In this document: positions 1 through 64,000 of the stretch, piece by piece
Layout of the letters: each line of letters starts with the position of its first letter
Position numbering within the stretch: the first letter of the stretch is position 1
Origin: Streptococcus pneumoniae
GTDB taxonomy: Bacteria; Bacillota; Bacilli; Lactobacillales; Streptococcaceae
Assembly (NCBI RefSeq): GCF_001347015.1
Contig: NZ_CFGI01000007.1
Location: 1-64,000 of the forward strand
Direction: 5' to 3'
DNA: 64,000 bases
Notes under the pieces: model-generated
Told to the model about the DNA's origin: nothing
The model's input: only the letters and a program-made list of their open reading frames with translations
The model's database searches: none
Made by a program: the position numbers and the translations under genes

Positions 1-155
1 TGGGGCTTTTTTGCTCCCCTTTTTGCGTACTTTGGGGGAGCAAGTAGTAAAAAGTAATATTAGTGATTTTTATTAAAAAGCGCGTGATATAAGGGTCAGG
101 AAGCCCTAAGGAAACATAAAATAAGAAGTTTTTTATTATACTACAAATTCAGCCT

Positions 156-190
156 TTTGGGTAATAGAATCTCACTTTTTTTGGTATAAT
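156..190 (+). promoter_or_regulatory. uvrA promoter (extended -10)
   Basis: TATAAT at 185-190 is preceded by TGG, giving an extended -10 element (TGnTATAAT). I see no good -35 at the right distance. The predicted RNA start is near 197. This -10 overlaps the upstream in-frame ATG at 189, which therefore cannot be the translation start. Confidence 0.7.
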
Positions 191-221
191 GGTAAGCAAT
201 AATGGACTAGAAAGAACAAAG

Positions 222-3053
222 ATGCAAGATAAAATTGTCATTCATGGGGCGCGTGCCCATAATTTAAAAAATATTGATGTGGAGATTCCGCGAGACAAGT
301 TGGTTGTTGTGACCGGCTTGTCAGGTTCAGGGAAATCCAGTCTGGCCTTTGATACCCTCTATGCGGAGGGACAACGTCGCTATGTGGAGAGTTTGTCAGC
401 CTATGCTCGTCAGTTCTTGGGCAATATGGAGAAACCGGATGTGGATGCTATTGATGGTCTTAGCCCAGCTATTTCCATCGACCAGAAAACGACTAGCAAA
501 AACCCTCGTTCGACCGTGGGGACCACGACTGAAATCAATGACTATCTGCGTCTCCTCTACGCGCGTGTGGGGACGCCTTACTGTATCAACGGACATGGAG
601 CTATCAAGGCTTCTTCTGTGGAGCAAATCGTGGATAAGGTCTTAGAGTTACCTGAACGCCAGCGCCTGCAAATCTTGGCCCCTGTCATCCGCAAGAAAAA
701 AGGCCAACATAAGAGTGTCATTGAGAAGGTTCAGAAAGACGGGTATGTTCGTGTCCGTGTGGATGGGGAAGTCTATGATGTGACCGAAGTGCCAGAGTTG
801 TCTAAGAGCAAGCAACACAATATTGATGTCGTGGTTGACCGTATTGTTATCAAGGAGGGTATCCGTAGTCGTCTCTTTGATTCCATTGAGGCTGCCCTTC
901 GTATTGCAGAAGGTTATGTCATTATCGACACTATGGACGACTCTGAGTTGTTGTTCTCTGAGCATTATGCCTGTCCAGTTTGTGGCTTTACTGTTCCAGA
1001 GTTAGAGCCACGTCTCTTCTCATTCAATGCTCCTTTTGGTTCTTGTAGTGAGTGTGACGGCTTGGGTATCAAGCTGGAGGTGGATACTGATTTGGTAGTG
1101 CCAGATGCCAGCAAAACCTTACGTGAGGGGGCGCTAGCACCTTGGAATCCTATCTCATCCAACTACTATCCAAACATGCTAGAGCAGGCCATGACAGCCT
1201 TTGGAGTGGCTATGGATAAGCCTTTTGAGGACTTGTCAGAAGAGGATAAGAACTTGATTCTCTACGGGTCAGATGGTAAGGAATTCCATTTCCACTATGA
1301 GAATGAATTTGGTGGAGTGCGCGATATTGATATTCCTTTTGAGGGAGTTGTCAATAATATCAAACGTCGCTACCATGAAACCAATAGTGACTATACGCGC
1401 ACTCAGATGCGCCTTTACATGAATGAGTTGACTTGCGGAACTTGTCACGGCTATCGTCTCAATGATCAGGCCTTGTCTGTCCGTGTGGGTGGTGAGCAAG
1501 GGCCACATATCGGAGAAATCTCAGACCTGTCTATCGCAGACCACTTGGACTTGGTGAGCCAGTTAACCTTGTCTGAAAATGAAGCCATCATCGCTCGTCC
1601 CATTCTCAAGGAAATCAAGGATCGTTTGACCTTCCTTAATAACGTGGGTCTTAACTATCTGACTTTGTCTCGTTCAGCAGGAACCCTTTCAGGTGGGGAA
1701 AGTCAGCGTATTCGCTTGGCAACCCAGATTGGTTCTAACCTATCAGGTGTCCTTTATATCCTGGATGAGCCGTCAATCGGTCTCCACCAGAGGGACAATG
1801 ACCGCCTGATTGCCAGTCTCAAAAAGATGCGTGATTTGGGCAATACTCTCATCGTGGTGGAACACGATGAAGATACCATGCGTGAGGCGGATTATCTGAT
1901 TGACGTTGGTCCTGGTGCCGGTGTTTTTGGTGGGGAAATTGTTGCGGCAGGTACGCCCAAGCAGGTAGCTCGTAACAGTAAGTCTATCACAGGCCAGTAC
2001 TTGTCAGGTAAACGTGCTATTCCAGTGCCAACAGAGCGCCGTACTGGAAATGGTCGTTTTATCGAAGTGATAGGAGCGCGTGAGAACAATTTGCAAAATG
2101 TTACTGCTCGCTTCCCACTAGGAAAATTCATCGCAGTGACAGGGGTATCGGGTTCAGGGAAATCGACCTTAATCAACAGCATCCTCAAAAAAGCCATTGC
2201 TCAAAAACTCAACCGCAATTCAGACAAACCAGGTAAATTCAAAACCATTACAGGGATTGAGCATGTAGATCGATTGATTGACATTGACCAGAGTCCTATC
2301 GGACGAACGCCGAGGTCCAACCCTGCTACCTATACGGGAGTCTTTGACGATATACGTGACCTCTTTGCTCAGACTAATGAAGCCAAGATTCGAGGCTACA
2401 AGAAGGGGCGTTTCAGTTTCAACGTCAAGGGTGGTCGCTGTGAAGCCTGCTCAGGTGACGGGATCATCAAGATTGAGATGCACTTCTTGCCAGATGTTTA
2501 TGTGGCTTGTGAAGTTTGCCACGGAACCCGCTACAACAGTGAGACCCTAGAAGTTCATTACAAGGAAAAAAATATCTCGCAGGTCTTGGACATGACCGTC
2601 AACGATGCAGTGGAGTTCTTCCAACACATTCCCAAGATTCAACGCAAACTTCAGACCATCAAGGATGTAGGTCTAGGCTATGTGACGCTAGGGCAACCAG
2701 CTACCACCCTTTCTGGGGGAGAAGCCCAGCGTATGAAGCTGGCTAGTGAACTCCACAAACGATCGACAGGAAAATCTTTCTACATTCTGGATGAGCCGAC
2801 GACAGGACTCCATACCGAGGATATCGCTCGCTTGCTTAAAGTCTTGGCTCGCTTTGTCGACGACGGTAATACAGTCCTCGTTATTGAGCACAATCTGGAT
2901 GTTATCAAGACGGCAGACCATATTATTGACTTGGGACCTGAGGGCGGTGTCGGTGGTGGAACCATCATCGCAACAGGAACTCCAGAAGAAGTAGCGGGCA
3001 ATGAAGCCAGCTACACAGGACATTATTTGAAAGGAAAATTACATCATGAATAA
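222..3053 (+). CDS. uvrA: UvrABC excinuclease subunit A
   Basis: UvrA is the damage-recognition ATPase of nucleotide excision repair; a UvrA dimer loads UvrB on lesions. The protein is 943 aa from ATG 222, the normal family length. Two ABC-type ATPase halves are visible: Walker [14 protein letters not shown] near residue 35 and [13 protein letters not shown] near residue 640. Each half has an LSGGE signature ([26 protein letters not shown]) and an ILDEP Walker B. Zinc-finger cysteine pairs are present (CPVCGF...CSECDG; CEACSG...CEVCHG). An in-frame ATG at 189 would add 11 residues but lies on the promoter -10, so ATG 222 is chosen. The stop overlaps the start of the next gene by 8 nt, suggesting translational coupling. 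Confidence 0.97.
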
Positions 3054-4107
3054 ACGCGTACAAGCATTTCTAGCTAAAATGCAAGAAAAAGAACTAGATG
3101 GCATCATCATCAATAACCTTAAAAACGTCTATTACCTGACTGGTTTTTGGGGTTCAAACGGAACAGTCTTTATCAGCCGTGATCGTCAGGTCTTAGTGAC
3201 AGACTCTCGCTATATCATTGCAGCCAAGCAAGAAACCAGTGGTTTTGAGATTGTGGCTGACCGTGATGAATTGGCTGTCATTGCAGGCATTGTTAAGGAC
3301 ATGGGCTTGTCTCAAATAGGTTTTGAGGATGAGATTTCGGTGTCTTATTATCACCGTATGCGGGCCGCCTTTGAAGGAATTGACTTGCTTCCACAGACTC
3401 AGTTTGTCGAAGGTCTTCGAATGATTAAGGATGAAGCGGAGATTGCAGCTATTCGCAAGGCTTGTTCTATCTCAGACCAAGCTTTCCGCGATGCGCTTGA
3501 CTTTATTAAGCCAGGAAAGACTGAAATTGAGATTGCCAACTTCCTTGACTTCCGCATGCGTGAGTTGGGAGCATCTGGCTTGTCTTTTGACACCATCCTA
3601 GCTAGCGGTATCAACTCTTCCAAACCTCATGCTCATCCTATGCACAAACCAGTGGAGCTGGGAGAAGCTATTACCATGGACTTCGGTTGCCTTTATGACC
3701 ACTATGTCAGTGATATGACACGGACTATCTATCTGGGGCATGTCAGCGACGAGCAAGCAGAGATTTACAATACGGTTCTCAAAGCCAACCAAGCCTTGAT
3801 TGATCAGGCTAAGGCTGGCTTAGGTTTCCGTGACTTTGACAAAATTCCTCGTGATATTATCATCGAGGCAGGCTATGGCGACTACTTTACCCACGGTATC
3901 GGACACGGCATTGGTCTGGATATCCATGAGGAACCATACTTTAGCCAGACTTCTACAGAAACTATTAAGGCAGGTATGGCATTGACAGATGAGCCAGGTA
4001 TCTATATCGAAGGCAAATATGGCGTTCGTATCGAGGATGATATTCTGATTACAGAAACAGGTTGTGAATTATTGACCTTAGCTCCAAAAGAGTTGATAGT
4101 CATTTAA
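3046..4107 (+). CDS. M24 family Xaa-Pro aminopeptidase/dipeptidase
   Basis: A cytosolic metallopeptidase of 353 aa that cleaves next to proline (aminopeptidase P / prolidase family), used in peptide recycling. It has an N-terminal creatinase-like domain (about 1-125) and a C-terminal pita-bread catalytic domain. The five metal ligands are recognisable: two Asp in MDFGC...VSDMTRT, the His in [16 protein letters not shown], and two Glu in [10 protein letters not shown] and GVRIEDD. It is cotranscribed with uvrA (8-nt overlap). Sequence alone does not separate the Xaa-Pro aminopeptidase (YqhT-like) and Xaa-Pro dipeptidase names; the 353-aa length favours the short aminopeptidase P group. Confidence 0.9.
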
Positions 4108-4127
4108 GAGTCAAACAACTCAAATGA

Positions 4128-4156
4128 TTGACTTTTAAATTTTAAAGGTTTATACT
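4128..4156 (+). promoter_or_regulatory. mgtA promoter
   Basis: TTGACT at 4128-4133, a 17-bp spacer and TATACT at 4151-4156 form a near-consensus sigma-A promoter with a predicted start near 4163, immediately before the M-box. An AGTCAA/TTGACT inverted repeat downstream of the peptidase gene overlaps the -35. Confidence 0.8.
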
Positions 4157-4162
4157 GAAAAG

Positions 4163-4312
4163 TGAAAACGGTAGGTGAGGCTACCATAGGGATACGGATG
4201 ACTACCGCAAAGCAGTGGAGACACTACTCGTTGGTCAACAGTCCTGGTCGCGAAGGCCAAGACTAAGCTCATTTCATTGCCCTATGGAGTTAAAGCTTGA
4301 ACGAAAAACAGA
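4163..4312 (+). ncRNA. M-box (ykoK) Mg2+ riboswitch
   Basis: The leader contains the M-box hallmark segments in order: GGTAGGTGAGGCTACC, a GGATAC segment, the TGGAGACAC element, GGTCAACAG, and a 3' strand TTGCCCTATGGAGTTAAAGC whose CCCTAT pairs with ATAGGG at 4186-4191. This follows the established M-box consensus (GUUAGGUGAGGCUCCU ... GGUCAACAG ... CUAAAGC) found before mgtE and mgtA genes. High Mg2+ should favour the compact aptamer and a downstream terminator, so the ATPase gene is expressed when Mg2+ is scarce. The identification is by motif order, not by a covariance search. Confidence 0.88.
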
Positions 4313-4324
4313 TAATTAGTTTTT

Positions 4325-4356
4325 TAATCCTGCCATTTTATGGTGGGATTTTCTAC
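4325..4356 (+). terminator. Riboswitch expression-platform hairpin
   Basis: AATCCTGCCAT and ATGGTGGGATT form an 11-bp stem (two G-U pairs) around a TTT loop, followed by TTCTACTGTTT. The U tract is modest. It sits just after the M-box, where a regulated terminator belongs. Confidence 0.65.
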
Positions 4357-4384
4357 TGTTTAAATCAAAGAAAGGAGATAGACG

Positions 4385-4456
4385 ATGCAAATTGACGATC
4401 ATCCGGAACCGCACATACACAGCCAATCGCTGATTTGTGTCGTTCTGTCCTTATAA
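4385..4456 (+). CDS. 23-aa leader peptide upstream of mgtA
   Basis: A short ORF with a strong ribosome binding site (AAAGGAGA at 4372-4379, 5 nt before the ATG). It encodes MQIDDHPEPHIHSQ followed by SLICVVLSL. The opening has acidic residues alternating with proline and histidine (DDHPEPH). This recalls the enteric MgtL leader (MEPDPTPLP...), whose acidic/proline start destabilises ribosomes at low Mg2+ and lets mgtA transcription continue. The 3' half of the ORF and its stop lie in a hairpin (4417-4474). No homologue is known to me. Translation is supported by the ribosome binding site and by position between riboswitch and ATPase, not by conservation. Confidence 0.6.
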   Translation: MQIDDHPEPHIHSQSLICVVLSL

Positions 4457-4495
4457 AGTGATTGGTCTCTGTGTATGAAACACATCATTCATACA
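4417..4495 (+). promoter_or_regulatory. Two hairpins between leader ORF and mgtA
   Basis: ACACAG.CCAATCGCT (4417-4431) pairs with AGTGATTGGTCTCTGTGT (4457-4474), so the first stem starts inside the leader ORF and ends just past its stop codon. A second hairpin, TGTATGAA/TTCATACA (4472-4495), ends directly before the mgtA ribosome binding site (AGGAG, 4499-4503). Ribosome position on the leader ORF should decide which stems can form. Confidence 0.55.
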
Positions 4496-4509
4496 GATAG
4501 GAGAAACCA

Positions 4510-7170
4510 ATGAAAACTACAAAAGAAAGATTAGCAACAGCTATTCATACATCTTTAAACGAAACTCTATCTTTTTATAAGACAAGTCTAACAGGCTTGA
4601 CTGAGGAGCAGGTGGAGAAAAATCGTGACCTATATGGCGAAAATACCATCACAAAGGGTCAAGAAGACAGTATCCTCAAAAAGATTTACGAATCCATTAT
4701 CAATCCTTTTACGATCATCTTACTGGTCATCGCCGTGATTTCCTTGGTGACCAATGTCTGGTTGGCAAAACCAGGTCAAGAGGATCCGACGACTTCTATT
4801 ATCATCGTTGTCCTAGTCCTCATTTCTGGTGGCATACGCTTTGTCCAAGAACTCCGTAGTGATAAGGCTGCGACTAATCTATCAAAAATGATTGTCAACA
4901 CAGCGACTGTCATTCGTCAAGGAGAAATCCAAGAAGTACCGATCGATGATTTGGTAGTGGGTGACGTGGTTAAATTAAGCGCTGGAGACATGATTCCAGC
5001 AGATCTTCTTTTATTTGAGTCGCGCGATTTCTTTGTACAACAGTCGGGCTTGACAGGTGAAAGTGAATCGGTTGAAAAATTGTCCTTGACCAAGGCAACA
5101 GTTCAACAATCTGATAGTCTGCTAGAAGCAGAAGCGCTCGCATTTATGGGAACCAATGTCTTGTCTGGTAGTGCCAAGGCCGTGGTTTTAGCAGTTGGTG
5201 ATGATACCATGATGGGGGCCATTGAGCAGACTTTGAACACCTATGATGAGCCTACTTCGTTTGAACGGGAGATGAATAGTATTTCGTGGCTCCTGATTCG
5301 TTTGATGCTGGTCATGGTGCCCATCGTTTTCTTGTCCAATGGTTTAACAGATGGAGATTGGTTAGAAGCTGGCGTATTTGCTTTGAGTGTTGGTGTTGGA
5401 TTGACACCTGAGATGCTTCCTATGATTATCACGGCCAGTCTAGCAAAAGGCTCCATCATTATGGCCAAGGAAAAAGTGGTTATCAAGAAACTCAATGCCA
5501 TACAGGACTTAGGGGCGATTGATATTTTGTGTACAGATAAGACAGGAACTCTAACCCAAGACGAAATTGTCCTTGAATATCCCTTGGACATCCACGGACG
5601 CTTGGATTTGACCGTCTTGAGACGAGCTTATCTCAATTCTTATTTTCAAACGGGCTTGAAAAATTTGATGGACAGAGCCATCATCAAACGGACTGAAAAG
5701 GAAGCAAAAGAACACGATATCCTCCAAAATCTGGCTCAAACCTTTCAAAAAATAGATGAATTACCTTTTGATTTTGAACGTAGACGGATGAGTGTTATCG
5801 TTAAAGATGAACACGAAATTGTTAGTTTGGTAACCAAGGGTGCCCTAGAGGAAATGTTGACGATTTCCAGTCATGCGGAATACCAAGGAGTGATTACTCC
5901 CTTGACAGATGTTATTAGAGAAGAAATTTTAGCAGAAGTCAGACAGCTAAATCAACAAGGCTTGCGTGTCTTGGGAGTGGCCTATAAGTCAGGTTTGAGG
6001 GAAGGTCATGCCTATACAGTTGATGATGAAGGGGATATGATTCTAACTGGTTATTTAGCCTTCCTAGATCCTCCTAAACCATCTGCAGCACCAGCAATTA
6101 AGGCTCTGTTAGAACATGGGGTTCAAACAAAGATTTTGACGGGAGACAACGAAAAAGTTACCCAAGCAGTCTGTGAAAAGGTTGGTTTGGATATCAATCA
6201 GATGCTGTTAGGATCTGAAATTGATCAGATGAGTGATCAAGAATTGGCCCAAGCCGTAGAGGAGGTAACCGTCTTCGCCAAACTTTCACCTGACCAAAAA
6301 GCAAGGATTATTTTGCAATTTAAGGCTAATGGTCATGCTGTCGGCTATATGGGAGATGGAATCAATGATGCTCCTTCTATGAAAGTTGCAGATGTGGGGA
6401 TTTCTGTTGATACAGCAGTAGATATTGCCAAAGAAACAGCTGATGTTATCCTACTTGATAAGGATCTCATGGTGCTTGAAAAAGGACTTGTTGAAGGGCG
6501 TAAGGTCTATGCCAATATGACTAAATATATCAAAATGACAGTGAGTTCTAATTTTGGGAATATCTTATCCCTATTAGTCTCTGGAATCTTTTTGCCATTT
6601 TTACCGATGGCACCAGTCCATTTGATTATCCTAAATCTAGTCTATGATTTGTCTTGTATTGCCTTGCCTTTTGACAAGGTGGATAAAGATTTTTTGAGAA
6701 ATCCGCATACCTGGGAAGCTAAGTCTATCACACGTTTCATGGTTTGGATGGGGCCTATCTCTTCTGCCTTTGATATTTTGACCTTTATTTTGCTCTATTT
6801 TATCATTGTACCCATGACGACAGGTCAAGCCTATGTCCATGGAGCGGAGTCTGCCGTAGGATTTATTGTCTTGTTTCAGACAGGTTGGTTTATTGAGTCC
6901 ATGTGGTCACAGACCATGGTTATCCATATGCTGCGTTCAGCTAAAATTCCCTTTTTACAAAGTCGTCCAGCTTGGCTAGTCCTTGTGACAACCTTATTGG
7001 CTGCAGCCTTTGTGACCTTCCTTCCCTACAGTCCACTCGCAAGTCTTCTTCATCTAACTCCTTTAAAACCGATTTATTTCATCTTTTTACTTTTCATCAT
7101 TATTTTGTATATGATTAGCGTGACAATTGTGAAAAAAATCTATATTAAGAAATATAAAGAATGGCTGTAA
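4510..7170 (+). CDS. mgtA: Mg2+-transporting P-type ATPase (MgtA/MgtB-like)
   Basis: An 886-aa integral membrane P-type ATPase, close to the usual 890-910 aa of MgtA/MgtB. Seen: an N-terminal cytosolic segment, membrane helices near 70-125, the TGES actuator loop (LTGESESVEK), paired helices near 260-310, the phosphorylation motif CTDKTGTLT with Asp343, the KGALEE nucleotide-binding motif, ILTGDNEKV, MGDGINDAPS, and several C-terminal helices. MgtA proteins import Mg2+ driven by ATP. The M-box leader supports Mg2+ import rather than Ca2+ or Mn2+ export. The gene stands alone between the peptidase and spx; I recall no gene here in reference pneumococci, so it may be accessory. Confidence 0.9.
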   Translation: MKTTKERLATAIHTSLNETLSFYKTSLTGLTEEQVEKNRDLYGENTITKGQEDSILKKIYESIINPFTIILLVIAVISLVTNVWLAKPGQEDPTTSIIIVVLVLISGGIRFVQELRSDKAATNLSKMIVNTATVIRQGEIQEVPIDDLVVGDVVKLSAGDMIPADLLLFESRDFFVQQSGLTGESESVEKLSLTKATVQQSDSLLEAEALAFMGTNVLSGSAKAVVLAVGDDTMMGAIEQTLNTYDEPTSFEREMNSISWLLIRLMLVMVPIVFLSNGLTDGDWLEAGVFALSVGVGLTPEMLPMIITASLAKGSIIMAKEKVVIKKLNAIQDLGAIDILCTDKTGTLTQDEIVLEYPLDIHGRLDLTVLRRAYLNSYFQTGLKNLMDRAIIKRTEKEAKEHDILQNLAQTFQKIDELPFDFERRRMSVIVKDEHEIVSLVTKGALEEMLTISSHAEYQGVITPLTDVIREEILAEVRQLNQQGLRVLGVAYKSGLREGHAYTVDDEGDMILTGYLAFLDPPKPSAAPAIKALLEHGVQTKILTGDNEKVTQAVCEKVGLDINQMLLGSEIDQMSDQELAQAVEEVTVFAKLSPDQKARIILQFKANGHAVGYMGDGINDAPSMKVADVGISVDTAVDIAKETADVILLDKDLMVLEKGLVEGRKVYANMTKYIKMTVSSNFGNILSLLVSGIFLPFLPMAPVHLIILNLVYDLSCIALPFDKVDKDFLRNPHTWEAKSITRFMVWMGPISSAFDILTFILLYFIIVPMTTGQAYVHGAESAVGFIVLFQTGWFIESMWSQTMVIHMLRSAKIPFLQSRPAWLVLVTTLLAAAFVTFLPYSPLASLLHLTPLKPIYFIFLLFIIILYMISVTIVKKIYIKKYKEWL

Positions 7171-7235
7171 ATTTCATTTTGTCAAGAAAAAAGTACGAAA
7201 ATGACGAAAAAAGTCAAAAAAATTTAAAAATAGGT

Positions 7236-7264
7236 CGCAAGTCGGATGTTTTTTATGGTATAAT
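7236..7264 (+). promoter_or_regulatory. spx promoter
   Basis: TATAAT at 7259-7264 is preceded by TGG (extended -10). The predicted start near 7271 gives a short 5' leader carrying AAAGGGG before the ATG at 7306. Confidence 0.65.
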
Positions 7265-7305
7265 AGACTAAACTGATAGTAACATGTAGCGAAAGGGGTA
7301 GGTAC

Positions 7306-7704
7306 ATGATTAAAATTTATACAGTCTCAAGTTGTACTAGCTGTAAAAAAGCAAAAACCTGGCTCAATGCCCACCAGTTAAGTTATAAAGAACAAAATCT
7401 TGGTAAAGAAGGAATTACGCGAGAAGAATTACTGGATATTCTAACCAAAACAGATAACGGAATAGCCAGCATCGTTTCGTCTAAAAATCGCTATGCCAAA
7501 GCTCTTGGAGTGGATATTGAAGATTTGAGTGTCAATGAAGTCCTCAATCTGATTATGGAAACACCGAGAATTTTAAAGAGCCCAATCCTTGTGGATGAAA
7601 AACGCCTACAAGTTGGCTACAAGGAAGACGATATTCGTGCCTTCCTACCACGCTCTGTCCGTAATGTAGAAAATGCAGAAGCACGTTTGCGTGCAGCTCT
7701 ATAA
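7306..7704 (+). CDS. spx: Spx family transcriptional regulator
   Basis: A 132-aa ArsC/thioredoxin-fold protein with the redox-sensing CTSC motif (CxxC, residues 10-13). Spx binds the C-terminal domain of RNA polymerase alpha and redirects transcription under disulfide and envelope stress; streptococci usually carry two paralogues (SpxA1 and SpxA2). Length and the central PRILKSPILVDEKRLQVGY region match the family. It is monocistronic, with its own extended -10 promoter and a terminator after the stop. Which paralogue it is cannot be settled here, although the uvrA-folC neighbourhood fits one of the two pneumococcal loci. Confidence 0.93.
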   Translation: MIKIYTVSSCTSCKKAKTWLNAHQLSYKEQNLGKEGITREELLDILTKTDNGIASIVSSKNRYAKALGVDIEDLSVNEVLNLIMETPRILKSPILVDEKRLQVGYKEDDIRAFLPRSVRNVENAEARLRAAL

Positions 7705-7708
7705 ACAT

Positions 7709-7742
7709 CAAGGCTGGGAGCAATTCCCAGTCTTATTCTATT
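7709..7742 (+). terminator. spx terminator
   Basis: CTGGGA and TCCCAG form a short stem around GCAAT, followed by TCTTATTCTATTTT. A plausible intrinsic terminator directly after spx. Confidence 0.6.
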
Positions 7743-7769
7743 TTAATTTCAAAAAGAAAGAAGAAAGAA

Positions 7770-8339
7770 ATGAAAAAAATAGTTCTTGTTAGTCTAGCTT
7801 TCCTTTTTGTCCTAGTTGGTTGCGGACAGAAAAAAGAAACTGGACCAGCTACAAAAACAGAAAAGGATACGCTTCAGTCGGCATTGCCAGTTATTGAAAA
7901 TGCTGAGAAGAATACAGTTGTCACCAAGACTTTGGTCTTGCCAAAGTCAGATGATGGTAGCCAGCAAATCCAAACAATTACTTACAAAGACAAGACTTTT
8001 TTGAGTCTAACTATCCAACAAAAACGTCCAGTCTCTGATGAGTTGAAGACTTATATTGACCAACATGGAGTGGAAGAAACTCAAAAAGCTCTTCTCGAGG
8101 CAGAGGAGAAGGATGAGGCTATCATAGCAGCTCGTAAATTAGCAGGCTTTAAGCTTGAAACCAAATTATTGAGCGCAACAGAACTTCAAACAACGACTAG
8201 TTTTGATTTTCAAGTTCTGGATGTCAAGAAGGCTTCTCAGTTGGAATATTTGAAGAATATTGGCTTGGAAAATCTCTTGAAGAATGAACCAAGCAAATAT
8301 ATTTCAGACAGATTGGCAAATGGCGCGACAGAACAATAG
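7770..8339 (+). CDS. YehR-like (DUF1307) lipoprotein
   Basis: A 189-aa secreted lipoprotein. The signal peptide MKKIVLVSLAFLFVLVGC ends in a lipobox (LVGC), so Cys18 is lipidated and the protein is tethered to the outer face of the membrane. The mature part starts with a polar linker and a mixed alpha/beta domain resembling DUF1307/YehR proteins, whose role is not established. A strong ribosome binding site (AGAAAGAAGAAAG) precedes the ATG. No enzymatic motif is visible. Confidence 0.8.
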   Translation: MKKIVLVSLAFLFVLVGCGQKKETGPATKTEKDTLQSALPVIENAEKNTVVTKTLVLPKSDDGSQQIQTITYKDKTFLSLTIQQKRPVSDELKTYIDQHGVEETQKALLEAEEKDEAIIAARKLAGFKLETKLLSATELQTTTSFDFQVLDVKKASQLEYLKNIGLENLLKNEPSKYISDRLANGATEQ

Positions 8340-8366
8340 AAAATCCAAATAAATAGACTGCCTGAA

Positions 8367-8395
8367 TTGTAGAAGGTAAGGAATTATGCTATAAT
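8367..8395 (+). promoter_or_regulatory. ireB operon promoter
   Basis: TTGTAG at 8367-8372, a 17-bp spacer and TATAAT at 8390-8395 with an extended TGC. It reads into ireB, ruvX and the DUF1292 gene. Confidence 0.75.
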
Positions 8396-8425
8396 GGTAC
8401 TATTCTAAGGAAAGAGGGTGTTAGA

Positions 8426-8692
8426 ATGGGATTTACTGAAGAAACAGTACGTTTTAAATTGGACGATTCCAATAAAAAAGAAATTAGCGAAACTTTGACT
8501 GATGTCTATGCTTCGTTGAACGATAAGGGCTACAACCCAATTAACCAAATCGTAGGCTACGTATTGAGTGGAGACCCTGCCTACGTTCCTCGTTATAATA
8601 ATGCACGAAATCAAATCCGTAAGTATGAGCGTGATGAAATCGTTGAGGAATTGGTCCGCTACTACCTTAAAGGACAAGGAGTCGATCTGTAA
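8426..8692 (+). CDS. ireB: IreB family regulatory phosphoprotein (DUF965)
   Basis: An 88-aa small acidic helical protein. It matches the UPF0297/DUF965 family by length, by the [20 protein letters not shown] core and by the [17 protein letters not shown] tail. In Enterococcus the homologue IreB is phosphorylated by the Ser/Thr kinase IreK on N-terminal threonines and modulates cephalosporin resistance; the early Thr residues here (TEETVRF) are in the equivalent place. It is the first gene of a conserved ireB-ruvX-DUF1292 operon, with 3 nt between its stop and ruvX. Confidence 0.9.
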
Positions 8693-8695
8693 TCT

Positions 8696-9115
8696 ATGAG
8701 AATTATGGGATTGGACGTCGGTTCAAAAACGGTAGGGGTGGCCATTAGCGATCCGCTCGGTTTTACAGCTCAAGGGCTTGAAATCATCCAAATCAGTGAG
8801 GAACAAGGCCAATTTGGTTTTGATCGCGTTAAGGAGTTGGTTGATGCTTACAAGGTGGAACGATTTGTAGTGGGCTTGCCTAAAAACATGAACAATACAA
8901 GTGGACCGCGCGTGGAAGCTAGTCAAGCATACGGAGCAAAGCTAGAAGAGCTTTTTGGTTTACCAGTAGACTATCAAGATGAACGCTTGACAACAGTGGC
9001 TGCTGAGCGCATGTTGATTGAACAAGCAGATATCAGTCGTAACAAGCGTAAGAAAGTCATTGATAAATTAGCAGCTCAGCTGATTTTACAAAATTATTTA
9101 GATAGAAAATTTTAA
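8696..9115 (+). CDS. ruvX: Holliday junction resolvase-like protein RuvX/YqgF
   Basis: A 139-aa RNase H-fold protein. The start [19 protein letters not shown] carries the first catalytic Asp, and [10 protein letters not shown] and the DERLTT motif carry the others. The family has been linked to Holliday junction resolution and to processing of the 16S rRNA 5' end. Length is normal. It is tightly spaced after ireB and ahead of the DUF1292 gene, the standard Firmicute arrangement. Confidence 0.92.
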
Positions 9116-9130
9116 TATAAAGGAGAGGCT

Positions 9131-9436
9131 ATGTCACACGATCATAACCACGACCACGAAGAACGTGAACTAATCACACTAGTAGATGAGCAAGGAAATG
9201 AAACCTTGTTTGAAATCCTTTTGACGATTGATGGAAAAGAAGAATTTGGTAAAAACTATGTTCTTCTAGTACCAGTTAACGCAGAAGAAGACGAAGACGG
9301 ACAAGTTGAAATCCAAGCTTACTCATTCATCGAAAACGAAGATGGAACAGAAGGCGAATTGCAACCAATCCCAGAAGACTCAGAAGACGAATGGAACATG
9401 ATTGAAGAAGTCTTCAACAGCTTTATGGAGGAGTGA
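9131..9436 (+). CDS. DUF1292 (UPF0473) family protein
   Basis: A 101-aa, very acidic protein of unknown function. It opens with a histidine-rich stretch, [11 protein letters not shown], which could bind metal, followed by the conserved [20 protein letters not shown] core and a Glu/Asp-rich tail ending [10 protein letters not shown]. It is the last gene of the ireB-ruvX operon, and AAAGGAGAGG precedes its ATG. The conserved operon suggests a housekeeping role tied to ruvX, but no biochemical function can be read from the sequence. Confidence 0.88.
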
Positions 9437-9594
9437 TACAGTCTGGGAGACTGTATCAGCCCAACTCCCAGAAATTGGGAAGAGTTGGAACATCCAGTGG
9501 ATGTTTTTAGCCCAAGTTAATATTCATAGTTGCTAGTGATTAGCTAACCAGGTAAGAGGTCGGGACGAAAATCCTGACCTCATTTTTTGTTATC
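9434..9594 (+). terminator. Serial hairpins ending the ireB operon
   Basis: Several stems lie in a row: GATACAGTCT/AGACTGTATC around GGG (9434-9456); CCAACTC...GAGTTGG; ACATCC/GGATGT followed by TTTTTA (near 9491-9510); and GAGGTCGGGA/TCCTGACCTC followed by ATTTTTTG (9567-9596). The last two look like true intrinsic terminators. The rest of the spacer to folC holds only its ribosome binding site. Confidence 0.7.
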
Positions 9595-9643
9595 TACGGA
9601 ATTTTGCTAGATAATTGATTAGACTTTTGTCAAGGAGATGTAT

Positions 9644-10894
9644 ATGTTTGAAGTAGAAGAATGGCTCCATAGTCGGATTGGTTTGAATTTTCGGTCAGGC
9701 TTGAGCCGAATGCAGCAAGCAGTGGATTTGTTAGGAAATCCTGAGCAGTCTTACCCTATTATCCACGTAACAGGAACTAATGGAAAAGGCTCTACCATTG
9801 CTTTTATGAGGGAGTTATTTATGGGGCATGGCAAAAAAGTTGCGACCTTTACCTCCCCTCATATCGTCTCCATCAATGACCGAATCTGCATTAATGGACA
9901 ACCTATAGCTGATGCAGACTTCATCCGTTTGGCTAATCAGGTCAAGGAGATGGAGAAAACGCTTCTTCAAACCTATGATCAGTTGTCCTTTTTTGAATTG
10001 CTGACCTTGATTGCTTTTCTTTATTTTAGAGAGCAAGAGGTGGATTTGGTTTTATTAGAAGTGGGAATTGGTGGCTTACTTGACACGACTAATGTGGTAA
10101 CTGGAGAGATTGCTGTCATCACCTCCATCGGATTTGACCATCAGGAGACTCTGGGTGACAGTATAGCAGCAATTGCAGAGCAGAAAGCTGGTATTTTCAA
10201 GGCTGGTAAGAAGGCAGTGATTGCGAAATTGCCTCCAGAAGCTAGGCTTGTCTGTCAGAAAAAAGCCGAATCTTTAGCTGTTAATCTTTATCAGGCAGGT
10301 CAAGATTTTTCAATGCGGGATGGTGATTTTTCAAGTTCTTTGGGAACTTTTTCGCAGTTGAAAATAGGATTGGAAGGAGGTTATCAGCAGGAAAATGCAG
10401 CTTTGGCGTTGCAAACGTTTCTTCTTTTTATGAGGGAAGGAAAGGAAGTTGTTGATGAGCAGGTTGTAAGACAGGCTTTGGAGAAGACCCATTGGGCTGG
10501 TCGCTTGGAGCGTATTCGCCCACAGATTTACTTGGATGGTGCTCATAACCTCCCTGCCTTGACTCGCTTGGTTGAGTTTATCAAAGAAAAAGAGCAGGAA
10601 GGCTATCGACCTCAAATCCTCTTTGGAGCCTTGAAACGTAAGGATTATCAAGGGATGTTAGGTTACTTGGCTGAAAATTTACCTCAGGTGGAACTCAAGG
10701 TAACTGGTTTTGACTATCAGGGGGCTTTGGACGAAAGGGATGTGACAGGTTACGATATAGTTTCTTCTTACCGAGAATTTATCAGCAGTTTTGAAGAAAG
10801 AGCAAATACGCAGGACTTGTTATTCATTACAGGGTCTCTCTATTTTATCTCAGAAGTACGGGGCTACTTGCTGGAACGTGAGCAGATAAATTGA
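9644..10894 (+). CDS. folC: Folylpolyglutamate synthase / dihydrofolate synthase
   Basis: A 416-aa Mur-ligase-family enzyme that adds glutamate to folates (and, in bifunctional forms, to dihydropteroate). The P-loop is in HVTGTNGKGSTIAFM, the Mg2+/substrate loop in LLEVGIGGLLDTTNVV, followed by the typical TSIGFDHQETLG segment and the C-terminal domain with YLDGAHNLPAL. The ATG at 9638 abuts the AAGGAG ribosome binding site, so ATG 9644 (6-nt spacing) is chosen. It stands alone between terminators. Confidence 0.93.
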   Translation: MFEVEEWLHSRIGLNFRSGLSRMQQAVDLLGNPEQSYPIIHVTGTNGKGSTIAFMRELFMGHGKKVATFTSPHIVSINDRICINGQPIADADFIRLANQVKEMEKTLLQTYDQLSFFELLTLIAFLYFREQEVDLVLLEVGIGGLLDTTNVVTGEIAVITSIGFDHQETLGDSIAAIAEQKAGIFKAGKKAVIAKLPPEARLVCQKKAESLAVNLYQAGQDFSMRDGDFSSSLGTFSQLKIGLEGGYQQENAALALQTFLLFMREGKEVVDEQVVRQALEKTHWAGRLERIRPQIYLDGAHNLPALTRLVEFIKEKEQEGYRPQILFGALKRKDYQGMLGYLAENLPQVELKVTGFDYQGALDERDVTGYDIVSSYREFISSFEERANTQDLLFITGSLYFISEVRGYLLEREQIN

Positions 10895-10981
10895 CCTCTT
10901 CTTTTGTCTTTGTTATACTAGACAAATTGCTGGCTAAGGAAAATCTATTTCTCTAGCATGGCAAGAGAAAGGACATTTATT

Positions 10982-11452
10982 ATGACATTCAAAACAGCAG
11001 CACTTTCTATTGTTTCTTTAGTGAGTGTATCTTTGCTAGTTGCTTGTTCCCAAAGAACACAACCAGTTCAACAGCCTGTGGCTCAGCAGCAGGTCCAACA
11101 ACCTGCTCAACAACCTGCTCAACAGAATACCAATACTGCAAATGCAGGGACTAACCAAAATCAAGCGGCTCCAGTACAGAACCAACCTGTTGCTCAACCG
11201 ACCGATATTGATGGGACTTATACAGGCCAAGATGACGGAGACCGTATCACTTTAGTGGTCACTGGAACGACTGGTACATGGACTGAGCTCGAATCTGACG
11301 GGGATCAGAAAGTCAAACAGGTCACATTTGATGCAGCAAATCAACGCATGATTATTGGCGATGATGTCAAGATTTACACTGTAAACGGTAATCAAATCAT
11401 CGTAGATGATATGGATAGAGACCCATCGGACCAAATCGTTTTAACTAAATAA
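10982..11452 (+). CDS. Gln-rich small lipoprotein
   Basis: A 156-aa lipoprotein. The signal peptide ends at LLVAC, a clear lipobox. It is followed by a low-complexity Gln/Pro linker of repeated QQPAQQ-like units (about residues 24-62) and a small beta-rich domain (DIDGTYTGQDDGDRITLVV to the end) that resembles lipocalin-like or DUF-type domains. AAAGGAC precedes ATG 10982; an earlier in-frame ATG at 10958 would put a charged extension before the signal peptide and is rejected. Function is unknown; the layout is that of a wall-spanning tether with a small surface domain. Confidence 0.75.
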   Translation: MTFKTAALSIVSLVSVSLLVACSQRTQPVQQPVAQQQVQQPAQQPAQQNTNTANAGTNQNQAAPVQNQPVAQPTDIDGTYTGQDDGDRITLVVTGTTGTWTELESDGDQKVKQVTFDAANQRMIIGDDVKIYTVNGNQIIVDDMDRDPSDQIVLTK

Positions 11453-11467
11453 GACTATGCAAGTAGA

Positions 11468-11500
11468 AAGGGCTGGATTTTTCAGCCTTTTTACTTTTAC
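11468..11500 (+). terminator. Lipoprotein gene terminator
   Basis: AAGGGCTG and CAGCCTTT stems around GATTTTT, followed by TTACTTTT. Confidence 0.75.
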
Positions 11501-11578
11501 CTAGAAAATAATCATAAATACTTGCCTTCTGTCGAATACCTGAGTTATACTAGTATCAATTACTTGTTTTTAGCATTT

Positions 11579-11692
11579 ATACTCTTCGAAAATCTCTTCG
11601 AACCACGTCAGCTTCCATCTGCAACCTCAAATCAGTGCTTTGAGTAACCTGTGGCTCGCTTCCTAGTTTGCTCTTTGATTTTCATTGAGTAT
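11579..11692 (-). repeat. BOX element (A-C type)
   Basis: A BOX repeat bounded by ATACTC...GAGTAT. The boxA-like end (CTTCGAAAATCTCTTCGAACC) and the boxC-like end (TCCTAGTTTGCTCTTTGATT) are both present with a short boxB-like middle. BOX elements are typical intergenic repeats of pneumococcus and its close relatives. It lies between the lipoprotein terminator and cls. The strand is nominal. Confidence 0.88.
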
Positions 11693-11712
11693 CAAAATAT
11701 CAAGGAGGGGAT

Positions 11713-13245
11713 ATGAAATATAGGAAATTTCAATTATTGATGTCCAAGTATGGCTTTAGTCTTTCGATTATGCTACTTGAACTTTGTCTGGTTTTTGGTC
11801 TCTTTCTTTATTTAGGACGCATGGCTCCCATTTTATGGATTACTGTCCTCATTCTATTGAGTATCATCACAATCATTTCGATAGTCAACCGTAATACGAC
11901 TCCTGAGAATAAGGTAACCTGGTTATTAGTAGCCTTTGTACCAGTATTTGGTCCCTTGCTCTATCTGATGTTTGGTGAAAGGCGATTGTCCAAAAAAGAA
12001 ATCAAACAACTGAAGAAGCTAGGCTCCATGCATTTCCAAGAAGCAAATAGCCAGCTACTAAAAGAGGAATTAAAAGAAAGTGACAAGGCGGCATATGGCG
12101 TCATCAAGTCCTTATTGAGTATGGATACCAATGCCGATGTCTATGATCAAACTGCCTCTACATTTTTTTCTAGCGGAGAAGCGATGTGGAAAAAGATGGT
12201 AGAAGATCTCAAAAAGGCTGAGAAATTTATCTTCTTGGAATATTACATTATAGAAGAAGGTTTGATGTGGAATCGTATTTTAGAAATCTTGGAGCAAAAG
12301 GCTGCTCAAGGAGTTGAGGTTAAACTGCTCTATGATGATATTGGCTGTATGGCTACTTTAACAGGAGATTATGCTCATCGACTTCGCCAGCTGGGCATCG
12401 AGGCCCACAAATTCAATAAAGTTATTCCTCGTTTGACAGTGGCCTATAATAACAGAGATCATAGAAAAATATTGATTGTTGATGGTCAGATAGCTTATAC
12501 TGGTGGAGTCAATCTGGCAGATGAGTACATTAACCACGTCGAGAGATTTGGTTATTGGAAGGATAGTGGAATTCGCTTGGACGGGCTAGCAGTAAAAGCC
12601 CTGACACGCTTGTTTTTGACCACTTGGTACATCAATCGAGGAGAGATTAGTGATTTTGATCAATATCATTTAGAAAATCATTCTATCCCAAGTGACGGTT
12701 TAACCATTCCATACGGAAGTGGACCCAAGCCAATTTTTCGAACGCAGGTAGGGAAAAAGGTTTATCAGAGTTTAATCAATCAAGCAACGGAATCGGTTTA
12801 TATTACGACACCTTATTTGATCATAGACTATGATTTAACGGAGACAATCAAAAATGCAGCTATGAGAGGGGTCGATGTTCGGATTGTCACCCCTTACATA
12901 CCAGATAAGAAGTTCATTCAGTTAGTCACGAGAGGGGCTTATCCAGACCTTCTTTCTGCTGGGGTTCGAATTTATGAGTATAGCCCAGGTTTTATTCATA
13001 GTAAGCAGATGTTGGTAGACGAAGATTTTGCGGTGGTGGGGACAATCAATCTCGACTACCGGAGCTTGGTGCACCATTATGAAAATGCAGTCTTACTCTA
13101 TAAAACTCCTTCTATAATGGAAATCGCCCGAGATTTTCAAAATATATTTGCAGATTCTCAGGAAGTCTACCCTCATTCTATCAAAACGAGCTGGTATCAA
13201 AAACTTGTAAAAGAAATTGCCCAGTTATTCGCCCCAATCTTATAA
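11713..13245 (+). CDS. cls: Cardiolipin synthase
   Basis: A 510-aa membrane phospholipase-D-family enzyme that condenses two phosphatidylglycerols to cardiolipin. Two N-terminal membrane helices (about 14-34 and 37-58) are followed by a PLDc_N segment (NKVTWLLVAFVPVFGPLLYL) and two catalytic HxKxxxxD motifs, HRKILIVD and HSKQMLVD. Length is standard. SD AAGGAGGGG lies just before the ATG. It is monocistronic; a BOX element is immediately upstream and a terminator follows. Confidence 0.95.
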   Translation: MKYRKFQLLMSKYGFSLSIMLLELCLVFGLFLYLGRMAPILWITVLILLSIITIISIVNRNTTPENKVTWLLVAFVPVFGPLLYLMFGERRLSKKEIKQLKKLGSMHFQEANSQLLKEELKESDKAAYGVIKSLLSMDTNADVYDQTASTFFSSGEAMWKKMVEDLKKAEKFIFLEYYIIEEGLMWNRILEILEQKAAQGVEVKLLYDDIGCMATLTGDYAHRLRQLGIEAHKFNKVIPRLTVAYNNRDHRKILIVDGQIAYTGGVNLADEYINHVERFGYWKDSGIRLDGLAVKALTRLFLTTWYINRGEISDFDQYHLENHSIPSDGLTIPYGSGPKPIFRTQVGKKVYQSLINQATESVYITTPYLIIDYDLTETIKNAAMRGVDVRIVTPYIPDKKFIQLVTRGAYPDLLSAGVRIYEYSPGFIHSKQMLVDEDFAVVGTINLDYRSLVHHYENAVLLYKTPSIMEIARDFQNIFADSQEVYPHSIKTSWYQKLVKEIAQLFAPIL

Positions 13246-13250
13246 GAAAT

Positions 13251-13288
13251 CTAGGACTGAGGATACAAACCAGTCCTCTTTTTCTTGA
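13251..13288 (+). terminator. cls terminator
   Basis: AGGACTG and CAGTCCT stem with loop AGGATACAAAC, followed by CTTTTTCTTG. Confidence 0.75.
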
Positions 13289-13292
13289 TTTT

Positions 13293-13300
13293 TACGAATA
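13293..13300 (+). promoter_or_regulatory. ComX (SigX) combox
   Basis: TACGAATA is the exact late-competence cin-box/combox consensus and is preceded by a T-rich run, as is typical. It lies 22 bp upstream of the small gene below, so that gene should be transcribed by the competence sigma factor during transformation. Confidence 0.85.
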
Positions 13301-13322
13301 GAAAGATATAGGAGGGATGATG

Positions 13323-13463
13323 ATGACTCAGAAAGAAATAAACTATATCCTGACATTCAAACAGACACATTTACACCGCTTTCGGGAAATTGAAACCTTT
13401 GTGAAACTATGCAAAAAATCACTCAAACAGCCATCGCAAGCTGACAATCCTAGGACTTTTTGA
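13323..13463 (+). CDS. ccs4: Small competence-induced protein (Ccs4-like)
   Basis: A 46-aa basic protein (MTQKEINYILTFKQTHLHRF...KKSLKQPSQADNPRTF). Three in-frame ATGs stand in a row (13317, 13320, 13323) after AGGAGGG; the third has the best spacing. A combox lies just upstream. I recall that pneumococcus has a competence-induced gene named ccs4 at this place between cls and a membrane-protein gene; the symbol rests on that position plus the combox. No domain is recognised. Confidence 0.65.
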   Translation: MTQKEINYILTFKQTHLHRFREIETFVKLCKKSLKQPSQADNPRTF

Positions 13464-13499
13464 TATACTAAGACAGATAAATTGAATAGGAGAAACGAT

Positions 13500-15038
13500 A
13501 TGAGTGTGTATGGTAGAGTAGAAGAAGTTCATCAGGAGAATCATGAACCTCTAGAATACCAAATCGAACAAGAATCGCATCATCGTGAATCAAGTCGTCT
13601 TCCTTTGGTGAAAATTTTACTATGGAGTACGCTTGTAACGGGGATAACTCTAGGAGTACCGCTATTGCTCGACTTAATGAGTGCACAGGAAGTGCAGGAT
13701 TTTTATGCAGGTTGGGCCCTTCATCAGACAGGGAAGATTTACAGCGACTATTATGGAAGTCAAGGTTTGCTTTATTACTTGCTGACTTACGTGACTCAGG
13801 GCGGATTTTTCTTTGCCATTTTTGAGTGGTTAGCCTTGGTAGCAGGAGGATTTTTCCTTTTTAGATCAGCGGACACCTTGACAGAGCAAGGAGACCAAGC
13901 TGGACAAGTGGTGACTATTTTTTACATGCTAGTTACAGGTCTTGCTTTTGGTGGAGGTTATGCGACTCTTTTAGCGCTTCCTTTCTTATTCGCTGCCTTT
14001 AGTTTAGTTGCGGCTTATCTAAGCAATCCAAGCCATGATAAGGGATTTGTACGGATTGGGCTAGCTTTGGCAGGCGGATTTTTCTTTGCTCCCTTGGCAT
14101 CGCTCCTGTTTATTGCTGTAGTGAGTTTAGGCTTGTTGGTCTTTAACCTTGGGCATAGACGCTTTGTGCATGGGTTTTATCAGTTTCTGGCAGTGGCTTT
14201 AGGTTTTTCACTTGTCTTTTATCCAACTGCCTACTATAGTGTTGCAACAGGAAGTTTTGGGGATGCCATTAGTGGTATTCGCTATCCTATTGACAGTATT
14301 CGCTTTGATTTCACTTCTAAAATTTTAGAGAATATGGCTTTTTATGGCTTGTTGTCCCTTGGTTTGGGATTTGTGGTTTGTATCTTTTTAGGTCTCTTTC
14401 AATCCAAACCCTCTAAACTATACGTCATTTCGGTTCCTGCAAGTCTTGTGACAATTTTAGGTTTGATTTTGCTTTTCTTTTCACAAGAGCCTCTGCACGC
14501 TTCTTATTTGATGGTCGTCTTCCCTGTTTTCCTACTTTTATTGGTAACCAATATTAAGAGTCAACAGAGGGGGCGTAGTGTTAGAAGAAGACGAAGAGAA
14601 ACGCCAGTTAGTCTATGGAGTCGTTTTTTCAAAGGAAATCTATATCTGCCAGTTTTAGGGCTTGTCTATCTTTTGTCTATTCCTTTTTTGATGAGGTTTG
14701 TCCTTTATCCAGTACCTTATCAAGAACGTGATCGTCTTGCTGATTTGGTAAAAGAGGAGACAAATACGGAAGATGCTATCTATGCATGGGATGATACTGC
14801 GACTCTTTATCGTAAGAGTGAGCGCCTGTCGCCATCGGCGATTTTGTCTCCCGTGCACTATACAGCAACTGAGGAAAACCGGAATAAGCTACTCAATGAC
14901 TTGAAAGAAAAACAACCCAAGGTGATTGTGGTGAATGACAAGGTACCAGTCTGGTCTGAAGTGGAAACACTCTTAAAAGAAAATTACCAACCAGTAAAGA
15001 CAGATTACTCAGAGTTTAAAGTCTATAAAATTAAATAA
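13500..15038 (+). CDS. Multi-spanning membrane protein, likely competence-coregulated
   Basis: A 512-aa protein with a polar N-terminus (about 40 aa), roughly 9-11 hydrophobic segments between residues 45 and 400, a basic loop (RGRSVRRRRRE) and a C-terminal extracytoplasmic domain (about 400-512). The fold resembles GT-C/DUF2142-like membrane proteins, but no catalytic motif can be named. ATG 13500 has AGGAG 12 nt upstream. It follows the combox-controlled small gene by 36 nt with no terminator between, so it is probably induced with competence. Function unknown. Confidence 0.7.
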   Translation: MSVYGRVEEVHQENHEPLEYQIEQESHHRESSRLPLVKILLWSTLVTGITLGVPLLLDLMSAQEVQDFYAGWALHQTGKIYSDYYGSQGLLYYLLTYVTQGGFFFAIFEWLALVAGGFFLFRSADTLTEQGDQAGQVVTIFYMLVTGLAFGGGYATLLALPFLFAAFSLVAAYLSNPSHDKGFVRIGLALAGGFFFAPLASLLFIAVVSLGLLVFNLGHRRFVHGFYQFLAVALGFSLVFYPTAYYSVATGSFGDAISGIRYPIDSIRFDFTSKILENMAFYGLLSLGLGFVVCIFLGLFQSKPSKLYVISVPASLVTILGLILLFFSQEPLHASYLMVVFPVFLLLLVTNIKSQQRGRSVRRRRRETPVSLWSRFFKGNLYLPVLGLVYLLSIPFLMRFVLYPVPYQERDRLADLVKEETNTEDAIYAWDDTATLYRKSERLSPSAILSPVHYTATEENRNKLLNDLKEKQPKVIVVNDKVPVWSEVETLLKENYQPVKTDYSEFKVYKIK

Positions 15039-15041
15039 CTA

Positions 15042-15101
15042 AATCAATATCTTGTGTATTTTTAAAAATTTTAGGATTTTTAACACAAGATATTGATTTT
15101 T
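15042..15101 (+). terminator. Long-stem terminator before nrdD
   Basis: AAATCAATATCTTGTGT and its exact complement ACACAAGATATTGATTT form a 17-bp perfect stem, followed by TTCTTTTT. Confidence 0.85.
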
Positions 15102-15120
15102 CTTTTTAGAGTGGTATAAT
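15093..15120 (+). promoter_or_regulatory. nrdD operon promoter
   Basis: TTGATT (15093-15098), a 16-bp spacer and TATAAT (15115-15120) with an extended TGG. The -35 overlaps the 3' arm of the preceding terminator. Confidence 0.65.
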
Positions 15121-15157
15121 ACTTTTTAGAAAGAACAATTTAGAAAAGAGCATGCAT

Positions 15158-17365
15158 ATGATTGCACTAGAAGAAAAAATTACAATTTTGCCAACTCTCT
15201 TCGTCGAGAAACGAGATGGGAGACGTGTTGTATTTGATGTGGACAAGATTGACAAGGCTCTCCACAAGGCGGCAGACAAGGTTATGGATGTGACACCCTT
15301 GGTCGAAAAACGCCTCAATGCTCTGACCGAGCGAATTGTCACAGAAATTCATAGTCGCTTTCCACAGGGGGTTAAGATTTACGAAATTCAAAATATCGTA
15401 GAACATGAACTCCTTGAAGCCAAAGAATATGCGCTGGCTGAGGAGTATATTACTTATCGGACACAGAGGGATTTTGAGCGCTCAAAAGCGACGGATATCA
15501 ACTTTAGCATCCATAAACTTCTCAACAAAGACCAGACAGTTGTCAATGAAAATGCTAATAAAGACAGTGATGTCTTTAACACTCAGCGTGATTTGACAGC
15601 AGGGATTGTTGGGAAATCAATCGGACTGCAAATGCTTCCTAAGCACGTAGCCAATGCCCACCAAAAGGGGGATATCCACTATCACGATTTGGACTACAGC
15701 CCCTATACTCCTATGACCAACTGCTGTTTGATTGATTTTAAAGGTATGTTGGAAAATGGTTTTAAGATTGGAAATGCAGAGGTAGAGAGTCCCAAGTCTA
15801 TCCAGACTGCGACAGCTCAGATTTCCCAAATCATCGCCAACGTTGCTTCTAGCCAGTACGGTGGCTGTTCAGCTGACCGTATCGATGAGGTCTTGGCGCC
15901 TTATGCAGAGAAAAATTACCAAAAACACCTCAAAGATGCGGAAGAGTGGGTCTTACCTGAAAAACGGGAAGATTACGCTTGGAAGAAAACGCAGAAGGAC
16001 ATCTATGATGCCATGCAATCTCTTGAGTATGAAATCAACACCCTCTTCACTTCAAATGGGCAAACACCCTTTACTTCGCTAGGTTTTGGTTTGGGAACCA
16101 ATCGTTTTGAGCGGGAAATTCAAAAGGCTATTTTAAACATTCGCATCAAGGGCCTTGGTTCGGAGCATCGTACAGCCATCTTCCCTAAGCTCATCTTTAC
16201 GCTTAAAAGAGGTCTTAACTTGGAAGAAGGGACACCCAACTACGATATTAAGCAGTTGGCTCTTGAGTGTGCAACCAAACGGATGTATCCAGACGTTTTA
16301 TCTTACGATAAGATTGTTGACTTGACAGGATCCTTCAAGGTTCCTATGGGTTGTCGTTCTTTCCTTCAAGGATGGAAGGATGAAAATGGTGTAGAAGTCA
16401 ATTCAGGTCGGATGAATCTAGGCGTTGTGACGGTTAACCTGCCTCGTATTGCTCTTGAGTCTGAGGGCGACATGAATAAGTTCTGGGAAATCTTCAACGA
16501 GCGTATGAATATCGCAGAAGATGCTCTGGTTTACCGTGTCGAACGCACTAAAGAAGCGACGCCAGCCAATGCTCCTATCCTTTATCAATACGGTGCTTTT
16601 GGCCATCGTCTAGGTAAAGAAGAAAGTGTTGACCAGCTCTTTAAGAATCGTCGGGCAACCGTTTCGCTGGGCTATATCGGTTTGTACGAAGTGGCTACTG
16701 TCTTCTTTGGAAATAGTTGGGAACACAATCCAGAAGCCAAGGAATTCACGCTGGATATCATTCGTGATATGAAACGCCGTGTAGAAGAGTGGTCTGACCA
16801 ATATGGCTACCATTTCTCTATCTACTCAACACCATCTGAAAGTCTGACAGACCGTTTCTGTCGACTAGATACAGAGAAGTTTGGTTCTATTCCTGATATC
16901 ACAGACAAGGAATACTACACCAATTCTTTCCATTATGATGTTCGTAAAAATCCAACACCGTTTGAAAAATTAGACTTTGAGAAAGTCTATCCAGAAGCAG
17001 GTGCGTCAGGTGGTTTCATCCATTATTGTGAGTATCCAGTCCTTCAGCAAAATCCTAAAGCCTTGGAAGCTGTCTGGGATTATGCTTATGACCGTGTAGG
17101 CTATCTAGGCACCAATACTCCGATTGACCGTTGCTATAAGTGTGATTTTGAAGGAGATTTTGAACCAACCGAGAGGGGCTTTGCTTGTCCTAACTGTGGC
17201 AATAGCGACCCTAAAACAGTAGACGTTGTTAAACGGACTTGTGGCTATCTAGGCAATCCTCAAGCGCGTCCGATGGTTAATGGGCGTCACAAGGAAATCG
17301 CTGCGCGTGTTAAACACATGAATGGCTCAACGATTAAAATAGCTGGCCATCAAGTAACAAATTAG
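15158..17365 (+). CDS. nrdD: Anaerobic ribonucleoside-triphosphate reductase
   Basis: A 735-aa class III ribonucleotide reductase, which makes dNTPs without oxygen using a glycyl radical. It has an N-terminal ATP-cone (VEKRDGRRVVFDVDKIDKAL, about 15-105) and the catalytic barrel with NCCLIDF. The C-terminal zinc site is CYKCDFEGDF...CPNCGNSDP, and the glycyl-radical motif is RTCGYLGNPQARP near residue 705. ATG 15158 is preferred over ATG 15152 because of ribosome-binding-site spacing. It begins the nrdD-small ORF-GNAT-nrdG-kinase cluster. Confidence 0.97.
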   Translation: MIALEEKITILPTLFVEKRDGRRVVFDVDKIDKALHKAADKVMDVTPLVEKRLNALTERIVTEIHSRFPQGVKIYEIQNIVEHELLEAKEYALAEEYITYRTQRDFERSKATDINFSIHKLLNKDQTVVNENANKDSDVFNTQRDLTAGIVGKSIGLQMLPKHVANAHQKGDIHYHDLDYSPYTPMTNCCLIDFKGMLENGFKIGNAEVESPKSIQTATAQISQIIANVASSQYGGCSADRIDEVLAPYAEKNYQKHLKDAEEWVLPEKREDYAWKKTQKDIYDAMQSLEYEINTLFTSNGQTPFTSLGFGLGTNRFEREIQKAILNIRIKGLGSEHRTAIFPKLIFTLKRGLNLEEGTPNYDIKQLALECATKRMYPDVLSYDKIVDLTGSFKVPMGCRSFLQGWKDENGVEVNSGRMNLGVVTVNLPRIALESEGDMNKFWEIFNERMNIAEDALVYRVERTKEATPANAPILYQYGAFGHRLGKEESVDQLFKNRRATVSLGYIGLYEVATVFFGNSWEHNPEAKEFTLDIIRDMKRRVEEWSDQYGYHFSIYSTPSESLTDRFCRLDTEKFGSIPDITDKEYYTNSFHYDVRKNPTPFEKLDFEKVYPEAGASGGFIHYCEYPVLQQNPKALEAVWDYAYDRVGYLGTNTPIDRCYKCDFEGDFEPTERGFACPNCGNSDPKTVDVVKRTCGYLGNPQARPMVNGRHKEIAARVKHMNGSTIKIAGHQVTN

Positions 17366-17376
17366 AAAGAACTGAA

Positions 17377-17517
17377 ATGGGAAAATATCAATTAGACGAT
17401 AAGGGGCGTGCACAAGTGACCCGTTATCATGAGAAACACTCTAAAGGTGGAGCTGGTAAGAAAGAACGTTTGCTCAGCCTCAGAGAACAATTTTTAAATA
17501 AGAATAAGAAAAAATAA
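17377..17517 (+). CDS. 46-aa hypothetical protein in nrdD operon
   Basis: A short basic, Lys/Gly-rich protein (MGKYQLDDKGRAQVTRYHEK..., ending FLNKNKKK), 11 nt after the nrdD stop. From memory, the same small gene sits after nrdD in pneumococcus. No domain is recognised. A terminator hairpin overlaps its stop codon, so it may be the last gene of a shorter nrdD transcript. Confidence 0.7.
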   Translation: MGKYQLDDKGRAQVTRYHEKHSKGGAGKKERLLSLREQFLNKNKKK

Positions 17518-17543
17518 AAGTGAGAGTCAGCTCTCACTTTTCT
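17516..17543 (+). terminator. Terminator after the 46-aa gene
   Basis: AAAAGTGAGAG and CTCTCACTTTT form an 11-bp stem with a TCAG loop, followed by CTC. It overlaps the stop codon of the small gene, and the near-symmetric sequence could act on both strands. Confidence 0.7.
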
Positions 17544-17560
17544 CATAGTGGGAGGTAAGG

Positions 17561-18067
17561 ATGGAACTACGCAGACCAAGATTAGCAGATAAAGAAACAG
17601 TTTTAGAGATGATGGCAGAGTTTGAAAAGAGTCAATCAGCCCATGATGGAGGATTTTGGGATACGGAGAACTTTGTGTATGAAGAATGGTTGGAAACAAA
17701 TATGCAAAAAGAGATGGGAATAAACTTGCCTGAAAATCGTGTTCCTTCTATTCAATTTGTATCATTTGATGATGTAGGTCGTACTCTAGGATTTTTGAAT
17801 CTGCGATTGAGACTGAATGAGGGATTATTGAATTATGCTGGCCACATTGGCTACTCCATTCGTCCATCAGAAAGAGGCAAAGGTTATGCTAAGGAAACTT
17901 TCCGTCAGGGCTTGCAAGTTGCTAAGGAAAAGAACATCAAGAAAGCTCTTGTGACCTGTAGTGTGAATAACTCTGCTAGCAGAGCAGTCATTCTAGCAAA
18001 TGGAGGAATTCTTGAAGATGTTCGTAATGGAGTTGAGCGTTATTGGATAGAGGTAGCGAATGAATAA
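17561..18067 (+). CDS. GNAT family N-acetyltransferase
   Basis: A 168-aa acetyl-CoA-dependent acetyltransferase. The acetyl-CoA-binding signature is near SIRPSERGKGYAKETFRQGL (R/Q-x-x-G-x-G/A), followed by the usual late strand and helix (ALVTCSVNNSASRAVILANGG). Substrate unknown. AGGTAAGG precedes the ATG. Its 3' end overlaps nrdG by 8 nt, implying translational coupling, although no link to nucleotide metabolism is evident. Confidence 0.88.
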   Translation: MELRRPRLADKETVLEMMAEFEKSQSAHDGGFWDTENFVYEEWLETNMQKEMGINLPENRVPSIQFVSFDDVGRTLGFLNLRLRLNEGLLNYAGHIGYSIRPSERGKGYAKETFRQGLQVAKEKNIKKALVTCSVNNSASRAVILANGGILEDVRNGVERYWIEVANE

Positions 18068-18650
18068 TCCAAAACCACAAGAATGGAAAAGCGAGGAACT
18101 CAGTCAAGGGCGGATTATTGATTACAAGGCCTTCAACTTTGTAGATGGAGAGGGTGTGCGTAACTCTCTCTATGTAGCAGGTTGCATGTTTCACTGCGAG
18201 GGGTGCTATAATGTAGCTACTTGGTCCTTCAATGCTGGCATTCCCTATACAGCAGAATTAGAAGAGCAGATCATGGCAGATCTTGCTCAACCCTATGTTC
18301 AAGGCTTGACCTTGCTGGGAGGGGAGCCCTTCCTCAATACGGAGATTCTCCTGCCTCTCGTTAAACGCATTCGAAAGGAATTGCCAGAAAAAGACATCTG
18401 GTCCTGGACGGGCTACACTTGGGAAGAAATGATGCTGGAGACTCCAGACAAATTGGAACTCTTATCACTGATTGACATCCTTGTAGATGGACGGTATGAC
18501 CGAACTAAGAGAAATCTCATGCTCCAGTTTCGAGGTTCGTCCAACCAACGAATTATAGATGTGCAAAAATCGCTCCAAAGTGGGCAAGTAGTGATTTGGG
18601 ACAAGCTCAATGACGGAAAAGAAAGCTATGAACAGGTGAAGAGAGAATGA
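18060..18650 (+). CDS. nrdG: Anaerobic ribonucleotide reductase activase
   Basis: A 196-aa radical SAM enzyme that installs the glycyl radical on NrdD. The cluster-binding CMFHCEGC (C-x3-C-x2-C) lies near residues 41-48, followed by the SAM-binding GGEP motif (LTLLGGEPFLN). Length is normal for NrdG. It lies downstream of nrdD with the GNAT gene between, and overlaps its neighbours on both sides (8 nt and 4 nt). Confidence 0.95.
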   Translation: MNNPKPQEWKSEELSQGRIIDYKAFNFVDGEGVRNSLYVAGCMFHCEGCYNVATWSFNAGIPYTAELEEQIMADLAQPYVQGLTLLGGEPFLNTEILLPLVKRIRKELPEKDIWSWTGYTWEEMMLETPDKLELLSLIDILVDGRYDRTKRNLMLQFRGSSNQRIIDVQKSLQSGQVVIWDKLNDGKESYEQVKRE

Positions 18651-19273
18651 AGAAAAAAGACTTAGTAGATCAACTAGTCTCAGAGATTGAAACGGGGAAA
18701 GTCAGGACACTGGGAATATACGGTCATGGGGCTTCAGGTAAATCAACCTTTGCACAGGAATTGTACCAAACCCTAGATTCTGCAAAGGTAAACTTATTGG
18801 AAACCGATCCTTACATTGCTTCAAATCGTCATTTAGTGGTGCTAAAGGAGACTCCAGACCAAAAAGTGACCGCTTGTTTACCTGTGGCTCATGAACTGGT
18901 AAGTTTAGAAAGAGATATTCTCGCTTTAAAGGCTGGCATGGATATCTTAACGATTGATGAACCTTGGAAACCCAGTGAAGTTTTATCAGGTTCAAAACCA
19001 ATTCTGATTGTCGAAGGGATGTCTGTTGGTTTTCTTCCTAAAGAACTATTTGACAGAACAATCTGTTTCTACACGGATGAAGAGACTGAATTAAAGCGGC
19101 GCCTAGCTCGAGATACGACTGTGAGAAATCGCGATGCATCCTTTATATTGGCTACTCATCAGATGAGACGGGAGCAGTATCTGCGATACTATAAAGAAAC
19201 TGAGTCTAAGGCGGATGTCTTAGTGGATCAATCAGAAGGTAAATTTGAGGTCAAGAGAACTCAAATTATATAG
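18647..19273 (+). CDS. Uridine kinase-like P-loop kinase
   Basis: A 208-aa P-loop NTPase. Walker A is YGHGASGKSTFAQ near residues 25-37; the Walker-B-like region is LIVEGMSVGFL; an Arg-rich lid follows (ELKRRLARDTTVRNRD). It resembles the uridine kinase/phosphoribulokinase fold but differs from canonical Udk, so the substrate is uncertain. Its ATG overlaps the nrdG stop by 4 nt. Confidence 0.8.
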   Translation: MKKKDLVDQLVSEIETGKVRTLGIYGHGASGKSTFAQELYQTLDSAKVNLLETDPYIASNRHLVVLKETPDQKVTACLPVAHELVSLERDILALKAGMDILTIDEPWKPSEVLSGSKPILIVEGMSVGFLPKELFDRTICFYTDEETELKRRLARDTTVRNRDASFILATHQMRREQYLRYYKETESKADVLVDQSEGKFEVKRTQII

Positions 19274-19352
19274 AAGAAAATCCCTAATTCTAGAAAGAAA
19301 AAATAGGAAAACAGTTTCATCCCAAAAAAACGAAAAAAACCTAACAAATCCC

Positions 19353-19381
19353 TTGCAATCGCAGAGGCTTTGTGTTATTCT
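19353..19381 (+). promoter_or_regulatory. S10 operon promoter
   Basis: TTGCAA (19353-19358), a 17-bp spacer and TATTCT (19376-19381), with a second -10-like TATTAT just after. It drives the ribosomal protein supercluster. Confidence 0.75.
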
Positions 19382-19389
19382 ATTATGGT

Positions 19390-19512
19390 GCTGTAAATTA
19401 CAGCTTTAGCTTTGATGCAAGAGGTTGCGATACGCTCGGTTGCATTGCCACGCAACACCGCGTCGGTTTTCTTGTGGAGCTAGCCTATTATCTTAAATAG
19501 ACGAAAAGGAGA
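19390..19512 (+). promoter_or_regulatory. S10 operon leader
   Basis: About 130 nt of transcribed leader before rpsJ. GCTGTAAATTACAGC forms a small hairpin, and GTTGCG...CGCAAC closes a larger one holding CGCTCGG. It ends in GAAAAGGAGAAAAAG, the rpsJ ribosome binding site. In many bacteria the S10 leader is the site of L4 autoregulation; that role is inferred here. Confidence 0.5.
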
Positions 19513-19517
19513 AAAAG

Positions 19518-19826
19518 ATGGCAAACAAAAAAATCCGTATCCGTTTGAAAGCTTACGAACACCGTACGCTTGACACAGCGGCTGCAAAAATCGTAGAATC
19601 AGCTACTCGTACAGGTGCACAAGTTGCGGGTCCAATCCCACTTCCAACTGAACGTAGCCTCTACACAATCATTCGTGCGACTCACAAATACAAAGACTCT
19701 CGCGAACAATTTGAAATGCGTACACACAAACGTTTGATCGATATCGTTAACCCAACTCAAAAAACAGTTGATGCTTTGATGAAATTGGATCTTCCAAGTG
19801 GTGTAAACGTAGAAATCAAACTTTAA
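19518..19826 (+). CDS. rpsJ: 30S ribosomal protein S10 (NusE)
   Basis: 102 aa, full length. It starts [16 protein letters not shown] and ends with the [10 protein letters not shown] tail typical of S10. S10 is a 30S head protein and, as NusE, part of the antitermination complex. It is the first gene of the supercluster. More than 200 nt separate it from rplC, unlike the tight spacing found later. Confidence 0.98.
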
Positions 19827-19839
19827 TCTAAAATATAAA

Positions 19840-20035
19840 AGAGCAGAGGCTGGTGTTTCAATATAATTGAACACGGGCTAAACTCGGTGTGAAAAAGATA
19901 AACTTCCTAGTGTCTGCTAGACACTGCGTCAGTTTCCTATTTTCACTTTGAGTTTGACGCCCTTTGTATCTTAGACTTGAGCATAAAAAACGCTCGTTAA
20001 AAACTTTTTGAATAAAAAATATAGAAAAGGAACTA
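19840..20035 (+). repeat. Structured spacer S10-L3 with palindromic repeat
   Basis: The 216-nt spacer holds a long imperfect hairpin closed by GTGAAAA (19888-19894) and TTTTCAC (19940-19946), with TAAACT/AGTTT and CTAGTGTCTGCTAGACACT inside. The reverse complement shares AGTGAAAATAGGAA and TTTATCTTTTTCAC with the S8-L6 spacer (26944-27000). After it comes a GAGC...GCTC hairpin with AAAAAACG, then the rplC ribosome binding site. Confidence 0.6.
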
Positions 20036-20042
20036 TTTTCTC

Positions 20043-20669
20043 ATGACAAAAGGAATCTTAGGGAAAAAAGTGGGAATGACTCAAATCTTCACTGAAGCTG
20101 GCGAATTGATCCCTGTAACAGTTATTGAAGCAACTCCAAACGTTGTTCTTCAAGTTAAAACTGTTGAAACAGACGGATACAACGCTATCCAAGTTGGTTT
20201 CGATGATAAACGCGAAGTATTGAGCAACAAACCTGCTAAAGGACATGTAGCGAAAGCTAACACGGCTCCTAAGCGCTTCATTCGTGAATTCAAAAACGTT
20301 GAAGGCTTGGAAGTTGGTGCTGAAATCACAGTTGAAACATTCGCAGCTGGAGACGTTGTTGACGTAACTGGTACTTCTAAAGGTAAAGGTTTCCAAGGTG
20401 TTATCAAACGCCACGGACAATCACGTGGACCAATGGCTCACGGTTCTCGTTACCACCGTCGTCCAGGTTCTATGGGACCTGTTGCACCTAACCGCGTATT
20501 CAAAGGTAAAAACCTTGCAGGACGTATGGGTGGCGACCGCGTAACGATTCAAAACCTTGAAGTTGTACAAGTTGTTCCAGAAAAGAACGTTATCCTTATC
20601 AAAGGTAACGTACCAGGTGCTAAGAAATCTCTTATCACTATCAAATCAGCAGTTAAAGCTGGTAAATAA
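20043..20669 (+). CDS. rplC: 50S ribosomal protein L3
   Basis: 208 aa, normal length. It begins [16 protein letters not shown] and contains the HRRPGSMGP loop, whose extension reaches toward the peptidyl transferase centre in the 50S subunit. AAAAGGAAC precedes the ATG. It begins the compact part of the S10 operon. Confidence 0.98.
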
Positions 20670-20693
20670 TAAGGAAAGGGGAATACAGTCAAA

Positions 20694-21317
20694 ATGGCAA
20701 ATGTAACATTATTCGACCAAACTGGTAAACAAGCGGGCGAAGTTGTTCTTAATGATGCAATCTTTGGTATCGAACCAAATGAATCTGTTGTGTTTGATGT
20801 GATCATCAGCCAACGTGCTAGCCTTCGTCAAGGAACTCACGCAGTTAAAAACCGCTCAGCTGTTTCAGGTGGCGGACGCAAACCATGGCGTCAAAAAGGA
20901 ACTGGACGTGCTCGTCAAGGTTCTATCCGCTCTCCACAATGGCGTGGTGGTGGAATCGTCTTCGGACCAACTCCACGTAGCTATGCGTACAAACTTCCTC
21001 AAAAAGTTCGTCGCCTTGCGCTTAAATCTGTTTACTCAGAAAAAGTTGCTGAAAATAAATTTGTAGCCGTTGATTCTCTTGAATTTACAGCTCCAAAAAC
21101 TGCTGAATTTGCAAAAGTTCTTGCAGCTTTGAGCATCGATTCTAAAGTCCTTGTTATTCTTGAAGAAGGAAACGAATTCGCAGCTCTCTCAGCTCGTAAC
21201 CTTCCAAACGTGAAAGTTGCGACTGCTACAACTGCAAGTGTTCTTGACATCGCAAATAGTGACAAACTTCTTGTTACTCAAGCAGCTATCTCTAAAATCG
21301 AGGAGGTTCTTGCATAA
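20694..21317 (+). CDS. rplD: 50S ribosomal protein L4
   Basis: 207 aa. It has the conserved extended loop ([19 protein letters not shown]) that lines the exit tunnel, where macrolide-resistance changes are known in pneumococcus; the GTG motif is intact. L4 is the classical autoregulator of S10 operons. Its stop overlaps the rplW ATG by 1 nt (TAATG). Confidence 0.98.
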
Positions 21318-21613
21318 TGAATTTGTATGATGTTATCAAAAAACCTGTCATCACTGAAAGCTCAATGGCTCAACTTGAAGCAGGGAAATATGTATTTGAA
21401 GTTGACACTCGTGCACACAAACTTTTGATCAAGCAAGCTGTTGAAGCTGCTTTCGAAGGTGTTAAAGTTGCCAACGTTAACACAATCAACGTAAAACCAA
21501 AAGCTAAACGTGTTGGACGTTACACTGGTTTTACTAACAAAACTAAAAAAGCTATCATCACACTTACAGCTGATTCAAAAGCAATCGAGTTGTTTGCTGC
21601 TGAAGCTGAATAA
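21317..21613 (+). CDS. rplW: 50S ribosomal protein L23
   Basis: 98 aa, standard length. The start is [16 protein letters not shown]; the tunnel-exit protein serves as docking site for trigger factor and SRP. Coupled to rplD by a 1-nt overlap. Confidence 0.97.
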
Positions 21614-21630
21614 TCTAAGGAGGAAATATC

Positions 21631-22464
21631 GTGGGAATTCGTGTTTATAAACCAACAACAAACGGTCGCCGTAATATGACTTCTTTGGATTTCGCTGAAA
21701 TCACAACAAGCACTCCTGAAAAATCATTGCTTGTTGCATTGAAGAGCAAGGCTGGTCGTAACAACAACGGTCGTATCACAGTTCGTCACCAAGGTGGTGG
21801 ACACAAACGTTTCTACCGTTTGGTTGACTTCAAACGTAACAAAGACAACGTTGAAGCAGTTGTTAAAACTATCGAGTACGATCCAAACCGTTCTGCAAAC
21901 ATCGCTCTTGTACACTACACTGACGGTGTGAAAGCATACATCATCGCTCCAAAAGGTCTTGAAGTAGGTCAACGTATCGTTTCAGGTCCAGAAGCAGATA
22001 TCAAAGTCGGAAACGCTCTTCCACTTGCTAACATCCCAGTTGGTACTTTGATCCACAACATCGAGTTGAAACCAGGTCGTGGTGGTGAATTGGTACGTGC
22101 TGCTGGTGCATCTGCTCAAGTATTGGGTTCTGAAGGTAAATACGTTCTTGTTCGTCTTCAATCAGGTGAAGTTCGTATGATTCTTGGAACTTGCCGTGCT
22201 ACAGTTGGTGTTGTCGGAAACGAACAACATGGACTTGTAAACCTTGGTAAAGCAGGACGCAGCCGTTGGAAAGGTATTCGCCCAACAGTTCGTGGTTCTG
22301 TAATGAACCCTAACGATCACCCACACGGTGGTGGTGAAGGTAAAGCACCAGTTGGTCGTAAAGCACCATCTACTCCATGGGGCAAACCTGCTCTTGGTCT
22401 TAAAACTCGTAACAAGAAAGCGAAATCTGACAAACTTATCGTTCGTCGTCGCAACGAGAAATAA
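21631..22464 (+). CDS. rplB: 50S ribosomal protein L2
   Basis: 277 aa, starting at GTG after AAGGAGG. It contains the RNA-binding core and the conserved [13 protein letters not shown] segment with the histidine near the peptidyl transferase centre. L2 is needed for subunit association. Confidence 0.98.
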
Positions 22465-22465
22465 T

Positions 22466-22560
22466 ATTAAACTAGTAGCTTAAGTAACTAGTAAATCCGC
22501 CAGCTCGGTAGCGCTCCATAGGAGCGCAAGCCGCTGTGGTACAACATTTAAAGGAGAAAA
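22466..22560 (+). promoter_or_regulatory. Structured spacer L2-S19
   Basis: The spacer carries ACTAGT...ACTAGT repeats and a hairpin GCGCTCC/GGAGCGC (near 22513-22530) nested inside GCCAGC/CGCTGT-type pairing, then the rpsS ribosome binding site AAAGGAG. No promoter is evident. It may affect translation or RNA processing inside the operon. Confidence 0.4.
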
Positions 22561-22567
22561 TATAAAA

Positions 22568-22849
22568 ATGGGACGCAGTCTTAAAAAAGGACCTTTCGTC
22601 GATGAGCATTTGATGAAAAAAGTTGAAGCTCAAGCTAACGACGAAAAGAAAAAAGTTATTAAAACTTGGTCACGTCGTTCAACGATCTTCCCAAGTTTCA
22701 TTGGTTACACTATCGCAGTTTATGACGGACGTAAACATGTACCTGTTTACATCCAAGAAGACATGGTAGGTCACAAACTTGGTGAATTTGCACCAACTCG
22801 TACTTACAAAGGTCACGCTGCAGACGACAAGAAAACACGTAGAAAATAA
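22568..22849 (+). CDS. rpsS: 30S ribosomal protein S19
   Basis: 93 aa, starting [15 protein letters not shown], with the family's [16 protein letters not shown] core. It is a 30S head protein that contacts S13 and the A-site finger. It is 11 nt from rplV. Confidence 0.98.
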
Positions 22850-22860
22850 GGAGAACATAA

Positions 22861-23205
22861 ATGGCAGAAATTACTTCAGCTAAAGCAATGGCTCGTACAG
22901 TACGTGTTTCACCTCGTAAATCACGTCTTGTTCTTGATAACATCCGTGGTAAAAGCGTAGCCGATGCAATCGCAATCTTGACATTCACTCCAAACAAAGC
23001 TGCTGAAATCATCTTGAAAGTTTTGAACTCAGCTGTAGCTAACGCTGAAAACAACTTTGGTTTGGATAAAGCTAACTTGGTAGTATCTGAAGCATTCGCA
23101 AACGAAGGACCAACTATGAAACGTTTCCGTCCACGTGCGAAAGGTTCAGCTTCACCAATCAACAAACGTACAGCTCACATCACTGTAGCTGTTGCAGAAA
23201 AATAA
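22861..23205 (+). CDS. rplV: 50S ribosomal protein L22
   Basis: 114 aa. It has the long beta-hairpin [18 protein letters not shown] that lines the exit tunnel with L4, intact at the positions linked to macrolide resistance. It is spaced 11-12 nt from both neighbours. Confidence 0.98.
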
Positions 23206-23217
23206 GGAGGTAAAATC

Positions 23218-23871
23218 GTGGGTCAAAAAGTACATCCAATTGGTATGCGTGTCGGCATCATCCGTGATTGGGATGCCAAATGGTATGCTGAAAAAGAATA
23301 CGCGGATTACCTTCATGAAGATCTTGCAATCCGTAAATTCGTTCAAAAAGAACTTGCTGACGCAGCAGTTTCAACTATCGAAATCGAACGCGCAGTAAAC
23401 AAAGTTAACGTTTCACTTCACACTGCTAAACCAGGTATGGTTATCGGTAAAGGTGGTGCAAACGTTGATGCACTCCGTGCAAAACTTAACAAATTGACTG
23501 GAAAACAAGTACACATCAACATCATCGAAATCAAACAACCTGATTTGGATGCTCACCTTGTAGGTGAAGGAATTGCTCGTCAATTGGAGCAACGTGTTGC
23601 TTTCCGTCGTGCACAAAAACAAGCAATCCAACGTGCAATGCGTGCTGGAGCTAAAGGAATCAAAACTCAAGTATCAGGTCGTTTGAACGGTGCAGATATC
23701 GCCCGTGCTGAAGGATACTCTGAAGGAACTGTTCCACTTCACACACTTCGTGCAGATATCGATTACGCTTGGGAAGAAGCAGATACTACATACGGTAAAC
23801 TTGGTGTTAAAGTATGGATCTACCGTGGTGAAGTTCTTCCAGCTCGCAAAAACACTAAAGGAGGTAAATAA
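23218..23871 (+). CDS. rpsC: 30S ribosomal protein S3
   Basis: 217 aa, GTG start after AAGGAGG. The start is [18 protein letters not shown] and the KH domain has GKGGANVD. It forms part of the mRNA entry channel with S4 and S5. Confidence 0.98.
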
Positions 23872-23874
23872 CCA

Positions 23875-24288
23875 ATGTTAGTACCTAAACGTGTTAAACA
23901 CCGTCGTGAATTCCGTGGAAAAATGCGCGGTGAAGCAAAAGGTGGAAAAGAAGTAGCATTCGGTGAATACGGTCTTCAAGCTACAACTAGCCACTGGATC
24001 ACTAACCGCCAAATCGAAGCTGCTCGTATCGCCATGACTCGTTACATGAAACGTGGTGGTAAAGTTTGGATTAAAATCTTCCCACACAAATCATACACTG
24101 CTAAAGCTATCGGTGTGCGTATGGGATCTGGTAAAGGGGCACCTGAAGGTTGGGTAGCACCAGTTAAACGTGGTAAAGTGATGTTCGAAATCGCTGGTGT
24201 ATCTGAAGAGATTGCACGCGAAGCGCTTCGTCTTGCTAGCCACAAATTGCCAGTTAAATGTAAATTCGTAAAACGTGAAGCAGAATAA
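23875..24288 (+). CDS. rplP: 50S ribosomal protein L16
   Basis: 137 aa, starting [17 protein letters not shown]. The loop around [11 protein letters not shown] approaches the A-site tRNA and is the region affected by evernimicin and avilamycin resistance. It is separated from rpsC by 3 nt. Confidence 0.98.
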
Positions 24289-24297
24289 GGAGAAGGC

Positions 24298-24504
24298 ATG
24301 AAACTTAATGAAGTAAAAGAATTTGTTAAAGAACTTCGTGGTCTTTCTCAAGAAGAACTCGCGAAGCGCGAAAACGAATTGAAAAAAGAATTGTTTGAAC
24401 TTCGTTTCCAAGCTGCTACTGGTCAATTGGAACAAACAGCTCGCTTGAAAGAAGTTAAAAAACAAATCGCTCGTATCAAAACAGTTCAATCTGAAGCGAA
24501 ATAA
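24298..24504 (+). CDS. rpmC: 50S ribosomal protein L29
   Basis: 68 aa, a two-helix protein ([20 protein letters not shown]...) near the tunnel exit. Normal length; AAGGAG lies before the ATG. Confidence 0.97.
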
Positions 24505-24528
24505 TAGACTAGGGAAGGAGAAATTTCA

Positions 24529-24789
24529 ATGGAACGCAATAATCGTAAAGTTCTTGTTGGACGTGTTGTATCTGACAAAATGGACAAGACAATCACAGTT
24601 GTAGTTGAAACAAAACGTAACCACCCAGTCTATGGTAAACGTATTAACTACTCTAAAAAATACAAAGCTCATGATGAAAACAATGTTGCCAAAGAAGGCG
24701 ATATCGTACGTATCATGGAAACTCGCCCGCTTTCAGCTACAAAACGTTTCCGTCTTGTAGAAGTTGTTGAAGAAGCGGTCATCATCTAA
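24529..24789 (+). CDS. rpsQ: 30S ribosomal protein S17
   Basis: 86 aa, OB-fold primary 16S rRNA binder. The [14 protein letters not shown] start and the [18 protein letters not shown] end are diagnostic. Confidence 0.97.
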
Positions 24790-24814
24790 TCAAACCTGAA
24801 AGGAGAAAACTGAA

Positions 24815-25183
24815 ATGATTCAAACAGAAACTCGTTTGAAAGTCGCAGACAACAGCGGTGCTCGCGAAATCTTGACTATCAAAGTTCTTGGTGGTTCAGG
24901 ACGTAAATTTGCAAACATCGGTGATGTTATCGTGGCATCTGTAAAACAAGCTACTCCTGGTGGTGCGGTTAAAAAAGGTGACGTTGTTAAAGCAGTTATC
25001 GTTCGTACTAAATCAGGTGCTCGTCGTGCTGATGGTTCATACATCAAATTTGACGAAAACGCAGCAGTTATCATCCGTGAAGACAAAACTCCTCGCGGAA
25101 CACGTATCTTTGGCCCAGTTGCACGTGAATTGCGTGAAGGTGGCTTCATGAAGATCGTGTCACTTGCTCCAGAAGTACTTTAA
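24815..25183 (+). CDS. rplN: 50S ribosomal protein L14
   Basis: 122 aa. It starts [19 protein letters not shown] and carries the [18 protein letters not shown] core. It is an interface protein and the target of the silencing factor RsfS. Followed by a 77-nt spacer with a strong hairpin. Confidence 0.98.
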
Positions 25184-25201
25184 TTTTTAGAAACAAACTA
25201 G

Positions 25202-25240
25202 TCCCCTAGCTTCAAGCTAGGGTGCCCTTATGGGCGTAAG
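25202..25240 (+). promoter_or_regulatory. Hairpins in L14-L24 spacer
   Basis: CCCTAGCTT/AAGCTAGGG with a single C between arms is a 9-bp stem, followed by a small GCCC/GGGC hairpin. There is no T run, so it is not an intrinsic terminator; an RNA-processing or attenuating role inside the spc operon is possible. Confidence 0.5.
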
Positions 25241-25260
25241 AAAAATCAAGGAGAAACCTA

Positions 25261-25566
25261 ATGTTTGTAAAAAAAGGCGACAAAGTTCGCGTAATCGCTG
25301 GTAAAGATAAGGGAACAGAAGCTGTTGTCCTTACTGCCCTTCCAAAAGTAAACAAAGTTATCGTTGAAGGTGTTAACATCGTTAAGAAACACCAACGTCC
25401 AACTAACGAGCTTCCTCAAGGTGGTATCATCGAGAAAGAAGCAGCTATCCACGTATCAAACGTTCAAGTTTTGGACAAAAATGGTGTAGCTGGTCGTGTT
25501 GGTTACAAATTTGTAGACGGTAAAAAAGTTCGCTACAACAAAAAATCAGGCGAAGTGCTTGATTAA
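25261..25566 (+). CDS. rplX: 50S ribosomal protein L24
   Basis: 101 aa with the KOW motif [20 protein letters not shown] at the N-terminus. It is an assembly initiator of the 50S subunit. AAGGAG lies 8 nt before the ATG. Confidence 0.97.
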
Positions 25567-25589
25567 TCACGAAGGAAAGGAGAAGTATA

Positions 25590-26132
25590 ATGGCAAATCG
25601 TTTAAAAGAAAAATATCTTAATGAAGTAGTTCCTGCTTTGACAGAACAATTTAACTACTCATCAGTGATGGCTGTGCCTAAAGTAGATAAGATCGTTTTG
25701 AACATGGGTGTTGGTGAAGCTGTATCAAACGCTAAAAGCCTTGAAAAAGCTGCTGAAGAATTGGCACTTATCTCAGGTCAAAAACCACTTATCACTAAAG
25801 CTAAAAAATCAATCGCCGGCTTCCGTCTTCGTGAAGGTGTTGCGATCGGTGCGAAAGTTACCCTTCGTGGTGAACGTATGTACGAATTCTTGGATAAATT
25901 GGTTTCAGTTTCACTTCCACGTGTACGTGACTTCCACGGTGTTCCAACAAAATCATTTGATGGACGCGGAAACTATACACTTGGTGTGAAAGAACAATTG
26001 ATTTTCCCAGAAATCAACTTTGATGACGTTGACAAAACTCGTGGTCTTGACATCGTTATCGTAACAACTGCTAACACTGACGAAGAGTCACGTGCATTGC
26101 TTACAGGCCTTGGAATGCCTTTTGCAAAATAA
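25590..26132 (+). CDS. rplE: 50S ribosomal protein L5
   Basis: 180 aa, starting [20 protein letters not shown]. It binds 5S rRNA as part of the central protuberance. Full length, 17 nt from the S14 gene. Confidence 0.98.
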
Positions 26133-26149
26133 TATAGGAGGTAAATCTA

Positions 26150-26335
26150 ATGGCTAAAAAATCAATGATTGCTAAGAACAAACGTCCAGCGAAGTTCTCT
26201 ACTCAAGCTTATACTCGTTGTGAAAAATGTGGTCGTCCACATTCAGTTTACCGCAAATTTAAACTTTGCCGTGTTTGCTTCCGTGAATTAGCTTACAAAG
26301 GACAAATTCCTGGTGTAACAAAAGCATCTTGGTAA
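26150..26335 (+). CDS. rpsN: 30S ribosomal protein S14, zinc-binding type Z
   Basis: 61 aa, the short zinc-containing S14 (C+ form), with CEKCGRPH and CRVCF supplying the four cysteines. Many Firmicutes also have a longer zinc-free paralogue elsewhere for zinc starvation. It is followed by a 180-nt structured spacer. Confidence 0.97.
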
Positions 26336-26337
26336 TT

Positions 26338-26512
26338 CTAGCTTTCAATCCCGTCGTGATTCGTCGTTATCTGCTTTTGCCTAACTCAAGTTATGCCTGC
26401 AAGCAGATGCCTAGACTTACTTAGGAATTGAAACCTAGAAACATATTCTGAGCCCAGCTCAATCATTAACTAGCAAGTGCAACTTGCAAACTACTAGTAA
26501 GAGGAGAAAAAC
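26338..26512 (+). promoter_or_regulatory. Structured RNA spacer S14-S8
   Basis: CTAGCTTTCAATCC (26338-26351) pairs with GGAATTGAAACCTAG (26424-26438). Inside it, ATCTGCTT (26369-26376) pairs with AAGCAGAT (26401-26408). Downstream, ACTAG...CTAGT encloses GCAAGT/ACTTGC just before the rpsH ribosome binding site (AAGAGGAG). This is a multi-stem element in a normally compact operon. S8-dependent autoregulation is a possible role. Confidence 0.5.
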
Positions 26513-26515
26513 AAA

Positions 26516-26914
26516 ATGGTTATGACTGACCCAATCGCAGACTTCCTAACTCGTATTCGTAACGCTAACCAAGCGAAACACGAAGTACTTGAAGTACCTG
26601 CATCAAACATCAAAAAAGGGATTGCTGAAATCCTTAAACGCGAAGGTTTTGTAAAAAACGTTGAAATCATCGAAGATGATAAACAAGGCATCATCCGTGT
26701 ATTCCTTAAATACGGACCAAACGGTGAAAAAGTTATCACTAACTTGAAACGTGTTTCTAAACCAGGACTTCGTGTCTACAAAAAACGTGAAGACCTTCCA
26801 AAAGTTCTTAACGGACTTGGAATTGCTATCCTTTCAACTTCTGAAGGTTTGCTTACTGATAAAGAAGCACGCCAAAAGAATGTTGGTGGTGAGGTTATCG
26901 CTTACGTTTGGTAA
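26516..26914 (+). CDS. rpsH: 30S ribosomal protein S8
   Basis: 132 aa, starting [23 protein letters not shown] 26522 (MTDPIADF) is an alternative start, and the ribosome binding site fits either. S8 is a central-domain assembly protein and, in E. coli, the translational repressor of the spc operon. It is flanked on both sides by unusually long spacers. Confidence 0.97.
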
Positions 26915-26934
26915 TTGATGATGTGAGAGCGTTA

Positions 26935-27130
26935 AAAGAATGCAGTGAAAATAGGAAGTTTGTAGCAGGAGCGATGCTCCAAGACAAACTTATCTTTTTC
27001 ACCAAATTCTTAGCTCGAACTCAAATCAAGATACAAAGCTCGTTAGAGCGTGTTCAGTTCAGCTCTTGAACTAAATAAGTATCTGAACCCCGTGAAAACT
27101 GGCCGTCATGGCCTGACAATTTAACAGGAG
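26935..27130 (+). repeat. Structured spacer S8-L6 with palindromic repeat
   Basis: GTGAAAATAGGAAGTTTGT pairs imperfectly with ACAAACTTATCTTTTTCAC (about 26945-26999), with an inner GGAGC/GCTCC stem. Next come GAACTC, AAGATACAAAG and AGCTC/GAGCG elements and a GGCC/GGCC hairpin near 27101-27113. It shares sequence in inverted orientation with the S10-L3 spacer. No promoter is obvious. Confidence 0.55.
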
Positions 27131-27139
27131 AAAATAAAC

Positions 27140-27676
27140 ATGTCACGTATTGGTAATAAAGTTATCGTGTTGCCTGCTGGTGTTGAACTCACTAACAATG
27201 ACAACGTTGTAACTGTAAAAGGACCTAAAGGAGAACTTACTCGTGAGTTCTCAAAAGATATTGAAATCCGTGTGGAAGGTACTGAAGTAACTCTTCACCG
27301 TCCAAACGATTCAAAAGAAATGAAAACTATCCACGGAACTACTCGTGCCCTTTTGAACAACATGGTTGTTGGTGTATCAGAAGGATTCAAGAAAGAACTT
27401 GAAATGCGCGGGGTTGGTTACCGTGCACAACTTCAAGGATCTAAACTTGTTTTGGCTGTTGGTAAATCTCATCCAGACGAAGTTGAAGCTCCAGAAGGAA
27501 TTACTTTTGAACTTCCAAACCCAACAACAATTGTTGTTAGCGGAATTTCAAAAGAAGTAGTTGGTCAAACAGCTGCTTACGTACGTAGCCTTCGTTCACC
27601 AGAACCATATAAAGGTAAAGGTATCCGTTACGTTGGTGAATTCGTTCGCCGTAAAGAAGGTAAAACAGGTAAATAA
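27140..27676 (+). CDS. rplF: 50S ribosomal protein L6
   Basis: 178 aa with two similar domains, starting [17 protein letters not shown]. The C-terminal [13 protein letters not shown] motif contacts the sarcin-ricin region. Full length. Confidence 0.98.
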
Positions 27677-27759
27677 TGTTGAGTGGTTGATTCTCAACCA
27701 CCAACCTATTTTCCGACTTTGTGCATAGCACACGATTTAAAACTAAAGAGGTGAAAACT

Positions 27760-28116
27760 GTGATTTCAAAACCAGATAAAAACAAACTCCGCCAAAAACG
27801 CCACCGTCGCGTTCGCGGAAAACTCTCTGGAACTGCTGATCGCCCACGTTTGAACGTATTCCGTTCTAATACAGGCATCTACGCTCAAGTGATTGATGAC
27901 GTAGCGGGTGTAACGCTCGCAAGTGCTTCAACTCTTGACAAAGAAGTTTCAAAAGGAACTAAAACTGAACAAGCCGTTGCTGTCGGTAAACTCGTTGCAG
28001 AACGTGCAAATGCTAAAGGTATTTCAGAAGTGGTGTTCGACCGCGGTGGATATCTATATCACGGACGTGTGAAAGCTTTGGCTGATGCAGCTCGTGAAAA
28101 CGGATTGAAATTCTAA
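27760..28116 (+). CDS. rplR: 50S ribosomal protein L18
   Basis: 118 aa from a GTG start ([20 protein letters not shown]) with AAAGAGG 8 nt upstream; an in-frame ATG at 27721 would add residues not found in L18. It binds 5S rRNA with L5. The [20 protein letters not shown] end is diagnostic. Confidence 0.97.
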
Positions 28117-28133
28117 TAGGAGGACACTAGAAA

Positions 28134-28628
28134 ATGGCATTTAAAGACAATGCAGTTGAATTAGAAGAACGCGTAGTTGCTGTTAACCGTGTTACAAAAG
28201 TTGTTAAAGGTGGACGTCGTCTTCGTTTCGCAGCTCTTGTTGTTGTTGGTGACCACAACGGTCGCGTAGGATTTGGTACTGGTAAAGCTCAAGAAGTTCC
28301 AGAAGCAATCCGTAAAGCAGTAGATGATGCTAAGAAAAACTTGATCGAAGTTCCTATGGTTGGAACAACAATCCCACACGAAGTTCTTTCAGAATTCGGT
28401 GGAGCTAAAGTATTGTTGAAACCTGCTGTAGAAGGTTCTGGAGTTGCCGCTGGTGGTGCAGTTCGTGCCGTTGTGGAATTGGCAGGTGTGGCAGATATTA
28501 CATCTAAATCACTTGGTTCTAACACTCCAATCAACATTGTTCGTGCAACTGTTGAAGGTTTGAAACAATTGAAACGCGCTGAAGAAGTTGCTGCCCTTCG
28601 TGGTATTTCAGTTTCTGATTTGGCATAA
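28134..28628 (+). CDS. rpsE: 30S ribosomal protein S5
   Basis: 164 aa. It has the S5 N-terminal dsRBD-like domain ([21 protein letters not shown]) and the [18 protein letters not shown] loop. It is a fidelity protein at the mRNA entry channel; the spectinomycin-related loop near residues 20-30 looks normal. Confidence 0.98.
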
Positions 28629-28641
28629 GAAAGGGGATAAA

Positions 28642-28824
28642 ATGGCTCAAATTAAAATTACTTTGACTAAGTCTCCAATCGGACGCATTCCATCACAACG
28701 TAAAACTGTTGTAGCACTTGGACTTGGCAAATTGAACAGCTCTGTTATTAAAGAAGATAACGCTGCTATCCGTGGTATGATCACAGCAGTATCTCACTTG
28801 GTAACAGTTGAAGAAGTAAACTAA
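28642..28824 (+). CDS. rpmD: 50S ribosomal protein L30
   Basis: 60 aa from ATG 28642 ([20 protein letters not shown]), with AAAGGGG upstream. The frame is open further upstream into rpsE, but the family length and ribosome binding site fix this start. Confidence 0.97.
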
Positions 28825-28829
28825 TGAAT

Positions 28830-28960
28830 TTTTAGGGGATGTGCAGTATACCATCCCCTAAAACTAGATATAGTCATCTATGATGACGTCGTATAGGCGA
28901 GTTGATGGGGGAGACAACCTTTTCTCCCTTATCGGCGCTAGCATTTTACAAAAGAGGAGA
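28830..28960 (+). promoter_or_regulatory. Hairpins in L30-L15 spacer
   Basis: TTTTAGGGGATG (28832-28843) pairs with CATCCCCTAAAA (28853-28864), a 12-bp stem without a following T run. A second hairpin, GGGGGAGA/TCTCCCTT, lies near 28908-28931. Like the other spacers in the cluster it is structured but not an obvious terminator. Confidence 0.5.
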
Positions 28961-28968
28961 AAATAAAA

Positions 28969-29409
28969 ATGAAACTTCATGAATTGAAACCTGCAGAAGG
29001 TTCTCGTAAAGTACGTAACCGCGTTGGTCGTGGTACTTCATCAGGTAACGGTAAAACATCTGGTCGTGGTCAAAAAGGTCAAAAAGCTCGTAGCGGTGGC
29101 GGAGTTCGCCTTGGTTTTGAAGGTGGACAAACTCCATTGTTCCGTCGTCTTCCAAAACGTGGATTCACTAACATCAATGCTAAAGAATACGCAATTGTGA
29201 ACCTTGACCAATTGAACGTCTTTGAAGATGGTGCTGAAGTTACTCCAGTTGTTCTTATCGAAGCAGGAATTGTTAAAGCTGAAAAATCAGGTATTAAAAT
29301 TCTTGGTAACGGTGAGTTGACTAAGAAATTGACTGTGAAAGCAGCTAAATTCTCTAAATCAGCTGAAGAAGCTATCACTGCTAAAGGTGGTTCAGTAGAA
29401 GTCATCTAA
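28969..29409 (+). CDS. rplO: 50S ribosomal protein L15
   Basis: 146 aa. The Gly/Arg-rich N-terminus ([20 protein letters not shown]) and [18 protein letters not shown] are typical. It is a late-assembly protein of the 50S subunit. secY follows after 12 nt. Confidence 0.98.
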
Positions 29410-29421
29410 GAGAGGTGACCT

Positions 29422-30732
29422 ATGTTTTTTAAATTATTAAGAGAAGCTCTTAAAGTCAAGCAGGTTCGATCAAAAATTTTATTTACAATTTTTATCGTTT
29501 TGGTCTTTCGTATCGGAACTAGTATTACAGTTCCTGGTGTGAATGCCAATAGCTTGAATGCTTTAAGTGGATTATCCTTCTTAAACATGTTGAGCTTGGT
29601 GTCGGGGAATGCCCTAAAAAACTTTTCGATTTTTGCCCTAGGAGTTAGTCCCTATATCACCGCTTCTATCGTTGTCCAACTCTTGCAAATGGATATTTTA
29701 CCCAAGTTTGTAGAGTGGGGAAAACAAGGGGAAGTAGGCCGAAGAAAATTGAATCAAGCTACTCGTTATATTGCTCTAGTTCTCGCTTTTGTGCAATCTA
29801 TCGGGATTACAGCTGGTTTTAATACCTTGGCTGGAGCTCAATTGATTAAAACTGCTTTAACTCCACAAGTTTTTCTGACGATTGGTATCATCTTAACAGC
29901 TGGTAGTATGATTGTCACTTGGTTGGGTGAGCAAATTACAGATAAGGGATACGGAAACGGTGTTTCCATGATTATCTTTGCCGGGATTGTTGCCTCAATC
30001 CCAGAGATGATTCAGGGCATCTATGTGGACTACTTTGTGAACGTTCCAAGTAGCCGTATCACTTCATCTATCATTTTCGTAATCATTTTGATTATTACTG
30101 TATTGTTGATCATTTACTTTACAACTTATGTTCAACAAGCAGAATACAAAATTCCAATCCAATATACTAAGGTTGCACAAGGTGCTCCATCTAGTTCTTA
30201 CCTTCCATTGAAGGTAAACCCTGCTGGAGTTATCCCTGTTATCTTTGCCAGTTCGATTACTGCAGCGCCTGCGGCGATTCTTCAGTTTTTGAGCGCTACA
30301 GGTCATGATTGGGCTTGGGTAAGGGTAGCACAAGAGATGTTGGCAACCACTTCACCAACTGGTATTGCCATGTATGCTTTATTGATTATTCTCTTTACAT
30401 TCTTCTATACGTTTGTACAGATTAATCCTGAAAAAGCGGCAGAGAACCTACAAAAGAGCGGTGCCTATATTCACGGAGTTCGTCCTGGTAAAGGTACAGA
30501 AGAATATATGTCTAAACTTCTTCGTCGTCTTGCAACGGTTGGTTCCCTCTTCCTTGGTGTGATTTCCATTTTGCCGATTGCAGCTAAAGATGTATTTGGT
30601 CTTTCTGATGTTGTTGCCTTTGGTGGAACAAGTCTTTTGATCATTATCTCTACAGGTATCGAAGGAATCAAACAATTGGAAGGTTACCTATTGAAACGTA
30701 AGTATGTTGGTTTCATGGATAGAACAGAATAA
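29422..30732 (+). CDS. secY: Sec translocase channel subunit SecY
   Basis: A 436-aa integral membrane protein with ten predicted helices, the central pore of the Sec translocon with SecE and SecG. Family features include the plug region after helix 1 (TVPGVNANSLNALSG), the NFSIFALGVSPYITASI segment and cytosolic loops with basic residues near VRPGKGTEEY. It is the general housekeeping SecY of the spc operon, followed by adk. Confidence 0.97.
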   Translation: MFFKLLREALKVKQVRSKILFTIFIVLVFRIGTSITVPGVNANSLNALSGLSFLNMLSLVSGNALKNFSIFALGVSPYITASIVVQLLQMDILPKFVEWGKQGEVGRRKLNQATRYIALVLAFVQSIGITAGFNTLAGAQLIKTALTPQVFLTIGIILTAGSMIVTWLGEQITDKGYGNGVSMIIFAGIVASIPEMIQGIYVDYFVNVPSSRITSSIIFVIILIITVLLIIYFTTYVQQAEYKIPIQYTKVAQGAPSSSYLPLKVNPAGVIPVIFASSITAAPAAILQFLSATGHDWAWVRVAQEMLATTSPTGIAMYALLIILFTFFYTFVQINPEKAAENLQKSGAYIHGVRPGKGTEEYMSKLLRRLATVGSLFLGVISILPIAAKDVFGLSDVVAFGGTSLLIIISTGIEGIKQLEGYLLKRKYVGFMDRTE

Positions 30733-30737
30733 AAGTA

Positions 30738-30840
30738 TTTACTGAGTCAGTAAATGCTGAGGGAGTGGAGGTTTAACTCTAACATTAGTGAGAGTTTAGT
30801 CTCCCCTCTTCTATTTTGTTTTTAAATAGGGGTGAAAAGA
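30738..30840 (+). promoter_or_regulatory. Structured spacer secY-adk
   Basis: TTTACTGA/TCAGTAAA forms an 8-bp hairpin (30738-30753). GAGGGAGTGGAGG...TCTCCCCTC encloses CTCTAAC/GTGAGAG (about 30759-30810) and is followed by TTCTATTTTGTTTTT, which could work as a terminator or attenuator. adk then has its own AAGGAG ribosome binding site. Confidence 0.5.
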
Positions 30841-30881
30841 CTTTTTGCTTCTATTTAAAAATAAAATAAGGAGATCAGATC

Positions 30882-31520
30882 ATGAATCTTTTGATTATGG
30901 GCTTACCTGGTGCAGGTAAGGGAACTCAAGCAGCAAAAATCGTAGAACAATTCCATGTTGCACATATCTCAACAGGTGATATGTTCCGAACTGCAATGGC
31001 AAATCAAACTGAAATGGGTGTTCTTGCTAAGTCATACATTGACAAGGGTGAATTGGTTCCTGACGAAGTTACAAATGGAATCGTAAAAGAACGTCTTTCA
31101 CAAGATGATATTAAAGAAACAGGATTCTTATTGGATGGTTACCCACGTACAATCGAACAAGCTCATGCCTTGGACAAAACATTGGCTGAACTCGGCATTG
31201 AACTAGAAGGTGTTATCAACATTGAAGTAAATCCAGATAGCCTCTTGGAACGTTTGAGTGGCCGTATCATCCACCGCGTAACTGGAGAAACTTTCCACAA
31301 GGTCTTTAACCTACCAGTTGACTATAAAGAAGAAGATTATTACCAACGTGAAGATGATAAGCCTGAGACAGTCAAACGTCGTTTGGATGTGAATATTGCT
31401 CAAGGGGAACCAATCATCGCTCACTACCGTGCCAAAGGTTTGGTTCATGACATCGAAGGTAATCAAGATATCAATGATGTCTTCTCAGATATCGAAAAAG
31501 TATTGACAAATTTGAAATAA
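30882..31520 (+). CDS. adk: Adenylate kinase
   Basis: A 212-aa cytosolic kinase (ATP + AMP to 2 ADP). The P-loop is [13 protein letters not shown], the AMP-binding DGYPRTIEQ is present, and a LID domain spans about 125-165. The LID lacks the four zinc cysteines of Bacillus-type enzymes ([15 protein letters not shown] instead), as in other streptococci. Its place between secY and infA is the standard Firmicute arrangement. Confidence 0.97.
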
Positions 31521-31534
31521 AGCGTTTTTCATAC

Positions 31535-31563
31535 TTGCAAAAATCCGCTACAAATGTTATACT
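31535..31563 (+). promoter_or_regulatory. Internal promoter before infA
   Basis: TTGCAA (31535-31540), a 17-bp spacer and TATACT (31558-31563). It would allow the infA-rpmJ-rpsM-rpsK-rpoA-rplQ part to be transcribed separately from the spc operon. About 70 nt of leader follow. Confidence 0.75.
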
Positions 31564-31636
31564 GAGATAGTCTGACTTATAATTGTTGTCTCTGTGTCTA
31601 GAGGCATCGAATCGAAATTTATGGAGGTGCTTTTGC

Positions 31637-31855
31637 GTGGCAAAAGACGATGTGATTGAAGTTGAAGGCAAAGTAGTTGATACAATGCCGAATGCAATGT
31701 TTACGGTTGAACTTGAAAATGGACATCAGATTTTAGCAACAGTTTCTGGTAAAATTCGTAAAAACTATATTCGTATTTTAGCGGGAGATCGTGTTACTGT
31801 CGAAATGAGTCCATATGACTTGACACGTGGACGTATCACTTACCGCTTTAAATAA
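31637..31855 (+). CDS. infA: Translation initiation factor IF-1
   Basis: 72 aa, S1/OB-fold, from a GTG start ([20 protein letters not shown]) with ATGGAGGTG upstream. An in-frame ATG at 31583 lies in the leader and would add 18 unrelated residues. IF-1 occupies the 30S A site during initiation. Confidence 0.97.
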
Positions 31856-31879
31856 TCGAAAAACTTGGAGGGATAAGAA

Positions 31880-31996
31880 ATGAAAGTAAGACCATCGGTC
31901 AAACCAATTTGCGAATACTGTAAAGTTATTCGTCGTAATGGTCGTGTTATGGTAATTTGCCCAGCAAATCCAAAACACAAACAACGTCAAGGATAA
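31880..31996 (+). CDS. rpmJ: 50S ribosomal protein L36
   Basis: 38 aa ([20 protein letters not shown], ending [12 protein letters not shown]). It carries the zinc ligands CEYC, a third Cys and a His, so it is the zinc-binding form. TTGGAGGG precedes the ATG. Confidence 0.97.
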
Positions 31997-32013
31997 GATA
32001 GAAAGGAGAAAAC

Positions 32014-32379
32014 ATGGCTCGTATTGCTGGAGTTGACATTCCAAATGACAAACGCGTAGTAATCTCATTGACTTATGTTTATGGTATCGGACTTGCAACA
32101 TCTAAGAAAATTTTGGCTGCTGCTGGAATCTCAGAAGATGTTCGTGTACGTGATCTTACATCAGATCAAGAAGATGCTATCCGTCGTGAAGTGGATGCAA
32201 TCAAAGTTGAAGGTGACCTTCGTCGTGAAGTAAACTTGAACATCAAACGTTTGATGGAAATCGGTTCATACCGTGGTATCCGTCACCGTCGTGGACTTCC
32301 TGTCCGTGGACAAAACACTAAAAACAACGCTCGCACTCGTAAAGGTAAAGCTGTTGCGATTGCTGGTAAGAAAAAATAA
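32014..32379 (+). CDS. rpsM: 30S ribosomal protein S13
   Basis: 121 aa. The start [20 protein letters not shown] and the basic [20 protein letters not shown] tail are diagnostic. It forms intersubunit bridges and contacts P-site tRNA. Confidence 0.98.
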
Positions 32380-32396
32380 TATAGGAGGTAAAAGTC

Positions 32397-32780
32397 TTGG
32401 CTAAACCAACACGTAAACGTCGTGTGAAAAAGAATATCGAATCTGGTATTGCTCATATTCACGCTACATTTAATAACACTATTGTTATGATTACTGATGT
32501 GCATGGTAATGCAATTGCTTGGTCATCAGCTGGTGCTCTTGGTTTCAAAGGTTCTCGTAAATCTACACCATTCGCTGCTCAAATGGCTTCTGAAGCTGCT
32601 GCTAAATCTGCACAAGAACACGGTCTTAAATCAGTTGAAGTTACTGTAAAAGGTCCAGGTTCTGGTCGTGAGTCAGCTATTCGTGCGCTTGCTGCCGCTG
32701 GTCTTGAAGTAACAGCAATTCGTGATGTGACTCCAGTGCCACACAATGGTGCTCGTCCTCCAAAACGTCGCCGTGTATAA
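32397..32780 (+). CDS. rpsK: 30S ribosomal protein S11
   Basis: 127 aa starting at TTG ([17 protein letters not shown]) after ATAGGAGG. It has the conserved [15 protein letters not shown] segment and [13 protein letters not shown] end. It lies in the 30S platform near the mRNA exit. The TTG start is rare in this cluster and may lower its initiation rate. Confidence 0.97.
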
Positions 32781-32822
32781 TCATCGCATTACACTGCTTT
32801 TCGTTTAAGAGGGAGTAACTAA

Positions 32823-33758
32823 ATGATCGAGTTTGAAAAACCAAATATAACAAAAATTGATGAAAATAAAGATTATGGCAAGTTTGTAATTGAACCACTT
32901 GAACGTGGCTACGGTACAACTCTTGGTAACTCTCTTCGTCGTGTACTTCTAGCTTCTCTACCAGGAGCAGCTGTGACATCTATCAATATTGATGGTGTGT
33001 TACATGAGTTTGACACAGTTCCAGGTGTTCGTGAAGACGTGATGCAAATCATTCTGAACATTAAAGGAATTGCAGTGAAATCGTACGTTGAAGACGAAAA
33101 AATCATCGAACTGGATGTTGAAGGTCCTGCTGAAGTAACAGCTGGTGACATTTTGACAGATAGCGATATTGAAATTGTAAATCCAGATCATTATCTCTTT
33201 ACAATCGGTGAAGGTTCTTCCCTAAAAGCGACTATGACTGTTAACAGTGGTCGTGGATATGTACCTGCTGATGAAAATAAAAAGGATAATGCACCAGTTG
33301 GAACACTTGCTGTAGATTCTATTTATACACCAGTTACAAAAGTCAACTATCAAGTGGAACCTGCTCGTGTAGGTAGCAATGATGGTTTCGACAAATTAAC
33401 CCTTGAAATCTTGACAAATGGAACAATTATTCCAGAAGATGCTTTAGGGCTTTCAGCACGTATTTTGACAGAACATCTTGATTTGTTTACAAATCTTACT
33501 GAGATTGCTAAGTCAACTGAAGTGATGAAAGAAGCTGATACTGAATCTGACGACCGTATTTTAGATCGTACGATTGAGGAACTGGACTTGTCTGTGCGTT
33601 CATACAACTGTTTAAAACGTGCCGGTATCAATACTGTGCATGATTTGACAGAAAAATCTGAAGCAGAGATGATGAAAGTACGAAATCTTGGACGCAAGAG
33701 TTTGGAAGAAGTGAAACTCAAACTCATTGATTTGGGTCTTGGATTAAAAGATAAATAA
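32823..33758 (+). CDS. rpoA: RNA polymerase alpha subunit
   Basis: 311 aa. The N-terminal domain (assembly; [20 protein letters not shown]) spans about 1-230. After an acidic linker, the C-terminal domain (about 245-305, [20 protein letters not shown]) binds UP elements and regulators such as Spx. It is in the usual place between rpsK and rplQ. Confidence 0.98.
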
Positions 33759-33769
33759 AGGAGGAATAC

Positions 33770-34156
33770 ATGGCTTACCGTAAACTAGGACGCACTAGCT
33801 CACAACGTAAAGCAATGCTTCGCGATTTGACAACTGACCTTTTGATCAACGAATCAATCGTGACAACTGAAGCTCGTGCTAAAGAAATCCGTAAAACTGT
33901 TGAAAAAATGATTACTCTAGGTAAACGTGGTGATTTGCATGCACGTCGTCAAGCAGCTGCTTTCGTACGTAATGAAATCGCATCTGAAAACTATGATGAA
34001 GCAACTGATAAGTACACTTCTACTACAGCACTTCAAAAATTGTTCTCAGAAATCGCACCTCGTTATGCTGAACGTAACGGTGGATACACTCGTATCCTTA
34101 AAACTGAACCACGTCGTGGTGATGCAGCGCCAATGGCGATCATCGAATTAGTATAA
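33770..34156 (+). CDS. rplQ: 50S ribosomal protein L17
   Basis: 128 aa, starting [20 protein letters not shown] and ending in a conserved [14 protein letters not shown]. It is the last gene of the supercluster, followed by the L17 downstream element. Confidence 0.98.
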
Positions 34157-34170
34157 AATCATCAATTTTG

Positions 34171-34262
34171 TTGAGTGTTATGATGATGGAGTCTTGTGCT
34201 CTTAGTCTAGCTCTGGTCTACCGCTAGGATTTCGGTCCTAGCGGGAACACTCATCATAAGTT
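34171..34262 (+). ncRNA. L17 downstream element (L17DE-like RNA)
   Basis: Directly after rplQ is an RNA with an inner 9-bp hairpin CCGCTAGGA/TCCTAGCGG (34221-34244) and an outer GAGTGTT (34173-34179) that can pair with AACACTC (34246-34252). TTATGATGA (34178-34186) can instead pair with TCATCATAA (34251-34259). Position and shape fit the known L17 downstream element of Lactobacillales, whose function is not known. Assignment is by position and structure only. Confidence 0.65.
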
Positions 34263-34271
34263 GGGATAGTA

Positions 34272-34328
34272 GACGCTTATTTACGAAATTGTTTTTTGCT
34301 TAAGAACAACTTCGTAAGCAGGCGTTTT
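34272..34328 (+). terminator. Ribosomal supercluster terminator
   Basis: ACGC...TTACGAA.TTGTT pairs with AACAA.TTCGTAA...GCGT and is followed by TTTTTG, a long interrupted stem. Confidence 0.8.
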
Positions 34329-34356
34329 TGAGTATTTTCGTTAGAATTATGCTATA
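34326..34356 (+). promoter_or_regulatory. Promoter of ACT-domain / UPF0210 operon
   Basis: TTGAGT near 34328, about 17-19 bp, then TATACT at 34352-34357. It drives the next two genes. Confidence 0.5.
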
Positions 34357-34420
34357 CTAATTGAAAAGAATCCTGTTTAATGTTCAGGTTTCCTATTAAA
34401 AGAAGAATTGGAGTTTGTTT

Positions 34421-34687
34421 ATGAAAGCGATTATAACTGTTGTTGGTAAAGATAAATCTGGAATTGTTGCAGGTGTTTCTGGTAAAATTGCAGAATTGGG
34501 TTTGAACATTGATGATATTTCTCAAACTGTCTTGGATGAATATTTCACGATGATGGCTGTCGTCTCTAGTGATAAAAAGCAAGATTTTACCTATCTTCGT
34601 AATGAATTTGAAGCTTTTGGGCAAACTTTGAATGTAAAAATCAATATTCAGAGTGCAGCGATTTTCGAAGCTATGTATAATATCTAG
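34421..34687 (+). CDS. ACT domain protein (UPF0237)
   Basis: 88 aa from ATG 34421 (MKAIITVVGKDKSGIVAGVS), a single ACT domain of the GcvR-like UPF0237 family; such domains bind amino acids or other small ligands. ATG 34415 is possible but lies too close to the ribosome binding site. It sits 9 nt before the UPF0210 gene, a widely conserved pair, suggesting the ACT protein is the regulatory partner of that enzyme-like protein. Confidence 0.9.
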   Translation: MKAIITVVGKDKSGIVAGVSGKIAELGLNIDDISQTVLDEYFTMMAVVSSDKKQDFTYLRNEFEAFGQTLNVKINIQSAAIFEAMYNI

Positions 34688-34696
34688 GAGGCGCAT

Positions 34697-36034
34697 ATGG
34701 ATATTAGACAAGTTACTGAAACCATCGCCATGATTGAGGAGCAAAACTTCGATATCAGGACTATTACCATGGGGATTTCCCTATTAGACTGTATTGATCC
34801 AGATATCAATCGTGCTGCGGAGAAAATTTATCAAAAGATTACGACCAAGGCGGCTAATTTAGTGGCTGTTGGTGATGAGATTGCAGCTGAGTTGGGAATT
34901 CCAATCGTTAATAAGCGTGTATCGGTGACTCCTATTTCTCTGATAGGGGCAGCGACAGATGCGACGGACTACGTGGTTCTGGCAAAAGCGCTTGATAAGG
35001 CTGCGAAAGAGATTGGAGTGGACTTTATTGGTGGTTTCTCTGCCTTGGTACAAAAAGGGTATCAAAAGGGAGATGAGATTCTTATCAATTCTATTCCTCG
35101 TGCTTTGGCTGAAACGGATAAGGTTTGCTCGTCAGTTAATATCGGCTCAACCAAGTCGGGTATTAATATGACGGCTGTGGCAGATATGGGACGTATTATC
35201 AAGGAAACGGCTAATCTATCAGATATGGGTGCAGCCAAGTTGGTTGTATTTGCTAATGCTGTTGAGGACAATCCATTTATGGCGGGTGCCTTCCATGGTG
35301 TTGGGGAAGCAGATGTTATCATCAATGTCGGAGTTTCTGGTCCTGGTGTGGTGAAACGTGCCTTGGAAAAAGTTCGTGGACAGAGCTTTGATGTAGTAGC
35401 CGAAACGGTCAAGAAAACTGCCTTTAAAATCACTCGTATCGGTCAATTGGTTGGTCAAATGGCCAGTGAGAGACTGGGTGTGGAGTTTGGCATTGTGGAC
35501 TTGAGTTTGGCGCCAACTCCTGCGGTTGGAGATTCTGTTGCACGTGTTCTTGAGGAAATGGGGATAGAAACAGTTGGAACGCATGGAACGACGGCTGCCT
35601 TGGCTCTCTTGAATGACCAAGTTAAGAAGGGCGGAGTTATGGCCTGCAACCAAGTGGGTGGTTTATCAGGTGCCTTTATCCCAGTTTCTGAGGATGAGGG
35701 AATGATTGCTGCAGTGCAAAATGGCTCTCTTAATCTGGAAAAACTAGAAGCTATGACGGCTATCTGTTCCGTTGGTTTGGATATGATTGCCATTCCGGAG
35801 GATACACCTGCTGAAACCATTGCGGCTATGATTGCGGATGAGGCTGCAATTGGTGTCATTAACATGAAAACAACAGCTGTACGTATCATTCCCAAAGGAA
35901 AAGAAGGCGATATGATTGAGTTTGGTGGTCTTCTTGGTACAGCTCCAGTAATGAAAGTCAATGGGGCTTCGTCTGTCGATTTCATCTCTCGCGGTGGACA
36001 AATTCCAGCACCAATTCATAGCTTTAAAAATTAA
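34697..36034 (+). CDS. UPF0210 (DUF711) family protein
   Basis: A 445-aa cytosolic protein of the UPF0210/DUF711 family, with a fold related to glycyl-radical-type barrels in solved members but no cofactor known to me. Conserved regions seen include [35 protein letters not shown] and [20 protein letters not shown]. It forms an operon with the ACT gene (AGGAGGCG ribosome binding site). It has no established reaction and should not be called pyruvate formate-lyase on fold similarity alone. Confidence 0.88.
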
Positions 36035-36048
36035 GAAAATAGGAGAAA

Positions 36049-37563
36049 ATGATGAAAAAAGAAATGAAACATGCTTTAGTAGCTTTAGGACTGTCGACTT
36101 TACTAGTCCCAACTTTCGCCAATCAAGTAGTTTATGCGCAGGAAGAAAGCCATGAAACTACCACTAGTGTGAGTCCAGAAGAGATTAAGAAAGAAATAGA
36201 TAAAATTAAAAAATCTTATATAGAATTACAGGATAAGAATAAGCAGAAGCTATTGAATGAGATTGAGCAAATTGATTGGAAGATAATTTCTTTTTCTCAG
36301 GATGATGTAAAAGAAATCAAGAACAAAATCCCTGAAATATTGTCAAATCGTAATCAATGGATGTTCGAATCTTTGAAGAGACAAGAAGAGGAAATTGCAA
36401 ATTATCCTCATTTTCCATATTGGAAATCTAGATTATATGATATTGTTTCACTTGAAAGAAATGAATCATTGCTGAAAGAGCTTAGAAGAGACATTAACAG
36501 AGTGATTTTCCATATTGCAGTTCTAAAAAAGAAAGAGCGCATCATTTCACAAATAACTAACAATCCATATTATACAAATGTCGAGAGAGAAAATATGCTA
36601 AAAGAAGCTTCATTAGCATATAATAGTTACGAGGGTCCAGGTGGGCCTAGATGGATTTCTATATATTTGCCTTCATATTCTGATATAAATGAAGATGTAA
36701 ATATATATACTAAAAAAATAGTTTCTATGTTGTCTGACGATTTTCAAGCATTTTCATTAGCACCTACTGAAAAGAATATCAGAGAAGTTAATGCTGTTGC
36801 CTTTATGGAGAAGACAGCCATTAGTAATGACGATTCACTTTCGAAAGCAGATAAAGTTTCTATGTTTGGTAAGATTGATGACATAGTAGAAGAAGCTGTT
36901 AGAAAGATAAAAACAGAAGCGGATATAAGTGAGAATAGTAATTACAAAAATAGTAGAATGCTCTCCCCTGAAGAGTTATCTGTATTTACTAAGCGTATTG
37001 AGGACGTTTACCAAGGCAAAGCTAAGCCAAAGGTGACAAAAGAAGAGGCTATTCAAGCAGTTTCTACTGTTACATCAGCCACAGTTTCATCTTCATCTCA
37101 AGCTACCGTTACTGCTAATGGAGAGACTAAGAAGGATTATCAAGCAAGTAAGTGGTTTAAAGAGTCTGGGAAATGGTACTACAATGACCTTTCTGGCAAT
37201 CTTGTAAGAAACCGTTGGGTAGGCCGTTATTATCTAAAAGCAGATGCTTCAATGGCTGCAAGCGAATGGATTTATGATGAAGATTATAAGAGCTGGTTTT
37301 ATGTAGATTCAACTGGTAGCTATGTGGAGAAAGCTTGGCAGGGTGAATATTATCTAAAACGTGGCGGTTACATGGCTAAGAGCGAGTGGGTATTTGATTC
37401 TCAGTATGATAGTTGGTATTATCTGAACCAAGACGGCAAGTACGCTCGTAACCAATGGATTAAGGATGGAGATAAGTGGTATTACTTGCTAGCTGATGGG
37501 AAATTAGCAAAAAATATGACCATTAACGGTTATAAAGTAAATGAAAAAGGTGAATGGGTTTAA
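36049..37563 (+). CDS. Choline-binding surface protein
   Basis: A 504-aa secreted protein. The signal peptide (MMKKEMKHAL VALGLSTLLV PTFANQVVYA) is likely cut after residue 30. A charged, helix-rich region with coiled-coil character spans about 35-330. A short Thr/Ser-rich linker (VSTVTSATVSSSSQATVTA) leads to a choline-binding module from about 370 to the end, with roughly six repeats (WFKESGKWYYNDLSGNLVRN, WYYLNQDGKYARNQWIKDGD). The module would anchor it to phosphocholine on teichoic acids. The N-terminal domain has no family I can name. Its AT-rich, rare-codon middle differs from its neighbours, suggesting transfer. It is 14 nt after the UPF0210 stop, with no terminator seen. Confidence 0.85.
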   Translation: MMKKEMKHALVALGLSTLLVPTFANQVVYAQEESHETTTSVSPEEIKKEIDKIKKSYIELQDKNKQKLLNEIEQIDWKIISFSQDDVKEIKNKIPEILSNRNQWMFESLKRQEEEIANYPHFPYWKSRLYDIVSLERNESLLKELRRDINRVIFHIAVLKKKERIISQITNNPYYTNVERENMLKEASLAYNSYEGPGGPRWISIYLPSYSDINEDVNIYTKKIVSMLSDDFQAFSLAPTEKNIREVNAVAFMEKTAISNDDSLSKADKVSMFGKIDDIVEEAVRKIKTEADISENSNYKNSRMLSPEELSVFTKRIEDVYQGKAKPKVTKEEAIQAVSTVTSATVSSSSQATVTANGETKKDYQASKWFKESGKWYYNDLSGNLVRNRWVGRYYLKADASMAASEWIYDEDYKSWFYVDSTGSYVEKAWQGEYYLKRGGYMAKSEWVFDSQYDSWYYLNQDGKYARNQWIKDGDKWYYLLADGKLAKNMTINGYKVNEKGEWV

Positions 37564-37566
37564 TTT

Positions 37567-37599
37567 TTTAAGTTCTATTTAAGGTTGGATGTGTATACT
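37567..37599 (+). promoter_or_regulatory. CiaR-dependent promoter of csRNA
   Basis: TTTAAG-N5-TTTAAG (37567-37583) is the exact CiaR direct repeat, followed after 10 nt by the -10 TATACT (37594-37599). The two-component regulator CiaRH should activate transcription here. Confidence 0.85.
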
Positions 37600-37605
37600 A
37601 TAATC

Positions 37606-37756
37606 ATTAAATAAAGACCTCCTAATATTATTTGAAACAGATAACACTGATTTAGTTTGAATTTGATTTTCATCTAATATCTTTATTTAATAGAACTCCT
37701 AAACTTTTTCATAATAATCTCCTGCAAAAGTCGCCTGTATGGGTGGCTTTTGTTTT
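37606..37756 (+). ncRNA. CiaR-dependent small RNA (csRNA, long form)
   Basis: About 150 nt. It begins CATTAAATAAAGACCTCCTAA, an anti-Shine-Dalgarno core shared with the other csRNAs here. It has a second ACTCCTAAAC core, a third AATCTCCT core, and ends at a terminator AAAAGTCGCC/GGTGGCTTTT (37727-37751). Compared with the others it has about 55 extra nt (roughly 37625-37680), flanked by ATATTA..TGAAA/TTTCA..TAATAT, that look like an inserted palindrome. csRNAs block translation of target mRNAs by pairing near the start codon. Confidence 0.8.
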
Positions 37757-37767
37757 ATCATCCATGA

Positions 37768-37773
37768 TATAAT
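37768..37773 (+). promoter_or_regulatory. -10 of mutase-like gene promoter
   Basis: TATAAT preceded by TGA (extended -10), about 22 bp upstream of the ATG, so the mRNA has a short 5' leader. Confidence 0.6.
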
Positions 37774-37795
37774 AGAAGCAAACGGAGGACGGAAA

Positions 37796-38488
37796 ATGGT
37801 AAAAGTACGATTGTATTTGGTACGTCATGGCAAGACCATGTTTAACACGATTGGTCGCGCGCAAGGTTGGAGCGATACTCCCTTAACAGCTGAAGGTGAG
37901 AGAGGGATTCAAGAATTAGGAATTGGTTTGCGAGAGTCTGGTCTACAGTTTGAGCGTGCTTATTCGAGTGATTCTGGTCGCACCATTCAGACAATGGGAA
38001 TTATCCTTGATGAACTTGGCTTGCAGGGGGAAATCCCCTATCGCATGGACAAGCGTATCAGAGAATGGTGTTTCGGTAGTTTTGACGGGGCCTACGATGG
38101 CGATCTTTTCATGGGCATTATTCCTCGTATCTTTAATGTGGACCACGTTCACCAATTGTCTTATGCTGAACTGGCTGAGGGTTTGGTAGAGGTCGATACA
38201 GCTGGTTGGGCTGAAGGCTGGGAAAAACTCAGTGGCCGAATCAAGGAAGGTTTTGAAGCGATTGCCAAAGAAATGGAAGAACAAGGAGGGGGCAACGCCC
38301 TTGTCGTCAGCCATGGAATGACCATTGGAACCATTGTTTATCTGATCAATGGTATGCATCCACATGGTCTCGATAATGGTAGCGTGACGATCCTTGAATA
38401 TGAGGACGGCCAGTTTAGCGTAGAAGTTGTCGGCGACCGTAGTTACCGAGAACTAGGACGGGAGAAGATGGAGGAAGCCTCTATTTAA
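37796..38488 (+). CDS. Histidine phosphatase / phosphoglycerate mutase-like protein
   Basis: A 230-aa histidine phosphatase superfamily enzyme. The catalytic LVRHGKTMFN is at the N-terminus, and the second His lies in VVSHGMTIGT. A substrate-specificity cap spans about 90-160. Often annotated as GpmB-like mutase, but many such proteins are broad phosphatases. ATG 37796 follows GGAGGACGG. An extended -10 TATAAT (37768-37773) just after the csRNA terminator gives it its own promoter. The stop codon overlaps the first bases of a BOX element. Confidence 0.85.
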   Translation: MVKVRLYLVRHGKTMFNTIGRAQGWSDTPLTAEGERGIQELGIGLRESGLQFERAYSSDSGRTIQTMGIILDELGLQGEIPYRMDKRIREWCFGSFDGAYDGDLFMGIIPRIFNVDHVHQLSYAELAEGLVEVDTAGWAEGWEKLSGRIKEGFEAIAKEMEEQGGGNALVVSHGMTIGTIVYLINGMHPHGLDNGSVTILEYEDGQFSVEVVGDRSYRELGREKMEEASI

Positions 38489-38683
38489 TACTCTTCGAAA
38501 ATCTCTTCAAACCGCGTCAACGTCGTCTTGCCGTAGATATGGTTACTGACTTCGTCAGTTCTATCCACAACCTCAAAACAGTGTTTTGAGCTGACTTCGT
38601 CAGTCTTATCTACAACCTCAAAGCACTGCTTTGAGCAACCTGCGGCTAGTTTCCTAGTTTGCTCTTTGATTTTCATTGAGTAT
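38488..38683 (+). repeat. BOX element (A-B-B-C type)
   Basis: A 196-bp BOX repeat bounded by ATACTC/GAGTAT. boxA comes first (CTTCGAAAATCTCTTCAAACC with CGTCTTGCCGTAG, related to the BOX-PCR primer site). Two boxB copies follow, each with CTGACTTCGTCAG and CAACCTCAAA, then boxC (GGCTAGTTTCCTAGTTTGCTC). It starts on the last base of the preceding stop codon. Confidence 0.93.
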
Positions 38684-38740
38684 AATCAGTCTAGGTTTAC
38701 TTGCTATGAACTAGGGATTTAATAGGAATATCAAGATAAG

Positions 38741-38778
38741 AAAAAACAGCCGAGGGTAATCCTTTCGGCTGTTTTTGA
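38741..38778 (-). terminator. ABC operon terminator (bidirectional)
   Basis: AAAAACAGCCGA and TCGGCTGTTTTT form a 12-bp stem with A/T tracts on both sides. On the minus strand it ends the ABC transporter transcript; it can also stop plus-strand readthrough. Confidence 0.85.
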
Positions 38779-38787
38779 TGGGGAAAA

Positions 38788-40446
38788 CTAAAGTGTAATG
38801 CTATTGCTTTTAGAAATTTTCATGAACAAGAGCAAGGAAGCTACTGTTAGAACAGTTAGGATAGTTGACAAGGCTGCGGCTACACCGTAATTTCCTCTGA
38901 GAACTTCTGTATAAATGGCTACAGTCATTGTTCTTGTTTTGACATTGTAGAGGAGGATAGAAGTAGAGAGTTCTGAAATCATTGTGACCCAAGATAGGAT
39001 GGCTCCAGAAATAATACCAGATAGCATCATTGGAGTTGTAATCTTGGCAAAGGTATTGAGACGACTACTTCCTAAGCTTTCCGCGGCTTCTTCAATACTT
39101 GGGGCTATTTGTTGCAAACTAGCAACAGATGAGCGAATAGTATAAGGCAATCTTCTGACAGATAGGGACATAATCAAGATGAAAGCAGTCCCTGTAATCA
39201 TAAGAAATCCACTTCCAAATAGACCGGTATTGAAGGAAGAAATGAAGGCAATCCCTAGAACGGTTCCTGGTACAATATAAGGAACCATACTGAGGCTGTC
39301 AATTAAGTTTGTAAACAAATTCCGTTTTCTAACGGCTAGGTAGGAGATAAATGTTGCGAATAGGACAACTAGAACTAAGGCAATCAAAGGGATACGAATG
39401 GTATTGAAAATAGCAGATCCCATACGATTGAAAGCTATCTTGTAACTGTTTAGAGAATAGCCTTTGACAAATACCATACCTGATGTTTTTAGGAAAGAAG
39501 TATAAATCAAGTAGATTTGAGGTAAAACAGAGATAAAGATAATTCCGTAGACTGTTGCATAAATGGCAGCCATTTTTCCTTTTGTAGTTTTTTTAGGCTC
39601 AATTGGATGGAGCGAATTCATGCTGAAACTGTAGCGGTTTGCAATGTGTTTTTGGATAAGGAAAATTGCCAAGGCAATGATAATCGCCATAATTGCTAAA
39701 GCAGATGCAAAAGCAGAATTTCCTCCAACCTCGCTAATGAATTGAGTATAAATCAAGACGGGGAAAGTCCGATATCCTTCACCAATCAACATAGGCGTTC
39801 CAAAGTCTGAGAATGCTCTCATAAATACAAGCAGGGCAGCAGCTAGTAAGGTTGGAACTAGGAGAGGCAAAACAACCGTTACGATACGCTTAAATCCGAA
39901 GGACCCCATGCTTTCAGCAGCTTCAAGTAGAGAATTATCAATACTTTTCATTGTCCCAGCAACGTATAGAAATACCAGTGGGAATAGTTGCAGTGTAAAG
40001 ACAAGTACAATTCCTTTGAATCCATAAATATCGATAGCTGGAAGATGAAGGGAATTTGTCAGGAATTTAGTAATGACCCCATTTCGTCCCAGCAAGAGAA
40101 TCCAGGAGTAGGCTCCCACGAAAGGAGCTGACATGGAAGCAATGATAATCAATATTTGTAGAAATTTCTTTCCCTTGAAGTCATACATAGAGAAGAGATA
40201 AGCTAATAAGGTTCCTACAACTAAGGAAGTGACAGTAGCGGTAATGGAAACCTTGAAACTGTTGACAAGTGTCTCAGAGTAGTAGGCTTTACTAAAGAAA
40301 GTGACAAAATTAGCTAGTGAGAATTGCCCTTCATGTATGAGTGCTTGCTTGAGCACGGTAACGATAGGATAAACGAGAAAGACAAGATAGGTAAGAAAGA
40401 TGAAGAAAGAGGAGGCTGTCCAAATATTTAGTTTTTTACGTTCCAT
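38788..40446 (-). CDS. ABC transporter permease, fused double MetI-type
   Basis: 552 aa with about twelve membrane helices and two copies of the binding-protein-dependent permease domain. Both EAA motifs are visible (EAAESMGSFGFKRIVTVVLP near 180; EEAAESLGSSRLNTFAKIT near 450), so the single chain provides both halves of the channel, as in FbpB/AfuB. It belongs with the ATPase (11-nt overlap) and the binding lipoprotein upstream. Homologues are usually annotated iron(III) permeases, but AfuB relatives carry sugar phosphates. Confidence 0.9.
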   Translation of the reverse strand: MERKKLNIWTASSFFIFLTYLVFLVYPIVTVLKQALIHEGQFSLANFVTFFSKAYYSETLVNSFKVSITATVTSLVVGTLLAYLFSMYDFKGKKFLQILIIIASMSAPFVGAYSWILLLGRNGVITKFLTNSLHLPAIDIYGFKGIVLVFTLQLFPLVFLYVAGTMKSIDNSLLEAAESMGSFGFKRIVTVVLPLLVPTLLAAALLVFMRAFSDFGTPMLIGEGYRTFPVLIYTQFISEVGGNSAFASALAIMAIIIALAIFLIQKHIANRYSFSMNSLHPIEPKKTTKGKMAAIYATVYGIIFISVLPQIYLIYTSFLKTSGMVFVKGYSLNSYKIAFNRMGSAIFNTIRIPLIALVLVVLFATFISYLAVRKRNLFTNLIDSLSMVPYIVPGTVLGIAFISSFNTGLFGSGFLMITGTAFILIMSLSVRRLPYTIRSSVASLQQIAPSIEEAAESLGSSRLNTFAKITTPMMLSGIISGAILSWVTMISELSTSILLYNVKTRTMTVAIYTEVLRGNYGVAAALSTILTVLTVASLLLFMKISKSNSITL

Positions 40447-41527
40447 GGTTGACTCCTTTTATCAGGTTTTGTGAACCATCTGCAGAAAAGACGTTTAATT
40501 TTTGCGTATTGATTCGTAGACGAATACGATCGCCTTTTTGTAGATCTTCTTCAAAAGTTGATTCTTCGCTAACTTGAATTTTTGAGGCAAAACCTGTCTC
40601 AATGAAATACTCCGTATTTAGTCCAAGATAGACGCTATCGCTAATAGTTCCTTCAATATCTCCAGATTCATCTTTGATAAACTCTTCAGGACGAATACTT
40701 ACATGAATAGCTTGTTCCTCAGCCTGATCAAGAGCTGGCATTCGAAGAGCATAGCCATCTGAAAAGACGATATAAGCGCCGTCGCTTCGTTTTTCAAGAT
40801 TGGCAGGGATAATATTTGTGCGTCCAATAAAGGTTGCTACAAACTCATTAGCTGGTTTATGATAGAGTTCTTTTGGTCGGCCGATTTGTTGGATGACTCC
40901 GTCTTTCATAACAGCAATTTGGTCTGAAATAGCCATAGCTTCTTCTTGGTCGTGGGTCACATAAACAGTTGTAATTCCCACTTCGTGTTGGATTTCTCGA
41001 ATGGCTTGACGCATATCCAAGCGAAGTTTGGCATCTAGGTTACTAAGCGGCTCGTCCATGAGGAGAACACTTGGATTAACAGCTAAGGCACGTGCCAAGG
41101 CGACACGTTGTTGTTGTCCACCACTGAGTTTATCGGGCTTCCGATCCGCATATTGAGCAATTTGCATGAGTTCAAGATACTTGTTGGTCTGTTGAATCAA
41201 TTCTTCTTTTGGAACCTTCTTTTGCTTAAGACCAAAAGCGACATTATCTCGGACAGTCAAATGTGGGAAAATAGCGTAGTTTTGGAAAACCATGCCGATA
41301 TTACGTTTGCTGGGTTCCATATTATTGATTTTTGTATCATCGAAGTAAAATTCTCCGCCTTCGATACTGTTGAAACCTGCAATCATACGAAGAAGGGTCG
41401 TTTTCCCACACCCTGAAGGCCCAAGAAGGGTAAAGAGACTTCCTTTTGGAATTGTAATGTTCAAATTCTCAATAACAGGGACATCGTGGTAGATTTTTTT
41501 GGCGTTAATAATTTTGATCTCACTCAT
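40436..41527 (-). CDS. ABC transporter ATP-binding protein (FbpC/AfuC-like)
   Basis: 363 aa. Walker A is [13 protein letters not shown], signature [15 protein letters not shown], Walker [17 protein letters not shown], switch His in [11 protein letters not shown]-terminal TOBE-like regulatory domain spans about 240-363. It powers import through the fused permease. It lies 12 nt after the binding-protein gene. Confidence 0.92.
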
Positions 41528-41539
41528 AGTGAACCTCTT

Positions 41540-42586
41540 TTACTGTTTAGATTGGATATCTGTAAAGACTTCGTTGTATTTCTTAACAATATCTGATTTA
41601 TTTTTGATGACATAATCATAATCTTCAGTGAGTGTTTTGATTTTGTCAATTGGTTTCATGTTTTCGCTTGTTTTGGCATTTTTACGAACAGGACGGTTAG
41701 TAGTGGTTGTACCAAGTGTATCTTGTACTTCTTGAGAGATAATAAAATCGATAAATTTCTTGGCATTTTCCATGTTTTTAGCTTTTTTAACGATAGCAGC
41801 ACTAGCAGGTAGGAAGACGGTTCCTTCTTTTGGATAGACTACCTTGATATTAGCTCCGTCATTTAAGAGTTTAACTGCTGGATCTTCATAAGAGAGACCA
41901 ACAGCCATTTCTCCGTCAGCGACTGCTTTATAGACACCAGATGAGCTTGAACCGATTTTCCCATCAATAAGTGTGAAGAGATCTTTTACATAAGACCAGG
42001 CTTTATCGTCTTTGTAACCACCTTGAGCTTGTAGCATATTTGTTAATTGAGCAAAGGCGCTAGAAGAGTTTGCTGGGTCAGCAGTTGCGATTTTTCCTTT
42101 TAGTTCAGGTTTGAGAAGGTCGCTATATCCTTCGATGTTCATGCCTTTCGTTAAATCAGGATTGACGATTAAAACACTACCATCTAGTGTATAAGGAGTA
42201 GAGTAGCCAGTTGTGTTTTGATATTCTTTGATAACATTATCATTTTCTTTTGAAGTATAGTTTTCAAAGAGTTCTCCGTGGGTAGCATATTGTGTATAAG
42301 AACCACCAAAGATGACATCGGCTACAGGAGCTTCTTTTTCTGACTCTAGTTTTTTGAAAAGTTCTCCAGTACCAGCTTGAATCAGTTCTACTTTGATACC
42401 ATATTTTTCTTCAAAGGCAGGAATAGTTGCTCCGATTAAGCCCTCTGAGTTTGGTGAATAAACGACTAGCGAACCGCCGTCTCCTTTATCAGATGAACCG
42501 CCATCGGCAGATTCATTAGAAGAACAAGCAGCAAGACCAAAAAGAGCTAGTCCGCAAGCAGCATAATACATCCATTTCTTTTTCAT
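41540..42586 (-). CDS. ABC transporter substrate-binding lipoprotein (FbpA/AfuA-like)
   Basis: 348 aa. The lipobox GLAAC makes Cys21 the lipidated residue after MKKKWMYYAACGLALFGLAA. The mature two-lobed binding protein (SLVVYSPNSEGLIGATIPAF...) is of the FbpA type. The paired tyrosines that hold Fe3+ in FbpA are not obvious in the C-terminal half, and AfuA and HptA relatives bind hexose phosphates. A cre-like site upstream points to a carbon compound. Substrate not proven. Confidence 0.85.
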   Translation of the reverse strand: MKKKWMYYAACGLALFGLAACSSNESADGGSSDKGDGGSLVVYSPNSEGLIGATIPAFEEKYGIKVELIQAGTGELFKKLESEKEAPVADVIFGGSYTQYATHGELFENYTSKENDNVIKEYQNTTGYSTPYTLDGSVLIVNPDLTKGMNIEGYSDLLKPELKGKIATADPANSSSAFAQLTNMLQAQGGYKDDKAWSYVKDLFTLIDGKIGSSSSGVYKAVADGEMAVGLSYEDPAVKLLNDGANIKVVYPKEGTVFLPASAAIVKKAKNMENAKKFIDFIISQEVQDTLGTTTTNRPVRKNAKTSENMKPIDKIKTLTEDYDYVIKNKSDIVKKYNEVFTDIQSKQ

Positions 42587-42629
42587 GATGGATACCTCCG
42601 TTGTGTTATTTAAGTTTATTTTAAAACAA

Positions 42630-42643
42630 TGTAAGCGTTTTTA
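42630..42643 (-). promoter_or_regulatory. cre-like CcpA site before the ABC operon
   Basis: TGTAAGCGTTTTTA (read on the plus strand) matches the cre consensus TGWAANCGNTNWCA at all but the penultimate base. It lies about 45 bp upstream of the lipoprotein start codon, downstream of a possible -10, where CcpA would block transcription. Confidence 0.6.
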
Positions 42644-42680
42644 AAACCGACAATTCTATTCTATTAGAGTAAAATTCTCT

Positions 42681-42713
42681 ACAAAAAGAAGAATAGCTTA
42701 TTTTACTATTCTT
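42681..42713 (-). terminator. Two-component operon terminator
   Basis: AAGAATAG and CTATTCTT form an 8-bp stem; the minus-strand RNA then has TCTTTTTGT. The response-regulator stop codon is in the loop. It separates the regulators from the ABC operon. Confidence 0.65.
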
Positions 42714-43471
42714 CCGAGTGATTTCAATTCCTTTGGGGAAATATGGAGGTACTTTTTAAATACTTTGGCAAAATATTTATAGTCTGAAAATCCAACTTGG
42801 TCAGAGATGTCGCTTAGAGGGGAGTTGGGAGATTCAGCCATCTTATTTATAGCTTGTTTCAGGCGATATTGCAAGATATATTCATTTAGAGTCATGGGAA
42901 AGTCTTCTTTGATAACTTTATATAGATAGCTTTCGCTATAGTTTAAAGCTTCAGCAATAGTCGCAATCGTAAAATGCTCTGCATAATGCTTGTGGACAAA
43001 GGAAATAATTTGTTGAATGATTTGGTTTTGTGTATCAACCTGTTGGATAGAGGTGAGTAAAGTTTGATATTCTTCTAAAAAAGGAGTTTCTTGATAGGTG
43101 CTACCTTGTAATCGCAAAACAATGTTTTGAAGACATTCTGTCAATTCCTTGGTATCAATTGGCTTGGATAAGAAATCAACTGCTCCATATTGCATGGCTT
43201 TTTTGGCATTTTGAAAATCGTTATAACCTGATAAGATAACTTTTTCATAGGAAAGGGTACGAGTGGCTTCAAACATCATAAAAGCATCCATAATTGGCAT
43301 TGTGATGTCTGTTAAGACAATATGAGGTTCTTTTTCTTGGATGAGTTTCATTCCCTCTTGACCGTGACTGGCAGTTCCTACGACTTGGATACCCAAGGCA
43401 GAGTAGTCTACGGCAATCTCTAGCCATTTTCGGATGAGGTGTTCGTCTTCTACGATAATGAGCTTAAACAT
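42698..43471 (-). CDS. AraC-family response regulator (YesN-type)
   Basis: 257 aa. The receiver domain has acidic residues VEDEH and phospho-acceptor Asp55 in LTDITMP, with Lys in LSKPID. The C-terminal AraC/XylS double helix-turn-helix (about 155-255) contains SESYLYKVIKEDF and GFSDYKYFAKVFKKYLHISP. It would activate nearby transport genes, most simply the ABC operon, when phosphorylated by the kinase. The start overlaps the kinase stop by 8 nt. Confidence 0.92.
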   Translation of the reverse strand: MFKLIIVEDEHLIRKWLEIAVDYSALGIQVVGTASHGQEGMKLIQEKEPHIVLTDITMPIMDAFMMFEATRTLSYEKVILSGYNDFQNAKKAMQYGAVDFLSKPIDTKELTECLQNIVLRLQGSTYQETPFLEEYQTLLTSIQQVDTQNQIIQQIISFVHKHYAEHFTIATIAEALNYSESYLYKVIKEDFPMTLNEYILQYRLKQAINKMAESPNSPLSDISDQVGFSDYKYFAKVFKKYLHISPKELKSLGRIVK

Positions 43472-45113
43472 GAGTTAGTCCTTTCGTTATAAATTTGACC
43501 CAAGTTTCTCCTTGGCGATTGACTCCTAGATCTAGCTGGACATCAGAAAAGAAATTGCTCAATCGTTTGTAGCTGTTCACGATGCCATGCTGGGTATGAG
43601 GGCTTTCTAAAGAGTCTAAAATAGCGAGTCGCTCTTGTTTTGTGAGTCCTCCAGCATTATCCTTGACTAAAAAAGTCAGAGAATCTGTTTCCAAGGTAAT
43701 TTGGATATCAATATGAAGATCAATACGGTATTGCATCCCATATTTTATAGCATTTTCCACGAGAGGAAGCAAGAAAAGCTTAGGAATAGGCTGATTATCA
43801 ACAGTTTCTGGGCAGACAATATCATAGGAGAAGTGCTCAAAACGAATCTTATGAATCATCAGGTAATCCTCTATAATCTTTAAATCCTGACAAATGGTTG
43901 TTTCTTTTTCTAAATCCGTGACGCTGTAGCGAAGAATGCGCGTGAGATTTTGAATCAGGTCTTGTGTGAGAGCTGCATCCATTAAAGAAGTAATTTTAAT
44001 TGTCTCAAGCGTATTGTAGAGAAAATGAGGATTGAACTGAGCTTCCAGCATTTTTCTTTCAAAAATCCACTTTTCTTTTTCGATGGTCAACATTTTTTGA
44101 TGAAGTTGATCTAATTCGTACAACATATTGTTGATTTTTTCTGCCATAAACTCAAACTCATCACCTGTTTGTAGAGAAAGTCTTTTTTCTGCTTGTTTAG
44201 GAATTTCTTGAAGTTGGTAAACCAAACTTTCAATAGGAACAGCATTGTGTGTGGCAATTTTATGAGCAATTCGCCTTGCTTGCCAGAAGTAGAGGAAGAA
44301 TATACATAAGGTGAGGACGGAGGCTAGACCAAGTAAGCTAGGAATGGGAAAGAAGGATTGAAAAGTATAGATTGAAAAAATAGTACCGACTTTTTCTTTT
44401 TGAACAATAAGCGGTTCATTCGCATACCAGTGGGTGCGAGAGTTTAGGAGTTTTTCATCCAATTTTTCAAGAGTGGAACGAGTAAACTGATTTGTATTGT
44501 TGGAAAACATATTTCCAAAGCTATCGGTAATGATGTATTTAGAATTGATCATTGGGAAACTTGAGATGAAATCATTCTCATTTACGAAAGCAATAGTATA
44601 GGCCTTAACTCGTTGGTTTTGAAGTAGTGGTTTGATAAAGAGTGTGTAGTGTTGCTTGTCTGAAGAAAGTGCAATTTTTTCTGTCACTTTATCTTGAGAA
44701 GGATTTTGAATGAGCAATTTTAGATAGTAGGGAGATAAAATACTTTCTTGATGATTGCGATTGGTACTAAATAGTAATTCACCTGTATCGCTTAGGATAA
44801 TGAGGTCAGAACTAAGTTTTAATTTAGCTTTTGTCTCGTAAAATAAGCTAAAGACTTCTCGCTCTGTGTGTTTGCCATCCAAAAATCCCGGAATCATTTT
44901 ATGGTTCATAGTAGTCAGGAGCTCATTATTTGCTTCTTTCATCTCTTGAACTTGTTTGACAATCTGTCTCGTATCTTTGGAGAGTTGTTGCTTTTGTAAA
45001 AAATAGGAAAAACCAAAAAGTAAAATGAGTAGTAAAAGAGAGGTCATAAAGGCTGCGATAGAGCTTCTATGGAGAATTTCTTTTTGGAGAGATTTTTTAA
45101 AGGAATGAGACAT
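43464..45113 (-). CDS. Sensor histidine kinase (YesM/LytS-type)
   Basis: 549 aa. Membrane helices near 17-38 and 265-288 enclose an extracytoplasmic sensor of about 225 residues. A HAMP-like linker follows, then the His_kinase domain with the phospho-acceptor in QFNPHFLYN, and a HATPase_c domain (LVENAIKYGMQ, VKDNAGG). It pairs with the AraC-type regulator. YesM/YesN pairs usually sense carbohydrates or solute-binding proteins, and the ABC genes next to it suggest a sugar-phosphate-like ligand (inference). Its promoter (TTGCTC-17-TATACT) is at 45146-45174. Confidence 0.92.
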   Translation of the reverse strand: MSHSFKKSLQKEILHRSSIAAFMTSLLLLILLFGFSYFLQKQQLSKDTRQIVKQVQEMKEANNELLTTMNHKMIPGFLDGKHTEREVFSLFYETKAKLKLSSDLIILSDTGELLFSTNRNHQESILSPYYLKLLIQNPSQDKVTEKIALSSDKQHYTLFIKPLLQNQRVKAYTIAFVNENDFISSFPMINSKYIITDSFGNMFSNNTNQFTRSTLEKLDEKLLNSRTHWYANEPLIVQKEKVGTIFSIYTFQSFFPIPSLLGLASVLTLCIFFLYFWQARRIAHKIATHNAVPIESLVYQLQEIPKQAEKRLSLQTGDEFEFMAEKINNMLYELDQLHQKMLTIEKEKWIFERKMLEAQFNPHFLYNTLETIKITSLMDAALTQDLIQNLTRILRYSVTDLEKETTICQDLKIIEDYLMIHKIRFEHFSYDIVCPETVDNQPIPKLFLLPLVENAIKYGMQYRIDLHIDIQITLETDSLTFLVKDNAGGLTKQERLAILDSLESPHTQHGIVNSYKRLSNFFSDVQLDLGVNRQGETWVKFITKGLTHV

Positions 45114-45145
45114 CCGCTACCTCCTTGGAAGGGTTTTCTGTTATA

Positions 45146-45174
45146 AGTATAGCAGTTTAAAAATTCTAGAGCAA
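45146..45174 (-). promoter_or_regulatory. Two-component operon promoter
   Basis: On the minus strand, TTGCTC (45174-45169), a 17-bp spacer and TATACT (45151-45146), then AAGGAGGTAGC as kinase ribosome binding site. Confidence 0.75.
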
Positions 45175-45186
45175 GGTAAAATAGAA

Positions 45187-45221
45187 AAGGTTTGGCTAAA
45201 ATTTTTTAGCTAAACCTTTTG
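45187..45221 (-). terminator. Activase gene terminator (bidirectional)
   Basis: AAAGGTTTGGCTAAA and TTTAGCTAAACCTTT form a 15-bp stem with one G-U pair, with A/T runs on both sides. It ends the minus-strand activase transcript. Confidence 0.8.
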
Positions 45222-45287
45222 AAAAGTTAAATATGTATTATAGATGTTTGTTATCTGCAAATAGCTAGAGCATTTCAGGGAGATAAA

Positions 45288-46064
45288 CTAGAAATAACAA
45301 TTAATATGATGGTTCAGAAATACCTTTTGATAATCAATAAGATCTTCAGGATGAAGTGCGTTGACTCCATCCATTTCATATTTCCGATTTAATAAACGAT
45401 ATTTGTTTTCACCAAATTGATGAAAAGGGAGTAGTTGAACTTGGTCGATATTTAATGAGTTAAATAGAGTAGCGAATTCTTCTGCATCCTCTAAACTATT
45501 GTTAAAATCAGGGATAACTGGGATTCTTAAAACGATAGTTTTATGTTGAGAAAAAGCATAATGAATGTTTTTAATAATCATTTGATTAAAAACCCCAGTC
45601 ACTTTTTTATGTTTTATAGAATTATAATGTTTTAGGTCTGTGTAGATAAAATCCACATATTGGATTAAATCAACAAATTTTTCATGATCAACAAAGGCAG
45701 TAGTTTCAATGGCAGTGTGTATGTGATGTTCTTTAGCTGACTTTAAGATGGCTTTAGCAAATTCAAACTGAGCAAATATTTCACCCCCTGATAAAGTTAA
45801 ACCTCCACCGGATTCTTCGTAAAATTCTTTATCTTTTAATACCTCTGTAATAATTTCTTCTACAGTTTTTTCTTCACCTACTAAAGTGAATTTTTCTCGT
45901 TGAGCATCTTTCATTTTTTCAGGTTTCATTCTTTGAGATTCAGGATTAGAACACCATGGACAGCGCAGAGGACATCCTTTTAAAAAAACAGTTGTACGAA
46001 TACCCGGGCCGTCATGAATTGAAAAGTGTTGAATATTAAAAATAATTCCTTTAGATATTTCCAT
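45288..46064 (-). CDS. Glycyl-radical enzyme activating protein
   Basis: 258 aa, radical SAM family. The cluster-binding CPLRCPWC (C-x3-C-x2-C) is near residue 30 after FSIHDGPGIRTTVFLKG, and the SAM-binding LSGGE is present. It generates the glycyl radical on the enzyme encoded at 50.2 kb. The region after the first cluster (about 45-80) has no cysteines, so the extra ferredoxin-like clusters of most dehydratase activases are absent, as in PFL-activase. It is divergent from the DeoR gene, with CGAAAG operators between. It is the only cluster gene on the minus strand. Confidence 0.93.
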   Translation of the reverse strand: MEISKGIIFNIQHFSIHDGPGIRTTVFLKGCPLRCPWCSNPESQRMKPEKMKDAQREKFTLVGEEKTVEEIITEVLKDKEFYEESGGGLTLSGGEIFAQFEFAKAILKSAKEHHIHTAIETTAFVDHEKFVDLIQYVDFIYTDLKHYNSIKHKKVTGVFNQMIIKNIHYAFSQHKTIVLRIPVIPDFNNSLEDAEEFATLFNSLNIDQVQLLPFHQFGENKYRLLNRKYEMDGVNALHPEDLIDYQKVFLNHHINCYF

Positions 46065-46104
46065 AAGAGTTCCTCCTCTTCATAAGTCTATCCTATCACA
46101 AAAA

Positions 46105-46131
46105 CGAAAGAAAAACAATTACGAACGAAAG
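46105..46131. promoter_or_regulatory. DeoR-type operator pair in divergent intergenic region
   Basis: CGAAAGAAA at 46105 and CGAAAG at 46126 are direct repeats exactly 21 bp apart. They overlap a minus-strand promoter for the activase (TTGTTT-17-TAGGAT) and lie upstream of the deoR -10 (TAGAAT near 46163). The same repeats with the same spacing occur at the glycyl-radical-enzyme promoter, so the DeoR protein encoded here is the likely ligand. Confidence 0.65.
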
Positions 46132-46185
46132 TTTAATTTGTTGTTTTTTGCTTTTTATTTTGGTAGAATAAAACGGAGGTGTAAA

Positions 46186-46932
46186 ATGAAAAGATTGGAA
46201 CAAATTATTAAATTAGTATCAGAATATGAAAAGATTGATGTTAATACATTATCGGAAAAATTAAATGTATCGAAAGTAACGATTAGAAAAGATTTAGATA
46301 AATTAGAGTCAAAAGGTTTATTACACAGAGAGCATGGATATGCTGTGTTAAATAGTGGAGATGACTTAAATGTACGCTTGTCAATTAATTATGAAATTAA
46401 GAGAAAAATTGTTCAAGAAGCAGTAAAATTGGTATCAGATAATGAAACAATAATGATAGAATCTGGGTCAACCTGTGCTTTACTTGCTGAGGAAATTTGC
46501 AAGCAAAAAAGAAATGTCACTATTGTAACAAATTCATTTTTTATAGCAAACTTTGTAAGAGGTTATGATTCATGTCGTATTATTGTTCTTGGTGGAGAGT
46601 TTCAGAAAGATTCACAGGTTACCGTAGGACCTTTATTAAAAGAAATGATACAGACTTTTCATGTGCGTCAAGCTTTTGTTGGGACAGATGGCTACGATAA
46701 AGAGATGGGCTTTACAGGAAAAGATTTAATGCGCAGTGAGGTAGTTCAATATATTTCAGCAGCGTCGGATAAAGTCATTGTGCTAACTGACTCAAGTAAA
46801 TTTGATAAAAGGGGTACAGTAAGAAGATTTGCTTTAAGTCAAGTCTATGAAGTAATAACAGACGAAAAACTTTCTAAACAAAATATAGCTACATTAGAAA
46901 ATGCTGGGATAATGGTTAAGGTAGTTTCGTAA
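46186..46932 (+). CDS. DeoR/GlpR-family transcriptional repressor
   Basis: 248 aa from ATG 46186, with CGGAGGTG upstream; an earlier frame opening at 46138 lies in the promoter. The N-terminal winged helix (LSEKLNVSKVTIRKDLDKLE, about 20-45) and C-terminal sugar-phosphate-sensing domain (IMIESGSTCALLAEEI, LGGEFQKDSQVTVGP) are typical. DeoR proteins repress sugar catabolic operons and release DNA on binding a phosphorylated intermediate. It is followed after 12 nt by the SorC regulator. Confidence 0.92.
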   Translation: MKRLEQIIKLVSEYEKIDVNTLSEKLNVSKVTIRKDLDKLESKGLLHREHGYAVLNSGDDLNVRLSINYEIKRKIVQEAVKLVSDNETIMIESGSTCALLAEEICKQKRNVTIVTNSFFIANFVRGYDSCRIIVLGGEFQKDSQVTVGPLLKEMIQTFHVRQAFVGTDGYDKEMGFTGKDLMRSEVVQYISAASDKVIVLTDSSKFDKRGTVRRFALSQVYEVITDEKLSKQNIATLENAGIMVKVVS

Positions 46933-46944
46933 GAGGTTAAGTGT

Positions 46945-47925
46945 ATGAATCAAGATAGGAATAAACTGCTCTCTAAAATTGCTTATCTGTATTATATTGA
47001 AAACTTAAATCAGTCACAAATAGCAGCAAAATTAGGAATTTATAGAACCTCTATTAGTAGAATGTTAACAGAAGCAAGGAATGCAGGAATTGTTAAAATT
47101 GAAATAGAGAATTTTGATACCAATATGTTTAAGTTGGAAAATTATGTAAAAGAAAAATACAGTTTGGAAAGTTTAGAAATTATTCCAAATGAATTTGATG
47201 ATACTCCAACAATTTTATCTGAAAGAATTTCTCAAGTTGCAGCAGGCGTCCTTAGGAATCTAATTGATGATAATATGAAAATTGGCTTTTCTTGGGGGAA
47301 AAGTTTAAGTAATTTAGTAGATTTAATTCACAGTAAAAGTGTCCGAAATGTTCACTTCTATCCTCTAGCAGGTGGTCCTAGTCACATACACGCTAAATAC
47401 CATGTGAATACACTGATCTATGAAATGTCTAGAAAATTTCATGGAGAGTGTACATTTATGAATGCAACGATTGTGCAAGAAAATAAATTGTTAGCAGATG
47501 GTATTTTGCAATCAAGATATTTTGAAGATTTGAAAAATAGTTGGAAAGATTTAGATATAGCTGTGGTTGGGATTGGTGATTTTAGTAATAAAGGAAAACA
47601 TCAATGGTTAGACATGCTTACAGAGGATGACTTTAAAGAATTAACCAAAGTTAAAACTGTAGGAGAAATTTGTTGTCGATTTTTTGATTCAAAAGGTAAA
47701 GAAGTCTATGAAAACTTACAGGAAAGAACGATAGCAATCTCTTTGGAAGATTTAAAAAATATTCCTCAAAGTTTAGCTGTTGCTTACGGTGATACGAAAG
47801 TATCTGCGATTCTTTCTGTCTTGCGTGCTAATCTAGTAAATCATCTGATTACAGATAAAATAACAATTTTAAAAGTTTTGGAAGAAGATGGGGATTTTTC
47901 TTTTCGAAATATTTTATGCGAGTGA
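46945..47925 (+). CDS. SorC-family sugar-binding transcriptional regulator
   Basis: 326 aa. The N-terminal sigma-like helix-turn-helix (NQSQIAAKLGIYRTSISRML, about 18-40) is joined to an isomerase-like effector domain (GFSWGKSLSNLVDL, FYPLAGGPSHIHAKYHVN, AVVGIGDF). Family members bind sugar phosphates and often activate. It is cotranscribed with the DeoR gene. The repeated box ACACATTTGTGC before the two downstream promoters is a candidate binding site. Confidence 0.9.
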   Translation: MNQDRNKLLSKIAYLYYIENLNQSQIAAKLGIYRTSISRMLTEARNAGIVKIEIENFDTNMFKLENYVKEKYSLESLEIIPNEFDDTPTILSERISQVAAGVLRNLIDDNMKIGFSWGKSLSNLVDLIHSKSVRNVHFYPLAGGPSHIHAKYHVNTLIYEMSRKFHGECTFMNATIVQENKLLADGILQSRYFEDLKNSWKDLDIAVVGIGDFSNKGKHQWLDMLTEDDFKELTKVKTVGEICCRFFDSKGKEVYENLQERTIAISLEDLKNIPQSLAVAYGDTKVSAILSVLRANLVNHLITDKITILKVLEEDGDFSFRNILCE

Positions 47926-47928
47926 AAA

Positions 47929-47957
47929 TGATAGACTGATCAGTTTATCGTTTTTTC
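47929..47957 (+). terminator. Regulator operon terminator
   Basis: GATAGACTGAT and its partner ATCAGTTTATC form a near-perfect 10-bp hairpin followed by GTTTTTTC. Confidence 0.8.
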
Positions 47958-47970
47958 TTTTTAGCTAATT

Positions 47971-47982
47971 GCACATTTGTGC
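47971..47982. promoter_or_regulatory. Palindromic activator box before PTS promoter
   Basis: GCACATTTGTGC (GCACA-TT-TGTGC). Its centre lies 79 bp before the predicted PTS start site. The near-identical box at 50126 has the same placement at the glycyl-radical-enzyme promoter. Confidence 0.6.
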
Positions 47983-48020
47983 TTATATAAATAAAAATTG
48001 TTTATTTGTTGATTTTTGGA

Positions 48021-48049
48021 TTGACAAGTTTCTTATGTAGTTGTATTCT
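48021..48049 (+). promoter_or_regulatory. PTS operon promoter
   Basis: Consensus TTGACA (48021-48026), a 17-bp spacer and TATTCT (48044-48049). The region after it to 48110 is AT-rich with the near-palindrome TGAAAAAAGCTTTTTACA. Confidence 0.85.
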
Positions 48050-48120
48050 ATAGTTACAAAAGAAAATTTTAAAATTTCAAATGAAAAAAGCTTTTTACAT
48101 AGTGAAATGAGGAGGAATTT

Positions 48121-48441
48121 ATGGAAATTATTGTTCCAGATCAAATTATCATGGGTTTAATTTTATATGCTGGCGATGCGAAACAACATATTTATAAAGC
48201 GTTAGATTATATAAAAAACGGTACATGTGAACGATGTGAAGAAGAAATCCAGTTAGCTGATGCAGCCTTATTAGAAGCCCATAATCTACAAACAAAATTC
48301 TTGGCACAGGAAGCGTCTGGTACAAAGACAGAAATTACAGCTCTCTTTGTTCATTCACAAGATCATCTCATGACTAGTATGACGGAGATTAATTTAATCA
48401 AAGAAATTATTAGTTTGAGAAAAGAACTTCATAAAAAATAA
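48121..48441 (+). CDS. PTS lactose/cellobiose-type EIIA
   Basis: A 106-aa three-helix EIIA of the lactose/cellobiose family. It accepts phosphate from HPr on the His in FVHSQDHLM and passes it to EIIB. Strong ribosome binding site GAGGAGG. First gene of a IIA-IIB-IIC-enzyme-aldolase-dehydrogenase series. It carries a CERCEE pair of cysteines near residue 40 whose role is unknown. Confidence 0.92.
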   Translation: MEIIVPDQIIMGLILYAGDAKQHIYKALDYIKNGTCERCEEEIQLADAALLEAHNLQTKFLAQEASGTKTEITALFVHSQDHLMTSMTEINLIKEIISLRKELHKK

Positions 48442-48474
48442 TACTAGAGTATTAACATAGAGGAGGAAAATATA

Positions 48475-48783
48475 ATGGTGAAGATTGGTTTGTTTTGTGC
48501 AGCAGGATTTTCTACTGGTATGCTTGTAAATAATATGAAAATTGCAGCGCAATCTAGTGGAGTTGAGGCAGAAATAGAGGCGTTTTCTCAGTCTAAATTA
48601 GCGGATTATGCCCCAAATATAGATGTTGCACTATTGGGGCCTCAAGTTGCTTATACATTAGATAAATCAAAAGAAATTTGTGATAAGTGTGATGTTCCGA
48701 TAGCTGTTATTCCGATGATGGACTATGGTATGTTAGATGGGAAAAAAGTATTAGATTTGGCCCTATCTTTGATTAGTGGGTAA
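48475..48783 (+). CDS. PTS lactose/cellobiose-type EIIB
   Basis: A 102-aa cytosolic EIIB with phospho-acceptor Cys8 in MVKIGLFCAAGFSTGML, the usual family position. It phosphorylates the incoming sugar at EIIC. GAGGAGG precedes the ATG. Confidence 0.93.
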   Translation: MVKIGLFCAAGFSTGMLVNNMKIAAQSSGVEAEIEAFSQSKLADYAPNIDVALLGPQVAYTLDKSKEICDKCDVPIAVIPMMDYGMLDGKKVLDLALSLISG

Positions 48784-48799
48784 GAAAAGGAGATTTATT

Positions 48800-50098
48800 A
48801 TGGCAAAGATGGATGTTCAGAAAATCATTGCACCAATGATGAAATTTGTGAATATGCGTGGTATTATAGCTCTAAAAGATGGTATGTTGGCTATTTTACC
48901 ATTAACAGTAGTTGGGAGTTTGTTCTTAATTATGGGGCAATTACCCTTTGAAGGATTGAATCAAAGTATTGCTAGTGTATTTGGGGCAGACTGGACAGAG
49001 CCTTTTATGCAAGTCTATTCAGGAACTTTTGCTATTATGGGTCTAATTTCTTGTTTTTCAATTGCCTATTCTTATGCTAAGAATAGCGGAGTAGAGGCAT
49101 TGCCAGCTGGGGTTCTTTCTGTATCTGCATTCTTTATTTTGCTAAGATCATCTTATATCCCTAAACAAGGTGAGGCGATTGGGGACGCTATTAGTAAAGT
49201 TTGGTTTGGAGGTCAAGGAATTATCGGTGCTATCATTATAGGTTTGGTAGTAGGAAGTATTTATACCTTCTTTATAAAGAGAAAAATTGTTATTAAGATG
49301 CCAGAACAAGTTCCACAAGCTATTGCCAAACAGTTTGAAGCAATGATTCCAGCATTTGTAATTTTCTTATCTTCTATGATTGTATATATTTTAGCGAAGT
49401 CATTGACTAATGGCGGAACATTTATTGAAATGATTTATTCTGCTATTCAAGTTCCATTGCAAGGTTTAACTGGATCTTTGTATGGTGCGATTGGAATTGC
49501 CTTTTTCATATCATTTTTATGGTGGTTTGGTGTCCATGGACAATCGGTAGTAAATGGAGTAGTGACAGCTCTGCTTTTATCTAATCTTGATGCTAATAAA
49601 GCTATGTTAGCCTCTGGTAATCTATCATTAGAAAATGGTGCACATATTGTTACTCAACAATTTTTAGATTCATTTTTAATTCTATCAGGTTCAGGGATTA
49701 CGTTTGGACTTGTAGTTGCCATGCTTTTTGCAGCAAAATCTAAACAGTACCAAGCGTTAGGGAAAGTAGCAGCTTTTCCAGCAATATTTAACGTAAATGA
49801 GCCAGTTGTATTTGGATTTCCGATTGTCATGAATCCAGTTATGTTTGTACCTTTCATTCTTGTTCCTGTACTTGCAGCTGTGATAGTATATGGAGCTATT
49901 GCAACAGGTTTCATGCAGCCATTCTCAGGGGTAACATTGCCTTGGAGCACCCCAGCTATTCTATCAGGATTTTTGGTGGGTGGATGGCAAGGTGTTGTGA
50001 CTCAGTTATTAGTATTGGCGATGTCTACAGTGGTTTACTTTCCATTCTTTAAGATACAAGATCGTTTAGCTTACCAAAATGAAATCAAACAATCTTAG
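48800..50098 (+). CDS. PTS lactose/cellobiose-type EIIC permease
   Basis: 432 aa from ATG 48800 (AAAAGGAG upstream). About ten membrane helices; the family substrate loop is near NEPVVFGFPIVMNPVMFVPF, and the WWFGVHGQSVVNGVV segment is present. It imports and phosphorylates a carbohydrate or polyol with EIIA/EIIB. Operon context argues against ordinary cellobiose: no phospho-beta-glucosidase is nearby, and a radical enzyme and aldolase follow instead. Confidence 0.92.
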   Translation: MAKMDVQKIIAPMMKFVNMRGIIALKDGMLAILPLTVVGSLFLIMGQLPFEGLNQSIASVFGADWTEPFMQVYSGTFAIMGLISCFSIAYSYAKNSGVEALPAGVLSVSAFFILLRSSYIPKQGEAIGDAISKVWFGGQGIIGAIIIGLVVGSIYTFFIKRKIVIKMPEQVPQAIAKQFEAMIPAFVIFLSSMIVYILAKSLTNGGTFIEMIYSAIQVPLQGLTGSLYGAIGIAFFISFLWWFGVHGQSVVNGVVTALLLSNLDANKAMLASGNLSLENGAHIVTQQFLDSFLILSGSGITFGLVVAMLFAAKSKQYQALGKVAAFPAIFNVNEPVVFGFPIVMNPVMFVPFILVPVLAAVIVYGAIATGFMQPFSGVTLPWSTPAILSGFLVGGWQGVVTQLLVLAMSTVVYFPFFKIQDRLAYQNEIKQS

Positions 50099-50125
50099 AG
50101 GCATTTGTGTGTTACTGTTAAACTC

Positions 50126-50137
50126 ACACATTTGTGC
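50126..50137. promoter_or_regulatory. Palindromic activator box before GRE promoter
   Basis: ACACATTTGTGC, 11 of 12 bases identical to the box at 47971 and 37 nt upstream of the -35 (38 nt there). Its centre is about 79 bp before the predicted start. A likely SorC-family activator site. Confidence 0.6.
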
Positions 50138-50174
50138 TAAAAATTAGGGAGTTAAAGTTTTTCTAGTTAAAAGC

Positions 50175-50203
50175 TTGAAATTCTCTAAAAAATTAGGTAT
50201 TAT
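50175..50203 (+). promoter_or_regulatory. Glycyl-radical-enzyme promoter
   Basis: TTGAAA (50175-50180), a 17-bp spacer and TATTAT (50198-50203). The operator repeats begin at the -10. Confidence 0.75.
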
Positions 50204-50238
50204 ATTTTCGAAAGAAACAAAAATATTTTCGAAAGAAA
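50203..50238. promoter_or_regulatory. DeoR-type operator pair at GRE promoter
   Basis: TATTTTCGAAAGAAA occurs twice (50203-50217 and 50224-50238), spaced exactly 21 bp. It overlaps the start site, a repressing position. The core CGAAAG and the spacing match 46105/46126. Confidence 0.7.
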
Positions 50239-50248
50239 GGTGCTTACG

Positions 50249-52687
50249 ATGGTAAATACAGAAGTAGCAAGAACAACAATCAAGACAGAATATTTTGGCA
50301 GCCTTACTGAAAGGATGAACAAATATCGAGAAGATGTTTTAAATAAAAAACCTTATATTGATGCTGAAAGAGCAGTTTTAGCAACACGCGCTTATGATCG
50401 ATATAAGGAACAACCTAATGTCCTAAAACGTGCCTATATGCTCAAAGAAATTTTGGAAAATATGACTATCTATATCGAAGAAGAATCTATGATTGCGGGA
50501 AATCAAGCTTCTTCCAATAAAGATGCTCCTATTTTTCCAGAATATACGCTAGAATTTGTTCTCAATGAGTTGGATCTTTTTGAAAAGCGTGATGGAGATG
50601 TTTTCTATATTACTGAAGAAACAAAAGAACAACTTAGAAGTATTGCTCCGTTTTGGGAAAATAATAATTTACGTGCTAGAGCTGGTGCCTTGTTACCTGA
50701 AGAAGTGTCTGTTTATATGGAAACAGGATTCTTCGGTATGGAAGGTAAGATGAATTCTGGAGATGCTCACTTAGCAGTTAACTATCAGAAACTGTTGCAA
50801 TTTGGTTTAAGAGGTTTTGAAGAGCGGGCTCGTAAAGCGAAAACAGCGCTAGATTTAACAGATCCAGCAAGTATTGATAAATATCATTTTTACGACTCTA
50901 TATTTATCGTAATCGATGCTATTAAAGTATATGCAAATCGCTTTGTTGATCTTGCTAAAAGTTTAGCCGAAAATGCAAATCCTAAACGTAAGAAAGAATT
51001 ACTTGAGATTGCAGATATTTGCTCTCGAGTCCCATATGAACCGGCAACTACTTTTGCAGAAGCTATTCAATCAGTTTGGTTTATTCAATGTATTTTACAA
51101 ATTGAATCTAATGGCCACTCTCTTTCATATGGTCGTTTTGATCAATATATGTATCCATATATGAAGGCTGATTTAGAAAGTGGTAAAGAAACAGAAGATA
51201 GCATTGTTGAACGTCTGACAAATCTTTGGATTAAGACAATTACAATTAATAAGGTTCGCAGTCAAGCACATACATTTTCTTCAGCAGGAAGTCCTTTATA
51301 TCAAAATGTTACAATTGGTGGACAGACTCGAGATAAGAAGGATGCTGTTAACCCATTATCTTATTTGGTATTAAAATCAGTTGCACAAACCCATCTACCG
51401 CAACCTAATCTAACTGTACGTTACCATGCAGGTTTAGATGCTCGTTTCATGAATGAGTGTATTGAAGTGATGAAACTTGGTTTTGGTATGCCTGCATTTA
51501 ATAATGATGAGATTATTATTCCTTCTTTTATTGCAAAAGGAGTATTGGAAGACGATGCTTATGATTACAGTGCCATTGGATGTGTTGAAACAGCAGTTCC
51601 AGGGAAATGGGGCTATCGTTGCACAGGTATGAGTTATATGAACTTCCCTAAGGTTCTACTTATCACGATGAATGATGGAATTGATCCGGCTTCGGGTAAA
51701 CGGTTTGCACCAAGCTTTGGTCATTTTAAGGATATGAAGAACTTTTCTGAATTAGAAAATGCTTGGGATAAAACACTAAGATATTTGACACGAATGAGTG
51801 TTATTGTTGAAAATTCTATTGATTTATCATTGGAACGAGAAGTTCCTGATATTCTATGTTCAGCATTGACTGATGATTGTATTGGTCGTGGAAAACACCT
51901 TAAAGAAGGTGGAGCAGTATATGATTATATATCAGGTTTGCAAGTTGGAATTGCAAATTTGTCGGATTCATTAGCTGCAATTAAAAAATTGGTATTTGAG
52001 GAAGAACGTATAAGCCCAAGTCAGCTTTGGCATGCACTGGAAACAGATTATGCTGGAGAAGAAGGTAAGGCAATTCAAGAAATGTTGATTCATGATGCAC
52101 CTAAGTACGGTAATGATGATGATTATGCTGATAAATTAGTTACGGCTGCTTATGACATTTATGTTGATGAAATTGCTAAATATCCTAATACACGTTATGG
52201 AAGAGGTCCTATTGGAGGAATTCGTTATTCAGGAACATCTTCTATCTCAGCCAACGTAGGACAGGGACGTGGGACATTAGCAACTCCAGATGGCCGCAAT
52301 GCAGGTACACCGCTAGCAGAGGGTTGTTCACCATCACATAATATGGATCAACACGGTCCTACATCTGTTTTAAAATCTGTTTCAAAATTACCAACAGATG
52401 AAATCGTAGGTGGGGTTCTCTTAAATCAGAAAGTAAATCCTCAAACGTTAGCCAAAGAAGAAGATAAATTAAAACTAATTGCTTTGTTACGAACATTCTT
52501 TAATCGTTTACATGGGTACCATATTCAATACAATGTTGTTTCCAGAGAGACGTTGATTGACGCTCAGAAACATCCTGAAAAACACAGAGATTTAATTGTT
52601 CGTGTTGCAGGATACTCTGCATTCTTCAATGTTCTTTCTAAGGCAACCCAAGATGATATTATAGGACGTACTGAGCATACTTTGTAA
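50249..52687 (+). CDS. Glycyl radical enzyme, dehydratase/lyase class (PflD-like)
   Basis: 812 aa from ATG 50249 (GAAAGGTG upstream). The radical site is RVAGYSAFF with Gly788 and the active-site motif is SAIGCVETAVPG with Cys445. True pyruvate formate-lyases have two adjacent cysteines at that site. The single Cys followed by Val-Glu is the pattern of dehydratases and C-X lyases (glycerol/diol dehydratase, choline lyase), so the common label formate acetyltransferase is probably wrong. The partner aldolase and GldA-type dehydrogenase imply a PTS-delivered substrate that is dehydrated and then cleaved. A 1,5-anhydroglucitol-6-phosphate-type substrate is one candidate. Confidence 0.9.
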   Translation: MVNTEVARTTIKTEYFGSLTERMNKYREDVLNKKPYIDAERAVLATRAYDRYKEQPNVLKRAYMLKEILENMTIYIEEESMIAGNQASSNKDAPIFPEYTLEFVLNELDLFEKRDGDVFYITEETKEQLRSIAPFWENNNLRARAGALLPEEVSVYMETGFFGMEGKMNSGDAHLAVNYQKLLQFGLRGFEERARKAKTALDLTDPASIDKYHFYDSIFIVIDAIKVYANRFVDLAKSLAENANPKRKKELLEIADICSRVPYEPATTFAEAIQSVWFIQCILQIESNGHSLSYGRFDQYMYPYMKADLESGKETEDSIVERLTNLWIKTITINKVRSQAHTFSSAGSPLYQNVTIGGQTRDKKDAVNPLSYLVLKSVAQTHLPQPNLTVRYHAGLDARFMNECIEVMKLGFGMPAFNNDEIIIPSFIAKGVLEDDAYDYSAIGCVETAVPGKWGYRCTGMSYMNFPKVLLITMNDGIDPASGKRFAPSFGHFKDMKNFSELENAWDKTLRYLTRMSVIVENSIDLSLEREVPDILCSALTDDCIGRGKHLKEGGAVYDYISGLQVGIANLSDSLAAIKKLVFEEERISPSQLWHALETDYAGEEGKAIQEMLIHDAPKYGNDDDYADKLVTAAYDIYVDEIAKYPNTRYGRGPIGGIRYSGTSSISANVGQGRGTLATPDGRNAGTPLAEGCSPSHNMDQHGPTSVLKSVSKLPTDEIVGGVLLNQKVNPQTLAKEEDKLKLIALLRTFFNRLHGYHIQYNVVSRETLIDAQKHPEKHRDLIVRVAGYSAFFNVLSKATQDDIIGRTEHTL

Positions 52688-52705
52688 AATAAAGAGGTTC
52701 TTTTT

Positions 52706-53374
52706 ATGGAATTTATGCTTGACACATTAAATTTAGATGAGATTAAAAAATGGTCTGAAATTTTACCGCTAGCTGGGGTAACTTCAAATCCCACTATTGC
52801 CAAAAGAGAGGGTTCTATTAATTTTTTTGAACGAATCAAAGATGTAAGAGAATTGATTGGCTCTACACCCTCTATTCATGTTCAGGTGATTTCTCAAGAT
52901 TTTGAAGGTATCTTAAAAGATGCTCATGAAATTCGGAGACAAGCAGGAGATGATATATTTATCAAAGTACCTGTTACTCCAGCTGGATTACGTGCAATAA
53001 AGGTGCTAAAAAAAGAGGGCTATCATATCACTGCAACAGCTATTTATACAGTTATTCAGGGATTATTAGCTATTGAAGCAGGAGCGGATTACCTAGCTCC
53101 ATATTATAACAGAATGGAGAATCTGAACATCGATTCAAATTCTGTCATTCGTCAATTAGCTCTTGCTATTGATAAACAGAACTCTCCTAGTAAGATTTTA
53201 GCCGCATCCTTTAAAAATGTAGCACAAGTAAATAATGCTTTAGCTGCAGGTGCGCATGCTGTTACAGCAGGAGCAGATGTTTTTGAATCAGCTTTCGCCA
53301 TGCCATCTATCCAAAAGGCGGTTGACGATTTTTCTGATGATTGGTTTGTTATTCAAAATAGTCGTTCCATCTAG
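52706..53374 (+). CDS. Fructose-6-phosphate aldolase / transaldolase-like protein
   Basis: 222 aa, the short FSA/TalC class I aldolase. The Schiff-base lysine is Lys87 in [21 protein letters not shown] and [13 protein letters not shown] are family signatures. FSA enzymes cleave a ketose phosphate to glyceraldehyde-3-phosphate and a C3 ketone such as dihydroxyacetone or hydroxyacetone, which the next gene product could reduce. AAAGAGG precedes the ATG, 18 nt after the radical enzyme. Full transaldolase activity is unlikely at this length. Confidence 0.9.
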
Positions 53375-53391
53375 GTAGAGAGGAAATACAT

Positions 53392-54480
53392 ATGAGAATT
53401 TTTGCTAGCCCTTCTAGATATATTCAAGGGGAAAATGCCTTGTTTGAAAATGCCAAATCAATATTGGATTTGGGAAATCGTCCTATTCTATTATGCGATC
53501 GGTTGGTTTATGATATTGTTGGAAAACGATTTGAAGATTACCTACATAGGTATGGTTTCCATATTGTTCTAGCTCAGTTTAATGGTGAAGCTTCTGACAA
53601 TGAAATCAATCGAGTTGTTGCCTTGGCTGAGAAAGAAAATTGTGATAGTATTATCGGGCTTGGTGGTGGAAAGACGATTGATAGTGCAAAAGCTATTGCA
53701 GATTTGATTGAAAAGCCTGTTATTATTGCTCCAACAATTGCATCGACCGACGCACCTGTATCTGCTTTATCTGTTATTTATACAGATGAAGGTGCATTTG
53801 ATCATTATCTATTTTATTCTAAAAATCCAGATTTAGTTTTGGTTGATACAAAAGTTATTTCACAAGCCCCTAAGCGTTTATTAGCGTCTGGTATTGCAGA
53901 TGGTTTAGCAACTTGGGTTGAGGCGCGTGCGGTTATGCAGGCAAATGGAAAAACTATGTTGGGACAACAGCAAACGTTGGCTGGAGTTGCAATTGCGAAG
54001 AAATGTGAAGAAACGTTGTTTGCAGATGGTTTACAGGCTATGGCAGCTTGTGAAGCTAAAGTGGTGACACCAGCATTAGAAAATATTGTTGAAGCTAATA
54101 CTTTATTGAGTGGCCTAGGTTTTGAAAGTGGAGGATTAGCTGCGGCGCATGCGATTCATAATGGTTTTACTGCATTGACAGGTGACATTCATCATTTAAC
54201 ACATGGTGAAAAAGTAGCTTATGGAACTTTGGTACAACTTTTATTAGAAAATAGACCTAAAGAAGAACTTGATAAGTATATTGAGTTTTACAAAAAAATT
54301 GGTATGCCAACAACTCTAAAAGAAATGCATTTAGATCAAGTTGGATATGATGATTTAATAAAAGTTGGTAAACAAGCAACTATGGAGGGTGAGACAATCC
54401 ATCAGATGCCGTTTAAGATTTCGCCTTCAGATGTTGCTCAAGCTATCATCGCTGTAGACGCCTATGTAAATTCAAAATAA
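53392..54480 (+). CDS. gldA: GldA-like iron-containing alcohol dehydrogenase
   Basis: 362 aa, glycerol dehydrogenase family. NAD-binding GLGGGKTIDSAKAIA lies near residue 90. Metal ligands are Asp in TDAPVSALSV and two His in AAAHAIHNGF and HLTHGEKVAYG. It interconverts glycerol/dihydroxyacetone or 1,2-propanediol/hydroxyacetone. In this cluster it should run as a reductase of the aldolase product, recycling NADH. Last gene of the cluster, followed by a terminator. Confidence 0.93.
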   Translation: MRIFASPSRYIQGENALFENAKSILDLGNRPILLCDRLVYDIVGKRFEDYLHRYGFHIVLAQFNGEASDNEINRVVALAEKENCDSIIGLGGGKTIDSAKAIADLIEKPVIIAPTIASTDAPVSALSVIYTDEGAFDHYLFYSKNPDLVLVDTKVISQAPKRLLASGIADGLATWVEARAVMQANGKTMLGQQQTLAGVAIAKKCEETLFADGLQAMAACEAKVVTPALENIVEANTLLSGLGFESGGLAAAHAIHNGFTALTGDIHHLTHGEKVAYGTLVQLLLENRPKEELDKYIEFYKKIGMPTTLKEMHLDQVGYDDLIKVGKQATMEGETIHQMPFKISPSDVAQAIIAVDAYVNSK

Positions 54481-54487
54481 ACAATAA

Positions 54488-54520
54488 GGACTACTGTTTT
54501 CCAAATGGTAGTCTTTTATT
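54488..54520 (+). terminator. GRE cluster terminator
   Basis: GACTAC.GTTT and AAAT.GTAGTC form the stem, followed by TTTTATT. The remaining 270 nt up to leuS hold its promoter and otherwise no gene I can support. Confidence 0.8.
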
Positions 54521-54796
54521 GATCCTCGTATTGAATCCGACGTTCTTCATAAATCAAAAAGCGACATAGGTTGTCGGCTATTTATTATAAATACATTAAT
54601 TAGCATTCCAGTCGTATCTTCGGTCTAAAATTAGTATTTTGTGTTATAAGAGATAAGCTTCTTGTTGTGCTCTTTGATTTCCCGCATAACAATAAGATAA
54701 AAAAGTGAGTGATAGAGCAATCCATAGTCATCAAAATTAATGAGATACAGTATACAGTTTTTTCTTTTAACACATTTCAAATTCCCTCAAAAATGG

Positions 54797-54802
54797 TATA
54801 AT
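54797..54802 (+). promoter_or_regulatory. leuS promoter -10
   Basis: TATAAT preceded by TGG (extended -10), 28 bp before the ATG. The short leader holds no T-box, so leuS is not under T-box control here. Confidence 0.65.
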
Positions 54803-54830
54803 AGTAACATCACAAAATTGGAGAGAGACC

Positions 54831-57332
54831 ATGAGTTTTTACAATCATAAAGAAATTGAGCCTAAGTGGCAGGGCTACTGGGCAGAACATCATACATTTA
54901 AGACTGGAACAGATGCGTCAAAATCTAAGTTTTATGCGCTTGATATGTTCCCTTATCCGTCTGGAGCAGGTCTGCACGTAGGACACCCAGAAGGTTACAC
55001 AGCAACGGATATCCTCAGCCGTTACAAACGTGCGCAAGGCTACAATGTCCTTCACCCAATGGGTTGGGATGCTTTTGGTTTGCCTGCAGAGCAATACGCT
55101 ATGGATACTGGTAATGACCCAGCAGAATTTACAGCTGAGAACATTGCCAACTTCAAACGCCAAATCAATGCGCTTGGATTTTCTTATGACTGGGATCGTG
55201 AAGTCAATACAACAGATCCAAACTACTACAAATGGACTCAGTGGATCTTCACCAAGCTTTACGAAAAAGGCTTGGCCTATGAAGCGGAAGTGCCAGTAAA
55301 CTGGGTTGAGGAATTGGGAACAGCCATCGCCAACGAAGAGGTTCTTCCTGACGGAACTTCTGAGCGTGGAGGCTATCCAGTTGTCCGCAAGCCAATGCGC
55401 CAATGGATGCTCAAAATTACGGCCTACGCAGAGCGCTTGCTCAATGACTTAGATGAACTTGATTGGCCAGAGTCTATCAAGGACATGCAACGCAACTGGA
55501 TTGGGAAATCAACTGGTGCCAATGTAACTTTTAAAGTTAAGGGAACCGACAAGGAATTCACCGTCTTTACCACTCGTCCTGATACCCTTTTCGGTGCGAC
55601 TTTCACTGTTTTGGCTCCTGAGCATGAACTAGTAGATGCCATCACAAGCACAGAGCAAGCAGAGGCAGTAGCAGACTACAAACACCAAGCTAGCCTTAAG
55701 TCTGACTTGGCTCGTACAGACCTTGCCAAAGAAAAAACTGGTGTTTGGACTGGTGCTTATGCCATCAACCCTGTCAATGGCAAGGAAATTCCAATCTGGA
55801 TTGCGGATTACGTTCTTGCTAGTTATGGAACAGGTGCCGTTATGGCTGTACCTGCCCATGACCAACGTGACTGGGAATTTGCCAAACAATTTGACCTTCC
55901 AATCGTAGAAGTACTTGAAGGTGGAAATGTAGCAGAAGCTGCCTACACAGAGGATGGTCTTCATGTCAATTCAGACTTCCTAGATGGACTCAACAAAGAA
56001 GACGCTATTGCCAAGATTGTGGCTTGGTTGGAAGAAAAAGGCTGTGGACAAGAGAAGGTTACCTACCGTCTCCGCGACTGGCTCTTTAGCCGTCAACGTT
56101 ACTGGGGTGAGCCAATTCCAATCATTCATTGGGAAGATGGAACTTCAACAGCTGTTCCTGAAAGTGAATTGCCACTTGTTTTGCCTGTAACCAAGGATAT
56201 CCGCCCTTCAGGTACAGGGGAAAGTCCATTGGCTAACTTGACAGATTGGCTTGAAGTGACTCGTGCAGATGGTGTCAAAGGTCGTCGTGAAACCAACACT
56301 ATGCCACAATGGGCAGGTTCAAGCTGGTACTACCTCCGCTATATTGACCCACAGAATACGGAGAAATTGGCTGATGAGGACCTTCTCAAACAATGGTTGC
56401 CAGTAGATATCTATGTGGGAGGTGCAGAGCATGCTGTACTTCACTTGCTCTACGCTCGTTTCTGGCATAAATTCCTCTATGACCTCGGTGTCGTTCCAAC
56501 TAAGGAACCATTCCAAAAACTCTTTAACCAAGGAATGATTTTGGGAACAAGTTACCGTGACCACCGTGGCGCTCTTGTGGCGACTGACAAGGTTGAAAAA
56601 CGTGATGGTTCTTTCTTCCATGTGGAAACAGGGGAAGAGTTAGAGCAAGCGCCAGCCAAGATGTCTAAATCGCTCAAGAACGTTGTTAACCCAGACGACG
56701 TAGTGGAGCAATACGGTGCCGACACCCTTCGTGTTTATGAAATGTTCATGGGTCCACTTGATGCTTCAATCGCTTGGTCAGAAGAAGGTCTGGAAGGAAG
56801 CCGTAAGTTCCTTGACCGTGTTTACCGTTTGATTACAAGTAAAGAAATCCTTGCGGAAAACAATGGCTCTCTCGACAAGGTTTACAATGAAACGGTCAAA
56901 GCTGTCACAGAACAAATTGAGTCCCTCAAATTCAACACAGCCATTGCCCAACTTATGGTCTTTGTCAACGCTGCTAACAAGGAAGACAAGCTCTATGTAG
57001 ACTACGCCAAAGGATTTATCCAATTGATTGCTCCATTTGCACCTCACTTGGCAGAAGAGCTCTGGCAAACTGTTGCAGCAACAGGTGAGTCAATCTCTTA
57101 CGTGGCTTGGCCAACATGGGACGAAAGTAAATTGGTTGAAGACGAAATCGAAATCGTCGTCCAAATCAAAGGTAAAGTCCGTGCTAAACTCATGGTTGCT
57201 AAAGACCTATCACGCGAAGAATTGCAAGAAATTGCTCTCGCTGATGAAAAAGTCAAAGCAGAAATTGACGGTAAGGACATCGTGAAAGTAATTGCGGTAC
57301 CTAACAAGCTTGTGAATATTGTTGTGAAATAA
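54831..57332 (+). CDS. leuS: Leucyl-tRNA synthetase
   Basis: 833-aa class I aminoacyl-tRNA synthetase. HIGH-type motif in [17 protein letters not shown] near 45; CP1 editing domain about 225-420 ([12 protein letters not shown], and [13 protein letters not shown] with the editing Asp); KMSKS in [10 protein letters not shown] near 615; C-terminal anticodon-binding and tRNA-contact domains follow. GGAGAGAG precedes the ATG. Monocistronic with its own terminator. Confidence 0.98.
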
Positions 57333-57336
57333 GATA

Positions 57337-57372
57337 GGAATCCTTCAGAGTAGAATCTGGGGGATTTTTTGA
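57337..57372 (+). terminator. leuS terminator
   Basis: AATCCTTCAGA and TCTGGGGGATT pair around GTAGAA, followed by TTTTTG. Confidence 0.8.
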
Positions 57373-57441
57373 ATCTTCTTATGAAAGTATGATATACTAT
57401 GGGCAACTATAAAGTTTGAAAAGCGAAACAAGGAGAAAGCT

Positions 57442-58137
57442 ATGCCAGTAAACGAATATGGTCAGATGATTGGTGAGTCAATGGAAGGTTATACACCCGG
57501 TGAATTGCCTTCTATTGATTTCTTAGAAGGGCGTTATGCTCGAATAGAGGCTCTCTCGGTAGAGAAGCATGCGGAGGATTTATTAGCTGTTTATGGTCCT
57601 GATACGCCTCGGGAGATGTGGACCTACCTATTTCAGGAACCAGTGGCAGATATGGAGGAACTGGTCAGCCTTTTAAATCAGATGTTGGCTCGTAAGGACC
57701 GTTTTTACTATGCCATCATAGACAAGGCAACTGGTAAGGCTTTGGGAACTTTTTCTCTCATGCGCATTGACCAGAATAACCGAGTAATAGAAGTGGGAGC
57801 TGTCACTTTTTCTCCAAAACTCAGGGGAACACGGATAGGGACAGAATCCCAGTATCTCTTGGCTTGCTATGTCTTTGAGGAGCTTAACTATCGTCGCTAT
57901 GAATGGAAATGCGATGGTCTTAACATGCTATCAAGACGAGCTGCGGAACGTTTGGGCTTTGTCTACGAAGGAACCTTCCGTCAGGCAGTGGTTTATAAGG
58001 GGCGTACGAGGGATACGGATTGGTTGTCTATGATTGATAAGGACTGGCCAAAAGTCAAAGCTCGTTTGGAAACGTGGTTGGCTCCTGAAAACTTTGATAA
58101 AGATGGACGGCAGTACAAGAGTTTGAGAGAGCTTTAA
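57442..58137 (+). CDS. GNAT family acetyltransferase (RimJ/RimL-like)
   Basis: 231 aa. The GNAT core (LRGTRIGTESQYLLACYVFE for acetyl-CoA; RAAERLGFVYEGTFRQAVV) resembles the RimJ/RimL-type group that acetylates amino groups of proteins or small molecules. Substrate unknown. An extended -10 TATACT (57393-57398) lies upstream and AAGGAG before the ATG. 11 nt from the next acetyltransferase gene, so probably an operon. Confidence 0.88.
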   Translation: MPVNEYGQMIGESMEGYTPGELPSIDFLEGRYARIEALSVEKHAEDLLAVYGPDTPREMWTYLFQEPVADMEELVSLLNQMLARKDRFYYAIIDKATGKALGTFSLMRIDQNNRVIEVGAVTFSPKLRGTRIGTESQYLLACYVFEELNYRRYEWKCDGLNMLSRRAAERLGFVYEGTFRQAVVYKGRTRDTDWLSMIDKDWPKVKARLETWLAPENFDKDGRQYKSLREL

Positions 58138-58148
58138 GAGGTGTTGAG

Positions 58149-58565
58149 ATGATTACTATTAAAAAGCAAGAAATCGTCAAGCTCGAGGATGTTTTGCATC
58201 TCTATCAGGCTGTCGGTTGGACAAATTATACAAATCAACCTCAGATGCTGGAGCAAGCCTTGTCTCATTCATTAGTAATTTATCTGGCACTTGATGGTGA
58301 TGCTGTGGTGGGCTTGATTCGTTTGGTTGGAGATGGATTCTCATCAGTATTGGTTCAGGATTTAATTGTTTTACCAATCTATCAGCGTCAAGGGATTGGT
58401 AGTGCCCTAATGAAAGAGGCTTTAGAGGATTACAAAGATGCCTATCAAGTCCAGCTGGTGACAGAAGAGACAGAAAAAAACGTGGGATTTTATCGTTCTT
58501 TGGGTTTTGAAGTCTTATCCACCTATGATTGTATAGGAATGACTTGGGTGAATCGAGAAAAATAA
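58149..58565 (+). CDS. GNAT family acetyltransferase (short)
   Basis: 138 aa. The acetyl-CoA loop is YQRQGIGSALMKEAL in the middle; the late GFYRSLGFEVLSTYD segment is typical. Substrate unknown. Likely cotranscribed with the preceding acetyltransferase. The CiaR site of the following csRNA begins 16 nt after its stop. Confidence 0.88.
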   Translation: MITIKKQEIVKLEDVLHLYQAVGWTNYTNQPQMLEQALSHSLVIYLALDGDAVVGLIRLVGDGFSSVLVQDLIVLPIYQRQGIGSALMKEALEDYKDAYQVQLVTEETEKNVGFYRSLGFEVLSTYDCIGMTWVNREK

Positions 58566-58580
58566 CAAAACTTGTTTTTT

Positions 58581-58613
58581 CTTAAGCAAAGTTTAAGGAT
58601 GGTCTAGTATCAT
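58581..58613 (+). promoter_or_regulatory. CiaR-dependent csRNA promoter
   Basis: CTTAAG-N5-TTTAAG (58581-58597), a 10-nt spacer and TATCAT (58608-58613). Confidence 0.85.
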
Positions 58614-58619
58614 ATAGTC

Positions 58620-58714
58620 ATTAAATAAAGACCTCCTAACTTTATTTAATGAAATCCTAAAACTTTTTTTCATCATAATCTCCTAATGAAGTCACCCAAT
58701 CAGGTGGCTTTTTT
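58620..58714 (+). ncRNA. CiaR-dependent small RNA (csRNA)
   Basis: About 95 nt. It starts near TCATTAAATAAAGACCTCC and has three anti-Shine-Dalgarno cores (ACCTCCTAAC, AATCCTAAAAC, AATCTCCTAA). It ends at terminator GTCACC/GGTGGC with TTTTTT. Pneumococcus carries two adjacent csRNAs just upstream of ruvB; this one and the next occupy that position. Confidence 0.87.
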
Positions 58715-58770
58715 GTGGGATGAGGTGATGGTAATAGAAATTTTTTGAAAAATGGTAGAATTTGAGAAAA

Positions 58771-58803
58771 GTTAAGCTAGTTTTAAGCTTCGTCTTGTAT
58801 CAT
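58771..58803 (+). promoter_or_regulatory. CiaR-dependent csRNA promoter
   Basis: GTTAAG-N5-TTTAAG (58771-58787), a 10-nt spacer and TATCAT (58798-58803), the same geometry as the neighbouring csRNA. Confidence 0.85.
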
Positions 58804-58809
58804 ATAGTT

Positions 58810-58907
58810 ATTAAATAAAGACCTCCTAACTTTATTTAATAAAATCCTAAACTTTTCTTTTTCATAATAATCTCCCTTAACTCCACCCAATCAGGTGGAG
58901 TTTTTTG
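58810..58907 (+). ncRNA. CiaR-dependent small RNA (csRNA), second of pair
   Basis: About 97 nt and nearly identical over its first 40 nt to the csRNA at 58620, so the two share most targets. It ends at CTCCACC/GGTGGAG with TTTTTT. The sequence of this terminator recurs at the boundary of each toxin-antitoxin unit downstream. Confidence 0.87.
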
Positions 58908-59003
58908 GCTCTATTTCAGGCTTTTGGGGACTATTCTAAAAATCATTTTTCGATATTTTTCGGTATTTTTCGGATTTTGGTCGGGGAATTGGCGGGGACT
59001 TTT

Positions 59004-59207
59004 TTAGCGAATATGACTAAGAAATAGGTCTGTTGTCGCTTCAGCTACTTCAAACTCAATTTGATTGTAAGCGACTGTTAATTGAAGGACTGAAACTGCT
59101 GTAATAATGATTTTGCTTGTCCAGTAGTGGCGTATTAAATGAGGAGTGACATATAAGATTGTCTCTTCGTTTACTAAATCAAAATTTCTATGAAATTGAT
59201 AGAATCT
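59004..59207 (-). pseudogene. Possible gene remnant, identity unknown
   Basis: A 67-codon open minus-strand frame without a start codon, preceded by a stop. It contains NEETILYVTPHLIRHYWTSK and ends ATTDLFLSHIR. It sits only in the first, longer toxin-antitoxin unit. The composition is protein-like, but I cannot name a family. It may be the 3' end of a gene carried in with the unit, or chance. Confidence 0.3.
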
Positions 59208-59278
59208 CTAACTTTCTCTTAATCTTGACCGTTTTGTTGTAAAGCGGTTAAAGCTTGAGAAGCTGAGGATGTAAAGTT

Positions 59279-59307
59279 TTGACAAATTTTGTGAACTATG
59301 GGATAAT
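59279..59307 (+). promoter_or_regulatory. Antitoxin promoter, copy 1
   Basis: TTGACA (59279-59284), a 17-bp spacer and GATAAT (59302-59307). Near-consensus and stronger-looking than the opposing toxin promoter, as expected for a type I antitoxin. Confidence 0.85.
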
Positions 59308-59312
59308 GGAGA

Positions 59313-59391
59313 GGAATTAAGGATTAGTTCTATATCATGGACTAGAAAAGACCCCAAGCTAACTTCCACATTAAGCTTGGGGTCTTTTTTG
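59313..59391 (+). ncRNA. Fst-type antitoxin RNA, copy 1
   Basis: A predicted RNA of about 79 nt from the strong promoter to the terminator AAAAGACCCCAAGCT/AGCTTGGGGTCTTTT (59346-59390), which also ends the convergent toxin mRNA. It contains AAGGATTAGTTC then TATATCATGGACTAG. This repeats AAGGATTAGTTCCATCATGGG, the complement of the toxin mRNA start region, so the antitoxin can pair with the toxin translation start and with the terminator loop, as in the pAD1 par system. Confidence 0.8.
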
Positions 59392-59394
59392 ACA

Positions 59395-59487
59395 CTATCT
59401 ATCTTTGTTTAGCCATTTATCGACTAAGCGAAGAACAACACCGACCACAATTGGTCCGATGATAGTTTTAAGGATTAGTTCCATCAT
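59395..59487 (-). CDS. Fst-family type I toxin, copy 1
   Basis: A 30-aa hydrophobic peptide, MMELILKTIIGPIVVG then VVLRLVDKWLNKDR. One membrane helix is followed by a charged tail, the Fst/Ldr toxin layout; IGPIVVGVVL matches the Fst core (IAPIFVGLVL). Overproduction of such peptides damages the membrane. AAAGGAGGTGA lies 8 nt before the ATG and is masked by an upstream hairpin (CACCGCCT/AGGAGGTG). The minus-strand promoter has TATAAT at 59535-59540 with extended TGG. Confidence 0.83.
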   Translation of the reverse strand: MMELILKTIIGPIVVGVVLRLVDKWLNKDR

Positions 59488-59712
59488 GGGCTATCTCACC
59501 TCCTTTCGTAGGCGGTGTAGCAGTGCCGTAGAATATTATACCACATAAGTGTTAAACTCGGGAGGCACCCAATCAGGTGGAGTTTTTTTGCTCTATTTCA
59601 GGCTTTTGGGGACTATTTTAAACATCATTTTCCGATAACTTTTACTTAATCTTATAAACTTTATTGGACAGATTCTAAAGTTGGAGAAGCTGATTGATGA
59701 AGATATAAACCT

Positions 59713-59741
59713 TTGACAAATTTTGTGAACTGTGGGATAAT
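59713..59741 (+). promoter_or_regulatory. Antitoxin promoter, copy 2
   Basis: TTGACA (59713-59718), a 17-bp spacer and GATAAT (59736-59741). Confidence 0.85.
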
Positions 59742-59746
59742 AAAAA

Positions 59747-59824
59747 GAAATTGAGTACTAGTTCTATATCATAGGCTAGAAAAGACCCCAAGCTAACTTC
59801 CACATTAAGCTTGGGGTCTTTTTT
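59747..59824 (+). ncRNA. Fst-type antitoxin RNA, copy 2
   Basis: About 78 nt with the same terminator (59780-59824). The variable pairing segment is GAGTACTAGTTC, matching GAGTACTAATTC on the plus strand at the toxin-2 start. The single difference (G in the antitoxin against A) still pairs with the toxin mRNA as G-U. Confidence 0.8.
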
Positions 59825-59828
59825 GACA

Positions 59829-59921
59829 CTATTTGTCCTTGTTTAGCCATTTATCGACTAATCGAAGAACGACACCGACCACAATTGGTCCGATGATAGT
59901 TTTGAGTACTAATTCCATCAT
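59829..59921 (-). CDS. Fst-family type I toxin, copy 2
   Basis: 30 aa, MMELVLKTIIGPIVVG then VVLRLVDKWLNKDK; it differs from copy 1 at Val5 and the final Lys. Same ribosome binding site and masking hairpin. Its promoter -10 is TCTAAT (59969-59974) instead of TATAAT, so expression may be weaker than in copies 1 and 3. Confidence 0.83.
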   Translation of the reverse strand: MMELVLKTIIGPIVVGVVLRLVDKWLNKDK

Positions 59922-60137
59922 GGGCTATCTCACCTCCTTTCGTAGGCGGTGTAGCAGTGCCGTAGAATATTAGACCACATAAGTGCTAAACTCGGGAGTC
60001 GCCCAATCAGGCGGAGTTTTTTGCCTCTATTTCAGGCTTTTCGGGAGTTTTCTAAACATCATTTTCCGATAACTTTCGCAATCTTGAACGTCTTGTTGTA
60101 CAGCGGTTAAAGCTTGAAAAGCCGAGAATATAAACCT

Positions 60138-60166
60138 TTGACAAATTTTGTGAACTATGGGATAAT
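60138..60166 (+). promoter_or_regulatory. Antitoxin promoter, copy 3
   Basis: TTGACA (60138-60143), a 17-bp spacer and GATAAT (60161-60166). Confidence 0.85.
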
Positions 60167-60171
60167 AAAAG

Positions 60172-60248
60172 GGAATTAAGTATTGTGTCTATATCATAGG
60201 CTAGAAAAGACCCCAAGCTAACTTCCACATTAAGCTTGGGGTCTTTTT
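60172..60248 (+). ncRNA. Fst-type antitoxin RNA, copy 3
   Basis: About 77 nt, terminator 60205-60248. The variable pairing segment AAGTATTGTGTC matches AAGTATTGTATC at the toxin-3 start, again with one G-for-A change that keeps a G-U pair with the toxin mRNA. Confidence 0.8.
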
Positions 60249-60252
60249 GACA

Positions 60253-60345
60253 CTATTTGTCCTTGTTTAGCCATTTATCGACTAATCGAAGAACGACACC
60301 GACCACAATTGGTCCGATGATAGTTTTAAGTATTGTATCCATCAT
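60253..60345 (-). CDS. Fst-family type I toxin, copy 3
   Basis: 30 aa, MMDTILKTIIGPIVVG then VVLRLVDKWLNKDK. It differs from the other copies in residues 3-5, the codons inside the antitoxin-pairing segment. Ribosome binding site, masking hairpin and a TATAAT promoter (60393-60398) are intact. Confidence 0.83.
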   Translation of the reverse strand: MMDTILKTIIGPIVVGVVLRLVDKWLNKDK

Positions 60346-60442
60346 GGGCTATCTCACCTCCTTTCGCAGGCGGTGTAGAAGTGCCGAACAATATTATACC
60401 ACATATGTGCTAAACTTAGGAGTCACCAATCCAGTGGCTTTT

Positions 60443-60471
60443 TTGTTTGTGGCTTGGATTTTTGATATAAT
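60443..60471 (+). promoter_or_regulatory. ruvB promoter with no room for a leader
   Basis: TTGTTT (60443-60448), a 17-bp spacer and TATAAT (60466-60471) with extended TGA. The start codon is at 60478, about where transcription should begin. Confidence 0.75.
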
Positions 60472-60477
60472 AGAGCC

Positions 60478-61476
60478 ATGAGTAGAATTTTAGATAATGA
60501 GATAATGGGGGATGAGGAGTTAGTAGAACGCACACTCCGTCCTCAGTATTTACGTGAATATATTGGACAGGACAAGGTCAAGGACCAGCTCCAAATCTTT
60601 ATTGAAGCTGCTAAAATGAGAGATGAAGCGCTGGATCATGTGCTCTTATTTGGCCCTCCAGGCTTGGGGAAAACGACCATGGCCTTTGTTATTGCCAACG
60701 AACTAGGTGTCAATCTCAAGCAGACGTCTGGACCTGTCATTGAAAAAGCTGGTGATTTGGTAGCGATTTTGAATGATTTAGAGCCTGGGGATGTCCTTTT
60801 TATTGATGAGATTCATCGTTTGCCTATGTCAGTGGAAGAGGTGCTTTATAGTGCCATGGAGGACTTCTACATTGATATCATGATTGGTGCTGGTGAAGGC
60901 AGTCGCAGTGTTCATTTGGAGTTGCCACCTTTTACCTTGATTGGTGCGACGACTCGGGCTGGTATGCTCTCAAATCCACTACGGGCACGTTTTGGGATTA
61001 CAGGTCATATGGAGTATTATGCCCATGCTGATTTGACGGAAATTGTCGAGCGGACGGCAGATATTTTTGAGATGGAAATCACTCATGAGGCAGCATCTGA
61101 GTTGGCCCTACGTAGTCGTGGGACCCCTCGTATTGCCAATCGTCTCCTCAAGCGCGTGCGCGATTTTGCCCAGATAATGGGGGATGGGGTTATCGATGAT
61201 CTTATTACGGATAAGGCTTTGACCATGCTGGATGTTGACCATGAAGGTCTGGACTATGTGGATCAGAAAATCCTTCGGACCATGATTGAGATGTACGGTG
61301 GTGGCCCTGTCGGATTAGGAACTCTTTCTGTTAATATTGCCGAGGAGCGCGAGACTGTCGAAGACATGTATGAGCCTTACTTGATTCAAAAAGGTTTTAT
61401 CATGCGAACACGGTCTGGACGAGTGGCGACTGCTAAGGCATATGAGCACTTAGGTTATGAACACAATGAAAAATGA
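60478..61476 (+). CDS. ruvB: Holliday junction branch migration ATPase RuvB
   Basis: 332 aa. RuvB drives branch migration with RuvA. Walker A is [13 protein letters not shown] near 60, Walker [11 protein letters not shown], sensor GATTRAG, arginine finger region RARFG, and a C-terminal winged helix. The start [20 protein letters not shown] matches the usual streptococcal start. The ATG is only 6 nt after the -10, so the mRNA is probably leaderless; no ribosome binding site is present. The 3' end overlaps the next gene. Confidence 0.96.
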
Positions 61477-62029
61477 GCAAGAAATCCTAAAAGCTTTCAG
61501 AGAAAATCTTGATATGATGGCTATTCTGACGATTATACGAGACCTTGGTCTGAAAGATTCCTGGTTGGCAGCAGGTTCAGTCAGAAATTTCATCTGGAAT
61601 CTCTTGTCAGACAAATCCCCTTTTGACTGTGAAACAGATGTAGATGTGATTTTCTTTGATCCAGATATTTCTTATGAGGAAACCTTGTCCCTAGAGAAAA
61701 AGCTGAGAGAGGACTTTCCTCAGTACCAGTGGGAATTGAAAAATCAAGTCTATATGCACCAGCATAGCTCTCATACGGCTCCTTATACCAGTTCCCGTGA
61801 TGCCATGAGTAAGTATCCAGAACGGTGTACGGCAGTTGGACTGCGCTTGAATGAAGAATCCGTTTTGGAACTCTTTACTCCATACGGTCTGGAGGATATT
61901 TTGAATTTTCAAGTTCGTCCAACTCCTCATTTTTTAGAGAATCAAGAACGAATGGAACTCTATCAAACACGATTATCCAAGAAAAATTGGCAGGAGAAAT
62001 GGAAAAATTTGATTTTTAAAACTTCTTAA
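61457..62029 (+). CDS. Nucleotidyltransferase-like protein (DUF925 family)
   Basis: 190 aa. It resembles the nucleotidyltransferase-fold DUF925 family: [11 protein letters not shown], then [12 protein letters not shown] supplying the acidic pair. Activity and substrate unknown. It overlaps ruvB by 20 nt (ATG 61457) or 11 nt (ATG 61466), so they are coupled. The stop codon is inside the CiaR site of the next csRNA. Confidence 0.85.
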
Positions 62030-62057
62030 GGAAACTTTAAGCTAGGAAGTGTATACT
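62025..62057 (+). promoter_or_regulatory. CiaR-dependent csRNA promoter
   Basis: CTTAAG-N5-TTTAAG (62025-62041), a 10-nt spacer and TATACT (62052-62057). The first half-site overlaps the preceding stop codon. Confidence 0.85.
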
Positions 62058-62063
62058 AAGTTC

Positions 62064-62158
62064 ATAAGTTAAGAAGACCTTAACTTAAACTCCTAAAACT
62101 TTTTCATAATAATCTCCCTATAAAAAATAAAGTCGCCCAATCAGGCGGCTTATTTTTT
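62064..62158 (+). ncRNA. CiaR-dependent small RNA (csRNA)
   Basis: About 95 nt. Its 5' part differs from the other three csRNAs (AAGTTAAGAAGACCTTAACTT, a hairpin placing GACC in the loop). The later ACTCCTAAAACTTTTTCATAA and AATCTCCCT cores are shared. It ends at GTCGCC/GGCGGC with a T run. The altered first core suggests a partly different target set. Confidence 0.85.
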
Positions 62159-62185
62159 TGGAAATGGGCTTTGTGCCTGAGAATA

Positions 62186-62299
62186 ATACTCAATGAAAAT
62201 CAAAGACCAAACTAGGAAGCTAGCCGCAGGTTGCTCAAAACACTGTTTTGAGGTTGCAGATAGAGCTGACGTGGTTTGAATTTGATTTTCGAAGAGTAT
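62186..62299 (-). repeat. BOX element (A-C type, reversed)
   Basis: Bounded by ATACTC/GAGTAT, with the boxC end first (CAATGAAAATCAAAGACCAA) and the boxA end last (GACGTGGTTTGAATTTGATT). Opposite orientation to the BOX at 38488. Confidence 0.9.
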
Positions 62300-62336
62300 A
62301 AATAGCTTAGTGATAGAAGAAAATAGGGAAATATGG

Positions 62337-62342
62337 TATAAT
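62337..62342 (+). promoter_or_regulatory. uppS-cdsA-eep promoter -10
   Basis: TATAAT with extended TGG, 33 bp before the uppS start codon. Confidence 0.65.
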
Positions 62343-62374
62343 GAAACGATAGATTTTTGAATAGGAATAAGATC

Positions 62375-63133
62375 ATGTTTGGATTTTTTAAGAAAGATAA
62401 GGCTGTGGAAGTAGAGGTTCCGACACAGGTTCCTGCTCATATCGGCATCATCATGGATGGAAATGGCCGTTGGGCTAAAAAACGTATGCAACCGCGAGTT
62501 TTTGGACACAAGGCGGGCATGGAAGCATTGCAAACTGTGACCAAGGCAGCCAACAAACTAGGCGTCAAGGTGATTACAGTTTATGCTTTTTCTACGGAAA
62601 ATTGGACCCGTCCAGATCAGGAAGTCAAGTTTATCATGAACTTGCCAGTAGAGTTTTATGATAATTATGTCCCGGAACTGCATGCAAATAATGTTAAGAT
62701 TCAAATGATTGGCGAAACGGACCGCCTGCCTAAGCAAACCTTTGAAGCTCTGACTAAGGCTGAGGAATTGACTAAGAACAACACAGGTTTGATTCTTAAT
62801 TTTGCCCTCAACTATGGTGGACGTGCTGAGATTACACAGGCTCTTAAGTTGATTTCCCAGGATGTGTTAGATGCCAAAATCAACCCAGGTGACATCACAG
62901 AGGAATTGATTGGTAATTATCTTTTTACCCAGCATTTACCTAAGGAGTTACGAGACCCAGACTTGATTATTCGGACTAGTGGAGAATTGCGCTTGAGCAA
63001 TTTCCTTCCATGGCAGGGAGCCTACAGTGAGCTCTATTTTACGGATACCTTGTGGCCTGATTTTGACGAGGCGGCCTTGCAGGAAGCCATTCTTGCCTAC
63101 AATCGTCGTCATCGCCGATTTGGAGGAGTTTAG
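62375..63133 (+). CDS. uppS: Undecaprenyl diphosphate synthase
   Basis: 252-aa cis-prenyltransferase that makes the C55 carrier for wall polymers. Catalytic Asp in HIGIIMDGNGRWAKKR; FSTENW and RTSGELRLSNFLPWQ are conserved. ATG 62375 follows AGGAATAAG; the frame is open upstream, but the MFGFFKKDK start fits streptococcal homologues. First gene of uppS-cdsA-eep. Confidence 0.95.
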   Translation: MFGFFKKDKAVEVEVPTQVPAHIGIIMDGNGRWAKKRMQPRVFGHKAGMEALQTVTKAANKLGVKVITVYAFSTENWTRPDQEVKFIMNLPVEFYDNYVPELHANNVKIQMIGETDRLPKQTFEALTKAEELTKNNTGLILNFALNYGGRAEITQALKLISQDVLDAKINPGDITEELIGNYLFTQHLPKELRDPDLIIRTSGELRLSNFLPWQGAYSELYFTDTLWPDFDEAALQEAILAYNRRHRRFGGV

Positions 63134-63141
63134 GAGGAAAT

Positions 63142-63945
63142 ATGACACAGGATTTACAGAAAAGAACCTTGTTTGCAGGGATTGCCCTGGCTATTTTCCT
63201 ACCAATTTTAATGATTGGTGGCCTCTTGCTTCAGATAGCAATTGGAATCATAGCCATGCTAGCCATGCATGAACTTTTGAAGATGAGAGGTCTAGAGACC
63301 ATGACGATGGAGGGCCTCTTGACCCTTTTTGCAACCTTTGCCTTGACCATTCCCTTGGAGAATTACCTGACTTTTTTGCCAGTTGATGGGAATGTGGTTG
63401 CTTATAGTGTTTTGATTTCAATCATGTTAGGAACGACTGTTTTTAGCAAGTCTTATACGATTGAGGACGCTGTTTTCCCTCTTGCTATGAGTTTCTATGT
63501 GGGCTTTGGTTTTAATGCTTTACTAGATGCTAGAATTGCAGGTTTAGATAAGGCTCTATTGGCCTTGTGTATCGTCTGGGCGACAGACAGTGGTGCCTAT
63601 CTTGTTGGGATGAACTATGGGAAACGAAAATTAGCTCCGACAGTTTCTCCAAATAAAACCTTTGAGGGTGCCTTGGGTGGTATTTTAGGCGCTATTTTAG
63701 TAACTATCATCTTTATGATAGTTGACAGCACAGTCGCTCTTCCGTATGGAATTTACAAGATGTCAGTCTTTGCTATTTTCTTTAGTGTGGCTGGACAATT
63801 TGGTGATTTACTAGAAAGTTCGATCAAGCGTCACTTTGGTGTCAAGGATTCTGGGAAATTTATCCCTGGACATGGTGGTGTTTTGGATCGTTTCGATAGT
63901 ATGTTGCTTGTATTTCCAATCATGCACTTATTTGGACTCTTTTAA
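63142..63945 (+). CDS. cdsA: Phosphatidate cytidylyltransferase
   Basis: 267-aa integral membrane enzyme (CTP + phosphatidate to CDP-diacylglycerol), about seven to eight helices, with the C-terminal signature VKDSGKFIPGHGGVLDRFDS. The gene lies 8 nt after uppS with AGGAGG between, and ahead of eep. Confidence 0.96.
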   Translation: MTQDLQKRTLFAGIALAIFLPILMIGGLLLQIAIGIIAMLAMHELLKMRGLETMTMEGLLTLFATFALTIPLENYLTFLPVDGNVVAYSVLISIMLGTTVFSKSYTIEDAVFPLAMSFYVGFGFNALLDARIAGLDKALLALCIVWATDSGAYLVGMNYGKRKLAPTVSPNKTFEGALGGILGAILVTIIFMIVDSTVALPYGIYKMSVFAIFFSVAGQFGDLLESSIKRHFGVKDSGKFIPGHGGVLDRFDSMLLVFPIMHLFGLF

Positions 63946-63966
63946 TCAAAAGACGGAGGAAACACT

Positions 63967-64000
63967 ATGCTCGGAATTTTAACCTTTATTCTGGTTTTTG
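63967..64000 (+). CDS. eep: Eep/RseP site-2 protease (5' fragment, cut by window end)
   Basis: Only 11 codons are visible (MLGILTFILVF), preceded by ACGGAGGAAA. This start and the place after cdsA match the intramembrane RIP metalloprotease Eep, which processes signal peptides and pheromones. The HExxH motif lies beyond the window. Confidence 0.8.
   Translation, partial: MLGILTFILVF

What the first reader, a model, noticed from the sequence alone, without database searches (positions are those of the whole stretch)
59279..60400. Three tandem Fst toxin-antitoxin loci with co-varying, copy-specific pairing segments
Each unit has an Fst-like toxin on the minus strand, a strong convergent antitoxin promoter and a shared terminator. 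The segment repeated between antitoxin RNA and toxin start differs between units yet matches within each: AAGGATTAGTTC/AAGGATTAGTTC, GAGTACTAGTTC/GAGTACTAATTC, AAGTATTGTGTC/AAGTATTGTATC. Both within-pair core differences are G in the antitoxin where the toxin mRNA has U, so pairing is kept by wobble. Co-variation on top of an almost invariant toxin body suggests selection for private antitoxins: one antitoxin should not silence the other toxins, so loss of a single unit could be lethal. The Fst/pAD1 par architecture is known; the orthogonal tandem array is the new point.
Basis: partly seen in the sequence, partly recalled or inferred. Interest (0 to 1): 0.85.

Follow-up and report, generated by a model that had tools for sequence, protein, structure and literature searches.

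The report
Three toxin-antitoxin units with private codes
Beside ruvB this streptococcus carries three near-identical copies of a known self-toxin with an RNA antidote, and comparison with related genomes suggests each antidote silences mainly its own copy, because the mixed-up copies found in relatives all had an off-consensus toxin promoter or a truncated toxin.

Summary
In detail: three tandem par/Fst type I toxin-antitoxin units lie between two csRNA genes and ruvB, each with its own 12-nt pairing segment repeated in antitoxin RNA and toxin mRNA. Predicted pairing of the 5' halves favours cognate pairs by about 10-15 kcal/mol; full-length RNAs do not discriminate, because all three share one terminator. 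Relatives found among 284 Streptococcus genomes carry three recurrent specificity types, plus a fourth in four genomes. Matching within units is tighter than linkage to the loop lying between the repeats. Natural hybrids exist: of 64 units with intact toxin and both repeats parsed, 8 are mismatched, and 0 of 8 have a consensus toxin promoter, against 47 of 56 matched units (Fisher p 5.5e-6; post hoc, related units). A second, weakly discriminating array family does not show this (7 of 9). Private antitoxins are thus well supported, though untested at the bench. The lethality claim is not supported: unit number and type vary between genomes, and this array's middle toxin promoter is off-consensus. 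Non-crossing type I antitoxins were already known (SprA1/SprA2; ZorO/ZorP), so this is a new variant.

The parts
59279..59307 (+). Unit 1 antitoxin promoter (TTGACA-17-GATAAT, TG before -10)
59314..59390 (+). Unit 1 predicted antitoxin RNA, about 77 nt, type a
   Evidence: predicted from promoter and terminator; orthologous srf-07 in pneumococcus D39V annotated at 232279-232354 (PMC6212727 passage)
59319..59330 (+). Unit 1 antitoxin copy of the specificity repeat (AAGGATTAGTTC)
59350..59384 (.). Unit 1 bidirectional terminator hairpin, identical in all three units
59395..59487 (-). Unit 1 Fst-family toxin ORF, 30 aa
59470..59481 (-). Unit 1 toxin copy of the specificity repeat, codons 3-6
59535..59545 (-). 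Unit 1 toxin promoter, extended -10, consensus
59713..59741 (+). Unit 2 antitoxin promoter
59748..59824 (+). Unit 2 predicted antitoxin RNA, type b
59753..59764 (+). Unit 2 antitoxin copy of the specificity repeat (GAGTACTAGTTC)
59784..59818 (.). Unit 2 bidirectional terminator
59829..59921 (-). Unit 2 Fst-family toxin ORF, 30 aa
59904..59915 (-). Unit 2 toxin copy of the specificity repeat (one G-U wobble to its antitoxin)
59969..59979 (-). Unit 2 toxin promoter region, -10 off-consensus
60138..60166 (+). Unit 3 antitoxin promoter
60173..60248 (+). Unit 3 predicted antitoxin RNA, type c
60178..60189 (+). Unit 3 antitoxin copy of the specificity repeat (AAGTATTGTGTC)
60209..60243 (.). Unit 3 bidirectional terminator
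60253..60345 (-). Unit 3 Fst-family toxin ORF, 30 aa
60328..60339 (-). Unit 3 toxin copy of the specificity repeat (one G-U wobble to its antitoxin)
60393..60403 (-). Unit 3 toxin promoter, extended -10, consensus

Best explanation
Three tandem chromosomal par/Fst type I toxin-antitoxin units stand beside ruvB in a streptococcus, probably of the mitis group. In each, a roughly 77-nt antitoxin RNA and a convergent toxin mRNA share a terminator and are transcribed across direct repeats; pairing at the repeats covers the toxin start codon and blocks translation. The 12-nt repeat next to the start codon is a specificity code that differs between units (types a, b, c), so each antitoxin silences its own toxin well and the others poorly, while the shared terminator loop allows only non-specific first contact. 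Selection removes recombinant units whose expressed toxin lacks a type-matched antitoxin. Shown here: anatomy, predicted energies, type matching across genomes, and the promoter state of natural hybrids. Inferred: the pairing mechanism (from pAD1 par and S. mutans), toxicity, expression in this strain, and the cause of the hybrid pattern.
For: Family membership; promoters; nine-way energies; 58 matched and 10 hybrid units separate without overlap in predicted pairing. In the 16 genomes with several units and more than one type, 34 of 38 units match, against a permutation mean of 16.2 and maximum of 31 in 100,000. Antitoxin-toxin type association (Cramer V 0.80, n=64) exceeds either's association with the loop between them (0.57, 0.46; bootstrap differences 0.05..0.40 and 0.18..0.47). 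Consensus toxin promoter in 47 of 56 matched and 0 of 8 hybrid units with intact toxin (p 5.5e-6; counting G269, missed by the parser, 47 of 57, p 8.7e-6; collapsed haplotypes 22 of 29 and 0 of 8, p 1.7e-4). A promoter model built from the other array family gives medians 17.7 and 2.7 (one-sided p 1.5e-5), while 9 of 10 hybrids and 52 of 58 matched units keep the antitoxin promoter pattern. Array family B: 7 of 9 repeat-tail hybrids have a consensus-type promoter. Orthologous RNAs are detected in pneumococcus (PMC9812572, passages).
Against: No bench test. The promoter pattern was noticed before it was tested, and several hybrids share a promoter allele. Nine matched units, including window unit 2, also have off-consensus toxin promoters, and with the independent model the scores overlap: the best hybrids score 10.6, and 14 of 56 matched units score 10.6 or less. 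One hybrid lineage (G089, G200) keeps the -10 hexamer and only lacks the upstream extension, and G200 has no matching antitoxin in the genome. Full-length predicted duplexes do not discriminate. Family B used a looser promoter pattern and only part of its loci. Chimaeras from short-read assembly cannot be excluded in draft genomes, though one hybrid (G099) is on a single 2.09-Mb contig.
Confidence: 0.75

Rival explanations
1. Any antitoxin silences any toxin in the array. First contact at the identical terminator loops and pairing at the shared start-codon repeat suffice, and the specificity-repeat differences only tune the rate.
For: All three units share the terminator and loop; full-length predicted interaction is equal within about 2 kcal/mol for all nine pairs. 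pAD1 pairing starts at the terminator loop (PMC7472228 passage). Non-cognate 5' halves still gain 2.6-7.5 kcal/mol.
Against: 0 of 8 mismatched units with intact toxin have a consensus toxin promoter against 47 of 56 matched. [quoted passage not shown]
Confidence: 0.15
2. The two repeat copies of a unit match because gene conversion or inheritance keeps them alike, with no selection on pairing.
For: The two repeats are about 150 bp apart, and loops, types and promoter alleles occur in mixed combinations, which points to recombination.
Against: Type matching survives exchange of the loop lying between the repeats. Single-base G-U differences are kept in every matched c-type unit and all but one matched b-type unit listed, which conversion would erase. 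Hybrids exist but with off-consensus toxin promoters.
Confidence: 0.08
3. The array is a decaying remnant with no current function.
For: Unit 2 toxin promoter off-consensus; truncated toxins and antitoxin-only copies in relatives.
Against: 47 of 56 matched units with intact toxin have a consensus toxin promoter, and toxin ORFs 2 and 3 are identical outside the repeat. Orthologous RNAs are detected in pneumococcus.
Confidence: 0.05

Closest known systems
par of plasmid pAD1 (Fst / RNA II), Enterococcus faecalis
   Same: Fst-family toxin, convergent RNAs, shared bidirectional terminator, direct repeats DRa/DRb over the translation start, predicted 5' stem covering the Shine-Dalgarno (PMC7472228 passages; anatomy)
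   Different: Chromosomal, three tandem copies, unit-specific repeat codes
srf-07/spd_sr24 upstream of ruvB in S. pneumoniae D39
   Same: Same position (two csRNAs, unit, ruvB, further csRNA), Fst family, antitoxin of about 76 nt, both RNAs detected by RNA-seq (PMC6212727, PMC9812572; passages)
   Different: One unit described there, three types side by side here
srf-27/srf-28 tandem pair downstream of fucR in S. pneumoniae
   Same: Tandem Fst-type units (PMC9812572 passage); a three-unit array of Fst-like peptides lies on contig C12 of this genome. That it is the same locus is not tested
   Different: C12 peptides match the Fst models only below the curated cut-offs and their repeat code is largely shared between units
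SprA1/SprA1AS and SprA2/SprA2AS, Staphylococcus aureus
   Same: Two related type I systems whose antitoxins do not cross-regulate, shown in vitro and in vivo (PMC6393315 passages)
   Different: Not described as a tandem array in the passages seen
zorO-orzO / zorP-orzP, E. coli O157:H7
   Same: Tandem near-identical type I pairs in which a 3-nt region of the antitoxin decides whether zorO is repressed (PMC3919570 passages)
   Different: Divergently encoded antitoxin with 18 nt of pairing; not filed as Fst family in the passages seen
fst-Sm/srSm, Streptococcus mutans
   Same: Streptococcal Fst type I system with direct tandem repeats over the start codon (PMC3543317 passages)
   Different: Single locus in the passages seen

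Membership tests
par/Fst type I toxin-antitoxin family | Toxin peptide matches the Fst family model | tested here: met
   PF13955 44.0-44.3 bits (cut-off 36), NF033608 49.2-51.7 bits (cut-off 26)
par/Fst type I toxin-antitoxin family | Convergent antitoxin and toxin promoters | tested here: met
   Antitoxin promoters 11 of 12 in all three units; toxin extended -10 consensus in units 1 and 3, off-consensus in unit 2
par/Fst type I toxin-antitoxin family | Shared bidirectional terminator | tested here: met
   Same inverted-repeat stem in all units, folding in both RNAs
par/Fst type I toxin-antitoxin family | Direct repeats in both RNAs over the toxin translation start | tested here: met
par/Fst type I toxin-antitoxin family | 5' stem-loop in toxin mRNA covering the Shine-Dalgarno | tested here: met
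   Predicted fold of all three toxin mRNAs; prediction only
[quoted passage not shown]
   Reported not universal in the family (PMC7472228 passage)
par/Fst type I toxin-antitoxin family | Toxin harmful and neutralised by the RNA antitoxin | not testable with these tools
   Needs expression assays
Set of mutually orthogonal type I antitoxins | Each antitoxin pairs with its own toxin mRNA far better than with the others at the translation start | tested here: met
   5'-half energies; prediction only
Set of mutually orthogonal type I antitoxins | No shared contact site that would allow cross-binding | tested here: not met
   Terminator loops identical in the three window units; full-length energies equal within about 2 kcal/mol
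Set of mutually orthogonal type I antitoxins | No silencing of non-cognate toxins in the cell | not testable with these tools
   Indirect evidence only, from natural hybrids

The most novel reading that the evidence does not exclude
The ruvB-linked units form a shared pool of three recognition codes across related streptococci, and swapping half a unit is incompatible with survival while the toxin promoter works. In naturally transformable species this would make the array a selfish, self-enforcing barrier to recombination at this locus: incoming DNA that replaces one repeat but not its partner kills the recipient, so only matched units or units with silenced toxins persist.
Probability: 0.2. 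Interest if true: 0.75.

Novelty: new variant of a known kind. Interest (0 to 1): 0.52.

Why it matters
Why bacteria keep several near-identical type I toxin-antitoxin copies, and whether the copies are redundant, is an open question usually approached by overexpression. Here naturally recombined units act as a ready-made experiment: every mismatched pair found has an off-consensus toxin promoter or a truncated toxin, which is evidence that RNA specificity matters in wild cells. The same genome holds a second Fst-like array with a mostly interchangeable code, giving a built-in comparison. If confirmed, a 12-nt code with four discrete solutions is a compact system for studying how orthogonal RNA regulators arise.

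Tried and rejected
Rfam gave no match to the units at E up to 1 in 55000-64000, only csRNAs and one weak leader hit. First parsing scripts missed units through strict patterns and were replaced; that one still missed the antitoxin of G269, which on reading is d/d. Dropped before the ratios: G057, G161 and G256 (nothing parsed), G269, and the antitoxin-only rows G047, G109, G102, G125 and G168, the last three at contig ends. Family B used 47 parsed units from 27 of the 40 genomes with matches, one row (G167) left out because its repeat starts differently, and a looser promoter pattern. Full-length duplex energy as a discriminator was rejected. A hold-out set was sought in genome contigs, but 33 of 34 records had contig lengths of genomes already used; the new one (L135) is c/c with a consensus promoter and decides nothing. 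Gene conversion alone was considered and rejected (see rivals). Literature: eight searches listed no paper that I recognised as treating specificity types or hybrid units of streptococcal Fst arrays; only the open-licence library was searched, listings were capped, and the 2009 Weaver, 2010 Fozo and 2010 Han papers are not held.

Full report
What is there. Between two csRNA genes (58620-58714, 58810-58905) and ruvB (60478 onwards, named from recall and its place in pneumococcus) lie three direct repeats, 434 and 424 bp apart. Each contains a plus-strand promoter, an antitoxin RNA of about 77 nt (predicted), an inverted-repeat terminator and a 30-aa minus-strand ORF of the Fst family.

Pairing. 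Antitoxin and toxin mRNA of each unit can pair over a 12-nt repeat in codons 3-6 and a shared repeat over the start codon. For the 5' halves, net predicted energies are -17.3, -17.8 and -17.3 kcal/mol for cognate pairs and -2.6 to -7.5 for the six non-cognate pairs. For full-length RNAs all nine pairs are equal within about 2 kcal/mol, because the terminator is shared. Discrimination can therefore come only from the 5' repeats. Toxin ORFs 2 and 3 differ at 5 of 93 positions, all inside the repeat (chance 1.5e-5). ORF 1 differs from each of them at 9 positions, 4 inside the repeat and 5 outside.

Across genomes. A toxin search found matches in 49 of 284 Streptococcus genomes, and an antitoxin pattern in 46 of 284. 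I fetched 49 regions and four more antitoxin sites. A ruvB motif lies within the fetched region in 39 of 46 loci checked. Units have three recurrent codes, a, b and c; a fourth, d, occurs in four genomes (G175, G181, G182, G269), away from ruvB as far as fetched. Of 68 units with both repeats parsed, 58 are matched and 10 hybrid. Predicted pairing spans -12.3 to -23.8 in matched units and -3.4 to -9.9 in hybrids, without overlap. In the 16 genomes with several units and more than one type, 34 of 38 units are matched; shuffling antitoxin types within genomes gives a mean of 16.2 and at most 31 in 100,000 trials. The terminator loop sits between the two repeats yet is less tied to either (Cramer V 0.57 and 0.46) than they are to each other (0.80, n=64; bootstrap over genomes). 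That is the pattern expected if recombination shuffles the region and selection keeps pairs matched.

Natural hybrids. Among units with an intact toxin, 47 of 56 matched units have a consensus extended -10 toxin promoter; 0 of 8 hybrid units do (Fisher p 5.5e-6). Counting G269, which the parser missed, gives 47 of 57 (p 8.7e-6), and including broken toxins 48 of 58 and 0 of 10 (p 6.4e-7). Collapsing repeated haplotypes of types a-c gives 22 of 29 and 0 of 8 (p 1.7e-4). The other two hybrids have truncated toxins. The criterion was chosen after I had seen the listing, so I scored promoters again with a model built only from array family B: median 17.7 in matched, 2.7 in hybrid units (one-sided p 1.5e-5). 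The scores overlap: intact-toxin hybrids range from -16.9 to 10.6, and 14 of 56 matched units score 10.6 or less. The effect is on the toxin side: 9 of 10 hybrids keep the antitoxin promoter pattern, as do 52 of 58 matched units. A GGAGG Shine-Dalgarno is present in 53 of 58 matched and 6 of 10 hybrid units. As controls, matched units whose loop had been exchanged have a consensus toxin promoter in 4 of 6 cases, and family B hybrids in 7 of 9 by a looser pattern (34 of 37 in the other family B units). Four of the ten hybrids have a matching antitoxin elsewhere in the genome (G094, G089, G159, G099); six do not (G200, G096, G267, G172, G014, G233, with the genome-wide pattern). The weakest case is G200: its toxin is intact, its -10 hexamer is present though the upstream extension is displaced, and no matching antitoxin was found. 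Antitoxins without a usable toxin occur (G047, G109).

A second array in the same genome. Contig C12 carries three further Fst-like units. Their peptides match the Fst models only below the curated cut-offs (NCBIfam 17.8-19.0 bits against 26, Pfam 15.2-15.8 against 36). Their repeats share a common core and the last few bases differ; antitoxins 1 and 2 are predicted to pair with all three toxins at -14.0 to -19.1 kcal/mol, antitoxin 3 at -8.5 to -13.9, weakest with its own toxin. So the third toxin there would rely on its neighbours' antitoxins. A tandem pair of Fst-type units is described in pneumococcus (srf-27/srf-28; PMC9812572, passages). One genome thus appears to carry a discriminating and a mostly interchangeable array.

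How it most likely works. By analogy with pAD1 par (PMC7472228, passages) and fst-Sm/srSm (PMC3543317, passages), the RNAs first meet at the terminator loops and then pair at the repeats, hiding the start codon. Cross-binding at the identical loops is expected, but cross-silencing is predicted to be poor. [quoted passage not shown] Toxicity, expression in this strain and actual silencing are inferred. Orthologous RNAs upstream of ruvB are detected in pneumococcus by RNA-seq (PMC9812572, passages; PMC6212727, passages); that paper (PMC9812572) also ran northern blots, whose antitoxin patterns did not agree with its RNA-seq.

What does not hold. The statement that loss of one unit could be lethal is not supported: unit number and type vary between genomes, the middle unit's toxin promoter is off-consensus here, and deleting the S. 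mutans locus had no effect on growth in liquid medium (abstract passage). The claim that orthogonality is the new point is only partly right, because non-crossing type I antitoxins, including a tandem pair, are published. What I did not find in print (searches, open-licence papers only, capped listings) is the set of recurrent specificity types, the natural hybrids and their promoter state.

Verdict. An ordinary family in an informative arrangement. The mechanism of private antitoxins is probable (0.75), resting on prediction and comparative evidence; the hybrid-promoter pattern is the strongest and newest part, and is post hoc.

Noticed in passing
window 58620-58714, 58810-58905, 62063-62155: Three Cia-dependent csRNA genes flank the array and ruvB, an order like that listed for pneumococcus D39 (passage).
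   Followed up: partly
L005 1400-2400 (contig C12 of the window's genome): A second three-unit Fst-like array with a largely shared pairing repeat; its third unit has a mismatched antitoxin tail and an altered Shine-Dalgarno.
   Followed up: partly
L070, L080, L082, L117: Toxin reading frames interrupted near the same 3' position in four genomes. In L070, L082 and L117 an insert beginning TAATACTCTTCG was read directly (it resembles the pneumococcal RUP element, recalled, not tested); in L080 only the altered frame was seen.
   Followed up: partly
units of types b, c and d in the genomes examined: A single antitoxin-G to toxin-U wobble near the start codon is kept in nearly all b, c and d units although, by the genetic code, a Watson-Crick pair would not change the peptide; unexplained.
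   Followed up: no
terminator loops, ruvB-type units: Three loop types occur, type a mostly with one and types b and c mixed; whether loop type affects first contact is untested.
   Followed up: partly
L040, L059, L064, L073: Units of one array separated by about 4-9 kb of other sequence in four genomes, so arrays can be split.
   Followed up: no
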